Origin: Gracilaria domingensis | Taxonomy: Eukaryota > Rhodophyta > Florideophyceae > Gracilariales > Gracilariaceae | Length of the DNA stretch: 64,000 nt | Assembly: GCA_022539475.1 (NCBI GenBank) | Contig: VCMS01000100.1 | Span: 171,697 to 235,696, forward strand | Direction of reading: 5' to 3' | Shown: in pieces, positions 1 through 64,000 of the stretch | Numbering within the stretch: position 1 is the stretch's first letter | Layout of the letters: every line of letters begins with the position of its first letter | Translations under genes and position numbers: made by a program | The notes under the pieces: generated by a model | What the model was told of the DNA's origin: nothing | Databases searched by the model: none | What the model saw: only the letters and a program-made list of their open reading frames with translations

Positions 1-1428
1 AGGTCATTGAATGGAACCTTCACAAAGGCAGATCTTCTTTGAATGATGGAGGCCAAAGCATACAAAAACCTTGACATGGTTTTCCTTTCGTAAAGGAATT
101 CTTTGAAATCTGATAGGGAGCGCAGGACAGGGCTTCAATCAAAACAGTTTTCTCTCAGTACTCGGGCGTCGCTTGGACTAGTTATAGGTGCAATCGTGGC
201 GCATGATCTAATGAAAACTCTATTTCGTCCCTTCGGTGGCAGATTGAAGCCTTTAACGCTCCTCGACAATGTCGTGGGCAGGAATTCATAGCTCTAGAAC
301 TGGGAGTCTGAGGTTCTATCTCGACTCTCAACAGAAGAAAAACTAACACCATTGGCAGCCTTTTACGGCATCTCCGCAACACGTCGATTAATGTCTTCTC
401 TTGTATTGCTGGTGACAGGCTTTGTTAACGGAAGGTGAAGCGATACGATTTCAAAATTGGAACGATAATCATGTGCTACCAGCTCAAGCACACAGGGCTG
501 AACGGTTTTCATGCCTACCATCTGTTTTGCTTTCTGCGACGACTCTCGTCGCCATTCTGTTTCATAGAGTTTTATACTGAATGAATTTAGCATATAAGAG
601 CTGCTACAAACCCCGTTCTCTAAACCTCTGAAAATCATGTAGTAGTTAGCCTATCAGGACTCCATTTAGTTATTTATGGTGTTTCGCAAAGAGCTCGCTC
701 TATTACCCCTATAAATCCGGTATTATATGGTCGTTGGAGGCCTTCATCGCTGTTTGTCAGACCATCACAACGAACAAATTAGATTCAGATATATAAATTG
801 AACGCTAGAGCGGAAGCGCTCATGCTATTAGATAATACCTTATCTTCATCGTCGGTAGAATTTGTATCTTCACGGGAAAAAGTGGTGGCGAGTATTTAAG
901 TAGCTACATACTGTCGTCACTCTGTTTTTTTATGCATCTCATCCCTGCGCATTACCACTTTTGTGCGTGAGGGTGTTGGCGCGCTTCGGTGGTACGTCTC
1001 TTCGCCACTTTGATCAGTTTAAATAGTGTAGTGTGTCAGACACTACACAAATTGTAACAAGGTCGCGTATTATGTTACTGGTTGAGCATCAATTGGATGA
1101 AAAAACTAGTTGATTTATCTCTAAAAGATCTGTACTGAGCTCGCAACAAAATCGTTGCAAGGAATGCAACCGATTGTGTTTTGGGAGGTATCAAAACGGT
1201 ACAGAATGGCCTCAAAAAGTTCCTTCTAGCGAAGGGTTTTGGTGGACGTAGATTTATGCGAACAATGGTAGCGCTCTCCATTCGTGCGTTTTGAAGCGCT
1301 CCTAATACTCAAGATATATTCTAATTAATGTACAGCTTTTTGCCATCCCGCCAATCCACGTAGACAGCGGTGCCAACGTGTTCGCCGGCGGGTGCATGGT
1401 AATGAGTGCAAGAAGTGTTGAGGAAGGG
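1..1428. other. No recognisable gene
   Basis: Short unconvincing frames only. The longest, about 90 codons on the minus strand at 363-638, has no start context, motif or neighbour to support it. One small hairpin (9-bp arms GTGTAGTGT/ACACTACAC at 1026-1048) is present. I see nothing else that can be annotated. Confidence 0.5.
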
Positions 1429-2030
1429 GTTTTGGGAGGTCTCGGCATGGTGCTAAAATGTGACCAGAACGTGCCCACCGGCGTGGGGGGGATCGGTTGT
1501 GTTAGGGTACCTACCCTAACACGAACGGACCCCCCCGCCCGCGGGCACGTTTTGGCCGGTTTTTTAAAAAATGTGCTTTTTTATGCCCTCGGGCGGGGGG
1601 GTCCGTTCGTGTTAGGGTACCTACCCTAACACGAACGGACCCCCCCGCCCGCGGGCACGTTTTGGCCGGTTTTTTAAAAAATGTGCTTTTTTATGCCCTC
1701 GGGCGGGGGGGTCCGTTCGTGTTAGGGTACCTACCCTAACACGAACGGACCCCCCCGCCCGCGGGCACGTTTTGGCCGGTTTTTTAAAAAATGTGCTTTT
1801 TTATGCCCTCGGGCGGGGGGGTCCGTTCGTGTTAGGGTACCTACCCTAACACGAACGGACCCCCCCGCCCGCGGGCACGTTTTGGCCGATTTTTTCAAAA
1901 ATGTGCTTTTTCATGCCCGCGGGCGGGGGGGTCCGGTCGTGTTAGGGTACCTACCCTAACACGACCGACCCCCCCCGCCTGCGGGCTCGTTTTCGCCTCA
2001 TTCTGGTAGCGTCCACAGACCTCCCAAAAC
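1429..2030. repeat. Palindromic 110-bp satellite array inside a 14-bp inverted repeat
   Basis: Four head-to-tail units of exactly 110 bp begin at 1511, 1621, 1731 and 1841. The first three look identical and the fourth carries a few substitutions. Each unit is itself a fold-back: a left arm starting CTACCCTAACACGAACGG and a right arm ending CGTTCGTGTTAGGGTAC enclose a loop with T- and A-runs. At every junction GTTAGGGTA-CC-TACCCTAAC forms a second palindrome. Half-units flank the array, and the whole block is bracketed by GTTTTGGGAGGTCT (1429-1442) and its perfect inverse AGACCTCCCAAAAC (2017-2030). The TTAGGG/CCCTAA motif occurs once per arm, so this is not a telomere tract. It behaves like a fold-back element or young satellite. 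Confidence 0.9.
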
Positions 2031-2085
2031 ACACACCGCACGCATATCCAGCCAAAACGTAACGTGCCGGCGGGCAGGGTGGTTG

Positions 2086-2117
2086 AGTTGTGTTAGGGTA
2101 GCGACCCTAACACAACT
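2086..2117. repeat. Separate 14-bp-arm hairpin with the same TTAGGG motif
   Basis: AGTTGTGTTAGGGT and its exact inverse are separated by the four bases AGCG. It lies 56 bp beyond the palindromic array and shares the GTGTTAGGGT core, so it is probably a diverged single arm-pair of the same family. Confidence 0.75.
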
Positions 2118-2118
2118 T

Positions 2119-3102
2119 GATCTCGCGCGCTGCCAATACGACAGAATGACATTACGACATGTCTGATGACACCCGTCGGCAACAACCCATCGCCAGCAAA
2201 CCTCCGCGCCGCCCACGGAGCGCGCGGCGCCATTCCTGCAGGCGGTGCGTCGTTCAACGACGTTTGCGTGCCAGCTCATCCTGGATGGCCCATGCGTGCG
2301 AGACTTGGCTGCTGTGAGCGCGTCATCATGCTACGTGAATCAGCACCAGTTTATGTGCACCGCGCGTGACCAAGCGCCCTTCGCTATCATGGAGTGGAGA
2401 CCGGAAACCTCACGATTCGGGCGCCGCGCACACTGTGCGCGCTACTCCTCGCACTGGCGGCCAGTGCGAGGAGTAGCGCGGCGGCGACCGCGCTTGTGTG
2501 CAGCGCGCGCGTCATGGCGACGAGCTCATTCCGCGCGGCGGCGATGCGTTATATTACCGCGCTCAAAGGCGCGGTAGCGGAGCTGGTTCGCTTTGGAGGC
2601 GCGAAGTAGTGACGAAGGCGCGCCTTTTGGTGACGAGGCTGAGCCACCGCGCGCCTCGTGGCGGCTGAGAGCGAGGCGCGCGCAGAAAGTGCGCGGACGT
2701 GGCCCGTAGTAGAAGGTGACAAAGTGAGATCAGACTCAAGCAACAACTGCGGCGAAAACGGCGAAGCTCGTTTACGCGCTCAATATGGTGTATTAACTCA
2801 TGCAACAGCTGCACGCGCATCGCTCACCCTTGGCGCACGCACGCCCGGCTGCGAAGTGCGCGCCCCTCGCCGCGATACGCATTAGGCAGCGCTGCGCGTT
2901 GCGCGGCCGCTGTTTCGCGCTCGTCAGCGCATGGCGCCAAACTCGGCGAGCACGCCGCCGGCCACGAACGCGAGCGCGACGGCAAACGGCGGCGATGGGA
3001 AACGAGCGCTGCGAGCCGCACATCGCCACAAGCATCATGGCGGCCTTGTCGGCGCGCAGTGCGGGTGTGCACGTCGGCGCCGATGACGCGCGTGATGGCG
3101 GC
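2119..3102. other. GC-rich palindrome-rich stretch without a clear gene
   Basis: High GC opens several overlapping frames on both strands, which is expected by chance. None has a recognisable domain. Minus-strand frames at about 2800-3070 could be a further decayed part of the broken gene that follows, but I cannot show it. Short inverted repeats are frequent, for example TACCGCGC/GCGCGGTA at 2555-2576. Confidence 0.4.
2438..2480. repeat. Perfect 43-bp palindrome
   Basis: Two exactly complementary 21-bp arms are separated by a single G at 2459. The arms start CGCGCTACTCC and end GGAGTAGCGCG. A perfect palindrome of this size could form a cruciform. No mobile-element end or target duplication is visible around it. 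Confidence 0.85.
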
Positions 3103-4119
3103 CTACGAAGGCTGCGCGCCCACCAGCAGCACCTCGAAGCCCTTGATCAGAAGCGTCACGGCAGAGAGCACGTCAGTGAGCATCTTGTACAGCAACATGC
3201 TTAGCGTGTCAACGTCTGCGATGAGTTCCACCGGCATGAGTTTGAACAGCAACGGCAGCTTGAAGATGGCCACGCTGCTCACTGTGAGCGCGTCGTTGTC
3301 GCGCTGCAGCGCGCGCGCGCACAGCAGCAGGGCCAGCCGCATTGGCGTATAATCGCGCGCCGACGGCGACAGCAGCTCACTGCCGAGCGCCGCACTGCCT
3401 GGCAGTGCCACGAACGCCCGCGCTGGAACGAAGCTGGGTGCTGTCCAGTTGCGGCGCTCCGCCACCGTCGTCGCCACCAGCGTCGCAGCATCATAGGCGG
3501 CGCGCGCAGCCACGGGTCCAGTTAGGCGCTCACAAACGTGCGCACGCGTGGCGGCATGCCGAGGCCCGGGTTGGCATTGGTGGCGGCAGTCGCCACGTAC
3601 CACGCGCCGCCGCGCTTGGCGAACAACGCCGAGTCGCGCACGCAGTGCTGCCCGCCCAGCGCGGCCGCCGCGAGAAAGAGACGCCCGGCGCGGTGGCGTG
3701 GCAGTGCCGACAGCACGGCCAGCGGCGGCGGCAACGTCGCCGCGCTTGGCCTGACGAAGCGCGGCACGGCGCGAGCCAGCGCGGCGGAGAAGTCGGCGAC
3801 GCTGCCACATAACGCGCCCGCGTGCAGCTGGCGCGCGGCGGAAGCCGCTAGCGCGTCGGAGACTAAACTAGGGTCGGGCACAGCCCAGACGCGCACCGTA
3901 AAGTAGCGCCGCTGCATGCCATGCCAAGGCCAGGGGGTTGGCGGCGCGCTGATCACACGTGGGCATGGCAGCGCGCTCGTCTACCAGCAGCGCCGATCGC
4001 AGCCGCGCCTCCAGAGGCGGCAGCTGGGCCAGCAACGCCACTATCGGGCGCGCCAGCGCGCGTGCAGCCAAAACCGGCGCCTCTGGCAGCCCCAGCAGCG
4101 TGGCGTTTACCGGCACCAC
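3103..4119 (-). pseudogene. Broken GC-rich gene, unrecognised membrane-type protein
   Basis: Three overlapping minus-strand frames follow one another (about 4119-3868, 3956-3522 and 3540-3103) and read like one protein interrupted by two frameshifts, near 3900 and 3530. The combined composition is alanine- and leucine-rich. The last 60 residues are strongly hydrophobic, with a leucine/valine-rich segment near the end, suggesting a membrane-associated C-terminus. I do not recognise the family. The GC-rich sequence inflates frame lengths, so the coding interpretation rests on the smooth hand-over between frames and is only moderately supported. It sits directly downstream of the phytoene desaturase relic on the same strand. 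Confidence 0.35.
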
Positions 4120-4414
4120 CGCCGGCCACGGCCGGCGCCGCCGAGGCTTCTGGCAGCAAGTCGGGCGTGGCCGGCTGGGCTCACGCGCGTTTGCAGTACA
4201 GCAGCAGCGCTACAGGGAGGGCAAGGACCCGGAGAGGGAACGCGGTACGGCGCGCTCATGGCACGTGAGTTGGCCATGGCGGCGGCAGCAGCGGAGTGAG
4301 ACGCATAGCATGCCCGTTGGCGGTGCGCGCCGGGCGGCGCCGCGCGCGCGCACGGTGCCCCGTTTGAGCGCTCTGGGGCGGCACGGGGCTTTGCTGCCGG
4401 CGTCGCGTCATGCG

Positions 4415-5849
<1,435 letters not shown>

Positions 5850-7850
5850 CAGGTCTGTGATCTATGCGGACGTGTTGGACAGTTCTGTGTATCGCAATGC
5901 AAATCCATTCGGTCATCGTTGGTGACCTTGTCGTTATGCTCGAAGAGGTGCAATTGCCGCCGTATTGGGAGCGTTATGGGGATAACGAACGGACGTATGA
6001 TGTTGTTCGAGAAGAAATATCGTCCTGGCGCGAAAGGGGCATCACGGAACTATCTCGGTGATCTATGCCTAAACGAGTAACCGCTGTGGATTTAACTAAT
6101 GGTTTTCAGAGAGATCTTTTGCTCTCGAATCTTCGCCCTCTTTGCGGCCTGGGCGAACATTATACTTTGGACAGGTCTCCAAATGGTACTGAGCAAAGCA
6201 ATCGGGTATATAAAGCGGGGACAACCTGGTTTGCTTTCGGACTAACTTAGACGAGGGCTTACTTCCTGAACCAATTGTAAACAACGCTAACTGGAGTGCT
6301 CTGACTGTTCCGGTTGGTTTGTTGGGATGCATCGCCACCGCTCGGCTAAATACAGAGCCTCGAATACAACCCATTCCGGACTTTTTCCACGCATGGGTAC
6401 AGCAGCAATCCAATAGGTCACGAGCGGAGGGTCAGCAATATATCTACTCCTGTTCCAGTCGTCTCTCCCAGTCGGAACTGAGCTCATGCGCTTCGTTTCT
6501 CCGTCGTGTCAGCCGTTACGGATAGATTTGTGCTTATGTTCGCAAACATACTGGTCAGTGAGGCCCGTGTAGTATGACGCTATGTTCACTTTAACGACTA
6601 GAAGCAGCCATGATATCGTAGCTAATACCGCAAGAAATCGCACGTACCGGTCACTCTGCCGCGTGGTGGAAGCGCGCGATCTTCGAGGGGGGTCTGCAAT
6701 ATAGTGAGGTCAACGTCTCAGGGCTGACCCCAGACAAAACTCCTTAAGGGGAAATTAAGGGTGTTCTCAGTTGACTTCCAGACAAGATGAAGGGTTTAGT
6801 AAGGTAATATGACCAACGTCATGGAAAAGTACGTTTTTGTTTCACTGACATATCCATGAGTGTAATTTTTTTGGAAAACATTAAATTCCTCGAAAGTGCT
6901 CTTACATTTTATTGAATGGCATCAATTTTATTTACCGACGCATGATGATTCAATGACAATGGGTTTTGCTAGGGTACATGGGGGTTGCACTGAGACCTGT
7001 TGGTGGCCTAGAGGTTGTGCTCTGGCCGACCGGTAGTGATAGTTTAACAAGTACTAAAGCTAAAGATAGATGGCATGCACACACTTCCGGATACTTTCGA
7101 CACGTAGACTTGCGAGAAATCGGAATGCAAGCGGAGAATGGCAGCGTCGAGCTGCTACTCAGGCCCCTCTGCTCCTCCCTTGAAGCCATCAGGTAAAAGG
7201 TAAGCACAACCGTCCTGAACTAACTTTTCGCTCACTGCGACCTGTGACTAGACCGTGATGGTCAACTACAAGGTTTCCAAGCCGTTCGGACACAACCCGC
7301 GTCCCTCGACTGCACCTCACGTACCGAACCGCCCAGTCCTCCTACGACCGCCCGGTGCCGGCGATGGTTTCCACGCGTCGCATTCTACCACCAACCCGAT
7401 CACGGGAGTACACGTCCCGCTTACGAATCGTTCACGGATCGCGCCTTTAGAATTCTTACGCCTGACATCGCTATCCCACAAATGAAATGGATTCAGTTTG
7501 CGTCAGAAATTTATGGATAGTATGAAGTGGTCAAGGCATCTCGTCCCCGCTATATTCTGGTCCCTCATAAGAACTGTTATACCAGGAAGGCTTTTCATCC
7601 CCGTCGCTTTATGTCGTACCATTCGCATCCAATGCAGCTTAGCACGAATATTGCTTCTCGGTACTTGGTTTTCTTTCCTCTCCCGCTGCGTACGAACCCG
7701 CCGTAGGGAAGCGTGAGAAGACGAGCCCTGCAATATATGATTGATGTTGCATCTAACTTATATCCTGGAATACAGGATGAGGGTGCTTGGCCCCGCCGTA
7801 GATAGAGTACGGGTTATATCATGACTTGGCATGCGTGGAATACCCGAAGG
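5850..7850 (+). pseudogene. Decayed coding segment of unknown family (fossil)
   Basis: Several plus-strand stretches have protein-like composition rather than random translation, for example NLDEGLLPEPIVNNANWS, VGLLGCIATARLNTEP near 6250-6420, and further stretches near 6980-7190 and 7430-7790. They fall in different frames with many breaks, so this is an old remnant. I do not recognise the family. A virus-like or transposon origin is possible and a lost host gene is not excluded. The boundaries are approximate. Confidence 0.3.
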
Positions 7851-8509
7851 CAATGCCTCGTGTGCTCAATTGGTCAGTAATGTCACAACGTACTACATCC
7901 GGCCTTACTACCGCAAATCTATGAATAGTACTGCGTAATTAAAGTAACTAGTATATGCGTATGAATTTTTGAAGGCATTAGATGGGTTGTCGAGAACTTT
8001 GTAAAAGGTGTCACACACCTTTCACGGTCTTTCAACCCAAGAAAACATTGCGCGTTTCTATCTTTCAACCAATCCCAATAAATATAGCATATAGTGAGGA
8101 GTGAATCTTAATCGGGTATTACTGAGTTCGGACTTCTCTGACTTACGAGCAGCTTGTGTGCTTCCTCGTTTTCTTGCAAGCCTTGCTCTACTCACGTTAA
8201 AACTCAATATCGGTTGAAGCCTTCCACTATGAAAAAGAGTCCGATAGTGTTTACTAAACATATTTTTCTCGTCCGTGAGCCTCATCGGAGTTTTAGCTGT
8301 AATAGAAGTGTCGGAAAACAGACCAAATGCTACAAGAAGATTGGTGCCGTACTAAAAGCGGCCCGTTAAGTTTTATTTTGACTGCCGTGTAACGTCTTGT
8401 GCAAGAGGATAGCTCCGATACGGATTTCAAACGTATCTCTAGTTAATACCTATTCTTAAGGCCCTTCGTAAGAAGTCTATACGTTTCTTTGAGTATAAGA
8501 GGATTTATA
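7851..8509. other. No recognisable gene
   Basis: AT-rich sequence with two short opposing frames and no motif. It ends at the presumed left end of the hAT element. Confidence 0.4.
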
Positions 8510-10500
8510 CAGGGCTGTCGACAATATTATTGCAAAATATTGGAAACAAAATCCAATAAGAAATATCGTAAGTACATTTCTCTCTCTGAGAAATAAGTAT
8601 TGAAATATACGTACATTCTATATGCAATAAAAATTCAATAATGAAACCATTTTGCGATATAACTTGCAATATCCCAGGAAAGCCCTCACACAATGTAACT
8701 CGTATTGGTTTATCTCACTTCCGAAGTCTATAAATTCATATGAGCTACCAATACTGAGAAACAGTCAGCTGAGCATTCTTGTTTCTTCGGTGGCAAGCTG
8801 CTGCAGACGAGCAGCAACCAGGTCGGATCTGGAGCCATGCACGGCTTCAGCTACTAAATTAATGTACCAAAGACACCCATTCATTCTTAAAAAAACGAAA
8901 GCTTCGATCATTCGAGGTGTTGATTTCTGATTATCGGCTAACACGTTCTTGGTAATCCTCCAAAGTCGTTCTACTTCAGACACAGATCCCAAAATAAAGT
9001 CAGTCTTGATATATTTCTCCTGCTTCTTAGTAATTTTTCTTTTCTTCGCAAGTCTTTGAGCCATGCTACAGACCTCTTCGCTTCCCAGCTCAATACTACC
9101 AGCAGTTGTATAGTTGTCATGAGATTCGTTCCCTAGGCAGTCCACTGCTGTTTTAAGTCTTTAGTTGAATCATGTTCTAGGTTTTCTGACCCTTGACCAC
9201 GCCACTTTCGAATGCAGGATGTAACACAATTGACGCTCTTGGATCAATATATCTTTTGCCTAGTTTGCACTAAAAAAGCGGAGAATTAGAGGTATTTTCT
9301 GGTCAGAAACAATCTCAATCAATACATCCAAATTATCATGACATTGAGCAACGGTGTGTCCTCTCGTCTGCATTGATTTCGTCACAACAGCAATTTCGGA
9401 TAGCATTTTTGTAAACCGTGATGCTCCAGATGCCTTGAGAGTGCTTGTATCGATGATTAAATCTCCATCTGAGGCACTCTGTACTTCAGATAACTCCTCT
9501 CGTATGCGTATAAACCTTTTGAGCATACGTAGTTTCCCCGAACATCTCGTTACCTTACGCATTGTTGGCGATAAATCTGTCACATTCCGGAGAATAGCTG
9601 CGTCTTTTAACTTCGTCGCTCCTCGCATTGTATGGGGTACACTCTCAATGGTTGTGTGTATCTGCGGGTGCTGACTAACCATGTGATTAAACTCAAGGTT
9701 TAACTTGTGAATATTGCAGCTGACAACTTTCTTCTTTGTTAAAGAAGCTACGTTCTTCTTCGTCGAGCGGTTATCTGCAATTAAACAGACGCACCACAAA
9801 GTTCTGACCGAAGGTAGGGAAGATTTCCTTACAAAATTGGGCATGAGCTTCAGAGTTGAAAGTTACAATCTCATCAGTTGTCCCAATTTCATCATCTTCC
9901 TCTTTCACGTGTCCCATCGCCGATAGTACAAGCAATGTTAGACGCGGTCTATACATCTCCGTTGGGCCGAAGACCGTACGAGAGATACTCTTAACACACT
10001 GAAAAGCAATAATCGGAACATAAAGTGCAGAGTTACCGGTCCAGCCATCGAAAAGAATCAGGATTTTAGCTTCATTCAACTCCTCGCAAATAAGTTTTTC
10101 GAAAAGCTCCAAGGGCTTAAAAAGCACGTTCTACGAAGACGTTTTTCCTAATGGAGCTTGATACTTAGAACAGCGGCGCAGTTGAGGATCTGACACAAAA
10201 GAAATATATAGTCCTTTCATCACAATCAGTCGTAGATATCCGTAGACAGTTTTGTCCAGCTCTGTAAAGCTCCGTTTCGAAAACTGGGACAAAACACTCC
10301 CACCACTTTGTACGGCTTTTCTCCTCGCAAAAATATAGGACTTTAAAATAAAGGTCTCTTGTTCTTCGGGTATTTCTCTTTTTCTATAGCACGTTTTCAG
10401 GTGAACGTAAGGATTAACTAAACCAGTCTTCTCCAGGAAAGAAAATATAGGTGGATGCATTTTAGATATGGACATCTGCACTTCAAATATGTTTCTGTCC
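8510..10500 (-). mobile_element. hAT-superfamily DNA transposon, broken; right end not found
   Basis: Remains of a hAT transposase fill most of the segment. The left boundary is set by CAGGGCTGTCGACAATATT, which matches the usual hAT terminal pattern CAGGG(C/G)TGTC. It is followed by subterminal ATTGCAA/TTGCAAT motifs, as is common for transposase-binding sites. I could not find a convincing inverse copy on the right. CAGGGCTT is present in inverse near 10513 but the similarity stops after seven bases and the flanks do not duplicate. The right end is therefore only where transposase homology stops. AT-rich sequence with similar TTGCAAT motifs near 11.65-11.77 kb could be the true right part. 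Confidence 0.6.
8765..10481 (-). pseudogene. hAT transposase, inactivated
   Basis: The enzyme would cut and paste the surrounding element. Four consecutive minus-strand pieces are in family order. The N-terminal piece (10481-10131) is followed by one with LILFDGWTGNSALYV, matching the hAT RNase-H core (10127-9771). The next has NRSTKKNVASL and NIHKLNLEFNHMV (9844-9260), like the hAT D-N-C/H-K-x-N-L blocks. The last has VERLWRITKNVLADNQKS and INLVAEAV (9145-8765), like the C-terminal dimerisation region. The first two pieces share one frame and the last two another, with stops between, so at least one frameshift and several stops separate it from a working gene. The BED zinc finger expected upstream was not recognised. 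Confidence 0.75.
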
Positions 10501-12459
10501 CACGAAGACCAGAAGCCCTGTCAAAAGTAATTCGGCGCTCTTTTCCGTCACATTGGATGAGCTCCGTTAGTATTTATTTCTTGGAAACGCGGCTTGACCA
10601 CTTCACCGACGTATTGAATTATTCGAAACTATGAATTTGTCCGTGGCAGCCTGTTTAAAAGAGGAGTTCTGTTCTCCTCAGATTTAATCGATCAAGAGTT
10701 ACAGCTCTAGTGTTGATTGAATTATACTAATAATAGACACAACCTACCGGGACTCTATCTATTGCAATACTTCTCCTATTAGCGTAGTCTTTCCCATATT
10801 CGATATCCTACATGTCGTGTTGTGATGTTAGCGTTCTACAAGCAATATGCTAATTGTTTTCAATTCATTTCGTAATTTGAGTTGGTCATCTCAGATCATG
10901 AGTCTAATGCGTTGAACCATTCTCTGCAAACGTGTTGCATTCTTAGATGGATGGAACAAATATATTCATTTGTTGTCATATTTGGTAGACGTATTACATT
11001 ATAATTTTTTGATTGAATCAATACAACACTGATTGAAGGCCAGTCATAAGCTTCATCTTGTAAAGGTGGCACGAAGGCGTGTCGCCCAGCGCCCCGCCAA
11101 GGTCTGACAGTGACCTTCAAGTGGGCGGGCAGTGAGCTCAGCGGTTGGACTCTGAGCGCAGGCGCGCGGCTTTTTCAGTTAAAGCAGGTCTGCGAAGGTC
11201 CGCCTCACAGACCCTGGGAGAAGGCAAGCAGAAAAGCAGAAGCTGTAATCGCCTATCTCGCTCCAAATTTCGCGCCCTGCTCTTTCCTATCGTCTCAGAC
11301 CAGCGCCTGCTCCTCGAACCACATGCAACCACCTACTACGCATCTACTACATCAAACACGTTTGAATGTCTCAACCGGTATGCTATGGCAGGGTCCCAGT
11401 TCAAAATAGCGATTGAATCGTTCTTTCTGTCAACGAAAATATTTACGCGTCATCTAAAATAGATCAATATCTTCAGAGCAATGAATAGTTTCATATTACC
11501 TGGTAGTTGGTATCATCATCGTTATCATGCTTCGAATATGTTGCCTCGCAAGAGAATTGTGCAAGACCTTTGATATAACCATATTCTGGGCGTACTTCAT
11601 TGTGACTTTTATATAGAAGTAAAATATTTAGTATTAGTAATAAATATTACAATAATATTTTGATATTGCAATTCTAATTGCAAAAACGTTTCTGTTTGTA
11701 TTTTCAATGGCAATATGTGAATAGGATTGCGATATTCGACACGTATTTCTTTTTGCAATATATTGCAATAGAAATGTATTTTATGAAACCGCTGGAGGTA
11801 TATATGGCTGCAGGGATCAAGTCATATTTGGTATCTAACATCATTTTTTGTTTGCTTGTGGCGTTCAGAATAATAGTAGTTTTAATATTCTCTATATTGG
11901 GATCTTTACTTCGGGCACGATGGTTCTACTTCTCTGTTAGAGCAGATCTACGTTGGTCTTTCTTTTGGAGCTGGTTGTTATAACCTGAGCTCTTTTGTTG
12001 GTACAAGAACCAGGAGCGAAGTATTTCAAAAAAGAGTCTTGTCTGGTGCCAAAATGACGTCGAAAGATGACATGCTATTCACGGTATACTCTGAGAACGT
12101 ACTTACGACTTTTGAAGATATGAGCTTCTTTTTCTCTGTAAATCTATTGGAAAACACAAAAGCAATTACTTACAATTTAACTACGGACTAGCTTTCTTTA
12201 TTTTCAGTATTAGGTTTTTAGTATGGAGCTACAGGTAAGTTGAAGCTGTTGATCTCAAAACGTGGAAAATTGTGCTTTGTTTTAAACAATTCAAAGTCAG
12301 TAACCATTTACTATATTACACTGTGAAGAAGAATAGAAAAGATTTTATGTAAAACGGGGTTAAAGTAGAGCTTATCAAGCTGATATCTATAGCAAAGATG
12401 TTGTTTTGTCTTTGAAAAACTCAATTTGGGTTTCTTTTACTATTGAGGTTGGTAAATTT
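10501..12459. other. AT-rich stretch without a clear gene
   Basis: Strongly AT-rich, with clustered ATTGCAA/TTGCAATAT words near 11650-11770 and a hydrophobic frame at 11678-11983 that is probably an effect of T-rich composition. A stretch near 11129-11160 resembles the first half of a tRNA (AGCTCAGCGGTTGGA) but has no matching T-arm. Nothing else could be assigned. Confidence 0.4.
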
Positions 12460-13640
12460 CTTAAATGTATGTTTTATACATAGAACTAATATTCTTTCTA
12501 GGAAGCATGTAGTCGGTAGCACTGAAAGAAGGAAAGAATATGGTCCGTTCTATATGGCGCGATTTTGTCATGTTTCGCAGACACACTCCACAATGGATAA
12601 AGAGCAATGAACAAATTAAAATAAAGCCACAAAATCTTTGTAGGAAGTGATTTGAGATTTTCATGGATCATGGTGTGCAAAACCTTACTTATTTCTTAGC
12701 AAAAGTCTACTTAATATATTTAGAAATATTGATTATGGGACAAAGCACAAATTACGTATATTCATCTTAACTTTTCCTTAGTTGGTGAACATTACCAACA
12801 CTTCGCACTTTTCTATTCATTTTCTTAAAACTTTTGAATTACACTTAAACCACGAGCTTAAAAGCTTTGTTCTCTTAGCCGTACTATCTTCTTTTCGATG
12901 AAACATATTCAATCACTTCAAAACCCGTTTTCTACAGGAAAGTTTTCATTGAAACAAAACTTCTCATATAGTTTCGGTTGAGATTCTGTGCTCGAACATT
13001 TCTGCGATTGGAATAGTTTTAAAATTGGAGCTTTCTCTATACATTTGTGGTGGCGCTTCTTAGGGGGTGTTTCGCCGTCTCGGGGACACCTCTAAAAAAC
13101 TTTTTTCTGATATCTCCGGCGGAGATGTCAGTGCGCACCATCCGTCGCTGGGCGCCACCGCGCGCCGTGCAAGGAAGGGGAGACCGCGCCGCCGCAACGT
13201 CGCCGCCACTGTCGCCACTCCTTGGCTAAGTGGCTCCGTTCCCCCGACGCTGTAGCGGAACGGGACGGTGGAGCTCGCCCGCAGCGCGATGCGGCGCGCT
13301 GGCCACAAGACTGATGGTGAGCTCACGGCCCGCGCGCTGCGACGCACTGGCAGCACAGCTGCTGGTGAGCTCGTTGCGTGCGAGCTCACCAAACAGATGA
13401 AGCTCTTGCAATACGCGCTGCGGCATGCCTGCCCCAGAACAGAATTAGGGAGCTTGCGTGGCGCGGGCTCCGGCGCACTTGGCACGCGACAGATGGTGAG
13501 CTCGGGCGCCGTGCCTGCGTCGCGCTCGCAAAGTAGATGGTAGCGGTGCGCGCCGCACGCTGCAGCTCGCCCGTCGAGGAGTTGATTAGGCTGCTCGCGG
13601 CCGCCGCGCAGCTGCGCCGAGAAGGACACCGCAAGGCACT
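12460..13640 (-). repeat. Dispersed repeat family A, copy 1
   Basis: This stretch aligns by eye in the same orientation with the stretch about 2.3 kb downstream. Shared words keep an almost constant offset: TTGTAGGAAGTG at 12638 and 14965, AACCTTAC at 12681 and 15007, TTGTGGTGGC at 13045 and 15350, then a GGGACACC-YCYAAAA block and a GC-rich minisatellite. On the minus strand both copies encode a related peptide (HC-V-LR--TK-R---R-IF), so the unit was once coding. The element family is not recognised. Boundaries are approximate. Confidence 0.6.
13262..13560. repeat. GC-rich minisatellite, about 48-bp period
   Basis: A degenerate unit containing GATGGTGAGCTC followed by CGCGCGCTGCG-like sequence recurs with the AGCTC word at 13272, 13320, 13368, 13451 and 13499, spacing close to 48 bp. 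It ends with a weaker copy near 13542. Long open frames on both strands here result from the repeat and high GC. Confidence 0.65.
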
Positions 13641-14789
13641 CGCACTTTATAGATATGCATATAGATTCGAAAGAATTACTGTCATCGGATCGCGCCTCTC
13701 TTCTCGTTACATGAGGAGCGTATTGAGGTCATTCAGGAGCAGATAAACAGGGCTCAGGTCTCTCTGCTGACGAGCAGCAAGGAAGAACAAGATCCTATCC
13801 TACGATCCACGGAGATAATGGTACGGGACCTTGCGCAAGCACTCGTGTAACTCCGCAGAGGCTTCGACGCTGCCTGTCGCCAGACGGGAAAGCAACATCG
13901 TCCCGCGTATCATCATGTCAATTGAAAGCTACACATTGACGTAATGTAAACCACTTTTAAGAGTCGTCCCAGAAGCATGCTCAATCCAAAACACTTTCCG
14001 CTAGCGATGGTGATAGTTCCGAGCTGGAAGCAGCAGGACTAGAGTCGTTCGTCATCGCGCCGATTTGTTCAGATATGCTCAGCCTCTTGTCACTCATATT
14101 GAGTTGGAACGACTGATGCGGTATCCAAACTGGTCCGGAAAATAGGTCACTCATATACCAAAGCAAGAGAGAAGCCCTGAAGAAGGCATTATCCACGATG
14201 CACCCAAGATTCAACTAGCATGTTGTTCCAGGAGACACTTGTCACAAATGAAAGCTATCCTTAGCGCATCTAGGCACGAAACTTTAGTCTCCCGCACCAC
14301 CCCACTGATGAATGCGCGAATGCGCGGAGTAACGATTCACTCTACTCAATGACGCGAAACTTAACGAGCCCCACCAAGCGCATGATGTCACCTTCAGGGA
14401 CCCGGATCTCGGCTGACACACCGAACGACATGCGAAACCCCAGCGACACGCCACGAAGATAGACCATTGTCAGACGGCTGATCAGGATGCGCAGCAGATT
14501 ATCGACGGAGTCGAAAGAAACGATCCCTCCCGCAACATCAGGTAATATTGCTTCAAATTCACCTACCAACATTGACGGCCAAGTAAGGTCTAGAACCGCC
14601 CCGGATGACCGCGTGTAGTGTACCGTGACCTCCAAAGCTTCATCACTAAGCGACGGGCTGTCAGCCGGGCAGAGCTATTCGAGGTCGGCTGTGACAGGTT
14701 TAGCAACGGACGCTTCAACGTTCGGCGTGAACAACGACATTGCTTGGACCGGAGTCCGTAAATCTTGGTGAACAATGTGAGTCATCGCA
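13641..14789 (-). other. Broken coding-like segment between the two family A copies, unrecognised
   Basis: On the minus strand, about 14775-14342 reads as a protein-like stretch (for example AVLDLTWPSMLVGEFEAIL and VYLRGVSLGFRMSFG) that is interrupted. A second piece lies at 14214-13981. On the plus strand about 13700-13850 is also protein-like (EERIEVIQEQINRAQVSLL). I do not recognise any of these. They may be the inner part of the element that carries the flanking repeats. Confidence 0.3.
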
Positions 14790-15371
14790 AAGTAAACAAG
14801 AACTTGAGAGTTGGTAGTAGCTAGGAAAAAAGTGGTGACCAGCAAAATAAAAAGTTATAAATATGCACCGTGTCACACGGCGCATTTTGGTCACTTTGCG
14901 GAGAGACACATTACAATGGATCACAACCCATCCAACATATTAAAATTACGCGAAGAGAAAATCCTTGTAGGAAGTGCATTGGGATTTGCCTGTAACATAC
15001 GTCCAAAACCTTACCTATTTCCTACTAGGAGTCTATTCAAAAAATCAATAGACAACAGCAGAGTGCTGGCAGTCTTCATCAACTGATGCAAAGGCAAAAT
15101 TGATAATATCTCGATGATCATCAATACTTTTTCTATGAATAAATAATTCTAAATTTATTTCCAGTTTTAAATTTTACTTGTCGCATGTCCTAAGTTTTTG
15201 ATATGAGAGAACTGCTTTTTTGTTTATAAATTTTAATCGATCATGCCATGTTCTCTTATTTCTACAGAGAAGCTTGCAAGGAAACATAGTTACGCAATTA
15301 ATTCCGGTGGAACATTCGTGCTTGAAAAATGGTAAATGTTTAACACATATTGTGGTGGCAGGTACCGGGTA

Positions 15372-15398
15372 GGTGTCCCAGGGATCCCCTGGGACACC
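15372..15398. repeat. Perfect 12-bp-arm hairpin
   Basis: GGTGTCCCAGGG and CCCTGGGACACC are separated by ATC. It sits at the entrance of the 34-bp minisatellite. The matching position in the other family copy (about 13056-13090) keeps only a degraded version, GGTGTTTCG...CGGGGACACC. Confidence 0.85.
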
Positions 15399-15484
15399 CC
15401 CAAAATTCTTTCGACAGATCATTAAAATCAGGATGGAGGATCCGGTCAGAAGCCGCGCCATCATTCCGATAACCGACCTGCCGA

Positions 15485-15900
15485 GTGCGAAAAACGCTGC
15501 CCTTGCTGGCGTGGCTCGCCGCAGAAAAACCCCGCGCCAGCTGGCGCGGCGCATCAGGAAGACGCCACCGCTCCTCGCTGACCCAGTAAATCAAGAATAC
15601 GCCACGCCTCACTGGCACAGCGCATCAGAGACACGTCGCGCTGGCTGGCGTGACGTATCAGGGAGACGCCGCGCTGCGCTGGAGCGGCGTATCATGGAAT
15701 CGTTGCGCCTCTTCGGAGCGGCGCATCAGAAGACGTCATGCCGCGCTTGCGCGGCACATCAGGGAGTTGTCATGCCTCGTCGGCGCGCCGCCTCAGAGAG
15801 ATGCTGCATCGCTCTGGCGTGGGGCAATAGGGAGTCGCCGCGCCAGGCCAGCCGGCGCAGCGCAGCCGGGAGGCGCCGCGCGCTGTTGCGCATTGCAGCC
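15485..15900. repeat. GC-rich minisatellite, 33-34-bp period, about 11 units
   Basis: A unit resembling GGCGCATCAGGGAGACGCCG followed by a GC-rich tail recurs. The ATCA-equivalent word falls at 15553, 15590, 15624, 15657, 15691, 15725, 15758, 15792 and 15826, with weaker units before and after. Units are diverged. Frames through it are not genes. Confidence 0.8.
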
Positions 15901-16226
15901 GAAAGACCGTACGCGCGCTCGTGCGATGCAACAGATGCTGCTCTTGCGACTTAGAGTGCACGATGTGAAGGAAGCAGGCGCAGTATATAATAAGCAAGGT
16001 ACTCAGATCGGATGCAGAACGCCGGGATTCAGGTCGTTGCGGGTGTCCGATCATCGACGTGGCCATCTTCGCCCGTTTTTCTCTTTTTCGAAGGAAGGGC
16101 AGCGGCGCCGGAAACAATTTCACGTGCTACTGCGCGCACTCTACCAACTTTGGCAGAACGACGGGATCAAAGGCAAACTAACGCCGACAGCGTGAGCCCG
16201 AAGCCCAGGCCCCGTACGAAGAGTAA

Positions 16227-16471
16227 CTACAGAGACCGCACGCTTTCGTAAAAGTCAACAGCTTGCTTCGCCTCCCGGGATGGAAGGCGATACAAGACGA
16301 TTTCGAAGCCTGCGAATTTTGCTTCAACGTTTTTCTCGTTATCTACGAAACGTTTCACCTCGGCTTCCTCTTCAGCAACTTATCGCTGACCGCCTCTTTT
16401 GCCTCGTACTCTCTGACAAAATACAGGGTCGGCGGAACATTTGCGGCGCAAAGGTCGTTGTTGGTAGCCAT
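16227..16471 (-). pseudogene. Small acidic/basic protein of about 81 residues, one frameshift, unrecognised
   Basis: An ATG opens MATNNDLCAANVPPTLYFV, continuing to EYEAKEAVSDKLL. A stop follows eight codons later, but the adjacent frame continues naturally with EEAEVKRFVDNEKNVEAKF and FEIVLYRLPSREAKQ to a TAG. The charge pattern and helical character are continuous across the shift near 16380, so I read it as one short gene with a single frameshift. No splice sites fit. I do not recognise a family. A sequencing error would make it an intact gene. Confidence 0.4.
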
Positions 16472-16479
16472 TTTTGAAG

Positions 16480-17882
16480 CTCACTTAGAAACTGTCAGAC
16501 CGAAAGGAAGCTGAAGCTAGCAGGTTGGTTGAGAGACAACATAACTCGAAAGACAGAACAGGTCAAGGATTATATACTATGATCTGTCGTAAAGTTTCTG
16601 CAGGACATATCCCGGTAAAGTAAGTGTGAGAAAAGCACTAAAATATCCCCACCTCCCATAACAGGGAGTCATGTTGCTGGAATTCGCCTAAGGGATACAA
16701 CTTGCTTCTAAAAAAGTCAGAATACGGCAGCAAAATTATCTAAATCTCCCATGAAGAGTGTAAAAAATCAGTAGCGCGGTTAAGGAAACTACTAGCACAT
16801 CGCAGTGTGTACAAAAAATTCCAAGGGCTGACTTTTGTCGTAACGCAACGGCGACCTATTACGAGCTCCCTTAGGGCCATGTTTTAACTCTTTTTCATCT
16901 CCTTCCAAATCTTTTGTTGACTTTGTCTTTTGGCATCCTCACTTTTCTTCAACATAGTTTGTGCTTCTTTGTCATCAAACTTTTTTTCTTGTTATTTAGA
17001 TTCTACGTGCGGTTTGGTCTCTTGCTTCGTTTTCTGAAGTTGTTGTTAGCTGCCGTCTATTCATGTCGCGTGGGCACAGAAACGGTTTTAACTATACCAA
17101 CGCTCTTTTTCTACACACAAACGTGAGTTTTACAGTGCATCTACTAACTGCTTTGCATGCGTCTGTCTTGTCGATTGTTAGTTTGGACAAATATTTATAA
17201 AGACCGTCTTGCTTCAGTTTTTTATTCGGATATTGTGTTTATCGCTGGGATACCGTATTTTCTTTTGTCTTATAGGCTCGTACTTCTTGGGCATTTTTTG
17301 TGTTGCTCTTTTTGGTTTTGTCACTACCCACATTATTCCGTTTGGTTACAAAAAATGGCGTCCACAAATTTAATGTGGGCAATACGTTTAAAGTAATGTC
17401 GTCGGTTGAGAATTGTATTTCTACATTCTATTGGAACCATGCACTCTTCGCAAAGGAGTTCTGCGGGTCTTTGCTTGGAGAAGCTCGCTTCTCTAAGGTC
17501 TGATATAGAAAGTCGCACAATTCTCACAAACTGTGGTAGTTATATTAGTTCGCTTCATCGTTAGGAAATTAGTTATTAGCAATCCAGTCACATGTTGCGT
17601 CGGAGGATTCTCATGCGATTGAGTTCAATGGCTCTCCGTCACTTGTAAACCTTCGGAATGATACATATCTGTTCAGAGCTTTTTCTCCCAGCGTCCAAAA
17701 TGAATGTCCCAATTGATCTAGTATTACGAGGCAAGCGACTCTAACGGCATCCAGAGTGTTAATGATGGCCAAGGCCATCTCCATTCAATCTGAGCTACAG
17801 CCTACACTGGTGCCATTTCCGAACCTTTGACAGGGGTTGATGCACTTGGAGACTGTACGGTTCACTGTCTGTCGATTTCACT
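16480..17882. other. T-rich stretch without a convincing gene
   Basis: The plus strand from about 16880 to 17400 is very T-rich and yields hydrophobic frames (FF, LL, FL runs) that need no coding explanation. A short stretch near 17360-17500 has slightly more protein-like composition, but no motif or splice structure could be established. Confidence 0.4.
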
Positions 17883-18218
17883 TCACGGATATACTGTGAT
17901 TGATGCGTCGTTGGGGATCAATGAGCAGATCTGGAACCATTCGATACCAGGAAAGCACTTGTCATATCTGGAAGGCCAAATGCCTCCCAAGAGACATTTA
18001 TTTGCCGAGGGAACCTTGACGCACTCTTCCTGGCAGTAATGGCAGTGATTAAGCGCGTTTTGGTTTCCACTATGACACCAATAAGCTTCGTGCACGCAAC
18101 AACGGGCAGCAGTCCCTCCTTCCTTGTGACATTCTCCAGGTGCCCACGCAAAGACGGCGTGAATCGAAATGAGAGAGATTAGAGCGATCAAGGTTGCCTT
18201 AGTATGATGGACGGCCAT
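17883..18218 (-). CDS. Secreted ten-cysteine protein, short form
   Basis: A 111-residue protein with a clear signal peptide (basic start, hydrophobic residues 9-23, likely cleavage after A24) and a mature part of about 87 residues with ten cysteines: C30, C40, C41, C48, C59, C62, C66, C75, C88 and C98. The motifs HEAY, CQEEC, VPS and GG-WPSR--KC recur at identical positions in the plus-strand gene 1.45 kb away, so the two are paralogues in divergent orientation. The cysteine-pair layout suggests a disulfide-stabilised extracellular domain. I do not recognise it as a named family. The start is the only ATG in frame with a signal peptide. No obvious TATA box precedes it. Cell-wall or defence roles are possible but unproven. 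Confidence 0.85.
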   Translation of the reverse strand: MAVHHTKATLIALISLISIHAVFAWAPGECHKEGGTAARCCVHEAYWCHSGNQNALNHCHYCQEECVKVPSANKCLLGGIWPSRYDKCFPGIEWFQICSLIPNDASITVYP

Positions 18219-18404
18219 TTTGCGGAGGTTGAGGGCGAACGAAGATACTACTACTCAAGATTAAGAGGTGATGAATAGATTCTTCATTTTGTACTGCCCA
18301 AACTGAAGCATCTACGAAAACAGCATAAACGTAGGCGGACAGCGTTCGAAGTTCTTGTCTTTTCTCGAAGTGTTCTATCCAGTCTCAAGATTTCAACTGT
18401 AAAT

Positions 18405-18435
18405 TACGGTGGTCCTCTCTTCGAGGACCACCGTA
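18405..18435. repeat. Perfect 13-bp-arm hairpin
   Basis: TACGGTGGTCCTC and its exact inverse enclose the loop TCTTC. It lies between the short cysteine-rich gene and the split gene. No T-run follows, so it is not an evident terminator. It may be a tiny fold-back element. Confidence 0.8.
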
Positions 18436-18805
18436 GGGCTGCCTACTGCATGGTCATCATGTTGGCGTTACGGGTGTCGATTCTCTTTTGAAAGGTGACA
18501 CCCATTTTTTGCTGAGAAGAACATTGTGAACAAAATGAGCCTCTTATGCAACCGTGGGCCGGTAAATTTGACTCCAGTTCAGTCTCTCTAGATGGATCTG
18601 CGTCAGATAGGAAAATTCCCGACATAGACGTCTCGTGGAAAGAAATAACTGTTTGACACGAAGTTCAAATCAAAAAGCCATCACTACGACAGCAATTGAG
18701 ATCGTTTTAATATCTCAAAATGGTGACGACCATGCGATCGTAGAAAGATCATCCCCTGGCACAATACGGTCAAGTAGAAGGTCCTAAGTCTTGGTGTATT
18801 TCCAA

Positions 18806-19435
18806 TTATTGACCATCTCCATTCCTTCCAATAACCTTACAAAGGATAGAAGTACGGCTCTTTTGAATAGCGAATGAATTTCCATGATGACAACATGGGA
18901 TGTCATCGGGACAGTACCCTTGCATTGGCTGATATAAACACCTGTTCCTGCATTTCGAGAAACTCCTAGGATTTCTCGCAATCCTACCAGTTTTCTTCAA
19001 AAAAATCGGATCATTTCCTACGAGCACAAAGCAGGGCCGTATTTATGACTACCTATTTTGCTAAATTATAGACATTGACTGACTACTCCGGCAAAAAGAG
19101 TAGTCATTATCTTATTTATTGAATACTTTTTCGGCGGTCTGACTACTAGATTTGGAGCTCTTGTGACTATTTGACTATTCATCCCGCTATTTTGGTAGTC
19201 ACAAATACGCCCCTGGCACAAAGACATACCCATCTTGTTGGGAAAGAAATCTCACGGAGAGGACCGCGGTTTCATTTTTGCGAGCTACGGGTTGTAAGAC
19301 TAACCTCACTACTCCATTTCGAACTTGACAGCCAGGAATTGCCCATGCTTTAAGTGTCATTTGAATTGTATGAGAGATACGGAGGGACACCGGTAAGTTG
19401 CGATTGAGCAGGACGACATATGCTTTGTGACTCAT
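18806..19435 (-). pseudogene. Small cysteine-rich protein gene split by a MITE
   Basis: From the ATG the frame reads MSHKAYVVLLNRNLPVSLR onwards for about 70 codons to DGYVFV, where a MITE begins and soon gives an in-frame TGA. On the far side the same frame resumes with LVGNDPIFLKK and continues through a cysteine cluster (C--RC--------C-----CC) to a TGA. Removing the element and one copy of its 8-bp target duplication leaves a continuous frame of about 145 codons. This shows that the element landed in a pre-existing coding sequence. The insert plus duplication is 192 bp, a multiple of three, but it carries a stop. The family is unrecognised. Its position between two ten-cysteine paralogues suggests it belongs to the same group of small proteins. 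Confidence 0.65.
19024..19223. mobile_element. hAT-type MITE with perfect target-site duplication
   Basis: The 184-bp element at 19032-19215 begins CAGGGCCGTATTT and ends in the inverse AAATACGCCCCTG. The 22-bp terminal inverted repeats differ at two positions. It is flanked by GCACAAAG on both sides (19024-19031 and 19216-19223), an exact 8-bp duplication typical of hAT transposition. The inside carries several GACTAC/GTAGTC words, including a GACTACTC...GAGTAGTC hairpin at 19081-19105, which look like transposase-binding repeats. It has no coding capacity, so it must have been moved by a hAT transposase made elsewhere. The intact duplication indicates a recent insertion. Confidence 0.93.
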
Positions 19436-19533
19436 GTGGAATGGTTGCCATCTTGGAGTACTTCGGGAAGACGGGAAGGAAAATCAGTTAGTCAAATATT
19501 GCACCAGAGATCCATGTCTAGGACACTGACTGA

Positions 19534-19540
19534 TATAAAA
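19534..19540 (+). promoter_or_regulatory. TATA box for the long ten-cysteine gene
   Basis: TATAAAA in the context TGATATAAAAAGAG lies 133 bp upstream of the ATG. This is a reasonable distance for a core promoter plus a leader of about 100 bases. Confidence 0.5.
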
Positions 19541-19672
19541 AGAGTCAAAACGTTCTTCAGTCTCTCCTGATCCTACAACGCCTCAACTAAAGTCTTTCAT
19601 TCATCAAACTGCTCTGAATCCGAGAACCGACTCTTCTTCGTTTCGGACCACATTTCAATCTCCCGCGTGAGT

Positions 19673-20623
19673 ATGACGGATATTGTGTTCAGGACCACTT
19701 TTATGGTTCTACTTGCGCTGGCGGCGGTAAGTGCAGCTCACGGATGGGGACCGGGCGGATGCCAAGGGACCGTACGGAGCGCTGCTCTTTGTTGTAGACA
19801 CGAGGCGTACCGGTGCCGTAATGAAGGTGGTCGAGCACCAAGTCACTGTGACTTGTGTCAGGAGCTTTGCATGTTAGTGCCATCGGAGACTGTTTGTGTA
19901 CGGGGCGGTACCTGGCCGTCACGTAGAAAGAAGTGCTATACTGGTCAGAATTGGGCCAAAGTGTGCGCAATGATTGCGAATTCCACGTCACAGACCGGTA
20001 GTGCATTCCAGCATGTCGACCGGGTAGTTACCACTGCTTTCTCAGCACAACGTATGCAAGGAAAGCAGGTTGAGATTTTTGCGCTCAACTTGGCTGCCCA
20101 GAAGCGTGGGGCCGACGCAACCGCCGCTTCTACAAAAAGCGATGGGAAAGTTGTTGTTGTGGATCGTCAAAGTCGAAACAGAAACGCAGTGACGAACCAG
20201 ATTGCTTTCCTTCTCGAGCTAATGGGCGAAGTTGTCAGTGCTCTTCGTAGCGCGTCGATATCCAACACAGCTGAGAGCGTCCGGAGAAACATGGATCGAG
20301 CAGTTTCCTCTTTGCAGGCACTGATAGTTCATGGCAGGGACTTGGTTGGGCTCGTACCATCCAATGACACAGCTCTATTTCGCACTGTGTTCGATCAATG
20401 GATCAGTGCTCTTCGAGTGATCAGAGTTACGCTGCGGGACTTCATTGATGAGAGCGCTTCAATCGACGAACTAAAGATATCTGTGGCGGCTATAACTGAT
20501 GAACTGGGGGAAGGGTTTTGGACCAGGGCATTCGATGCGCTGAACGCATATGCTGCATTTGGTCAATTCAGTGCAGATTGGCCGCCTTGGATTAACGCCA
20601 TCGGGCAGTTCTTCGCGCCCTGA
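19673..20623 (+). CDS. Secreted ten-cysteine protein, long form with helical tail
   Basis: A 316-residue protein. Residues 1-24 are a signal peptide (hydrophobic 8-22, cleavage near HG|WG). Residues 25-100 carry ten cysteines at positions 30, 40, 41, 48, 59, 62, 66, 75, 88 and 98, exactly the positions found in the divergently oriented short paralogue, with HEAY, CQE-C, VPS and GG-WPSR--KC conserved. Residues 105-316 have no further cysteines and look alpha-helical and amphipathic (heptad-like stretches such as ISNTAESVRRNMDRAVSSLQ), unlike anything in the short form. An upstream in-frame GTG is not needed, because ATG 19673 gives a perfect signal peptide. A TATA box lies upstream. I infer an extracellular protein with a disulfide-rich head and a helical tail. 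The family is unknown to me. Confidence 0.9.
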   Translation: MTDIVFRTTFMVLLALAAVSAAHGWGPGGCQGTVRSAALCCRHEAYRCRNEGGRAPSHCDLCQELCMLVPSETVCVRGGTWPSRRKKCYTGQNWAKVCAMIANSTSQTGSAFQHVDRVVTTAFSAQRMQGKQVEIFALNLAAQKRGADATAASTKSDGKVVVVDRQSRNRNAVTNQIAFLLELMGEVVSALRSASISNTAESVRRNMDRAVSSLQALIVHGRDLVGLVPSNDTALFRTVFDQWISALRVIRVTLRDFIDESASIDELKISVAAITDELGEGFWTRAFDALNAYAAFGQFSADWPPWINAIGQFFAP

Positions 20624-21208
20624 TTTGGTATGGCGGTGTCGTGCTGAGCTATTACCACGAAGCGAACTACTATCTTGTTTCTCTTGAGAAGAATGAGTAC
20701 GTGAGAATAGAGTAGCGTGGTAGTGCGGAATTATAATCCTAAATTCATACTTTTTTTTCGGCTCTCGCTGAGCCTGTGTCACGTTGGAACGTGGAAAGGT
20801 AGAAAGGAAAGTTGTCGCGAGAACTTCGAAAAGGGAAGCGGTGGGCGCAAAGCCTGCTCCCGGCGTGTTTGAGTGCGAGAGCAGTCACTAAAGTTGCGTC
20901 TAAACAGCCTTTCGTCACACTCGCATGCATCGCGCTTCGTTGTCGAGAACGCTTCAAGTTGATGAAGCGAAGCCAAGTACGGCAGCAACGGTTATAAAGC
21001 GAAAAAGGTAAATACTTCTTGGACGGCACGCAAATGTGTGCACACGAATGTCTGTTCTACCCTTCACCCCAAACTGTTTCGTTTCCTACATGTACCGCAT
21101 ACGGTTACACGTGTACCGATCGGATTTCGTCTCACGCCCACACCATGGGCTACGGTATACGACGGTAACTTCATCTTCTCGATCACACCCACTTTGTGTG
21201 TTCTCTAG
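20624..21208. other. No recognisable gene
   Basis: This is the 3' flank of the long cysteine-rich gene, then mixed sequence with short opposing frames. Nothing could be assigned. Confidence 0.4.
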
Positions 21209-21700
21209 CTAGCACTGAAGCGGACTGGAGAAAACGGAAGCGCAAGCTCGTCTGGTGTACACCCCGCCTTGCTGCGCCACCTCCAGTACGCGCACAGTGC
21301 CCGCGAAAAAGCCCAAGCCGCACTCCATCAGCGAAAGCACTGCGCTTTCATCGCCCTGAGAGGCCCCCACCAGACACTCCTCCAGAAGCTCTGGTTGAGC
21401 AAGCTTGATGTATCGCACAGTCTTGGCGAAATGAGCCGCACCACCGTCAGACAAATCGTCGCGATCCACGCTCGTCAACACCACGTACTTTAAGTCCCCA
21501 TTGCGCAATACCCGCCGCCACATTAAAAAGCTCCTCTTCATCCGGAGGCACCGGCTGTGCCGCCGTGGTCCTGTGCTCACTGCGCAAAACCGACACCCCC
21601 GCGCGATAGTATCGCCGAGCACCATAACAATAGCCGTGCCACCGTTCCAGCCCTCGCCAATGTTGGGACAAGCCGCCTCCTCACCCACTGTGTGTACCAC
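21209..21700 (-). pseudogene. Lipoyl synthase (LipA/LIP1), broken fragment
   Basis: Lipoyl synthase is a radical-SAM enzyme that inserts two sulfurs into octanoyl groups in mitochondria or plastids. This copy keeps HTVGEEAACPNIGE-W, GGTAIVMVLGDT--RGCRFCAV, YVVLTSVDRDDLSDGGAAHF and a weakened LMECGLGFFAGTV end. Essential cysteines are gone: GECW reads GEGW, and the first cysteine of the radical-SAM C-x3-C-x2-C has become isoleucine (DTIARGCRFC). A middle stretch (PPDEEELFNVAAGIAQWGLK) lies in another frame, so there are at least two frameshifts. Both ends of the enzyme are missing. It is a relic, and the working gene must be elsewhere. Confidence 0.88.
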
Positions 21701-23750
21701 CGGTAGACGCCGCGATCGAAGGGAACTCTTCCGCTCATCATGCTGCGAGTGCGGCGCGTACGTGTCTGGTGCGGGGCCGCGGAACTACTTTGGGCGCGTA
21801 GGGGGATGCGGCGTGCTGACGGACGGCGTGCGGGGGCGCCGTCCTGGCGCTTGGCTCAATCCGTGATCACTTGCGGCTGGCACCTTGAGGAAACGCGGTG
21901 GCGCAGTAAGAAAGGCGGCAACGTAACTCATCACGCCGTAGTTCCAAACCAATAGGATGAGGTGCGGAGAATCCGTCGAGCGATCCGTAAAAAAAATCAT
22001 CTGTTCGGTTTCCCATAATGAAACTTCATTCACTAAGAAAAGAAGCACCCTTGAACTAAAAAGGCTTCCCAGTTTGAGAACAATGACTCCGTACAAAGAT
22101 GTGAGCACAAGGTGTGGGCGGCATAACAGACGCTCTCACACTGATTGTTTCCGGCATAGCCGGAGCCGCGCTTTCGCTTTCTTCTGCTTCTTCTTTAATG
22201 TGACACACGGTACGCTAATTCCTCGTATCGGGTGGCGTTTGCAAAGAACCCCCGACAACCAGTAAGGCTTTCGTCAAAATATAGCCACCGACTACAGATA
22301 TATAGCCGCATTACGCACGCTGAGCAGCTTTCGCTTTCACTGTAGCGTACTGCTCATCATCTCAGATAGATGCGCGCCAACCCACCTACGAACTTTGAAT
22401 AGTGCTCTTCCTTCAGATCGGAAACTTCAGCAAGCTGTATTTCAATCTGAACGCATCGCCCTCATCCAGTGAAATGTACTCCTTGGATGAGCCTCATCCT
22501 TAACCAGAGGCACATCTTTCAACACCCACGCGAAGCTTGTCAGTATTTAAAGCGGCAAGGTCAAACTTCAGATGATTGACGACATCGCCGTTCGCTGCTG
22601 GTCGTTTGTTTTTCTTTGCATCCTTCTCCTTGCCGGGAATCCACAAACCCCCAAACTGTTTGAATAGCTTATGCGCACCGTGGTCGCGATCAGCGTGGTT
22701 TCTAGAAAGAGTAAAGGGGGCCGGACGGCGGCGATACTTTTAGAAAATGGCTTTGGAGATCTGCGAGCTGTTCGAAAAGGCCGCCGAGTAAGTCAGTGTC
22801 GTGATGGTTATACAGTGAGCAATATATGCAAGCAATGGACAGAGAGATAGAACTGGTACTGCTCGAATATTTGGCGCCGGGAGTGTCGGCGGCAACGCTG
22901 CGATGGAGCGTGGTATCCTGCGACGCCGTAGTTAGACCAGGAATGTTCCACCAAGCAATATCACGTGGCTGCGCGATCTTGCGCACCTTGTCCTTATAGT
23001 AAAACGAATGACGGTGACGGTGTGACTGGCATCTTCTACTTCGCTGACTGGTATGGCTCTGCCTCCCGCTTCAAATGAATACAAGCCATCGCCCCATAAA
23101 ACCATATCTATTTCATGCGCAAGCTACAGAATCACAGGGAGATCCTGATACGTTCAAATGGGGTTCAACGCTAGCGCACTATCATAGAGCATGATGCTCT
23201 GTCTGTGGCCACGATGAAATGTCATCGCGCGCATGACCGTACGACTGACGCTTCGTGTGTGACGCGGGCTGGTTGACGCGATCGAGCTTCCAGGGCAGCA
23301 GGCGACGATATCCAAACACAAGCGGGTGTTCATCGGGCGATGGTGAGGACGACGCGGCGTGTGGACCGGCGCAGCAGTGGCGCGGTATACGGGCGGTTTT
23401 GCAGAGATGCGACGAGCCGTACGCGAGCATGAGAAAACGACTTTGATGAGGGCGTTCAGAATACGGAGCTCGCGACGAAGATGCGCGTACGCGGAAACCA
23501 CATCGGCGCGATCAAGTGATCAAAACTTTGGCGACGTCGTCACCGCGGCGAGGTATGGTGACCATACCTTCCTTAGCTGTGATGATATGGCCACATCAAG
23601 TTACGAGGACTCTTTTAACAAGTCTACAAGGGTACTGTACTCGTAGACACTAGCGCTTGTGCACGGCGTCGGATGGTTGCTGGTGAGTACAGGTGTACTA
23701 CTGCCAAGAATTGTCACATGGCGCACCTTTGTGACCCTGGGGCCCTGGGG
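21701..23750. other. No intact gene; broken minus-strand coding traces
   Basis: On the minus strand around 22700-22380, HGAHKLFKQFGGLWIPGKEK and NGDVVNHLKFDLAALNTDKL read like a real protein interrupted by stops and shifts, continuing with LAEVSDLKEEHYSKFVGGLA in another frame. Other traces lie at about 22990-22700 and 23430-23180. I do not recognise the source. It is probably another decayed host gene. Confidence 0.35.
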
Positions 23751-23757
23751 GTATAAG
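23751..23757 (+). promoter_or_regulatory. TATA-like box for the LRAT-domain gene
   Basis: TATAAGG in the context GGGGGTATAAGGC lies 126 bp upstream of the ATG, a distance similar to the TATA boxes of other genes in this window. Confidence 0.4.
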
Positions 23758-23876
23758 GCTAGTCCGTGGCGACTTTGCCCAAGGTCTAACAGCCAAGAAT
23801 GATGCAAATCAGAACATAGCAAAAGCTCCTCGAGGCGCCGACGCCGTCTATCGCTTGTTGATGAACCTTTGGCACT

Positions 23877-24413
23877 ATGACACATGTTATGGTATGGCGC
23901 GGGGAGCTTCCCGAAGACAGTCTGAGGGGTTTTTGGCACCACGGGATCAGATTGCGTGACGGCTCTGTCATTCACTATTCAGGAATGGATGGACCCAAGA
24001 CTCTGCATAATGCTCGCATTCTACATACGCAAATGGGCGAGTTTCTCGCTGAACCTAATCGCACGATACATGTAGTTCGCTATCCATCATCCGTGAGGCG
24101 TTTCTCAGAAGAGGAAATTGAAAGAAGAGCCAGAAACAGTTTAGGAACTCAAGGATACCACCTCTTGTACCAGAACTGTGAGAATTTTGCCAGATGGTGC
24201 GTTACGGGTCGCTCTTCTTCGTGCCAGTCGCAGGGCGCAGTTATCGGCCTAGCTGGTGCTCTGGTTTGCATGGGGCTTGGAGGTGGTCTCCTGGGGTCTA
24301 TACTCACCGCAGTGGTGGCACAAAAGGCATGGGATAACGCACGGAACCGAAGTGATACGCGAGCGGGCTTATCAGGCGAAGACAGTGACGATGATGATAC
24401 ATCTCCTCACTAG
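23877..24413 (+). CDS. LRAT-domain (NlpC/P60-like) thiol acyltransferase/hydrolase
   Basis: A 178-residue protein. LRAT-type proteins are membrane-anchored cysteine enzymes that move or remove acyl chains on phospholipids and other lipids. The N-terminal domain shows FWHHGIRLRDGSVIHYSG with the catalytic His at about residue 22 and the second His at 33, and the nucleophile in QNCENFARWC (C101). The usual NCEHF motif is NCENF here, with its His replaced by Asn. Residues 120-147 form a glycine-rich hydrophobic segment, likely a membrane anchor, as in HRASLS/LRAT relatives. The tail is acidic (DSDDDD). The ATG begins just before the first strand of the domain, which is slightly short, so an upstream start or exon is possible. 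It lies tail-to-tail with the ABHD12-like lipase gene. Confidence 0.8.
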   Translation: MTHVMVWRGELPEDSLRGFWHHGIRLRDGSVIHYSGMDGPKTLHNARILHTQMGEFLAEPNRTIHVVRYPSSVRRFSEEEIERRARNSLGTQGYHLLYQNCENFARWCVTGRSSSCQSQGAVIGLAGALVCMGLGGGLLGSILTAVVAQKAWDNARNRSDTRAGLSGEDSDDDDTSPH

Positions 24414-24567
24414 TTCTCCCACCTAAGCTGTGTCTTATGCAGTACGAGAAGCCGTTAGTATCACTTCACTAGACTAATGTCGTTATACACAGGCTACTAA
24501 ACCATAGGTTTGAACTGAAGACTGAAAATGGTACATACAGGGATTCAATAAGGTGAAAAAGAGGTGT

Positions 24568-25656
24568 TCATTTGACTTTGTGATGCGTCCATACGAACCT
24601 ATGAACAACTTGCAAGTAGTTGGGTGCGGAGTTGACATTGTTATGGCCACATGTAGCGAACTCCTCAAAATGTACGTCCACGCCGGCCCTCTTTGCGCAT
24701 TCGTAAAGACATCGACCCTGTTCCACAGTAATCATGCGATCGTTCGTTCCGTGCAGAATCAAGGTGGGCAACTTCACCTGCGAAATCTTGGCAGCGTTGT
24801 CGAGTTTTTCACTCAAACAGAGCCTGAGAAACGCTCGCATGTTCGGCAAGATGCGGAACGGAAGAGCAATGGGATGGGACATGACTGCTTCAACCAGCGA
24901 CGAAGGGGGAGCATCCAGAACAAGCAAACAGGTGCGCTCTATTCGGCGTGTTCCAAGATTGGCGGCAAGATCTACTGCAGCAAAAGTTCCCAGACTCTGG
25001 CCGTAGATGATGACGGTGGAAGAAGGGTGCAAGCGTTCATTCAACCAACTGAACATGTTGCTTGCATCCAAGGATAGAACCTCCTCCGAAGGGGAGCCAG
25101 GGCTGTCACCAAAGCCAGAGTAATCGAAGGTAACGACGTGCGCGTGTAGATGCGCGCGCAGTACTTGCAGCATGGTGACGCGTTTCGGCGGAAACGCTCG
25201 GGTGCCGCTGTTGCCGTGTAGGAACAGGACGGCAAGTTGTTTGGGGTGCTGCAGACGATCTTCAAATGCTTCATGGTCTTGACACGCGACAAACGGCGGA
25301 GAAGGGGGTAGCAAATGCCAGCCGCAAAGATTCTGTTGAGAGACGTGGCGCGCATTGTGCAAGCGGTGGGGACCAAAGTCGGAGAGGGGAAAGAGAAACT
25401 GTGGGGGTCGCAGCCAGTGAAGATAAGTGAGTGCGCGTTGCGCGGGGGCGTACAAGGTGTGGACCAGAAAGAGAATCACGTAGAGCACGGCGAGAAAGGA
25501 GAGCAAGTTGAAGCAGGAGATGGACAGCGAAGGAAGCGACAGGAACGGCAGACACAGCGCGTGGCGCGGCGCGGCGGGCTGCGCGGGCAGGTCATGTTCG
25601 GTCACGCAGTGCCGCAGCTGCAGCAGAAGCAAGACAAGGGCGAGGACGCGGCGCAT
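24568..25656 (-). CDS. ABHD12-like alpha/beta hydrolase (lysophospholipid lipase)
   Basis: A 362-residue protein. ABHD12 and its relatives hydrolyse lysophosphatidylserine and monoacylglycerols at membranes. Here there is an N-terminal hydrophobic stretch, a membrane segment at about 50-66, then the hydrolase domain with oxyanion motif HGNSG (147-151), FDYSGFGDSPGSPSEE (178-192, a strong ABHD12 signature), nucleophile elbow YGQSLGT with S221, acid D306 in LHGTNDRMI, and base H338 in CGHNNV. The whole triad is present, so it should be active. The length is close to that of family members. It converges with the LRAT-domain gene, so two putative lipid-acyl enzymes sit side by side. Confidence 0.87.
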   Translation of the reverse strand: MRRVLALVLLLLQLRHCVTEHDLPAQPAAPRHALCLPFLSLPSLSISCFNLLSFLAVLYVILFLVHTLYAPAQRALTYLHWLRPPQFLFPLSDFGPHRLHNARHVSQQNLCGWHLLPPSPPFVACQDHEAFEDRLQHPKQLAVLFLHGNSGTRAFPPKRVTMLQVLRAHLHAHVVTFDYSGFGDSPGSPSEEVLSLDASNMFSWLNERLHPSSTVIIYGQSLGTFAAVDLAANLGTRRIERTCLLVLDAPPSSLVEAVMSHPIALPFRILPNMRAFLRLCLSEKLDNAAKISQVKLPTLILHGTNDRMITVEQGRCLYECAKRAGVDVHFEEFATCGHNNVNSAPNYLQVVHRFVWTHHKVK

Positions 25657-25923
25657 GGGAAGGTGGAGCAGCGGTGGTCTTTACACTTGGATTGGGGGCC
25701 GCCCTGATAGTCGTGCATCTTCCAAGCACGCACGTACAATATGCAGGGGGCGTTGCAACTTCGGGGCGGTCAAATACAGTAGCGCGCCCTAACAGTGAGT
25801 AAACTACGGAAATGCACCGAACGGAGAAGCAATTTTCAGCACAGCTAAAATTGTAACCGCGAAGTCACAGACGGGGGGCTCGGGACGGAGAAATGAAATG
25901 CATGAATGAAGCGGCGACGGGCC

Positions 25924-26850
25924 TTAGAGGAACGAGCTGTATCCTCTTCGTTCACCATCATCACGGTATTGTTCGTCAATGGCGACGACAAAGAAGACAA
26001 TAAGCGCGGTATCTTGTTGCGGTTCGACGCGTAGCACGTACGAGTCCTTTTCGAGCAGAATGTTAGAAAGCGTGAAACTTCTTCGACGCGCGGTGGCGAT
26101 GATGCGACCCGTGGCCTTCTCCTTGATGGTGAAGTCCTTGCGGAAAATATCGCCCTTGACCTCCATGTAGGGCTCGCCTTGATCGGTGGCGCCACGCCAC
26201 GCGGCGATGGTGCTGTTGCCAAAGCCCGGAATGAAACCTTTCTTGCGGAGAGTGATGACGGGACGTTTTGTGGCGGCGTCCAAGATTTGCATGCGTCCGC
26301 GCAAAGAAATGATGCTTTCGACCATCTTGTAGACGGGGTGGCCGTGCATGTCGTACAGCGACTTGGAGTCCTTGAAAGAGAACGCATTTCCCTTGACCTT
26401 GAAGATGGCCTCGCCGGTATCAGTTCGCTTTATGGAGAACGAATCGCCTGAAAACGAGAACACGTTCTCCTTGATCTTGAACTCCACACTCTGGTTGAAG
26501 ACGAAGCGCGCGGCGGCGGGGGGCATCTTGTGGATGCGCGCGGGCTTATGATGCGGTTGGTGATGGCTACTACTACTACCGCCGCCGCCGCCGCTGTAGG
26601 GCTGCTGCTGGTGCGAGGAGTAGCCGGGGTAGCCGGTGGGGGCCTGCGAGTGATAGGAAGCGGGCGGGTATCCCGAGCCCGAGGGGTAGGCGGAGGGGTA
26701 GCCGCCAGGCGGCGGCGGCGGCGGCGCGGCGCGGCTGTAGCCCTGCGCGGCGGGCGGGTGCCACTGCGTCTGGCCGGTGGCGGCGTTTGCGTAGTACCAG
26801 CGGCCGTCGGGCGCCTGGTGCGCGGTCCAGCCGGGGGCGAGCGCGGACAT
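25924..26850 (-). CDS. WW domain plus LURP-one-related (LOR) domain protein
   Basis: A 308-residue protein starting at the ATG that gives MSALAPGW. The WW domain spans residues 4-34 (W8 and W30, with YY between), followed by a proline-, glycine- and serine-rich linker (40-105) ending in GGGGG-SSSS-HH. Residues 108-300 form a LOR/Tubby-like beta-barrel: FNQSVEFKIKENVFSFSG, FSIKRTDTGEAIFKVKG, LYDMHGHPVYKM and ITLRKKGF. WW domains bind proline-rich ligands. LOR domains are membrane-tethered barrels in plants and scramblases. The combination suggests an adaptor at a membrane. The longer in-frame extension upstream begins at GTG and runs through a poly-proline tract caused by a C-run, so I do not use it. 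Confidence 0.85.
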   Translation of the reverse strand: MSALAPGWTAHQAPDGRWYYANAATGQTQWHPPAAQGYSRAAPPPPPPGGYPSAYPSGSGYPPASYHSQAPTGYPGYSSHQQQPYSGGGGGSSSSHHQPHHKPARIHKMPPAAARFVFNQSVEFKIKENVFSFSGDSFSIKRTDTGEAIFKVKGNAFSFKDSKSLYDMHGHPVYKMVESIISLRGRMQILDAATKRPVITLRKKGFIPGFGNSTIAAWRGATDQGEPYMEVKGDIFRKDFTIKEKATGRIIATARRRSFTLSNILLEKDSYVLRVEPQQDTALIVFFVVAIDEQYRDDGERRGYSSFL

Positions 26851-27171
26851 GACGCGGAGCGGTGACAGGGGGGGGGGGGGAAGGGGGGGGTGTTGGGGTG
26901 CGGAGCGGAGCAAGGCGCGGCGAGCGAGCTGCGGCAGCGATGACCCGCGGCGTTGAGCGCAGTGAGACACGCAGGGCGGCCGAGGCCGCGGCAGCGTAGC
27001 AGCGTTTATTTATCGACGCGCGCGCGCACACGCAGCGCGCGGGCGCGCGGCGCGCTGGCCGGGCGCGCTGGCGCGCGCCCATTGGCGCGCGGCCGCGCGT
27101 TCTGACAGCTCGGCCGAAACTGGCGCACGGCGCGCGCGCGTGGAACGACCGCGCGCTGCTGGCGGGCGCCG

Positions 27172-28407
27172 TCACCACGTCGCGCGGCGCACGGCGCGCA
27201 CGGCGGCGGCGACGGCGCGCTCGAAGCGCACGGGCGCGGCGTCGGCGGCGCCCGGCGCGGCGCGCGCCTCGGTGAGCGCGGCCACGCCGAGCTTGCGCAG
27301 GCGGCGCGCGCTCACGTCGCCGCAGCGCTGCAGCGCGTCGGCCACCCGCAGCAGCGCGTCGGCGCGCGCGGCCGGCGAGCCGCGGCGCACCAGCCCCAGC
27401 GCCACCAGCTCGTCGACGGCCGACACCACCAGCGCGGCGCGCGTGCGGCCCTGCGGCTTGTCCAGCCGCTCCAGCAGGTCGCAGCGGTCCACCAGCGCGT
27501 CGTCCAGCCGGTCGCGCAGGTTGCTGGTGCCGAGCACGATCACGTTGCCGCACGCCGCCGCGCGGTCCACGCCCTGCAGCAGCGCGTTCACCACGCGCAC
27601 CGCGTCGCCCGGCTCGCACGCGCTGGCCTGCTTGTCGCGCCCGAGCGCAATGCTCTCCACCTCGTCGATGAGCACAAACACCACGTCGTGCTTCTGCGAC
27701 AGCCGCACAACCTTCTCAAACGTATCGCCCACGTTCCGCGAGCTTTCCGCAAAGTATTTGCTCAGAATCATTTCAGTGTGCACGCGCACCAGCACCATGT
27801 GCCCTCCTCCGCGCACCGCGCTCTCGTGAGCGAGCGCGTGCGCCACGCTGGTCTTCCCTGTGCCGGGCGGGCCATGCAGCAGCACAAGCCCACTGCATCC
27901 CAGATTGGCGCCCAGCGCGCGCCGGACGCTCACGTACGACAACAGCTTGCTCTTAAGGCCCGGTGGCAGGTGCAGCGCCTCCCAACTGCCTTCCAGGTGC
28001 AAACAGGGCAGATGCGTGACCGTTGCGCCTGTCCATCGGAACTGGCCGCTTCGCAAGTAGTATGCGTGCGTGTAAAGCTTCTTCAGTTTGGGCGGTGCAG
28101 CTGCGTTGCGTTCTTCTGCGTCGCTGTCCACCTCGTCCACCACAACTCGAGCGTCTTCGATGCGAAACAAGTGCGCAGCTCCGCGCGCGGGGACGGGTTT
28201 CAGGCCATGCACGACGGTTGGGTCCAGTTGACGGTTCTCTGGCATGGAGCAGCAGACAATGCGCTCCAGCACGCTCTTGGCATGCTTGAACTGCGCGCTG
28301 TCGATGTCCACCTGCAGCTGTCCCCCGCTGGGCGCCTCTTGCTCCGGCCGCTGAAGGCGGAGCTTGAGGTGGGCGACGACGATGCGCTCGTCGGAATCAG
28401 GCGTCAT
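27172..28407 (-). CDS. TRIP13: TRIP13/PCH2 AAA+ ATPase
   Basis: A 411-residue protein. TRIP13/Pch2 remodels HORMA-domain proteins (Mad2, Hop1/HORMAD) in the spindle checkpoint and in meiotic recombination. Walker A is GPPGTGKTS (about 179-187) and Walker B FVLIDEVESIA (about 244-254). Next come the family signature EPGDAVRVVNALL and sensor-1 region VIVLGTSNL. D-ALVDRCDL matches the arginine-finger strand AFVDRAD of TRIP13. The N-terminal 150 residues correspond to the substrate-recognition domain, and the length agrees with family members (about 430). The C-terminal 100 residues are extremely alanine/arginine-rich because of high GC. The start is the first ATG. Confidence 0.93.
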   Translation of the reverse strand: MTPDSDERIVVAHLKLRLQRPEQEAPSGGQLQVDIDSAQFKHAKSVLERIVCCSMPENRQLDPTVVHGLKPVPARGAAHLFRIEDARVVVDEVDSDAEERNAAAPPKLKKLYTHAYYLRSGQFRWTGATVTHLPCLHLEGSWEALHLPPGLKSKLLSYVSVRRALGANLGCSGLVLLHGPPGTGKTSVAHALAHESAVRGGGHMVLVRVHTEMILSKYFAESSRNVGDTFEKVVRLSQKHDVVFVLIDEVESIALGRDKQASACEPGDAVRVVNALLQGVDRAAACGNVIVLGTSNLRDRLDDALVDRCDLLERLDKPQGRTRAALVVSAVDELVALGLVRRGSPAARADALLRVADALQRCGDVSARRLRKLGVAALTEARAAPGAADAAPVRFERAVAAAVRAVRRATW

Positions 28408-29017
28408 CGCGGCGCGAAGGCGGCGGCGAGAACGGAGGCGACGAGCGGAGGCGCCGTGCGCAGCAGGCGCGCCGGCGCGCGGGCAGCCTCGTCTTGGAGG
28501 TGCTGCTTGCGCTTCGCAGCGGGCGCTGAAGCGAAAGCGGGCGCTGAAGCGAAAGCGGGCGCTGAAGCGAAAGCGAGCGCCATCGCGAACAGAAACGACC
28601 TGCGGTGCGGCGCCGTGGCGGCGGAGGTGCGGACGATGCGACGGCGGGTGGCGAAGGTAAATGATAATGATACAGGAGGCGTTGCTCTTTTTTTTGATGC
28701 ATCACGCCCGCTTGTATGAGACAAGGCGCATGACGACAACCGGTGGCGCGGAGCGCTCCTTTGTGTGTCCAATCAACACCGCAGCCATGCGACCTTGTCC
28801 GCAAGCAACACAACCCTACGCCGCCTCAGGTCAAAAGCTGTCACGACGTTCCGTCTTCTCCACCACCGCCACGCCAAGCGGCGCCAAGCACAGAACAAGC
28901 AGACGTCTTGCTCTTCACCTTCCTGCTCTCACCTGGTCGCGCCTTCTACACTGACGGCCCCGCAGCGCTAGCGCCTAGTGCTCCCTCCAGTTTGTTTCGC
29001 CGCTCTCCGCCCAAGCC
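28408..29017. promoter_or_regulatory. Divergent promoter region between TRIP13 and the hydrolase gene
   Basis: About 600 bp separate two divergent start codons, so both promoters should lie here. I see no TATA box on either side. The GC-rich frames on both strands and the 18-bp repeats are not genes. Confidence 0.4.
28521..28574. repeat. Three exact 18-bp tandem repeats
   Basis: GGGCGCTGAAGCGAAAGC is repeated three times without change in the region upstream of TRIP13, and a fourth partial copy follows. It may be a recent slippage product within the promoter or leader. Confidence 0.9.
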
Positions 29018-30502
29018 ATGCCGCGCATTCACGTGCCTCTCACGCGCCGCTCCCGAGCGGAGAAGCCGCCGCAAATCGCCGTTTCGTTCCGCGTGCACGG
29101 CACAGGACCTGTCCTCGTGCTCATGATCCCCGGCCTATGCGTGCCGGCGTCTATGTACGACGCCATGTCCGCCGTGTTGAGGTCCACCGGTCAGTTCACG
29201 TGCGTCATCGTCGACAACCGCGGCATGGGACGTTCAGATGCTCCATATGCTGGAATCCGCGGCGGCGCGGGCTACGTCGCCACGGAGCTCGCCCACGACT
29301 GTTGGGATGTCGTTGACGCTGTGCGTGCTATGAGGGCTCGCAGTGATGCGCACTCCGACGCTGACACTGATGACGAACAAGAGCTCTTCAATGCGGAGAT
29401 TGCTGTTGTTGGTCATTCCATGGGCGGTATGATTGCGCAGCATATGATAGCGTTGCGACCCAGTCAGGTTCGCTTTGTGGCGCTCTTGTCTACCCACGCG
29501 GGCGGCTTGTGGAACCTCATTCCCACCGGTAGGATGATGCACGGTGCATTCAAGGTCGCCTGGAGCGGCTTTGACAGAGACGTTCATGCCGCTGTCAATC
29601 TGTCGCTTCACTTTACCCAAAAGTTCCTAGATGATTGGGTCGGCGATCGGCGTCATTCGGCGGAGCACGTAGGAGCCAAGCTTTTGAGACAGGCGCAACC
29701 ACACCACCGGCGACCGCCGGGCAGCAGTTCAGATAACATGCAACTCGATAACACCTTCCCTAACTCTGATTCCCCTTCAGCCTCACAATCCATAATAACT
29801 CCACCAAACTCGCCCACGTCTCAAGAACCAAAAGAATCCCTACCGCTTGAAAGGCACCGTAACTTGCTATCCACCTCTGACAGTATTGGTTTTGTAGAGT
29901 CCAAGCTTCTTGAACTTGCTCATGACGCACATATTCATTTCGGACTCACCCGCGCCGCTCTCACACGCGCGCTTTGGAAACCACGACGCGCTCTGTTTCG
30001 CGCAATCGCCAAGGAGCGACGTCGCGCTCGTCGTCGATTTGACATTTACCATGCGAAATACGCTGGCCGTGAAGTTAATCCTGAAGACCATCACCCCGAA
30101 CAGGCCAATTCCGATGCACTTTCTAACCCTCAAGACTCTCCTCATGCAATGTATGGCCATGCAGCGGTGGTCCGTTCCCATTATCTCGCTTCAAGCTTCG
30201 CTCGGAAGCTTCGGCAGTGTTCGAGGATATTAAAGCTGGTTATGTTGGGAAGGCATGACAAGGTCGTCACCCCCGCCGCTTCCAGACGGCTCGCAACCGC
30301 TGTCGGTGCGGACACTGTGGTTGAAGTCGATGCAGCACATTTCATTACAGATGAAGCCGCAGCAGAAGTTACAATGCTTATCGTGTACGGACTGCGGAAA
30401 GCATTCTTTTCCCAGAACGGAACGAAATGCTCTTGCGAATGGTGCCGCAAAGACGTCGACGACGACAAGATCGCAGAAGCGCCTTCTTGTCGAATATGTT
30501 AA
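29018..30502 (+). CDS. Alpha/beta hydrolase with a long lid insertion
   Basis: A 494-residue protein. The catalytic core resembles bacterial and plant AB-hydrolases (esterase, epoxide-hydrolase or BioH-like). It has IPGLCVPASMYD (oxyanion region near 38), VDNRGMGRSD (65-74), nucleophile VVGHSMGG with S134, acid D414 in MLGRHDKVVTP, and base H441 in DAAHF. Between the core halves lies an unusually long insertion of roughly 200 residues (about 200-390) that is low-complexity, serine/proline-rich and then strongly basic (KERRRARRRFD). The tail ends in a cysteine-rich segment, C-C-WC, and the last four residues are CRIC. The substrate cannot be deduced. It is divergent from TRIP13. Confidence 0.8.
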   Translation: MPRIHVPLTRRSRAEKPPQIAVSFRVHGTGPVLVLMIPGLCVPASMYDAMSAVLRSTGQFTCVIVDNRGMGRSDAPYAGIRGGAGYVATELAHDCWDVVDAVRAMRARSDAHSDADTDDEQELFNAEIAVVGHSMGGMIAQHMIALRPSQVRFVALLSTHAGGLWNLIPTGRMMHGAFKVAWSGFDRDVHAAVNLSLHFTQKFLDDWVGDRRHSAEHVGAKLLRQAQPHHRRPPGSSSDNMQLDNTFPNSDSPSASQSIITPPNSPTSQEPKESLPLERHRNLLSTSDSIGFVESKLLELAHDAHIHFGLTRAALTRALWKPRRALFRAIAKERRRARRRFDIYHAKYAGREVNPEDHHPEQANSDALSNPQDSPHAMYGHAAVVRSHYLASSFARKLRQCSRILKLVMLGRHDKVVTPAASRRLATAVGADTVVEVDAAHFITDEAAAEVTMLIVYGLRKAFFSQNGTKCSCEWCRKDVDDDKIAEAPSCRIC

Positions 30503-31215
30503 CGCTCGACGTCTCATATTCCCCCTCATGGTTGGCGTGAGCACGAACATGGACAGCATCATGTGCTCCGGTTTTATTCGAATTACATGTACTTCGAAAA
30601 GAATATCTCGTTTAGAGGACGCTAAGAGAGGGATCGTTGCGCATACTCCACTTCGAAGCTCGTTCAGTAAGAGGCTTTTGTAGCGATCGAGCAATTTGAC
30701 CGTCCGAATACTTATGTCCCCCTGAACGTCGAAAGACTTAGATCAGCATCGAAATAATCTTGTAGAAACTGACCTTGACAATGTCAATAAGACTGCTCGG
30801 AAGGCAAGTATGCCAATCCAAAAGTTTCACAGGTATCCAAAGATGTACAGGCAAAGACACTATTCATGGACTGTGAAACGCGGTCTAGAAATATTGATAG
30901 GCTTTTGCCATCGTTTGAGATGTTACGCCACATGACGCTCGCAATCTCCAGGGGCAATTGATCTCGAGTGGTGTAATGAGAAGAGTATCACGCATGAATA
31001 CTTCGTCGTATGAGTCTCTACCTTGGTTGTTTCCCTGCAGACAGGGTTCGCCAGTAGTAGGTACCATGACATGGGTCGGAGACAATGCTGAGAGTCAGGA
31101 CTCTATCAAAGCTAATGTACCGTTTCCCACCTCTGTTGTCTGCAGAATATCTTCTTTCTTCTTTCTGCATGTATAGAATTTGAACACTAGGCCTTTCCCT
31201 TGTATTGTGGTTCGA
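30503..31215. other. No recognisable gene
   Basis: Intergenic sequence between two convergent genes, so it should contain both 3' ends. Short frames have no motifs. Confidence 0.4.
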
Positions 31216-32904
31216 TCATTGATTGAAACCTAGAGAACTGAACGAAGAATCGATGTCGTTCCATCCCCTGGAATCGAATATCTCATACGCACTCTTCACA
31301 GGTTTGCTGTCTTCCTCGCTCCATTCCATCGAGTGATCTGCCCAAACTCCTCCTGTTGCACCTTGTAGGAGACCAAACTTTTCACTGTCTAGTTCAATGA
31401 CACTTATCGGTCCATCTTCGATAGCTGCTGTGTCAAATAGCAGTAGTTCTCCCCCAACTGGAGAGGTACAACACTTGGTGCGCAGAACACCAGCGTAAGC
31501 ACCGTCCCGGTTCATGACGACGCCGGATAGCCTATCATCTCCGTGTTGGGTAAGCCACGTCCCATGCGACGAAGAGCTATTGTCCAGAGCCTTCACACCC
31601 GCTCTTGAAGACAATGTATCGTATATCAGACATATACGTTTTTGACTGTCGCCCATATCCGAATCAACGAAACGCCCTGCGGCATACACCATCACTTCGT
31701 CTTTGAAACAAGGAAACTTCAAGTTCTCGGATGATAGGGTTTCTGGCTTTTCCGACATGTCATCGAGTGATAATTCTACTTCGAACACATCACTACGAAC
31801 ACAAGTAAGATCTTGCGAGGCCCATAGATCTCCGGATGCCGCGTCCGAAACGGTTTTCAAACTAATTGATTGCTTCGTTTCCTTGGATGACAAACATAAA
31901 CCACGAACCACGAGTTCGTTCCCTTTTTCTGTGAGACCAAGCAAGTGGCTAACGATGACATCGCTCACTCGAAGTGATCTAAGGCCACCCCCGTTCCTGT
32001 TCAAAACTGTGAGAAGAGTTCCTTCTTTCAAATCCATTGTTGGAGGATCCCTTTTCGCAGGTTTACCCATTAACGTTGACAATAAGTTCGAAGGGGGTGC
32101 CTTGGTCACGGACATAGCAGTAACAATGAAGTTCTTGGAAACTGCCAAAGCCATGAAACTGGCTTCTTTAGGAACGTTCAATCGTGGGTAGCGTTTCTTA
32201 CGACCTCCCTTTTCTACGACAAATGCACCGGTGAAAGACCCCGTCGAGGTCCTGCCAAGGCTTAGAACTACTGTTGCATCTCCGTATTTTACGGGGGTGC
32301 AGCAAACCTCAGTACCACGATCTCGCGCAAGTTCCTGAGCGTCTGTCAGAACGTCACCAAGGGCAGTGGGTCCTCTTGAAACTAAAGTTCCCCCGCCAAT
32401 TAGTAGTGGAAGTGTAAAGGGCCCTATCACAAGCACCTTGGGCTTGCTCTCATCACCCCAACATATAATACCATTCACACAAGATGCTCGAGGCTTCATT
32501 GGAGCATTCCATCCCGTTATACCAGGAGTCCCATAGATTCCGCGATACAAACGTTTACCAGCCCGCGCTTCCAGCATAAACGGCTTTGTCCTAGCAAAGC
32601 GGCCTCGTACCCAGATTTGACCCTCTTCAGCATTGGGAAATGATATTGCCAGAACATAGGCATCACCGTCTAGTTGATGAGATGGTGCCGGAGCCGTAGC
32701 CAAATGCTCCGGAACTGAAGCGATGTTGTAATAAATTGTAGTTCCTCGGCATAAGTCCGGAAGGTTTTTCGCTGCGGCAGGAATCGGATAGCTCGGTTCA
32801 TACGTATGAGACTGGGCACAAGCCAGGAGTCGTTTCCTGGTGGTCCTTGCACGGGTTGCTCGTGCAACGAAACCGCTTGGTGCAAAAGACATAAAGGCGT
32901 TCAT
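31216..32904 (-). CDS. Carotenoid cleavage oxygenase-like protein lacking iron ligands
   Basis: A 562-residue protein. Carotenoid oxygenases are seven-bladed propellers with an Fe2+ held by four histidines. The order of family blocks is recognisable: HQLDGDAYVLAISF (about 76-89, like H-FDGDGM), VRGRFARTKPFMLEARAG (about 99-116, like R-FVRT--F-AE--AG), RASCVNGIICWG (like NTANT-V--H-G), FMALAVSKNFIV (250-261, like HDFA-TENY-V) and a late HGDDRLSGVVMN-DG block. The positions that normally carry the iron histidines appear substituted: A for H in ALAVSKN, and no FH--NA-E or FGFHG motif. It may therefore be a non-catalytic carotenoid or apocarotenoid binder. The N-terminus MNAFMSFAPSGFVARATRAR looks like a plastid transit peptide with early phenylalanines. 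An earlier in-frame GTG is not used. Family assignment is moderate. Confidence 0.6.
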   Translation of the reverse strand: MNAFMSFAPSGFVARATRARTTRKRLLACAQSHTYEPSYPIPAAAKNLPDLCRGTTIYYNIASVPEHLATAPAPSHQLDGDAYVLAISFPNAEEGQIWVRGRFARTKPFMLEARAGKRLYRGIYGTPGITGWNAPMKPRASCVNGIICWGDESKPKVLVIGPFTLPLLIGGGTLVSRGPTALGDVLTDAQELARDRGTEVCCTPVKYGDATVVLSLGRTSTGSFTGAFVVEKGGRKKRYPRLNVPKEASFMALAVSKNFIVTAMSVTKAPPSNLLSTLMGKPAKRDPPTMDLKEGTLLTVLNRNGGGLRSLRVSDVIVSHLLGLTEKGNELVVRGLCLSSKETKQSISLKTVSDAASGDLWASQDLTCVRSDVFEVELSLDDMSEKPETLSSENLKFPCFKDEVMVYAAGRFVDSDMGDSQKRICLIYDTLSSRAGVKALDNSSSSHGTWLTQHGDDRLSGVVMNRDGAYAGVLRTKCCTSPVGGELLLFDTAAIEDGPISVIELDSEKFGLLQGATGGVWADHSMEWSEEDSKPVKSAYEIFDSRGWNDIDSSFSSLGFNQ

Positions 32905-33593
32905 GATAGAGATGAAGGGCTGTGTGTGTCGAAGAGAGTCGTGCACCTGATTCTCACATCTTGGCTTCCCTTGGTATAGAACTTGAACTCTATCCGGGAA
33001 TAGTGAAGAGGAGTTCAGTTCTCAGACGAATTCAAATAATATAAACGAAACCCAGACAAGGGAGATCAGAATCTCCGGCTTGTTTCTGTTCACCAATTTG
33101 CCATTAAATGGACCATCAATGGCTTGCCAATATCTGTGTTATGAAGTGCTGAGTCGCCCACGAAATTGACGGTAAATGTAACCTTCCGTATACATCGACT
33201 CGATTGTCGACGGCCAAATCCATTAGATTTGTGAAGAGTAGTTCCTATTCGTCGACGATACCGGAAGCACGAGAAGCGCTTGCTCGCTGAAGTGGTCAAA
33301 TTGTGATCATTCTCACACATTCTAGGCTCAGATCCAGCATGCGCTGACAGGTGGTTTACCTTTGAAACGGTTCCAAAAGGTGACGGTATCACGTATCATT
33401 CTACTATGCTATGCGAAACATAAACACTACATCTCAGAAATTGTTTATCTGACACTAGAAGGCACTATTTGGAACAATCACATTGACTCGACGCCCTCCT
33501 GAATCGACGTCACACCTCCAAAACATCTCCAAAACATCCGTGCGTCTTCCTTGGATAGAAATGAAGTTTAAAAAGAATATCGAGGTAAAGCGC
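32905..33593. other. No recognisable gene; upstream region of the oxygenase-like gene
   Basis: This holds the 5' flank of the oxygenase-like gene and the 3' flank of the glycogen-binding-domain gene. A minus frame at 33090-33392 has no supporting motif. Confidence 0.4.
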
Positions 33594-34097
33594 TTACTTT
33601 TTGGAGAAGAAACCGGCACCTTTCTTCTTCCTACTGGCACTGGAATCGACACTTGCGGAACTAGCGCGGCTGTCACGTCTCTGTGGTCTATGCCCACTCT
33701 TTGATCTGGAGTCATCTGAGGTTCCAAGATCTGGCTCCGGTAGCACATATCTCACATTGTTCAGACTGGTTTCGTCAATACCAATGGTGGGATGTCTTTC
33801 AGAGTGCTTCCATTCTCCGTCTACAATAAACTTAAATTCGTGAGGACCCGGCGGCACAGGCGTTACCACGGACCAGGTTCCTGCGCCTTCGTGGAACATC
33901 TGAATTGCTTTCCAATCATTCCAGTCCCCTGAGAGCTGGACATCATCTTTTGCACCGTCAGCAAAGACAAATTCCGTTTTGACTCCTTCTGGAGCGGATG
34001 CTTTTCTGTACAAAGCGAGCGGAGGGTGTAAAGTTAGACTTTGCGAGGGAACATCAAAGGATTCGAGAACTTACTTGCTACCGCCGCCACGAAACAT
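33594..34097 (-). CDS. Stand-alone AMPK-type glycogen-binding domain (CBM48-like) protein, two exons
   Basis: A predicted 144-residue protein from two exons: 34097-34075 (MFRGGGSK) and 34005-33594. The 69-bp intron has a GTAAGT donor, a TCTAAC branch point and a TTTGTACAG acceptor, and it joins the frames exactly. No ATG exists in the second exon upstream of the domain, which supports splicing. Residues about 12-95 form an E-set carbohydrate-binding domain: VKTEFVFADGAKDDVQLSG, DWNDW, GTWSVV--VPPG-HEFKFIVDG-W. This resembles the AMPK beta-subunit glycogen-binding module. The C-terminal 50 residues are basic and serine-rich, ending RKKKGAGFFSKK. AMPK beta subunits also have a C-terminal alpha/gamma-binding domain, absent here, so this is not a standard beta subunit. 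Floridean starch or glycogen binding is a plausible role. Confidence 0.8.
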
Positions 34098-34727
34098 GAT
34101 TACAAAAGTAAGTCGCGAACTGAAGTTGCAGAAGTTGGTTGATCAAGAAGATGGTGGCAGGCTGATGGTGACCGGCTTTTATGACATTTTAGAGAAGAGC
34201 GCCTCGGGAGCAAGCAAGCCAACGCTTTGCAACCTTACAAACGCACCATCGCGTTTTGCGCCAAAACGTTTCGCATTCACAGATTTGGGTGGCATAGGCA
34301 TTCGGACTTCTTCCGCCAACCAACCAAAACTCGTTCCTGGTAGCGGCATTGCTGGCTGTGCCAAAAACGGTCACAGTGTGCAGCAAAGTGATGTGATGCT
34401 TCTCCCCACTGCGGAGTGTCCCAGGAGCTTCGAGTCGCGAAGTTCCTGGCAGCCGTCATTGTGTAGGCTTGTTCCCAGACAAGTTTGCAGGTCGCTTCTT
34501 TTGGAAGCATGGAGGTGATGTTTGCGAGGGATGGAGAGCATTTGCGTTCGCCGCGCAATCAATGAAATTCAGGATGAGAAAGATACTCTTACGATCTTAG
34601 CTCTGTTAATGAGTTTATGCCAGGAAGTCTACGACAAGCAACAGAGAACGCATACCAGCGATATAATGAACATCTTCGCAAGGCAACAACGCTATGTGTA
34701 GACAGGAGCATTGCGGGCTCGCGAGCT
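34098..34727. other. No convincing gene
   Basis: Open frames on both strands overlap here (plus 33979-34518 and minus 34277-34558). None has a motif, and the plus one runs over the first exon and intron of the neighbouring gene. I treat this as the upstream region of the glycogen-binding-domain gene. Confidence 0.4.
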
Positions 34728-36740
34728 TTATCGGCGATCCCGGCCAAGCGAAAGCGTACGCTTTAGTCGTGACGTCAGCCTTGCTACTGGACTAAGAGTT
34801 AGACCGCTCCTACTCATCCTTCCCGAAAATGAGAACGCCCGAAGACCAATGCTTTGCGAAGAAGGCCTTTGATACCTCCGTTGGCTCCTCTCACCGCGTT
34901 CTTCTTTTCTTCGGTCGGGTGCATTTGGGTGTTCTGATATCGTATGGTATACTCTACGGCGCTTTGGTCTTCGCAGCTCGGCCACAAGGAGCAACTTCGA
35001 CGAAAACACAGCCGCGAGGATGCACCGTTTCAGCTTTTTCCGGAGTTCTTCTGGATTGTATCCCGGTCGAGATTGAAGACAAGCATCGGTCTTGCGAACG
35101 TCATTGACTCTACCTGATGATTCATGATCCGAGTGACGAATATCTATACCATCATTATCCGTTGTTCGTGGATCCTTTTCATCTATCCTAATTGGGCTTT
35201 CCATAGGCATCGCGGGACCAGTGACATCCTGGGTGTCGTTGCGCTGCTCTGCGATATGCGTATCGTCAGTTATTCTGAAGCGTGCGATAAGGTCCTGAAC
35301 CCTAGGTGACTGAGGTTCATCTGAGTTGTGCTTTCCGTCTACGTTAATTGGGTTTGCCATGGGGATTGCAAGACGAGTGGCATCCTGAGTGTTGCTGTTC
35401 GGCTCTGCGATATGCGAATCGTTTGTTATTTTGAATCGTACGATAAGGTCCTGAACCCTAGGTGATTGAGGCTCGTTTGAGTTCTCGTTCGACTTGTTGA
35501 CAGGTGCCACTCTTGATATGATCGTCGTTGATTCTACTTCCTCACCAATTCCTGGTGTTTGAGAGGTGACAGTAGTAGTTCCTGGCAACGACAATCCCTC
35601 AGGCCTAGAACTATTTGGTGCACGACCTTGCCTTCTGTTGCTAAACCAAGAATGTTGCAGGGCTCCTTGTGCTGTCAATCGCTTCCTGGGTGTTGGCTGC
35701 AATAGGCCCCGCACGAGACTTTTGGCTTCGGCAGAAATTTCTTTCCACACAATCTGTCTAAATTCCAGTTTCCCCTCAAGCACCAAGTCCCTCGTCTTGT
35801 CATTGTCCTCACCGCCATCGTACGGATACTCACCACAAAGCATTCTGTAGATCATGACTCCAACGGCGTACATATCAACCGCCTCGCTGTACGGCTTTTC
35901 ATGGAAGATCTCTGGCGCAACATATACCGGTGTTCCGATAAGGGATCGCATGCATTCGTCTCCGGGATCCTCAAAGAAGTTTGCATAGCCGAAGTCAGCC
36001 AAACAAACTCTTGTGCTCCCCATTTCCTCCGTCTCACATAAAATGTTCTCGAGCTTTATGTCACGATGGGCATATCCGTTCTGATGCAAATATGCGAGAG
36101 CCTGCAGTACTTGTTTTGTCATGGCAAGCGATGCAACCTCCGACAATCTTCCACCGGCCTTCCGTACGAGATCCTTCAGCGACCCACCGTGCATAAATTC
36201 CAGAACGAAATGCGCCTCAGTGGGAGTGTTAAACACATCGTATGTCTTCACTATGCCGGCATGTTGGATATTTTGCATGGTATATATCTCACGTTGTAGC
36301 TCCCTGTATGTGACCATGTCGAACTGCTGTTTTACCACCTTCTTCACAGCCACGACTGCTCCATCAGCCCTTCGAGTTCCTTTATGCACGGACGCAAATG
36401 ATCCTTCACCAATCTTTTCGCCTATTTGGTAATACGCGCCAAAGGTTCTGGTAGACGCATTCTTCATAAACGCGGCCCATTCTTGACATTGGAGACGACT
36501 TTGAAAGTGCAAGTAGTACTTGAATCCACTTTGCACCTGGATTGTCAATACGCGACCAAGTATGGAAATCGTAACGGTGGAACTACCTACGGAGATATAG
36601 GATTCAATTATACCTGTAGGGGTTGGATGAATAGTGATAGTGGCACCGCTGAGCTTCAAGTACTTCTTTTGAGGCACTCCAAATAAGCGATGACGGTACC
36701 CGGCCCATCCTTCAATCTCGTTAATTGTCCTCTTTGGCAT
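34728..36740 (-). CDS. PH-domain Ser/Thr protein kinase (CAMK/ULK-like)
   Basis: A 670-residue protein starting MPKRTINEIEGWAGYRH. Residues about 14-94 form a pleckstrin-homology domain (GWAGYRHRLFG, YLKLSG, ending in the conserved QEWAAFM helix) that probably binds phosphoinositides. Residues about 104-366 form a complete kinase: IGEGSFASVHKG loop, VAVKK lysine, YAHRDIKLENIL, LADFGYA, GTPVYVAPE and the conserved C-lobe arginine in TPRKRLTAQ. All catalytic residues are present. The tail (380-670) is low-complexity and holds two tandem 52-residue copies (419-470 and 471-522) containing SPRVQDLI-RF-IT-D-HIAE, then a basic, arginine-rich C-terminus. An upstream in-frame TTG is not used. The domain order PH-kinase matches no family I can name exactly. 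Confidence 0.88.
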   Translation of the reverse strand: MPKRTINEIEGWAGYRHRLFGVPQKKYLKLSGATITIHPTPTGIIESYISVGSSTVTISILGRVLTIQVQSGFKYYLHFQSRLQCQEWAAFMKNASTRTFGAYYQIGEKIGEGSFASVHKGTRRADGAVVAVKKVVKQQFDMVTYRELQREIYTMQNIQHAGIVKTYDVFNTPTEAHFVLEFMHGGSLKDLVRKAGGRLSEVASLAMTKQVLQALAYLHQNGYAHRDIKLENILCETEEMGSTRVCLADFGYANFFEDPGDECMRSLIGTPVYVAPEIFHEKPYSEAVDMYAVGVMIYRMLCGEYPYDGGEDNDKTRDLVLEGKLEFRQIVWKEISAEAKSLVRGLLQPTPRKRLTAQGALQHSWFSNRRQGRAPNSSRPEGLSLPGTTTVTSQTPGIGEEVESTTIISRVAPVNKSNENSNEPQSPRVQDLIVRFKITNDSHIAEPNSNTQDATRLAIPMANPINVDGKHNSDEPQSPRVQDLIARFRITDDTHIAEQRNDTQDVTGPAMPMESPIRIDEKDPRTTDNDGIDIRHSDHESSGRVNDVRKTDACLQSRPGYNPEELRKKLKRCILAAVFSSKLLLVAELRRPKRRRVYHTISEHPNAPDRRKEERGERSQRRYQRPSSQSIGLRAFSFSGRMSRSGLTLSPVARLTSRLKRTLSLGRDRR
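35175..35486. repeat. 156-bp tandem duplication inside the kinase tail
   Basis: The words GATAAGGTCCTGAACCCTAG recur 156 bp apart (35286 and 35442) with 52 codons per copy. Frame is kept, and the copies differ at scattered sites, so the duplication is not brand new. Confidence 0.85.
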
Positions 36741-38524
36741 GGTCCAATACTTTGTGTGCAGGGTGGAAAGCAATTGCAATCGACGGAGCTGTCAACAGTG
36801 TGTGGCGACTTTTAGGAGTATTGTCTCCGGCAAATAACGAAGTCAAGAAGGAGAACTTGTTTGGGTGGAGAGAAAGAACGAAACAGGCGACTGACTAGGT
36901 ATCGGGAGAACCGTGCCTTTGGACAGGTGTTGTCGTTTGAAAATATGTGGCAGATTCCTACCCGGAATCACAAAGGTAAAAGGTTAAAGAGATGTATTAC
37001 AACGATGAGCAACGAAGGGGATTCTTGGCCGTTCGACGCGCAATCTCTTAGTCGCAAAGACAAGAATATGGTGTAGCCATCTGCACGAAGAAGAGAATCA
37101 GAGATGAATATATTGCAATGTTCCTGGCTACGCTAAGGATAGCCAATTAAGTCGAAAGACCAAAAGTTGCAGTATAGCAGACGAACACTGTTGACAGGAC
37201 GGTGGGGTGGTTACAGACCTTCAGAGACGTACACGGTGAAAGAGAAAACTTATGGCAACAATTGGGTGCAGGGCGAGATGACAGAGCCGAAATGTTAAAT
37301 GGGAACCGAGAGGAGAGTGGAATTAGGGCACGACTTGCAGTGTTGCTTGTCTGAGAGATCGACTGAAGGCGAAGGCGACTGATGAACGAGTGGGGGGGCG
37401 GAAAACAGAAGCGGTTACTTTTGTAACATTTCCGAGAAATTCTTTGGCGGTTGGAAGAGGGTTCACTTATGCACCGTGACGTCGATTGTTTGTATTTCTG
37501 TTTAAACGCAGGGGTTGTGGGTGAGGTGCGTTTACGAGAATATGCACTGGCTTCCTCAAAGGGTTGGGTCTAGCTTTGGTCAGGCCTTGTTTTAACGCGT
37601 TAAACACAGTCGTCCGTGGAGAGGTTTACAACTCATCCGGATGCACACACATATAGTGAGGATGCAGATCGTTGGCAGGGGAACGAACGGAGCTGAAGGC
37701 GGTGAGCCTTCAGCAAGAGAGTTGATCGAAAAAGACGGGGGGAAGGGCAAAGGTGGGAAACAGAGAAGGGTGAGCCTCCGGTCCCGAAGAGAGTGGCAGA
37801 GAGCGGGACAATGAAGGCGCTTTTTGTGGCTACGCGCGTCTTCCCTTCGGCAGTTTCCATTGACTCAGACCCGACCGTTGAGAGCGATTGGCAGTCTCAT
37901 AAGAGCGAAGTTGGGCACGATGTCTACCTACTCTGCTGGCTAGCTGACACAAGGCATCTAACACACGGGTTGGGGCATCGTTACATCCTTTGGTGCGCAT
38001 TGGGCGCAAACGGCCCATGTGTGTGAAGCATGTACCGTTACCTTCGCATCTGCACACATCTAGTCGCATGTCGTGCTTGCATGGGTCTTCGCTCTGCACA
38101 TGGCCTTCCCTTGATTCGTTGGCGAAGGCGACAGCAGGCGTGCGTCGGGGAAGGAGAACTTTGCGCTTACTCAGTGCTGTATGTTTTCCCCTTTACAGTG
38201 ATGCTTACATACGTGAGGCAACCCAGCGCGTACACGTTTGTCAATTTGATCCCGCTCGCGAGGGGAACGGCGGAAAGCGCGGGAATGTTTAGGCGGGGCC
38301 TACTAGGCCCCATGCCAGAGCCCGGGCCCAGTGCATGTTGAGTTTGTCATGATTTTGGCGGGAAAGCACAATACTCCGAGCCTCTGATAAAGCAGCAGTA
38401 CCACTGCCCGCGCCTTCCCGCCTTCCTATCCCCACTCGCCATTCTATCGTCTTCGCTCAGCTTCGCCGCGTGAGCGCATCTAGTCCGTCTTCCAGCCGAT
38501 TCGCCATCCGCCCGATAGCCCACC
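36741..38524. other. Gene-free divergent upstream region of the kinase and MCM4
   Basis: About 1.8 kb between divergent starts. Frames near 37630-38340 on both strands lack motifs. No TATA box was seen near either start. It presumably contains both promoters. Confidence 0.4.
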
Positions 38525-41500
38525 ATGGCCGACGAGCCCTCGACGCCCCGTTCCTCCGCGCGCAACAACCGCTCCTCGCCAGCGAACAGCACGGACTCGC
38601 CCCGCACTCCCACCACACGCCGCAGCCCGACCACACGTCGAAGCCCCGCTTCCCGTCGAAGCCCGACCTCCCGTCGAAGTCCCACATCCCGTCCAAGTCC
38701 CACATCCCGTCCAAGTCCCACATCCCGTCCAAGTCCCGCATCCCGCGGCAACGCTTCCGCACGAAGGAGCCCATCTGCACCACGCAGCAACCCAACCACG
38801 CCGGATCGCGTCACCCCCAATGCCAATCCCAGTCGTACTCCTTCTGTGAGGAACACTCCGACTGCAACGCCGTCCGCCGCCCGCCCTCCGAGGCCGCCGA
38901 GCCGTAGTCCGGCTGATTCCTCTATTGTTCAGCCCACGCCGCAGCCTTCACGCCCCCTTGTTCCTGGACCGCATCGTCGTGAGCTTGGTGCTTCTCCAAT
39001 CCGTTTCCAAACTCCTACCCCGTTGAATGCTTCTGAAAGTGATGACGGCCGTGCTAATCATACTCAGACTTACCTGTGGGACACCAACATCTCTGTGGAA
39101 GATTGTGAGCAAAGGGTTGTAGCATTCATTAATGGATTCCGCCTTCCCGAAACCACCAAACCTGCTTCATCTCCGGCTCCAGATGCCGATTCATCGGCCC
39201 CACAGCCCGTTCCCGAGGACGGTGACGAGATTCTTCCAGGACCGGTTCCCGCACCTGCTTCCCAGTCGCAGTCGCAGCAGATTTCACGCTCTCAGCAGTC
39301 ACAGACAGAGGCAGCTCAGCAGTCGGCTTTTTCCGCGGAGCCGTTTTACATTGATGTGCTTCGACATTTGTCAGAGACCGGGGAGTCAATTGTGAACCTA
39401 GACCTTTCGCATCTCCATGCCTTTGACTCTCTGCTGTATCGTCGAGTCGTCGAACATCCAGAAGATCTTATCACCATCTTCGATGCTACCATCAACCGCA
39501 TCTTCTGCGAGACATTCCCGGACGAGGCCGCTGACATCGAACAGAACCGCCGAAAGAGTATTCAATCACGAATGTACAACTTGCTACCTGAGCAAGTGCA
39601 GTCTATGCGAGAACTGAACCCCAGCGACATATCCAAGATGGTTTCAATTCGTGGAATGGTCATTCGCGCATCCACAGTTATTCCTGATATTCAGGCCGCA
39701 ATGTATAGATGCACGAAGTGCAATGCCATGCAGGAAGTTTCGATTGCTCACGGTCGCATTGAGGAACCTCGAAAGTGCATGTCTTGCAATTCTAGGGACT
39801 CGTTCTCTCTCATTCACTCACGCTCTCAGTTCGCAGACAAGCAAATGGTTCGTTTGCAAGAAGCCCCCGAGAACATTCCTAAGGGTGAAACTCCAGCTAC
39901 GTTTACTCTTGTCATGTACGACAGCCTTGTCGATGCTGTCAAACCTGGTGATCGTGTTGAAATAACTGGAATGCTCAGAGCCGTCCCAGTGCGTGTTAAT
40001 CCGAAGCACCGAACGGTCCGATCCGTATTTCGTACATACATTGACTGTGTCCATGTCCGCATACTTAACCACAACCAGTCTCGTCAAGATCTTCAGAATG
40101 CCGCTGTGGAGAAGAATGTTTTGGGACAGCCAACTGACCCGAATGCTGACCTTGCGTTCGCTCAAGAGACCATTACCACAGAACAGAAGAAACGGAGAAA
40201 AGAATACTTCGAAGAGCTTGCTTGTCATCCAGAGCTGTATCAGCGACTTGCGGACAGTATTGCCCCTAGTATATTCGGTATGGAAGACGAGAAAAAGGGT
40301 GTTCTTCTTCAGCTTTTCGGCGGAGCCAGAAAAAGTGGCGAGAATGAGGCAAATGCTGAGGCTAATGGGGATGGCTCTGCCCGATTTCGATCAGCTATTA
40401 ACATTCTTCTTGTTGGAGATCCAGGCACATCTAAATCACAGCTTCTGCATAGTGCACACAGACTGGCCCCGAGAGGGGTTTACACATCTGGTCGTGGTTC
40501 TTCTGCTGTTGGACTCACTGCGTACGTTACTCGAGATCCCGATAGTGATGATTATGTTTTGGAATCTGGTGCTCTCGTTTTGTCCGACAGGGGTGTATGC
40601 TGCATCGATGAGTTTGACAAAATGTCGGAATACGCTCGCTCTGTTCTTCATGAAGCCATGGAGCAACAGACTGTATCAATCGCGAAGGCTGGAATTATCG
40701 CGACTTTGAACGCGAGGACATCGGTTCTAGCCGCCGCTAACCCTGTGAATTCGCGATATGATACGACGAGGCCGGTTGTCGAGAATATCGATCTTCCTCC
40801 AACGTTGCTTAGCCGTTTCGACCTTATCTTCCTTGTTCTTGACGCACCAAACGCAGAATCGGATCGCCGACTGGCGAAGCATATTGTATCCTTATTCTTC
40901 AAGAACTACGAAGAAAATACGGAGGCAAAAGAAGAGAACGAAGGCCACAGGTTGAAGAATGAAGAGGACATCGCAGCTAGAGAACTTGTTGATTTTGACG
41001 ATGAGATGCCAACCGCTCCTTCATACGCTGGCGGAAAACTCCTCAACGCGAAGACCTTGACAGAATACATAGCATATGCACGAGAGACTGTTGATCCTAA
41101 ACTCACGGACAGTGCAGCAGATGCTCTTGTGAATGGGTATGTTGAGATGAGATCTGTTGGTCGCGGTGGAGGAACCATAAGCGCTACACCGCGTCAGCTC
41201 GAATCTTTGATCCGTTTAGCAGAAGCCCATGCCAGAATGCAGCTCAAAAACGACGTAGAAGAGGAAGATGTGCACGAGGCCATGAGGTTGGTGAAGAGCG
41301 CTCTCAGAATGTCGGCTCTAGATCCCAACACAGGGAAGATCGACATGAATCTCTTCGCGGCTGGAAAGTCGAGAGGTAATGACACTATGTCAAACTTCCT
41401 TGAAAGGGCAATTGTGGACAAGCTCAAAGAGATTTCGGAAGGCGGTGGGCTACAGACCAGTAAATTGCTTGCTGCATTGAGGGAAACGTCGGATGCCGTC

Positions 41501-41596
41501 ATCAACGCTGGTGATCTTCGAGAAGCCTTAAGAACATTGGAGCAAAAAGAGGAAATTGTAATAACTCATCGGGGCACTCAAGTACAACTTGTTTAG
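38525..41596 (+). CDS. MCM4: DNA replication licensing factor MCM4
   Basis: A 1023-residue subunit of the MCM2-7 replicative helicase. The N-terminal 160 residues are a disordered S/T-P-R-rich tail with many minimal CDK sites, typical of MCM4. Next come the MCM N-domain, a zinc ribbon with C396, C399, C418 and C421, and the MCM4 hallmark PENIPKGETPATF followed by RVEITGMLRAVPVRVNP. The AAA+ core has Walker A VGDPGTSKSQLL (about 629-640), Walker B CCIDEFDKM (about 692-700) and arginine finger LLSRFDLIFLV (about 760-770). The C-terminal winged-helix is present. All helicase residues are intact, there is no intron, and the ATG lies in CACCATGG. It must be a functional essential gene. Confidence 0.97.
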   Translation: MADEPSTPRSSARNNRSSPANSTDSPRTPTTRRSPTTRRSPASRRSPTSRRSPTSRPSPTSRPSPTSRPSPASRGNASARRSPSAPRSNPTTPDRVTPNANPSRTPSVRNTPTATPSAARPPRPPSRSPADSSIVQPTPQPSRPLVPGPHRRELGASPIRFQTPTPLNASESDDGRANHTQTYLWDTNISVEDCEQRVVAFINGFRLPETTKPASSPAPDADSSAPQPVPEDGDEILPGPVPAPASQSQSQQISRSQQSQTEAAQQSAFSAEPFYIDVLRHLSETGESIVNLDLSHLHAFDSLLYRRVVEHPEDLITIFDATINRIFCETFPDEAADIEQNRRKSIQSRMYNLLPEQVQSMRELNPSDISKMVSIRGMVIRASTVIPDIQAAMYRCTKCNAMQEVSIAHGRIEEPRKCMSCNSRDSFSLIHSRSQFADKQMVRLQEAPENIPKGETPATFTLVMYDSLVDAVKPGDRVEITGMLRAVPVRVNPKHRTVRSVFRTYIDCVHVRILNHNQSRQDLQNAAVEKNVLGQPTDPNADLAFAQETITTEQKKRRKEYFEELACHPELYQRLADSIAPSIFGMEDEKKGVLLQLFGGARKSGENEANAEANGDGSARFRSAINILLVGDPGTSKSQLLHSAHRLAPRGVYTSGRGSSAVGLTAYVTRDPDSDDYVLESGALVLSDRGVCCIDEFDKMSEYARSVLHEAMEQQTVSIAKAGIIATLNARTSVLAAANPVNSRYDTTRPVVENIDLPPTLLSRFDLIFLVLDAPNAESDRRLAKHIVSLFFKNYEENTEAKEENEGHRLKNEEDIAARELVDFDDEMPTAPSYAGGKLLNAKTLTEYIAYARETVDPKLTDSAADALVNGYVEMRSVGRGGGTISATPRQLESLIRLAEAHARMQLKNDVEEEDVHEAMRLVKSALRMSALDPNTGKIDMNLFAAGKSRGNDTMSNFLERAIVDKLKEISEGGGLQTSKLLAALRETSDAVINAGDLREALRTLEQKEEIVITHRGTQVQLV
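38621..38746. repeat. Seven 18-bp repeats encoding the MCM4 S-P-x-S-R tail
   Basis: Units like CGAAGTCCCACATCCCGT repeat in frame. The last units are nearly identical, indicating recent slippage. Each encodes one SP-T/A-SR step, so copy number sets the number of potential CDK sites in the tail. Confidence 0.85.
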
Positions 41597-42107
41597 ATTG
41601 TCCGAAACGGAAAGTAGTAAAAGTTGAATGCCATCACTATTCTCAACATTATGTAGATACTATCGGTACTCCGCACGACGACTTAAAAGGGCCTTCAGAC
41701 ATGGATAGCATAAAACTCTGTAGTCGGAATCAAAGTAAGGTATCTTTACGTACGCCGTGCATAATTCTTTACTCCTACACAGACGCCTCTTGGATATTGT
41801 TTTTGCGAGGAACAAAGCTTTCATACGCAAAACTAAGCGACGGCTTCTCCTGCGGAGACCAAGTTGAGGTTGAATGAAGAGGTACAGAGGAAGGAATACG
41901 GCGATAGTAGGTTATTGTGGTCATCAGGCACCCCCTAAGCGCAAGGAAGTAACGTAAGCATTTCATAGAAGGGGTGAGGAGGGGTTGGTGACGAGCCTCG
42001 TGTAAAGTTTCATTTAGTTTCAGAGGGAAGCTGATATCTAGTGTGAGTCAAGTTGCAGAGTTAAAAGTAATTTAGACAGGGAACGGCACTACATGGAGCC
42101 ATACATA
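41597..42107. other. No recognisable gene
   Basis: 3' region between the convergent MCM4 and small secreted protein genes. No motif or RNA structure was seen. Confidence 0.4.
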
Positions 42108-42638
42108 TCAAGCTGATCTTGCCAATAACGCCGACGTATCCCAGCGCTTCCATCTCTGCAAGCACTTCATCCTGAACTTGATAGAAACCTTCGAACCATC
42201 ATCAAGGACACAGGTTATCACGCCACGATTCGGATAAGAAACCCAAGGCGTGACTGTGTTGCGGCCGCTCTCTCCAACAATGTGAAATGGAGCTCTGAAC
42301 TGCTTGTGCACCATCTCTCCATTGACGTAGAATGTGGCCTTTCGACCGTTCCCATCGCAACGTATCGAGAATCCATGTCGGTAGTGCGCAGCACAGATTC
42401 GTGCATTGTTTTCAAGACGTCTTTCTTCTATTCTTTGCCGAATACCCAAGCTTCCAGACGGCACAAGCACAAGCTTAGGTTCATGGAACACTTGTTCTTG
42501 CGTGGTCTGTACCGGTCTGATCCATGTTGCCGACACAACAGAGAGAGTCAAGAAGGTCAACAGCATGGTGATGCGAGTTACTGATCGGGTCATAGGCCTT
42601 CCTTCGCAGCGGTCAGGGCTTTGAGTAGACATCTTCAT
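42108..42638 (-). CDS. Small secreted protein, unrecognised
   Basis: A 176-residue protein. The first ATG precedes 15 polar residues. A second ATG at 42593 would place a perfect signal peptide (TRITMLLTFLTLSVVSA) at the very N-terminus, so either start is possible. The mature part has four or five cysteines and a beta-rich pattern (KATFYVNGEMVHKQFRAPFH, RGVITCVLDDGSKVSIKF), and a basic C-terminus. I do not recognise a family. It does not share the ten-cysteine pattern of the secreted pair near 18-20 kb. A TATA box lies about 115 bp upstream. Confidence 0.7.
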   Translation of the reverse strand: MKMSTQSPDRCEGRPMTRSVTRITMLLTFLTLSVVSATWIRPVQTTQEQVFHEPKLVLVPSGSLGIRQRIEERRLENNARICAAHYRHGFSIRCDGNGRKATFYVNGEMVHKQFRAPFHIVGESGRNTVTPWVSYPNRGVITCVLDDGSKVSIKFRMKCLQRWKRWDTSALLARSA

Positions 42639-42751
42639 GTGTTTTTCTTTGCTTTCTTATTGCAAGATGGGCGAGTGAGACTTTTTGCCGAGAGAGCTGA
42701 TCGTTGAGGACTTGATGTGATGCAGATCCGCTCTGCGGAACTAAACTCATC

Positions 42752-42758
42752 CTTTATA
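42752..42758 (-). promoter_or_regulatory. TATA box for the small secreted protein gene
   Basis: TATAAAG on the minus strand (context ATTATAAAGGATG) lies 114 bp upstream of the first ATG, a spacing similar to that of the ten-cysteine gene. Confidence 0.5.
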
Positions 42759-43103
42759 ATGAGGGTAGCGTTTCATGCCACTGCAGAGAAATCCCCATGA
42801 CAATGAATGAATGAATGACAATGATGTGTACCAAAATGGATGCTAGTGTCTCGGGTGACCAGATAAAGTCAGAAAGTCTGTAATTCTCGGACATGCCATA
42901 CTGGGAACCATAAGGTAACCATTCGAGCCGAATTGAGACACACGGTAGTGGGAACACATGATCAACAGCGATGAGAGCGTTACAACCCCGATTGAGGTAG
43001 CGTGTATACCATTTACGTATCCTCTTTCGGAAAGATAGACCGTGCGGGTATGGGCTGGCTTCTGCGCTCAAAACAGTTAGGTTACTGTCTAAGAGATACT
43101 TCC

Positions 43104-43785
43104 GACCTGGGTGGTATGTCGTAAAAAGTCCCCCGTGTAGCTGCACGCAAGCAGCACACAACAAGCCGATCACCGGGAACGATCCTACCGATGTTTTCCC
43201 TGGCTTTCCCTCCCCATGGAATGATACATCCAACGGAGACAACCATGTGGGGGGTTTCTACAGGGTTTTTCCTCGGAGAATCTTTTACGCAATTGCCCAG
43301 GGTCGAAGAACCATGTGAAGCGACTGGTGCTCCTTTACCTGGTAGCGCCAAGGAAATGAGGACTGAGTGAAGGAGAGCCGTCACAGCCCCTTGTACGGCG
43401 CGATGAGGTACGTACAGAGCGCCTTGCCGTGGTGTACGCCGTAGCCGAAGACCTCAAGGAGAAGAAGGAAGAGGTACTTCAAAAGGAAGAAGAGATGAAG
43501 AGGCGGTGTCTAAACAATCGTTCACGTACACATCGGTGACGAAATGCTCACGCAGACGAGAACACCTTAGAGGTTAATTCTTTTCCTAACACATAGCTCA
43601 GTGAGCGACGCTCACTGGGCGTCACACGGTACAAATCAGATTTGTAGTCAGCAGCTACGTTGATAGGGAGAGCATTATAAGTGCTGGGGGTCCTTAGCAA
43701 AGCCCCACGCGATACGAGTGATAAGCGTATCACGCTCATAATAAAGAAGAAGAAGAGAAGAGATACTTCTTAACATGAATCCTTC
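43104..43785. repeat. Dispersed repeat family B, copy 1
   Basis: It starts GACCTGGGTGGTATGTCG and ends near AACATGAATCC. It is clearly related to the next repeat, with shared words CCCCCGT-TAGCTGCACG-AAG, GAGCGCCTTG-C-TGGTGTAC and CCCACGCG. The offset shrinks from 740 to 619 bp along the unit because of internal length differences. Translation on the minus strand gives a shared peptide (LRAA-RG-F-D-PPRS), but no intact gene is present. It may be a terminal repeat or a non-autonomous element. The family is unknown. Confidence 0.65.
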
Positions 43786-43843
43786 GACCCGGGAGGTCGT
43801 AAACTCGTCCGAGCCATCGGTCAGCTCGCTGGTCGCCCTTATG

Positions 43844-44405
43844 GACCTGGGTGGCACGTCGCTAAAATGCCCCCGTTTAGCTGCACGTAAGCAGTAGGTC
43901 ACGAGCAGATCATTGGAGTAAGGTCCTACCGCCGTTTCCCTGACTTTTCCCTCTGAAGAGGGTTTTTCCAGGGGTTTCACGGACGGACTACACTCGGGTT
44001 GGATTTCTGTGAAAGGCTACGGACTGGTTCTTGCACCTGGTTTCGCCGATGATATGAGGATCAGGTGGAAAGAACGACGCTCATGGTTTCTTGAGTGGCC
44101 AATGTGGTACATGCGGAGCGCCTTGTCATGGTGTACTCCTCTGCCGACGGTCTCTAGAGGATGAATGAAGAGAGTAGAGGGAGGAAGAAGGCGATAAGCG
44201 TCGGTAGCGAAACGCCCGCCGTCGGAAACACCTAAGATATCTAATATTTCTCATCGTAGTCCAGTATGTGAAGTACGGCTACTTCGTTGTGGTCAGTGGT
44301 TGCGATGTAGAGGTATAATAGGTCGTTGGGTCTTGAGCAAACCCACGCGTAGGAGCGGAATTAGCCCTACCGTTTCCATAAAAGAGAGAGAACATGAATC
44401 CTTAC
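43844..44405. repeat. Dispersed repeat family B, copy 2
   Basis: Second copy in direct orientation, 59 bp after copy 1. Its last part (TTGAGCAAACCCACGCGTAG and GGAATTAGCCCTACCGTTTC) is also found near 63.0 kb, showing that the family is dispersed rather than a local duplication. Confidence 0.65.
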
Positions 44406-44864
44406 CCTTGTACCATTATGTTAGGGTTGGGAAACGAGGGGAAACCTTAATAAGTTGACGTCAGAGTATTGGAAATGCTAGAGGGCGACGTCAGAGGGTC
44501 AACAGCTGAACATGATCCCCTTACTTGTATCCTGCTCTACGTGTGGCTACGCTGAAAATCACAGCTGTGAATACCAGCATTGGTATTGCAATGTGTTCCA
44601 CTTTCACGCTGAGTTTCTATGACGCCGGATAATTCGAAAGCGGTTTACATATGTACCTCTGTTGTTGCTTTCCAGCTACTTCAGTTATTCAAGAATCAAG
44701 AATCCAAAGCCGAAGGCACGTACCTCGAGGAACTCTATTGCGGGATAGGTCTAGGACCCTTTCATGGCTGATTTGTTCTTCTATTTCACATGTGTCTCGT
44801 TCTCTGTTACCTTCTGTATCCTCTGAATATCATCTACTCTCGCCACATTACAACTCAAGTCCTT
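44406..44864. other. No recognisable gene
   Basis: A plus-strand frame at 44651-45082 overlaps the end of the nuclease gene on the other strand and has no motif. Nothing else was seen. Confidence 0.4.
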
Positions 44865-46808
44865 TCATGCACAAATCCACTGACAAGTGCTCATTAGTGC
44901 ATCGTGATCGGAGACTCGACCAGGGGATCCATACGGCAATTCAGTGGCAATGTGTGCAACTCGGAGTCGTCCGCAAATCAGACATTTTCCTCCGACTAAA
45001 ATGTGGTCCAAAGTTTGGAGCCTACTCTGGAATACAAAAGAATATCTTGCGCGAGAAGGGAGGGTGCTCCAGAGATTCTTGAGACCAAGTGTTTGTACGG
45101 GTGTAGAGAAGTAGAAGTCGTTCAAGTCTCCCATCACCACGACAACGCCGTTTCTAGGAGTTCCATCAAGGAAACTCCTGACAGCACTGGCTTGGGTTAA
45201 GCGTTTTTCCTGACTTTCTTGCAACGGGGGCTGGACACGCCCGAAAAGAGCGTCGTCTCCAAATTTGCTGTTCCAATGGTTCATGACGATCATGATGCGT
45301 CGACTGCGGTCGCTCACAAACTCAAACTCTGCAACTAGGGGCTTGCGACTGTTGGGGAACTGCGAAGGTGAAATACGACCAGGGTTCAAAGTCAAACGTC
45401 CGTTGCGTATATCTACTGCATCAACCGGACCACCTTTTGGCCTTCCAGGAGCAAGTACAACGCTGTCGCTTCTATACAAGAAGGCGACGCGGATGTTTTC
45501 CCCTGGTTGACCACCGTCTGCCAGATTTACCGGATCTATGTCAGAAAACTTGTACGAAGACACGCGACAAGCAAAATTAGCTTTGTCTGCTAGCAACTGC
45601 AGCGTAACTGAAGCAGACGTAACGTTGCTCCTTGCAGAACCATCATTGTCCCCTATTTCGGAAAGTCCGAGGATATCAGGACAGCACAGCTGGCCTTCTA
45701 TGACTTGTCCAATAACTCGGAATCCTTCTTCATCGTCCAATGGGTCTCTGTTCTCTAGGTTCCAGGTGGCGAGGCGCAGTGTTCCCTTGTTCGGCTTTTC
45801 ATTGCAATATGGTAGTTTCATGGGCACTTGCACGGAAGCTTTCTGCTGCTGCTCGAGAGGTTCAGTGTTATAAACCTTATACTGAGAAAAGGAGTAAAAG
45901 AGCACACCTCTGAACGCCTTAAGATTGGTACCGGCAGTGAAGTTTCTTGAACCTCGTGGAACCAGATCGTCCTCGACGGTTATAACATTTGGTTTGAAAT
46001 CTGTGGCAGTCACGACTGCACTTGGAGGGCTGCGTGGTAGCAACCATGATGCTTGCCTCGAAGCAACTCCAATCTCTCCAAAACGTAGCTCCGCGGTAAC
46101 CGTCCGTGCTCTCTTTATCGCAACTAACATATGTTCGTGCGCCTCGTAGAAACATATTGCACTTTCTCGCACAGTGGAGCACGTGTAGTTCCCGTTGACG
46201 AGATTTGTCCGAAGCGCTTCGGAGTCTTCTTCATATCCGCTTCCAGAACCAAATGATGAAAGTGGGGTTTCAGGGTCGAAAGCAGCCGGTTGGATATATC
46301 GCAGGGGTATGCTACCAACGATTTTAGCTTTCGAATTCACGAGTTCAGTGACTGGCAAATCCTCTGGGCGTGATGATGGCACGAACTCTGCAACTGTCCC
46401 ACATACCTCCACAACATCGCCAACTTCGGGAACTACTTGGGGGGTGAAGGTAGGCCGAAACAAGTAAATAGCTTCAGAGGTACGGGGATCTTCATCTTCG
46501 TACAGGTCCTGAAGCCAAACAGAGGGCGTCTGAGTCAAATTGTTGATTGCGGTCACGACGCCAATAGTCGTAACCTTGTTTCCAGCCAGCGGTGATATCG
46601 TCCCAGGCCCTTGAATTTCGCTGATGTAGAAGAAATCCCTAACGGGAGGCGGGTTGTACAATGGGCGATGGCAGTATTGCCGGCGATAACAACGCTGACC
46701 CCCCGTACAATCGCTCCGAAAACTACAACGTGCTTTCAATCCATGAGCAATATCTTGTAGAAGAATCACAGTAGCGAGAAGGAGAGCAAGCAGGACGTTA
46801 CGCGCCAT
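44865..46808 (-). CDS. Secreted ExeM/NucH-like nuclease (OB-fold plus EEP domain)
   Basis: A 647-residue protein with a signal peptide (1-23, LLALLLATVILLQDIAHG) and a short cysteine-rich segment (C-F-S-C--G-RCY-RQYC, about 28-46). Residues about 60-170 are an OB-fold region like that of bacterial extracellular nucleases (SVWLQDLYEDEDPRTSEAI, VGDVVEVCGTV). The endonuclease/exonuclease/phosphatase domain covers about 345-645 with all catalytic blocks: LATWNLEN, ILGLSEIGDN, IVMNHWNSKFGDD, VVMGDLNDF, LDHILVG and VSDHDAL. It should be an active extracellular DNase/RNase or phosphodiesterase. This architecture is best known from bacteria, so transfer from bacteria is a reasonable inference, though codon use looks like the host's. 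Possible roles are phosphate scavenging or degradation of extracellular DNA. Confidence 0.87.
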   Translation of the reverse strand: MARNVLLALLLATVILLQDIAHGLKARCSFRSDCTGGQRCYRRQYCHRPLYNPPPVRDFFYISEIQGPGTISPLAGNKVTTIGVVTAINNLTQTPSVWLQDLYEDEDPRTSEAIYLFRPTFTPQVVPEVGDVVEVCGTVAEFVPSSRPEDLPVTELVNSKAKIVGSIPLRYIQPAAFDPETPLSSFGSGSGYEEDSEALRTNLVNGNYTCSTVRESAICFYEAHEHMLVAIKRARTVTAELRFGEIGVASRQASWLLPRSPPSAVVTATDFKPNVITVEDDLVPRGSRNFTAGTNLKAFRGVLFYSFSQYKVYNTEPLEQQQKASVQVPMKLPYCNEKPNKGTLRLATWNLENRDPLDDEEGFRVIGQVIEGQLCCPDILGLSEIGDNDGSARSNVTSASVTLQLLADKANFACRVSSYKFSDIDPVNLADGGQPGENIRVAFLYRSDSVVLAPGRPKGGPVDAVDIRNGRLTLNPGRISPSQFPNSRKPLVAEFEFVSDRSRRIMIVMNHWNSKFGDDALFGRVQPPLQESQEKRLTQASAVRSFLDGTPRNGVVVVMGDLNDFYFSTPVQTLGLKNLWSTLPSRARYSFVFQSRLQTLDHILVGGKCLICGRLRVAHIATELPYGSPGRVSDHDALMSTCQWICA

Positions 46809-48626
46809 ATTGCTTAGTCGCTAGAAGTTCGTCTCAAACCTGATGCGCTACACCGATAATCTAGATCCCCGCTCCAAGGCTTGTATGCACAAGGAAGCTC
46901 TTTATGTGCAAAGACTAGCACTCAGCGGCCTTAGTAAAGATTCAGATGCTGCTGTCATTCTGACTGTGGAGTCCAATGGGGAACAAGAACATAGGCTTAT
47001 AGAGATTCTGATCATGGTTGTGAGCACTGTGAAAGACCGGTTGAAATTCAGTAGCATGGCATATCGTATCAAGAAGGTCATAGGGCGGTTTCATTGGAGA
47101 GCACAACCTCGAGTCACCCTCGTCTAGATGGTGAGTCACCCCCGTCCAGATGGTGAGCCCCACGGCCCTGAACAACAAGAAGATTCCGTGAGTAACTAAC
47201 GGACGTGTGATTACTTCTTTGTAATACTGTCCGCGTCCATCCCGTGGCGAAAATGGTCACATGTGCTGCACAAGTTGTGCATTGACATTTGCAATTACAA
47301 CAATGTCAAGGATACAATGGGCATCTCCCTCCTTAAAGCTGTACTAGCTTACCCCATGAGCGCTGCTTTTTTACTGGGTCAAAAGATATGCATATAGAAC
47401 AGGCCAGCCTTTAGAAGCATTTCATGTTGTGGTACACGACTAGAATGTTGTTGATTGGCGTCCTTGTCCAGCTGAAGCCCTTTGATGTTATCATCTTCGC
47501 GTGGGATAAAAGAGTCACTTCGGTCATTTGCGTGCATTGAAGACACTTTATCACGTGTGCGTTTTCCAGGTGTTCTGGGAACCATGTAACACGTTTGATA
47601 CGAAGAGGATGAATGAACAAGTGGTGCACGACTATATTGACTTTTTCTGGCACTCTGTATGATATACTTCTCGTACTAAGTTACTGATCATAAGATGGTC
47701 GAAGGTTCTTGCATAAGCCGCATTGCAGACGACACTGAGCGGCAAGTGCGAAAGCGAAAACCTCGACGAAACGTCACGGCTCGCGCAGCAACAAAGAACC
47801 TAGATGGAAATTGATCTGAGACGTAATCTTTGCCTCTAGTAGAATGTGTTCCAACCCGTAACAGACTAAATCCGTCGCGCTGTCAACACGCCTACCTTCG
47901 CTCCCGTCGTAAATGTAAGAACAAGAACGGCAGAAGTGCAGACGTTGGTACACGATGATGATTAACGCGGTAAAAGATTCCGGCCTCCGTTGGAAACCCG
48001 ACCGCAGATCTGTTTTGCTTCCCGAAAGAAGACAGATTCATGACGTGAAGGCGGATGGCATGAGTCCCTCGTGAGAGAACGTTTCTTTCCACAGAAACGT
48101 GCCATAGCACGCCGGAATTAGGCTGCTACACCCATGGAGAGAGAGATGCTACAACTTCTCCTCCAGGGAATCGCCTCTCCATGAACAGCCGCGAGGAATT
48201 TTGCTCATCCAATATTTTTTGGTGAGGTTGAGCTGGTCTCACTCCTTCGGGGACTTCATCCATCGCCCTGGTTTATCATAATTCAACCGAACGCTGTTTG
48301 CAGTCCACATCCGAACTCCTCTCTACCAAAGTATCCCTCCTATCTTGGTGCGGAGTACAAGGTAAATTGTACGACTGCAAATGAACACCAGGAAGGTGAA
48401 CAAGGGCTAGCCTTCCCATCTTCATTCTGTACATGAAGGCCAATCTCAAGCACCTGGTTATCACGACTTATGATCATCACCTCATATGCAAGAAAACTAA
48501 AGCAGATACGTCCGTACCTTGGCACCGTAACCCGGGATATATTGCCTTCGGTGCATTGCCTACGACACTGCCAATCCGTTGCTTGACTCTACCACAGCTT
48601 GCTTCGAAACGCAGATAGCATCCAAC
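46809..48626. other. Gene-free region with a 22-bp tandem repeat
   Basis: Short frames only. GAGTCACCCTCGTCTAGATGG (47111-47132) is repeated with two changes at 47133-47154 and then trails off. Both the nuclease and the aminotransferase-like gene start at the edges of this stretch, so their divergent promoters must lie here. No TATA box was identified. Confidence 0.45.
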
Positions 48627-49838
48627 ATGTCTCTGTCTGGTCGAGGTGAAGCTACCATCCGTGACTATTTGAGTCCTGATGCAAACTATGGGTGGCATTT
48701 GAGAAAGGTTAACAAGGAGAGTGAAGACTTTCCACTCGTCAAAAATCTTTCTCCCGTAGCTAATCGCGTCTCACTACCGATTGTCCGCGAACGCCTAGCA
48801 AGTCTTGCAACTCTGCCATCTGAGGAACTCACCTATGACTATATGAACGGGTCTCAACGAACTCGCGAACTGATAGCGCATTTCTTGTCTACCAAGCTTC
48901 TTGACTGCTCAGTCTCTCGAGATCAAGTAGTCGTTTTGGACGGACAAACAAGCGTTCTCAATGCAATTGCTTTTTGTTTATGTGAAGAAGGTGATCGAGT
49001 TTTAGTGCTACCCGAACGTATGGATGAATTGACATTCATACTTGGGTACAGAGCGAAAGTTGAGGCGGTTCCTGTCTCGTACCTCGAGTATTCAAATTCG
49101 GCCGATGATGTATTGCAGAGTTTCGAAGCCAGCTGGCAAAAGTCGGGCGCAGAAGGCTCTAGGATACGATTTGTTTACGTGGCTTCGTCTGATGTGTATG
49201 GTGAAGACATTAAGAATGATTCAGAGCCATTTCTTTTGGACCGTATCGTAACGTGGGCTTCATCCAAAGGGATACACACAGTCGTTGATATCACTAATGC
49301 TCTAAATGTCGCTACTGACGATAACACCCCCGGGTACTGGAACACAACAGCTCCTCGCGAAGATGTTCATATCATCTGGAATGCCTCACGGTTCTTAAAC
49401 ATACCAGGAGCTTCCCTGTGCGCGTTGACAACAAGAAACAAAGCAATGCTAAACGTTTTTGGAGTGAAACTAAGTTACTTCGGATCAACTAGCAGGCAGT
49501 CTCAATGGATAGTTCAGCACATGCTCTCCAATGCCGACTTTATTGATAGTTACGTGGAAGAAAACCGGCGAAGAGTAATTGCTGCACATCAGCTTTGCCT
49601 CGAAAAGTTGGAAAAGACCGGGATTCCCTATCGTTTCGCGTCGGCTGGCTGCCCTATCTTGCTTGCTCTCGGTGATTTTGCAAGAGGCAATCTGTGCTTG
49701 AAGCGTTTGATATCCAATAATGATATCATTGTCTCTAGTCGTTCAGGGCACGTTTTTCTCTACTACGGTGGGGCAACGTCGAACGAACTTGATTCTGTTC
49801 TTCAAGACATAAGAGCTTGTATGCTCCCGTCAGAATGA
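48627..49838 (+). CDS. PLP-fold aminotransferase (ACC-synthase-like) pseudoenzyme
   Basis: A 403-residue protein of fold-type I. The family layout is intact: YDYMNGSQRTRELIAHFL (70-87), DQVVVLDGQTSVLNAIAFCL (99-118), GDRVLVLPE, the cofactor-ring aspartate D221 in VVDITNAL, and VHIIWNASRFLNIPGASLCAL (247-267), which aligns with the lysine block S-K-D-F-G-L-P-G-x-R-V-G. The Schiff-base lysine is R255, and the phosphate-binding arginine downstream is serine. The NPxNP-G segment is ASSDVYG and the C-terminal substrate arginine block reads VFLYYGG. It should not form an internal aldimine, so it is unlikely to be a transaminase or ACC synthase. The long intact frame implies selection for another role. 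ATG 48627 gives a natural N-terminus, and an earlier TTG is not used. Confidence 0.8.
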   Translation: MSLSGRGEATIRDYLSPDANYGWHLRKVNKESEDFPLVKNLSPVANRVSLPIVRERLASLATLPSEELTYDYMNGSQRTRELIAHFLSTKLLDCSVSRDQVVVLDGQTSVLNAIAFCLCEEGDRVLVLPERMDELTFILGYRAKVEAVPVSYLEYSNSADDVLQSFEASWQKSGAEGSRIRFVYVASSDVYGEDIKNDSEPFLLDRIVTWASSKGIHTVVDITNALNVATDDNTPGYWNTTAPREDVHIIWNASRFLNIPGASLCALTTRNKAMLNVFGVKLSYFGSTSRQSQWIVQHMLSNADFIDSYVEENRRRVIAAHQLCLEKLEKTGIPYRFASAGCPILLALGDFARGNLCLKRLISNNDIIVSSRSGHVFLYYGGATSNELDSVLQDIRACMLPSE

Positions 49839-49964
49839 AGGAAAGAAGAAAAGTTATGATGGCCACATGATGCAAAGAAGAAGTATTGGGGAGAACCTTT
49901 CAATGTGAATGATAGTTAGCGTCTGCCGGTCTTCTATTGGTACTCTGTACACGCAAATTATGCG

Positions 49965-51812
49965 CTACTCATCGCCCACTTCGTCTTCTTCGTCTGACAA
50001 AGAAACCTTTCTTCGTTTTCCTGCCCTTGCCTTTTCTCCAGTTTCTTCCTTATCATCATTTTCCTTATCACTTTCGATTTCTCGACCAGCGTCCGCGTTT
50101 TCTGCATCAACGTCCGAGTACTCACTGCTCGAATCAGTGCCTCCACTGACCTTTGAGATCGTCCTACCTTTCTTTGAGGACCCTTTCCGCTTCCCTTCGT
50201 CTCCATTCTCACTTTCTCTTCGTCTCCGTTTCCTCTTCGTCTTACGTTTCGATTCTCCGTTCTCTTCCCCGCTTAACGGCTCTTCTTCATCGTCTTCCTT
50301 CTCTCTTCTACGACGCTCTTCTTCTTCTTGCATGAACCTTCGTTGTTTCTCTAATGACTCATTAAACGCTTTGACAAGCTCTTCTTCTTTCTTGCGCTTT
50401 AGGTCTTCCTCAGCTCGTTTCCTTTCTTCCTCTTTGCGCTTCATGTCTTCGACAAGAGCAGCCTTCGCCTGGAATTCACGTTCCCTGTCCTCAGCACGAA
50501 TCCTAGCATTTCGCACGTTCACGTCGTGCTTTTTAGCCTGTTGGCGCACATACCTTTCCAGGTTTTGGGTGTTTGATCTAGACACTCGAGTTTGAGATAA
50601 CTGCTCGCGATGCGGAGTCGCGTATCTCATGGCATTCTGCAAAGCGCTTCTACTCTCCTCAAATTCTGTTTTAGCGAGCTCGAGTTCTCCGAGTCTGCTC
50701 GCTGAGATCGTTGCTCGTTCTGTCGCAGCCTCCAAAAGGGCAAAGCCAAGGTTGAACCATGCCGCAGCGCTTGAAGGTCGTAGTTTAACTAATTTCTGCA
50801 ACTTCTCGGCACTTGCTCGGAATTGTCGTGCTTCAAACAATGCCCAGGCCGAATACAAGAGAAGCTCACTGTGGCTTTGAAGTGCTTCTGGAGATTCGGA
50901 TTTGCTTGTACTTTCAAGCGCATCAGAGTAGAGTTTGTTTGCCTGTTCATATAGCGATCTAGCGTTTGTCAGGGCACGAGCACTTGGCCTTCCATTTTGG
51001 CGGATAGACTCTCGGATTTCACGATTTCCAAGCATCACATGAGTGTGGGCAAGATTAACTCGTGCCATTTTCTCTGGGTTAGGTCCAGACACCGCCGCTT
51101 GAAAAGCGTCACGAGCATCGCCCAGAGTATTGCTCTCAGTAAAATACACTCCGGCGCCATTCGCTGCGGAAGCGTTACGAGGATTGCGCTTCAGCAAGGT
51201 TATCAGTGGGCCACCAATATGGTTTATCAAGAAGCGAATTCTTCTCTCTGGAAGCAGGTCATTCAGAAAACGATGCATAAATCCAGCGAACGCCAACGCG
51301 AGATAATCACAATCGTGTCGATGTTTCTCCAGCAAGTCTTGAGCCTTCTTGTACATTCCGTGGTCTTTCTCACCTTGTTTGAGATACAAGGCACTCAGGT
51401 ATGCCACGGCAATAGGCCTAGTGTATCGATCGTTCATTGCTTCTAAAAAGTTAGCTTCTGCCTTTTCATAACCTTCAGGCTTGGACATTGATATCACTCC
51501 AAGACGAATTATAACCTCGTTATAATGTGCATCATCTTTTCTAAACTTCTTGTAAATCTCTTCCGCGGCGTCATAATTCCGAGCTATCTCCTGAAGCCGG
51601 CCTTGATTGTACGCAATCGCATGGTTTTCCGTACGAATCGTACTGTCGATATTCTTCGCAACTTCTATCGCTTCGTCGACACGACCCAGACGAGCTAGTA
51701 GGGACGAAAGGTTGTTCCAAATTTCAGGATCGACGTTTTGCTGTTCTTGAGAATCGATGGCCTTCCGATATAAATCAACAGCTTCTTGAGGATGATACTC
51801 CTCTACTAATCC
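49965..51812 (-). CDS. CTR9: CTR9 (PAF1 complex TPR subunit), 5'-truncated
   Basis: CTR9 scaffolds the PAF1 transcription-elongation complex on RNA polymerase II. The open frame covers 615 codons, from GLVEEYHPQEAVDLYRKAID through repeated TPRs (NNLSSLLARLGRVDEAI, AVAYLSALYLKQGE, KRNPRNASAANGAGVYF, AAWFNLGFALLEAA) to the typical CTR9 tail: a charged coiled coil rich in REKEE/KRK and an acidic/basic C-terminus. Full CTR9 has about 1000 residues, so the N-terminal TPR half is missing. The frame begins right after a TGA at 51815-51813, and no acceptor site fits convincingly. Immediately upstream lies a Na+/H+ exchanger relic on the same strand, so either the 5' half is in a distant exon or the locus has lost it. 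The remaining part has no breaks. Confidence 0.8.
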   Translation of the reverse strand, partial: GLVEEYHPQEAVDLYRKAIDSQEQQNVDPEIWNNLSSLLARLGRVDEAIEVAKNIDSTIRTENHAIAYNQGRLQEIARNYDAAEEIYKKFRKDDAHYNEVIIRLGVISMSKPEGYEKAEANFLEAMNDRYTRPIAVAYLSALYLKQGEKDHGMYKKAQDLLEKHRHDCDYLALAFAGFMHRFLNDLLPERRIRFLINHIGGPLITLLKRNPRNASAANGAGVYFTESNTLGDARDAFQAAVSGPNPEKMARVNLAHTHVMLGNREIRESIRQNGRPSARALTNARSLYEQANKLYSDALESTSKSESPEALQSHSELLLYSAWALFEARQFRASAEKLQKLVKLRPSSAAAWFNLGFALLEAATERATISASRLGELELAKTEFEESRSALQNAMRYATPHREQLSQTRVSRSNTQNLERYVRQQAKKHDVNVRNARIRAEDREREFQAKAALVEDMKRKEEERKRAEEDLKRKKEEELVKAFNESLEKQRRFMQEEEERRRREKEDDEEEPLSGEENGESKRKTKRKRRRRESENGDEGKRKGSSKKGRTISKVSGGTDSSSEYSDVDAENADAGREIESDKENDDKEETGEKARAGKRRKVSLSDEEDEVGDE

Positions 51813-51997
51813 TCAATAGCACACCTCATTCCTGAAACGTTGTAAGAGTCAAGAATGACTGAATGATCACAAAAGGCACTAATTTGTAAGAAGCACCAGT
51901 GCATCTTGGATCTGCAAAGTCCTTCAACTGCTTCAACTTCATACTCGGGGGCTTCATCAAGAACTTCCCCGTTCGAACTACTCCACACCACTTGCAA

Positions 51998-53722
51998 GGT
52001 TTAACCGAAGCGCTTAAGACCTTGTACATCCACGGGGTTCTTCGTGTTCAATACTGAAGCACTAGAACAGTGCTGTTGCTTGTCAGATTGAATTACATCA
52101 AAGCTGTCTTCAGTCGGTTGGATTGCACCTTGCAACACGAGTACAAGAGATCCTTCTTCAACCTGTTGCTCTTCTCCGGCTTGAAGATCAACGATTACAC
52201 CGTGTTGATCAAGAACATGTGAAAGCAAGCTTGAATTCAAGACTGCAAACAGTGGGTGTTCGCGCAGCACAGATAAGGATTTCGGATTGGGCAACGTCCC
52301 AGGTCGAAGCCTTAAGAAGAAATGGGAGTTCACATGTCTCCGTCGAACCTGAACTAGTTCCGCATCAATGATGTTGAATTCGTGCTCATCCACAACCCCA
52401 CTAGCTAATAGAGCCGAAAGAGCAGAGTCTTGAGAGTGGTCAGTCAAATGGATAGCAAATTGCGATGTCACCTATCCCAGCACATCGCGAGGCAAGGCCT
52501 TTAAACGGGTAAGAACAGTTGTTGCTCGGTCCTAAAGCTGTTGCACCAATTTTCGCACGTTGGGCGCATCGAGTAGAGTTTTGCCATTGAGTACTGAAGT
52601 AAGGATGCCCACAACTACCACAGTTTTTGTAATCAATGACTTCCCTCTGAGTTTCTTACTTTCAACGAGATGCAGATATTCTCGACGCCAAATTGATGCT
52701 TTGGCAGTTCGAACTAAGGTCAGGAAAGAAAACAAATCATATTCGTTTCCTTCACCATTTGCATCAAAAGCATTCTGTATATCTTCTTCAAGGTGGACGA
52801 GGACACTGTATGTGATCAAAATCGCATTAGTTATAGCACGAATGTGGGACAACAAAGCAGTTAACATTCGCCGGTGAACTTTTCTGTCTTTTGCATTCTG
52901 TCCAGAATTGTTTGGACGCTGGCGTTGCACATCTATCGGTTCACTTGCAGAATTCTGCCCTGCTTTCGGCTCGCCCATATTCCTCCTCTTAGGCCCACCT
53001 GCCTGGTTGTGCCCATTTCGAGAATTACGCCTAACGGGAGTAGATGCAGAGGGGACAACTTCAAGGCTGGACTCAGAAGCGTTCGGATGAGTCATTTGTC
53101 TCACTTGTGGATTCTCACGTGCAGCTGGGGCTGATACGGGATTCGGACGAAATCGTGTAACACTGATTGAGTTCTGAACGCTCTGATGAAAGTCGGGCTG
53201 GGGATGATGTGAAGAGGGCCTCTGTGAATGTTACAGAGTCATTCTTGAAGTTAGGTCGTATTCACTGCCGTAGTCACCAAGGTTTCCGTGCGTGATTCTT
53301 TGTTCCTCGTCACTGCCATCGCCTTCCAAGTAAGCTGTCCCTGTTGCTCGAACATGGTTCTCGAGTCGTGGAACTGAAACCTCGTTGCCTATCACATCCT
53401 TCGCTTCAAGCAGCCAGCTGGACGGCAAGACATTTTCAATCACGAAAGACCACCTGACAGACTTATACCCAGGTTCAATGCAGAGATGGTCCAGAATCTC
53501 TAGCGTACGTTGAACCATGGCTGTGCGAGCTCGTTGTAAGAAATCATCTTTGGGCTTCTGGACGTCATCGAACTGGAGCGCATGAATCACTGGTTTCATA
53601 AAGAAACCATTTATAAGAAGAGTCAAAGCAACAACCCCAGTGGTCTACAATACGACACGAGATTGCACTTCTTCGGGGAGAGCTGGACTTCCTGCAACCT
53701 CTAGCGCAAGAAGCAAGGATAA
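51998..53722 (-). pseudogene. Na+/H+ exchanger (NHE7/SOS1-like) relic, cut by a transposon
   Basis: SOS1/NHE-type antiporters export Na+ across the plasma membrane. One minus frame runs from LSLLLALEVAGSPALPEEV (end of the transport domain) through TLLINGFFMKPVIHALQF, a long cytoplasmic tail, FAIHLTDHSQDSALSALLAS, to a cyclic-nucleotide-binding-like barrel (LREHPLFAVL, VIVDLQAGEE). Four internal stops interrupt it (TAG at 53645-53647, TAA at 53231-53233, TAG at 52532-52534, TAG near 52469-52475), yet there is no frameshift over about 570 codons. The upstream edge coincides exactly with the end of the Harbinger element, so the transmembrane part was separated by the insertion and is not found beyond it. 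No intact exchanger can be made. Confidence 0.6.
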
Positions 53723-53808
53723 GAGCATCTCCAGCGGGCGGCAGCAAAAGAGTAAATAAGTTATTTGCTCGGCTGACCATCTCCACCGGGTAAAAATCAG
53801 GAGCAAAG

Positions 53809-53877
53809 TTTTGAACAGGTTCAGATTCAAGGTGCAAATCTTCTCAATTTGCCTCACGAATCTGAACCTGTTCAAAA
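53809..53877. repeat. 20-bp-arm hairpin within the Harbinger left end
   Basis: TTTTGAACAGGTTCAGATTC and its perfect inverse surround 29 bp that again pairs internally (GCAAAT/ATTTGC). It lies between the terminus and the accessory gene. Such a structure could be a transposase-binding site or a nested fold-back element. Confidence 0.8.
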
Positions 53878-54042
53878 AACAGGAAGCAAAGCAGTATCTA
53901 CGTGTGTCCTTCTCAGTGGACTATAGAGCTGATGTTTCGCGCCAAGAAACCGAAACACCAGACCACAACAACACCACGCAACATCAGAACCCTGTTTAAT
54001 CTTCAGGATCACCCAATCATACCGTCACCAGGGCCCTGTAGC

Positions 54043-54960
54043 ATGATAAATTGTCTCGAGATGGAGCCCAAGAAAACATCGGCAAGAGGCCCAAGCTTCT
54101 CTCCAGGCGAAGATATTGCCATCGCCAAAGCCTACATCAAAACCTCCGAGGATTCCACTATTGGAACTGATCGCAAGAAAAAGCTTTTCTTTCAGGCTGT
54201 TACAAAGCTTTATAAAGATAAGTACAAGCCCGCAAACCGCTTAGCTCGTTCTGTAAAATCCATTCGCAACCGCGTCAAGCTTTTTACGACTAAATGCATT
54301 CAATTCTCCGCGTGCTACTGTAGAGTGCAAGGTTTGCAATCATCCGGATATAACGAAGACGACAAACTTCAAATGGCCACAGGAATGTATAACGGAATTA
54401 CGATGACATCTCCCAAAGATGACATCGAAAAGCCGTTTAAATTTAAAGGGGCGTGGGACATACTGCCTTTTCATCCCAAAATTTTTACTGAGACCCAATC
54501 GAAGGTGGATTCCTCAGAATCTAGCTCAACGGGCGGAAAGTCGGAGCACATAGAACCCAAATCAGAGAATCCAGATCCTGATGATTCAAAACCTGCCCGT
54601 GCTAAAAGTGATCAACACCGTCCAATCGGTCGGAAAGCAGCTAAGGCCGACTTTATAAAACAAAGGCACTACGAGGAGAAGCTCAAAGTGGCGAGAAAGA
54701 CGTTGGAACTACAAAAACAGAGGGCAATTGAAATTAAGAGGAAAAACGATATCGCATTGTTCACTCTCTGTGCAGACAAAAGCCCAGAGACGATGGAGTA
54801 CCTGCGCATTTCACGAAAAAGGGTGCTCTCCGAACTACGTGAAGAGGAAGCTAAGAAAGCTCGCAAGGAAACAAAACAAGACGGAACGGAAGAACTTCAG
54901 TCGTCGTCGCAGCAATCGGTTTCCTATGCTACTGAAAAATCAAGGGAAGAGACGGAGTGA
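54043..54960 (+). CDS. Harbinger accessory protein with Myb/SANT-like domain
   Basis: In PIF/Harbinger elements this second protein binds DNA and brings the transposase into the nucleus. From ATG 54043 it has about 305 residues (ATG 54061 or 53932 are alternatives). The N-terminal part, SFSPGEDIAIAKAYIKTSED, then RLARSVKSIRNRVKLF and CIQFSACYCRVQGLQSSG, matches the trihelix layout of transposon-associated Myb-like proteins, followed by FKFKGAWDILPFHPKIF, the typical 'W-L--HPK' end of this domain. The rest is acidic and serine-rich and then a long charged coiled coil (KLKVARKTLELQKQRAIEIK) resembling the NAM-associated C-terminal region. It is intact and convergent with the transposase. Confidence 0.8.
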   Translation: MINCLEMEPKKTSARGPSFSPGEDIAIAKAYIKTSEDSTIGTDRKKKLFFQAVTKLYKDKYKPANRLARSVKSIRNRVKLFTTKCIQFSACYCRVQGLQSSGYNEDDKLQMATGMYNGITMTSPKDDIEKPFKFKGAWDILPFHPKIFTETQSKVDSSESSSTGGKSEHIEPKSENPDPDDSKPARAKSDQHRPIGRKAAKADFIKQRHYEEKLKVARKTLELQKQRAIEIKRKNDIALFTLCADKSPETMEYLRISRKRVLSELREEEAKKARKETKQDGTEELQSSSQQSVSYATEKSREETE

Positions 54961-55132
54961 GGGACCAGTTCATAGGCTCAAATTCGAGGAAACAGTGCCA
55001 GATTGCTCAAAAGTCTCACAAGGGAGCGTTGAGCGCCGTAACGAGCTTGCGAGCGAAGGTGCTCACGCGACCGCGTGAGAAAGGCTTCGTACTTTTGGTG
55101 TGACAGCGGACCTCGAATAGTGTCTTAGAATC

Positions 55133-56449
55133 TCAGACGAGTCTGTAGTTAAACGTAGTCCCATGCATTGACCACAAGTGCTCAATCACGTCGTTTTGTA
55201 AATCACGCTGCTTCCACTCGTTATTGAGAAACTGTTCCGTTTGACAGAGTGCCGCGATAGAGACCGGAATAAGCGCGTTAATGTTTTCAGACCAAACGGG
55301 CTGTCGATCTTGTGTAGCCGCACTCATACTATTGCCCCCTTCGCTATTCCAAGACACTTCCTCATCAGTCAAACCCTCCTCTACCATCATATTGTGCAAA
55401 ATGACGGTACAGTACATTACATTCTTCATGGTCGCTACATGCCAAAAGCGTGATGGTCGTCGGGTAATGTGCCATCTACCTTGCAGCACACGGAACGCAC
55501 GTTCAAAGTCCTTTCGCCTGCCTTCCTGTCTTTTGGCGTGATTTTTCTCTTTCTTGGTTGTTGGCTTTTGTACCGTGTGAACAAATATGGGGTACCGCGG
55601 GTACACGCCGTCACACAGAAAGTATGGTATGTCTCTATTCTTCTCGTTCAAGGTGTTCGATAACTTTGACGGAAACGATCCGTCTGCTATCTTGTTCATG
55701 AGAGACGAGCACTCCAGTACGTTGATATCGTTTGCGCTTCCTGGCATTCCAAAGTATGCATGCCATATCCAAAGACGATCATCTGCAATAGCTTCTATAG
55801 TTAACCCAGGCTTGCGTTCTTTGCCCTGATATTGTCCTATCCACGCAACAGGACAATTTTTCCAGATCCACTTCGAGCAGTCAATGCTGCCAATCATACC
55901 AGGGAAACCGAGTGATTCTGTTCTTCTAGTAATGTTCTTGAGATCATCGGTTGTAGGACAGCGCAAGTACTCCTCACTAAATGTTTCTACAACCCTAGAA
56001 CAGAACTGCTTTAAGCTTTGTGCTGCAGTTAATTCTCCCATGCGGACATATTCATCTACACTGTCTGCTGCACAGCCGTAGGCGAGCAACCGGAGAGCAG
56101 CCGTGACCTTTTGTTCTGTGCTGAATCCTAGGTGGCCTACGCAGTCTCGGTGTTGGTGGAAATACTTTTCTTTTTCTTGTAGACGCGCGCAAATGCGGTG
56201 AAACACTGGTTTCGAAACACGAAATCGTCCTCTAAAATGGCCGGAGTGATACAGGGCATTGTGGTCAAGGTAGTCTCTGTGCAATTCTTGGAGTCCTGTT
56301 TCTCGATTGCGGTTTATGTTGCGGCTACGTCCTGGAACAGAACCGCCATGTGTGCCTTGTTCTTCTTCGCTTTCAGAGCTTGTTAACATATCTGCCATAA
56401 CCTCGTCGAGGACTTCATCGAGGTCGTAGGTTAACAAGCTAGACGACAT
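55133..56449 (-). CDS. PIF/Harbinger transposase (DDE_4 family), intact
   Basis: A 438-residue protein from ATG 56449 (MSSSLLTYDLDEV); the longer frame upstream is not needed. It has an acidic N-terminus, a helix-turn-helix region (STEQKVTAALRLLAYG), then the DDE catalytic core: D190 in GMIGSIDCSKWIWKNCP, GLTIEAIADDRLWIWHAYFG-PGS-NDINVL, D280 in YFLCDGVYPRYPIFV and E316 in RRKDFERAFRVLQGRW. The spacing D-89-D-35-E fits Harbinger transposases, and HNMMVEE near the end is also typical. No break is seen, so it could still be active. Confidence 0.92.
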   Translation of the reverse strand: MSSSLLTYDLDEVLDEVMADMLTSSESEEEQGTHGGSVPGRSRNINRNRETGLQELHRDYLDHNALYHSGHFRGRFRVSKPVFHRICARLQEKEKYFHQHRDCVGHLGFSTEQKVTAALRLLAYGCAADSVDEYVRMGELTAAQSLKQFCSRVVETFSEEYLRCPTTDDLKNITRRTESLGFPGMIGSIDCSKWIWKNCPVAWIGQYQGKERKPGLTIEAIADDRLWIWHAYFGMPGSANDINVLECSSLMNKIADGSFPSKLSNTLNEKNRDIPYFLCDGVYPRYPIFVHTVQKPTTKKEKNHAKRQEGRRKDFERAFRVLQGRWHITRRPSRFWHVATMKNVMYCTVILHNMMVEEGLTDEEVSWNSEGGNSMSAATQDRQPVWSENINALIPVSIAALCQTEQFLNNEWKQRDLQNDVIEHLWSMHGTTFNYRLV

Positions 56450-56609
56450 GATAAGGCGGGGCACGCGGACGTGAAGCGTGCCGTTGGAGATGATTGCAGT
56501 AGGTGCAAACGAGCAAATCAGCAAAATAGACCTGGCCACTACATTTACGCCACGTCTACGACGTTTTTCTTTCTTTGATACCGCTTTTTCGTCCGCGGTG
56601 GAGATGCTC

Positions 56610-57541
56610 AAATGCTCCTCTTATTCCGCTGAAGCCGAACAAAAATGTCTCTTTCCAACCCAGCCCAACCACTTGTTCCGAAAGGCTAAAACCGGCTGGA
56701 AAAATGGCAATTGGAGGCAGGACGATGTAATTTTTGAAATGGAATTTCGAGGAACAAAGAAGAAGATTTATCCGAAACGGCAGTGCGTGGGAGGCAGATC
56801 TTTACAGCGCCGGCGGCGGAGCATTCGCGCACTCCACCGCCTTTGCCCCGCCGTCGCTCGAACACCCGCCGCTGCCCCAAGAAATCGTCAGAAGGAAACT
56901 TTCCTCGCCTTCCCGGAAACTTTCTTCTATCTTTGACAGCTGTGTACGTGTGTCGAGAGACTCTCAAACATTTTGAATACTATGACAAGTGTGCAAACTG
57001 TAGCTCTTTTCAATCTTTATGCATAACGCATGGCACAAAGCATTCATGAGCTCCGTATTCATGGCGACAGTGTCGCATCAGTCCACAAGCTCTGGGTGTA
57101 ACCATTCTGGCTTACAAGATGTATGTCATCATTTGAAACACAAAAAATTACGCAAGCTCTTTACAAGCACGTAGTAAAAATCTCGCTGGCCAGCAAGATG
57201 CTCTCGATTTACCAGCGCTTCACACAACCAACGTTAAGACTCTTTAACTGTAGTGGCGTGAAGCTTTAACTGTTAGACCTCCCGCGTCGGCGCAACGTAT
57301 CTTGAATCCTTACTCTTGCGTCTTTCCACCTAGCCACTTTTGCGGCTCTTTCAAACTTCGTCTCGCCGCTCTACCTCTGCGCACATTCTGTGTCCCCGCA
57401 ATCCGCATTTCTGCGCCGCTTTTCGCTCTCCCGCGCCTTTCCACTATCCTTGGAGTTTCTTTTTGCTCTCTACCCCATTGTCTTTCCCATCTCGTACAGG
57501 ATCTGTTCTTATCTAGACGGATTATACAGTTTTTGAATATC
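56610..57541. other. No recognisable gene
   Basis: The right flank of the Harbinger element, then mixed sequence with a short GC-rich patch near 56800-56890. The missing exchanger half was not found here. The last 250 bases are the pyrimidine-rich leader of the orphan gene. Confidence 0.4.
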
Positions 57542-58517
57542 ATGGAGTAAGTTAGATCTTTTACAATCACCATTTTACACTATCTAACAATCTTTTTCCT
57601 ACAAGCAAGATTTACTGAGCTGCTAATAGAAAATCCGTACTCTGATTCTCTCGTAGATTTGCTAAAGGTGACCACCGAACGCTTTTCCGAGAGTTTTTAT
57701 AAAGACCTCTGTAACTGTCTTGCAAGGTTTTTCTGGGTTAACGTTCTGCCTTTTGACATTCAGCATAAAGCGTATGCTTCTATTTCGAGAAGGATTAATG
57801 AACGCCACCCATGGTTTCTTGAACAAAACTTAACAACATTGAAAATTCTTAGTATTGTGCAGGAGTACTACAACCGCACATTCAACCTCAATTTGAAGCG
57901 TATTCGTCGCGAAATGAGCAACCGTACTTCGAATCTAGTCACAATTTATGTGCATTGCATCCACGTATCCGATGGAAAGATGGTTCTAAACCTCATTCTT
58001 CATCTGAACGAAAGGGTTGCGTTTACGGCTTTCATTGGTTGCTTCACGTTATTCTACAGGGAAATTACGTATAACGTTTTCGCAGACTTGTTGCAGTCTG
58101 CAATCGAGGAATTCGTCAAGCTAGATTTCGTTTCAACTATCTCTGGCAACACGTTTGTTTGTAACGATCTCATGGAACTGTTTTGCAAGCGGAACAAAAC
58201 TAAGAGGTACTGCTATATGGAGCTCTCAAAATGTCTCTGTTACGTAATGCTGTGGCGTATATCTCGAAAGGTTGTTCAGATATATAATGGGGCTGTACCA
58301 ACCGAACTACGTAAGCTCTACATGTTTGGGCTGTGGAATATGTCTATTTTGTACCCAATCAGTTGGGGGCGCTTCTATAACAGAGATGGTTCTTTCTTGG
58401 ATCCGGTATGTTTCTCGCTATCTGTTTTACTTTTCGGAACTTGAAAGTACGTCTACGTATGCTTACTCTTCTTGTACCCTGTGCTAGATATCCGGTGTGA
58501 AATTCGGACCAGCATGA
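57542..58517 (+). CDS. Orphan gene with two probable introns, about 276 residues
   Basis: Exon 1 is only ATGGA (57542-57546). A 63-bp intron (GTAAGT donor, CTAAC branch point, ACAAGCAAG end) leads to exon 2 (57610-58405), joining exactly to give MEFTELLIENPYSDSLVDLL and an open frame of 265 codons. A second intron (GTATGT donor at 58406, GTGCTAG end at 58487) would join to ISGVKFGPA and a TGA. Without it the frame ends 12 codons later at 58444. The protein has many aromatic residues, several cysteines and basic stretches (RRINERH, KRIRREMSNRT), no signal peptide and no clear membrane segment. I do not recognise it. The regular splice signals and long frame argue for a real gene. Confidence 0.65.
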
Positions 58518-59154
58518 GCTCTACATCCTTCCTCTTCTGTCTCACTATTGCTTTTGTCCAGGACCCGGTTTCCGTTCTTGTGTTCGAATTTCTTGGATTC
58601 GTACCGAACGTATAGTGAGAACTTGAATCTGGCCGCTTAACTTGACCAACCGAGGAACTTCCGTATCTTTGTTTCTGTTTCAACTAAATTAGACGTGCTT
58701 TGGATTGCTAAACCGTCAGTGTCTACCTCTTTCCCGCAATTTAGCTAAGACTTTCACGACCCACTTTACGGGAGAAACGGAAAAACTTTAGACAGCAGCA
58801 CACCGGAAAGACAGGCTTGTTCGAACATGTCACCGCGAGGCAGCGTTGCATTAGTCGCGCCAAGTAACCGCCGTGGATCTTCGATTTGAGAACAGCGTTC
58901 GGAAAGTTTATCAATTTGATGCTGAACGGCATGTGCCCATAATACCCAATGTCATTCCGTTCGAGCCGCAGCAGGCTGTTCTGGACCAACACGATGAACC
59001 GCTTCCCATGCCTGCATCCGCCAAACCTCCAATCCATCTGAAGGAGAAAAGCACTGCCAGCCCGCGCCCACTTTGACAAACGCACAAGTCAACAATACCT
59101 TGTTCTCCCAAAGGTATTTTGAAACAGCTGCGGAGAAATACTACTGGAAGTAAC
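58518..59154. other. No clear gene; upstream of the NUP160 relic
   Basis: A plus frame at 58873-59076 is in frame with the NUP160 relic but separated by a TGA, and might be a lost upstream part. On the minus strand, short protein-like traces near 58480-59080 could be another relic. None is convincing. Confidence 0.35.
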
Positions 59155-62100
59155 ATGCGGGAGACAAGATTATTCGATTATGCCTCGTCTCAACATCTAG
59201 AAGCTTTACCGCTTTTCGAAGTCTCAGTACCAGTGCAAGAGATTCGGCAACCAAGAACTCATGAGCATGCGTGGGCAGGGCTTGCTGGAAACACGTTATG
59301 GCGTATCATCAATTCCGACCAACTAGTCTTTGACAATGTGCTTACAAAATCAGGACTTCGACTGTCTTTTTCATCACCGTTCTTGTCGCGCCCACTGGTA
59401 GTTGAAAACGACGATTTAGAACATGGGTCTGTCGAAGTCTTTCTTTCTTGCGTCTCAGAGCAGAATGGATGCAGTTGTGTACACCTCACTGTCGGCGTAA
59501 CATCATCGGCTGGGCCAACATTTGATGAGCAGGGAAGACTTCTGCTACCAGACGTTATCGTTACATGCATCACCAAAGTTGGGGACGATGTGATTTTAGG
59601 CCTAAGCAATGGTTTCTGGGCTCAAGTCCATCAAACACCTGATTCATCTCCAAGGATGCGGTTGCAATGGCTGTCATCCTCTGTGGTTGACCGAGATACA
59701 TCTTCCCCAGCGGACGATACAAGCATTATATCCAATTCATCGGCAGAAGGCGCTTCATCACAGCGCTCACTGACTTCTTCTCTCTCCATGGGTCTCATGA
59801 ATCGACTATTTCGTAGTCCAAGCAGAAATCCAGAGGATTCTGGTGTTTATTCTGCTTTGCCATATGACAATAACGGATATTCGATGTCAAAGAGGCGTGA
59901 CCGGGCTGCAGTTCGCGGAATCGAGAAGGAAGACTCCGTACTTGCAATTGCCAGAATTCAGTCTGAGTCCAAGTCTTTTATGTGCTTATGCGCATCTGGT
60001 AAGATATGTCTCTTTGTTTGGAATGAAGACAGATATATTTGCAGAGCGGATCTAAAGGTTCCTATGAAGCTGCCAAGCACATCTGTAGAACAGTTTATCA
60101 TCACAGGATCTAAGGAGTGTGCCATTGCCATTCTGATGTTAGATGAAGAACCAAGCGCCGACTCGCTGCGTGTCTTCAATATATCTGCTCGTATTCGCTG
60201 CACCGGGTCGTATTCGCTTTCTAGCGTTCAAATTGCGAAGAGGGACGGTCCTATTGACCGTATCGTTGCAGCTGTAGCTATTGGTGAGAGCGTTCTTGTA
60301 GCTTCAGAATCCCGGCTAATCGCAGACGTTGTCAATGTTGCTAGCGAGATAGATTCTGGCATTGGTCTTCCTCCAGGGAAGCTGTGGACACTTTTCGACG
60401 ATTTTGACAAAGAGTTTGGCTTATGGCAAAGTTATGATTCTGTTATACTTGATGGCAAAGAATCGCTGATTTTGGCACATCGTTTCACGCCATTCGCAAT
60501 TGCCAAGGCTCTCCGACTTGAAACACCACAAACTGCAACAAGACAGGACGTTGACACAGCGTTGAAGGAATGGCAGTTAGGTGAAGAAGATATTCCTTGG
60601 AAACGTATTAGGCATCGTGCTGAGCAGGTTCAGAAAGTAGAGAATATGAAGGTAAGGGACATGTTTGTCGTGAACGGTGTTGGAGTGGTAATTGCTCGAC
60701 AGTATGTCGTGTCTGTCTTTCGATCGCAGACTGAAGCTGAACGAAAGCTTGTTGCAGATAGATGCTCAGCTTTTCCTAAAGCGTTTCAGGTATCCCGTGG
60801 GGAAATTGCCCAACTACTCGGGTCTCATGGTCTATGTCAGGAATTGGGAGCTCGATTCAAAGCTGGCTAAAGCCAGAATTCCAAGAAAGATTCAGGTCTA
60901 TAATGAAGCTGTCAGTTAGGTTATCTGAGAGTGGTTCTGGTCTTCCTTTAATGGACCTCATAATAAGTCATGGAAGAGACGTACAAGTTCAGTCAGGTGA
61001 GAACTGTGATTACTCGACGGTAATTGAACAAGCGATTGCTGTAGTTTCCCCCGGTGGAGTTCTTCTTCGCAATCTTCTCGAATCAGGTGAGGTATCCACT
61101 TTGGGACTTGTTGCAAGTGAATGCGCCAGCGTTTATAGAATGTCTTCAGTTTATGCCAATGGACTTTCATGGTTATTTCAATATCGCCTTAAATCGCTTG
61201 AAAGTGCTTCTGAAATAGACGATGATGCAATGTCCGATGGCAAAGGTGAAGACGCTGAACTTAATGATGATATGTTAGACAAAGCGTATGGTTGCATGGT
61301 TCAAGCAAAGAAGTGGTGTGACGAACTGTATGAGTCACAGAACCCATTCTCAGACGATGTCAAAGTAGACGCGCAATACTTGATTGACTTGGCAACGTCG
61401 GCAGTTCTTCAATCCGCACATCTGAATGGTTCTAGAGTTGGTGCATTTAACCAAGAAGGTTTTCTCAAGTCGAGAGGGAGCAGTTTCTCCGACTGGATCA
61501 ATATCGTCCTCCGAAGGCTGGCCTTTTAGCTCATGGAGAAGTGTGTGCGACTTTTCGAGAGCTTTGGCGCTCCAAAACATGCTGCTTCTTGTGCACTTGA
61601 GGGTATGCCCGAAGCCCCAAACAGAGAGAAACATGAAAGTATGCGAGCAGCCGCTTTCAGTAGGTTTATAGATGCAGGAGAACTTGAAGCTGCTTTAACG
61701 GCAATATTAAGTGATCCATTCATGGGCGGAGAAACGATTTCTGTCAAAGTACTTGAGAGTGAATCACTGCGGGATGCAGTTTCGTTGTTGGTGAATGCTA
61801 CAGCAGATGATGGAAAGCTGCAGTGGCTGGTTGAACAAGAGCTTCCTGGCCCGCTGAAAGTAATGTGCGGTCATGCCTTGGAAAGAAGAGCAAGAGCTAC
61901 CGAAAATTTCCCAATAACTGAGATGACAATGAGAGCAGCTATTGATCCAAGCATGCTACTCGATCAAGACATGGATCATATGGACGACTTTGATGTAGCT
62001 AGCGATTACGAACTGGTTTACTCATGGCATGTCTTTCATGGAGACGACGCCAGTGCTGCAACAACGGCATTAGAATGGGCAGGTCGTGTGAGCAACGAGG

Positions 62101-62324
62101 GACTCCTCAGCATAAGGAACGCAATCAGTGGCCGTAAGTCCAAGATCACAAGGAGTCAACACCAAGCGCGACTACTTCTTCATTGGGTACAAATGAAGTC
62201 GATTGCCCTATCTTACGTTTCCTCCGCTATTCAACGACAGTCGCCGTGTGATAGATACGCTGTTAAGTCGAAGTTCTCTCGGTTGACCAAAACTACTGAT
62301 CATCTTCTAGTAGATCCATCCTAG
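59155..62324 (+). pseudogene. NUP160: NUP160/Nup120 nucleoporin, broken and 3'-truncated
   Basis: NUP160 is a scaffold of the nuclear-pore Y complex. From ATG 59155 the first 572 codons follow the beta-propeller of the family (LWRIINSDQLVFDNVLTKSG, CSCVHLTVGVT, HRFTPFAIAKALRLE). Near 60860 the frame shifts, continuing with the helical domain to LRRLAF, where a TAG (61527-61529) interrupts. The same frame then resumes with MEKCVRLFESFGAPKHAASC and YELVYSWHVFHGDDASAATT, which match the NUP160 C-terminal helices (the Y-LLY-FH--R-D---A pattern). The gene ends about 200 residues early, directly before a DNA polymerase alpha fragment. One frameshift, one stop and a missing end mean it is not functional unless the breaks are assembly errors. 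Confidence 0.72.
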
Positions 62325-62355
62325 GTTTCGCGACGACTGTTGCTCACACGGTGTA

Positions 62356-62853
62356 GCCTCCAGAGCGTACCACCCGGATGAAGTGAAAGCCTCGGAAGGG
62401 AAGCTTATCATTGATGTGAAGTATTACTTGGAAAGCCAGATTTTCCCGCCGATTCTCAGATTGTGTGATCAGATTGACGGCATCGAGGCGAGTCGCGTAG
62501 CTGTATCCTTAGGATTGGATGGGAGACGATTTGAGAAGAGGGATGATCAGCTGGATGGTTACAATGATTACTCTGCTCTTGGACCACATTCTGCGGCCGA
62601 GAAGTTCAGCGACGTCGACCCTTTAATGATTGCATGCGCTTCGTGCGGTGTGGAGACGGAATTCCTTGTTGCACAGTTCAAGTCGTCTGGTGACGTCAAG
62701 AGCTCCGGTCTACAATGCGCGAAGTGTAGGATGCGCTTTCCGTCTTACCAGCTCCATAACATTTCGCTCAGATCACGTGAATGGGTTCGCAAATACTACA
62801 CATGCGAGCTGGTGATTCACCCTGAAGATGGGTCAGGAAAGGAGGAGACCTGA
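62356..62853 (+). pseudogene. POLA1: DNA polymerase alpha catalytic subunit, C-terminal fragment
   Basis: POLA1 starts DNA chains after primase. Here only part of the C-terminal region is present: RAYHPDEV, then LIIDVKYYLESQIFPPILRL, CDQIDGIEASRVAVSLGLDG, and the first zinc module C-x2-C (ACASCGVETEF) followed by CAKC. It ends at REWVRKYYTCELVIHPEDG, where the second zinc module should start. The polymerase and exonuclease domains are absent, and there is no ATG. It abuts the truncated NUP160 on the same strand, so a deletion or rearrangement has joined two unrelated genes. Confidence 0.75.
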
Positions 62854-63347
62854 AACGTCGGGTCAGGACCGAATTGGAGGATTGCAAGAAAGAATTTCAG
62901 TGAAGCTTGGTTGTACAAACTGTTGCGGTACCTCAAAGATCTCATAAACGTCAGAAATTGCTAGGAAGAGTTCCCTGGAGAGAAGGACAACGATATACTC
63001 CTACCACCTTCGGACCTTGGGCAAACGCACGCGTAGGACCGGAATTAGCTCCACCGTTTCTATAAATGAGAGAAGAGAGTTATGAAGAACAGTGTTTATC
63101 TGTTTTTTCAGATTATAAACAGTTCCCAAGAAACGCAAGACGCATGAATCTTTTACAACAAACTATCGTAGAAAGCTTATCAGCTGATGTAGTTACACCG
63201 GTTTTCCTATAGGTGCAGTTCCACACTCTTGAAATCTTCCACCCCAAAGGCATGGAGCCGGACGATTCCTATCCTGTAGAAGACAGCGCAGTGCGTAGTT
63301 CACCCATGTTGGTACTGAGGGGCTGATTTCTTTCACTGAGGCCCAAG
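62854..63347. repeat. Dispersed repeat family B fragment and flanks
   Basis: Between about 62985 and 63100, TTGGGCAAACGCACGCGTAG, GGAATTAGCTCCACCGTTTC and TATAAATGAGAGAAGAG match the end of the repeats near 44.3 kb. The TATAAA-like word is conserved as CATAAAAG there. The rest of this interval contains no gene that I can see. Confidence 0.55.
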
Positions 63348-64000
63348 TCAAAGCAAATCAACAGCTTCAGATGTAGGGACAAGCTCGTTCGGCCAGTTCT
63401 CAAGGTCATCCAATTCCAGTTCACAGTCTCCCTCGTCGATAATCTCGCATGATATGCTTTCGTCGTCGAGAAATCGAGAGTACATCTGTCCGTTCACAGT
63501 GGACTCCATGACATTTGAGCCCATCGCTTCTCTTGGATTGCCAAACCGTAGCTCTCTATAATCATTCTCTTTCAACTTCTCCTCAGTCCGTCTTCGAACA
63601 TCAAACAAGGACTCGTTATAAGCGCAGAATATTAATTTGGAAACTTTGCTCTGCTGCAATCGATTCCGAGTGGGTGTTCGCAGTCTGCTCTGCATGCTGA
63701 AACTGCGCTCCACGCTTGATGACGACGGGCTAGAGCACAATATCCGCAAGGCAAATTCACGAAGAGGGGAGGACTTAGAGTACTCTATCCAGTAGTATAC
63801 TGGGGTTTCGCTGTACATCATCAAAGAATGCCTCGAAATAGGGTCGTTTGCTTGTGAACGCCAGGCCATTCGAACTGACACAAATTCTTTGCATAATCGA
63901 TCAACAGCTCCATGCTCGCCTCCTTCGCTGGGTACCTTCTCAGTTGCGGGAAAACACTCTGACTTCACATAAGAAAGCACGTGCTGAACAAGATGATGTG
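63348..64000 (-). mobile_element. hAT transposase C-terminus, running off the window
   Basis: The minus frame is open to the window edge. It contains the hAT dimerisation domain: YYWIEYSKSSPLREFALRIL, SSPSSSSVERSFSMQSRLRT and RNRLQQSKVSKLIFCAYN, corresponding to the family W-------YP-L---A---L--P-SS---ERvFS----i----R--L----v--l--l--N pattern. An acidic tail (DEGDCELELDDLENWP) ends at a TGA. No break is visible within the window, unlike the broken hAT at 8.8-10.5 kb, and the two are not closely similar. The element's other end lies outside. Confidence 0.85.

Follow-up and report, generated by a model that had tools for sequence, protein, structure and literature searches.

Two divergent genes for presumably secreted, cysteine-rich proteins lie close together in the stretch of Gracilaria domingensis DNA analysed here (the window, 64,000 nucleotides in full). 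C100L and C100S denote the long and the short gene of this pair, and C15, C39, C79 and similar names refer to contigs of the same assembly. The features of the pair, in window positions, are the following.

19673..20623, plus strand: long gene (C100L), an intact single-exon open reading frame of 316 aa and a full two-module member, with its ATG at 19673 and its stop ending at 20623
19534..19541, plus strand: TATA box of the long gene, 139 nt upstream of the ATG, with TATAAAA at a similar distance in relatives as well
19673..19744, plus strand: residues 1-24 of the long protein, a hydrophobic N-terminus and putative signal peptide
19745..19990, plus strand: ten-cysteine head of the long protein (residues 25-106), its ten cysteines invariant in 8 of 8 aligned heads; dN/dS 0.43 against C164
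19991..20158, plus strand: variable linker of the long protein (residues 107-162); dN/dS 1.15 against C164 (residues 107-160)
20159..20614, plus strand: cysteine-free tail of the long protein, modelled as helical (residues 163-314, AF2 model); dN/dS 0.26 against C164
17883..18218, minus strand: short gene (C100S), a head-only open reading frame of 111 aa, a truncated relative of the long form
17901..18146, minus strand: ten-cysteine head of the short protein (residues 25-106); dN/dS 0.18 against C15a
17883..17885, minus strand: TGA stop codon that ends the short open reading frame, where C96 and C15 have TGG (Trp) in the DNA alignment
17862..17864, minus strand: second in-frame stop of the short gene (TGA, codon 119), where both C15 head-only copies have TAA and C96 has AGA (DNA alignment)
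17617..17757 (C100:189313-189453), minus strand: tail remnant of the short gene, matching residues 263-310 of the long protein at 38%
18234..18273, minus strand: upstream breakpoint of the short gene, 40 nt against 888 nt at C15 (71126-72013), the TATA promoter being included there

By position count, the cysteines of both proteins fall at residues 30, 40, 41, 48, 59, 62, 66, 75, 88 and 98, as the earlier note on this DNA had observed, and the two sequences are 46% identical over 84 residues (BLASTP, E = 1e-26), which rules out a chance agreement of the cysteine positions. Judged by this alignment the two proteins are paralogues, and it is because of this homology that they have the same ten positions. 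The cysteine-free, helical tail that had been described for the long protein was also borne out, with zero cysteines counted in the tail and helices in the AF2 model. Between the two genes lies a non-coding, roughly 190-bp repeat whose ends are inverted (19029-19216), a MITE-like element found in at least 40 places genome-wide including its own (80 candidates considered), the others being 74-96% identical. Upstream of the short gene there is a near-perfect 31-nt hairpin (18405-18435), which is unique in the window at up to 3 mismatches. Among the neighbouring genes are one that is MCM4-like and one for a flavin amine oxidase, which we take to be of the phytoene-desaturase type.

When both window proteins were used as queries against their own assembly (77.9 Mb, 680 contigs), 19 stretches were matched by the long query and 14 by the short one. 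At least 14 open family copies are present, comprising nine full-length, three head-only and two tail-only copies, a number to be read as a lower bound, the genome search scoring only the best candidates and ignoring introns. The earlier suspicion of a larger family is therefore well founded. The nine full-length copies encode five distinct proteins with one layout of putative signal peptide, ten-cysteine head, linker and helical tail, namely C100L itself (316 aa), its best paralogue C164 (316 aa, 65% identical), C110 (318 aa), C96 (302 aa) and a single protein (302 aa) encoded by five copies on C39, four of which stand in a perfect 6,287-bp tandem array. The head-only copies are C100S and two genes on C15 (C15a and C15b), and the tail-only copies, C79 (237 aa) and C137 (234 aa), each have a hydrophobic N-terminus of their own. 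C15 also carries two further decayed copies, the partners of its head-only genes, and the divergent pair is itself duplicated, occurring on C100 and at two places on C15 with parts of the intergenic DNA homologous. When the genome was swept with the proteins of C110 and C137 as well (E <=10), no convincing further copy appeared, the four added matches being weak (E 0.39 to 3.8, at C87, C85, C54 and C413). A hydrophobic N-terminal stretch is found in 11 of 11 sequences, as scored on the Kyte-Doolittle scale (19-residue maximum 1.39 to 2.07). As far as sequence can tell, these genes form a small family whose presumably secreted products combine three parts, head, linker and tail, and the long gene is one of its intact members; we give this account of the anatomy and history of the family high confidence.

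The array on C39 (44654-69801) consists of four identical 6,287-bp units, each with one full-length family gene and with what we take to be FolB- and FolK-like folate frames; it could be a recent amplification or an assembly artefact. The same contig encodes a secreted-looking, cysteine-containing protein of 734 residues at 69710-71914 and again, frame-broken, at 209645-211851, and this protein is without a Pfam match at E 1e-4. It lies by the C39 copies, with a partial copy by C110, and was considered as a linked partner of the family, but was rejected on account of its inconsistent linkage and its own membership of another family, which is large and dispersed (45 matched stretches).

The three parts of the full-length proteins differ in how fast they change. 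Besides the values for C100L and C164 listed above, dN/dS between C96 and C39a is 0.22 in the head, 0.41 in the linker and 0.20 in the tail, and wherever omega is defined for heads and tails it ranges from 0.08 to 0.43; in two head pairs the synonymous sites were saturated. Codon-position counts were taken from a MAFFT alignment with gapped positions skipped; both these and the branch counts leave out C39e, which has the protein of C39a, and C15b, which has the head of C15a, so that C39a represents the C39 copies. By this count the tail of the intact pair C39a and C96 has a clear third-position excess (44, 32, 79; p = 1e-5). Judged from the copies in this genome, duplications and losses shape the family, and a copy can lose either of its modules. 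Heads and tails occur apart, at three head-only and two tail-only loci, and they seem separable because the head stayed constrained in head-only copies while tail remnants drifted.

The earlier note had the long form adding a tail, but the direction is the reverse: the two-module form is the commonest (9 of 14 open copies), and it is from the short form that a deletion and stop codons removed the tail. Of the C96 positions, 294 are absent from C100S and 325 from C15a, and degraded tail sequence follows the deletion. That the short and long proteins are two designed forms is ruled out by the tail remnants that the short gene carries. By these alignments the ancestor of the short gene was full-length, and the path from it comprised the tail deletion, the stops at codons 119 and 112 and the loss of the family promoter. 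The truncation may be common to C100S and the C15 copies, which group together in the tree with a bootstrap of only 75. Between C15a and C96, the changes at codons 112-150, just behind the stop, still favour third positions (2, 2, 9 of 28 each; p = 0.02), whereas changes in the 3′ remnant are even over codon positions (17, 13, 19; p = 0.56). The C15 stop may therefore postdate the tail deletion; a tail deletion first and a C15 stop later is the simplest reading, with the codon-119 stops perhaps independent.

The upstream region of the short gene has also been altered. TATAAAA stands 129-139 nt before the ATG in C100L, C110, C39a, C96, C15a, C39e and C15b, and related motifs occur at 169 nt in C79 (TATAAAA), at 137 in C164 (TATAAG) and at 132 in C137 (GATAAAA). 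For C100S, the family TATA box was not found within 260 nt upstream, and a scan to 1.2 kb (plus strand) detected no TTTATA, TTTTAT or TATATA. Upstream homology between C100S and C15 breaks at 18233/18274, where 40 nt of the window face 888 nt of C15 that include the promoter, and C96 aligns with C15 across this promoter stretch. With the family promoter gone, the window short gene may be silent now and perhaps dying.

The short gene could be a pseudogene, a dead fragment that is uninformative about modularity and whose head is intact for want of time, and we take this possibility seriously without favouring it. The lost TATA promoter, the extra nonsense codon and the deleted tail would all be expected of such a fragment, a head frame stays stop-free in about 20-24% of simulations with equal random changes, and constraint on the branch of C100S itself is weak (6 synonymous and 7 non-synonymous changes, omega about 0.32, p = 0.04). 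Comparison of C100S with C15a argues otherwise, as the head has changed at half the rate of the tail remnant (31/246 sites against 62/237, Fisher p = 0.0002), the difference holding against the 3′ remnant alone (39/153, p = 0.002), and remnant changes are spread evenly over codon positions (21, 16, 25; p = 0.37). The head dN/dS of 0.18 between these two head-only copies comes with fewer amino-acid changes than a simple neutral simulation produces (p 0.0003 to 0.0009), all ten cysteines are retained, an outcome seen in about 4% under neutral simulation, and the TATA box is still in place in C15a and C15b. Raw synonymous divergence of the head (17.0/52.7) is not lower than the divergence of the remnant (62/237), so the slowness of the head sits in its amino-acid changes. 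Some gene conversion of the heads would be a further reading of third positions, which are slower in the head (16/82) than in the remnant (25/79) by a margin that is not significant (p = 0.10).

Since the head was constrained while the tail remnant drifted freely, the head-only product was probably useful alone for some time. Another reading of the same constraint is that head-only proteins form a stable second arm of the family with a function of their own, the window copy being expressed from a new promoter. That head-only loci sit in the divergent pair, once on C100 and at two places on C15, would suit this, but the family promoter is absent from the window copy, the loci number only three, and C15a and C15b have 0 differences in their head DNA, which points to recent duplicates; we consider such an arm rather doubtful. 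A head-only product that was useful for a time within a two-module family is the reading that we carry forward.

Relatives of known kind were sought in several databases. In Pfam, the 7 two-module or tail-only proteins had no significant match (best E per family 0.014 to 0.51), the weak matches being to DUF7854 in 2 of the 7 and to each other family in 1 of 7. The 8 heads had no Pfam match at E <=10 and none among PDB sequences. NCBIfam returned one ribosomal L17 match for the 7 proteins (E 0.07, in 1 of 7), PHROGs one 17-residue match (E 0.013) that supports no family membership, and a profile search of PDB sequences four sequences with a best E of 0.16. No relative was confirmed with the tail and head patterns in IMG/VR viral sequence or in GTDB genome contigs, and none was found in phage and plasmid sequence; the pattern scans of the prokaryotic, viral and plasmid searches matched 56, 16, 27 and 43 stretches, 0 of which were confirmed. 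A literature search yielded nothing on such a family. The proposal of an undescribed module, perhaps from a lineage-specific family, consequently stands within Pfam, NCBIfam, PDB sequences, IMG/VR, GTDB contigs, phages and plasmids, and reaches no further than the databases searched (these and PHROGs), none of which is a red algal proteome collection.

AlphaFold, with the two window sequences as input, modelled the tail as helices at 163-196, 200-227, 234-260, 264-277 and 279-296, for which block-mean pLDDT lies at 68-85 in residues 171-230, at 60-77 in residues 231-270 and lower further on; the hydrophobic moment exceeds that of shuffles in 2 of the 5 helices (p < 0.05, uncorrected). Foldseek searches with the whole model returned 644 matches at E <=10 and none at <=0.001; the best was a GPCR fusion (E 0.095), and the best 50 of the 644 were mainly GPCR entries and helical bundles. 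The head was not resolved in the model of the long protein (mean pLDDT 50.5) and, modelled alone, reached a mean pLDDT of 61 with a helical hairpin in its better half. Structure prediction of the head had been put forward in the earlier note as a check, and its outcome was no fold match (nothing useful, one hit at E 7.2), but a model this poor says little. In its model the tail takes the form of a helical bundle of a generic kind. TIP47 and p130Cas, on which it superposes, are intracellular proteins: the TIP47 C-terminus (1szi) aligns with a Foldseek probability of 1.00 over 144 columns (rmsd 3.7, E 0.24) and the p130Cas domain with paxillin LD1 (5w93) with 0.99 over 136 columns (rmsd 3.9, E 0.38), at 15-17% identity and with a tail model of moderate confidence, a likeness of generic fold by which kinship is unsupported. 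Sequence kinship of the tail with a perilipin/apolipoprotein-like family was not supported either, the profile test of such a bundle giving a lone ApoLp-III match in 1 of 7 proteins that is not significant (E 0.12).

Fungi, oomycetes and plants have small secreted cysteine-rich proteins, which make up a descriptive class. The family resembles this class in a short disulfide-rich domain with an even number of cysteines at fixed spacing and in a multigene organisation with duplication and loss, and its hydrophobic N-terminal stretches may be signal peptides like those of the class. It differs in a cysteine spacing that fits no Pfam model and in the helical tail of about 150 residues that most members in this genome bear. 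Non-specific lipid transfer proteins have an eight-cysteine motif with CC and CXC. The window heads resemble them in being secreted (putative here) and helical and in having a CC pair, but they contain ten cysteines instead of eight and are without CXC (after CC: C-x10-C-x2-C-x3-C), so that they lack this motif, and the 8 heads have no match to a Pfam model at E <=10. Plant and algal members of that group (PMC9832785) served as the comparison system.

Overall, we regard a two-module family with the history given above and a binding or matrix role as the best explanation, and a fairly probable one. Taken by itself, the extracellular binding or matrix role is a tentative suggestion drawn from architecture. 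The head would be a globule locked by disulfides, with its ligand situated in the cell wall, in mucilage or on microbes, the linker a flexible join, and the tail a helical bundle for oligomerisation or for hydrophobic or protein contact. The proteins could instead be defence factors of an antimicrobial or inhibitor type, as multicopy organisation, tandem amplification, the birth and death of copies and the fast linker between C100L and C164 might suggest; heads and tails are conserved within the omega range given above and not diversifying, the mature proteins have no strong charge (net -4 to +9) and the heads are matchless in Pfam, and we think this unlikely. The boldest reading, an undescribed red algal extracellular family in which the head adopts its own fold and is an independent module, present with a helical bundle, present alone or, in tail-only members, missing, a two-part protein splitting into separately selected parts, is possible but speculative. 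To our knowledge, few red algal extracellular proteins have been characterised so far. A review of the extracellular matrix deals, in part of its text, mainly with polysaccharide enzymes (PMC8307928). The fixed cysteine frame and the matching upstream TATA box offer a concrete target for localisation and binding tests, and deletion variants for such tests exist in nature as the members with a head or a tail alone.

Elsewhere in the window, a transposase with a Plant_tran domain (53932-56449, E 3e-71), presumably PIF/Harbinger-like, adjoins a NAM-associated-domain protein (E 1e-7), and a hAT transposase C-terminal dimerisation region lies at 63351-63869 (E 2e-7). A further secreted-looking protein of 647 aa (44868-46808) has a short stretch rich in cysteines near its N-terminus as well as an endonuclease/exonuclease/phosphatase domain (E 5e-10).
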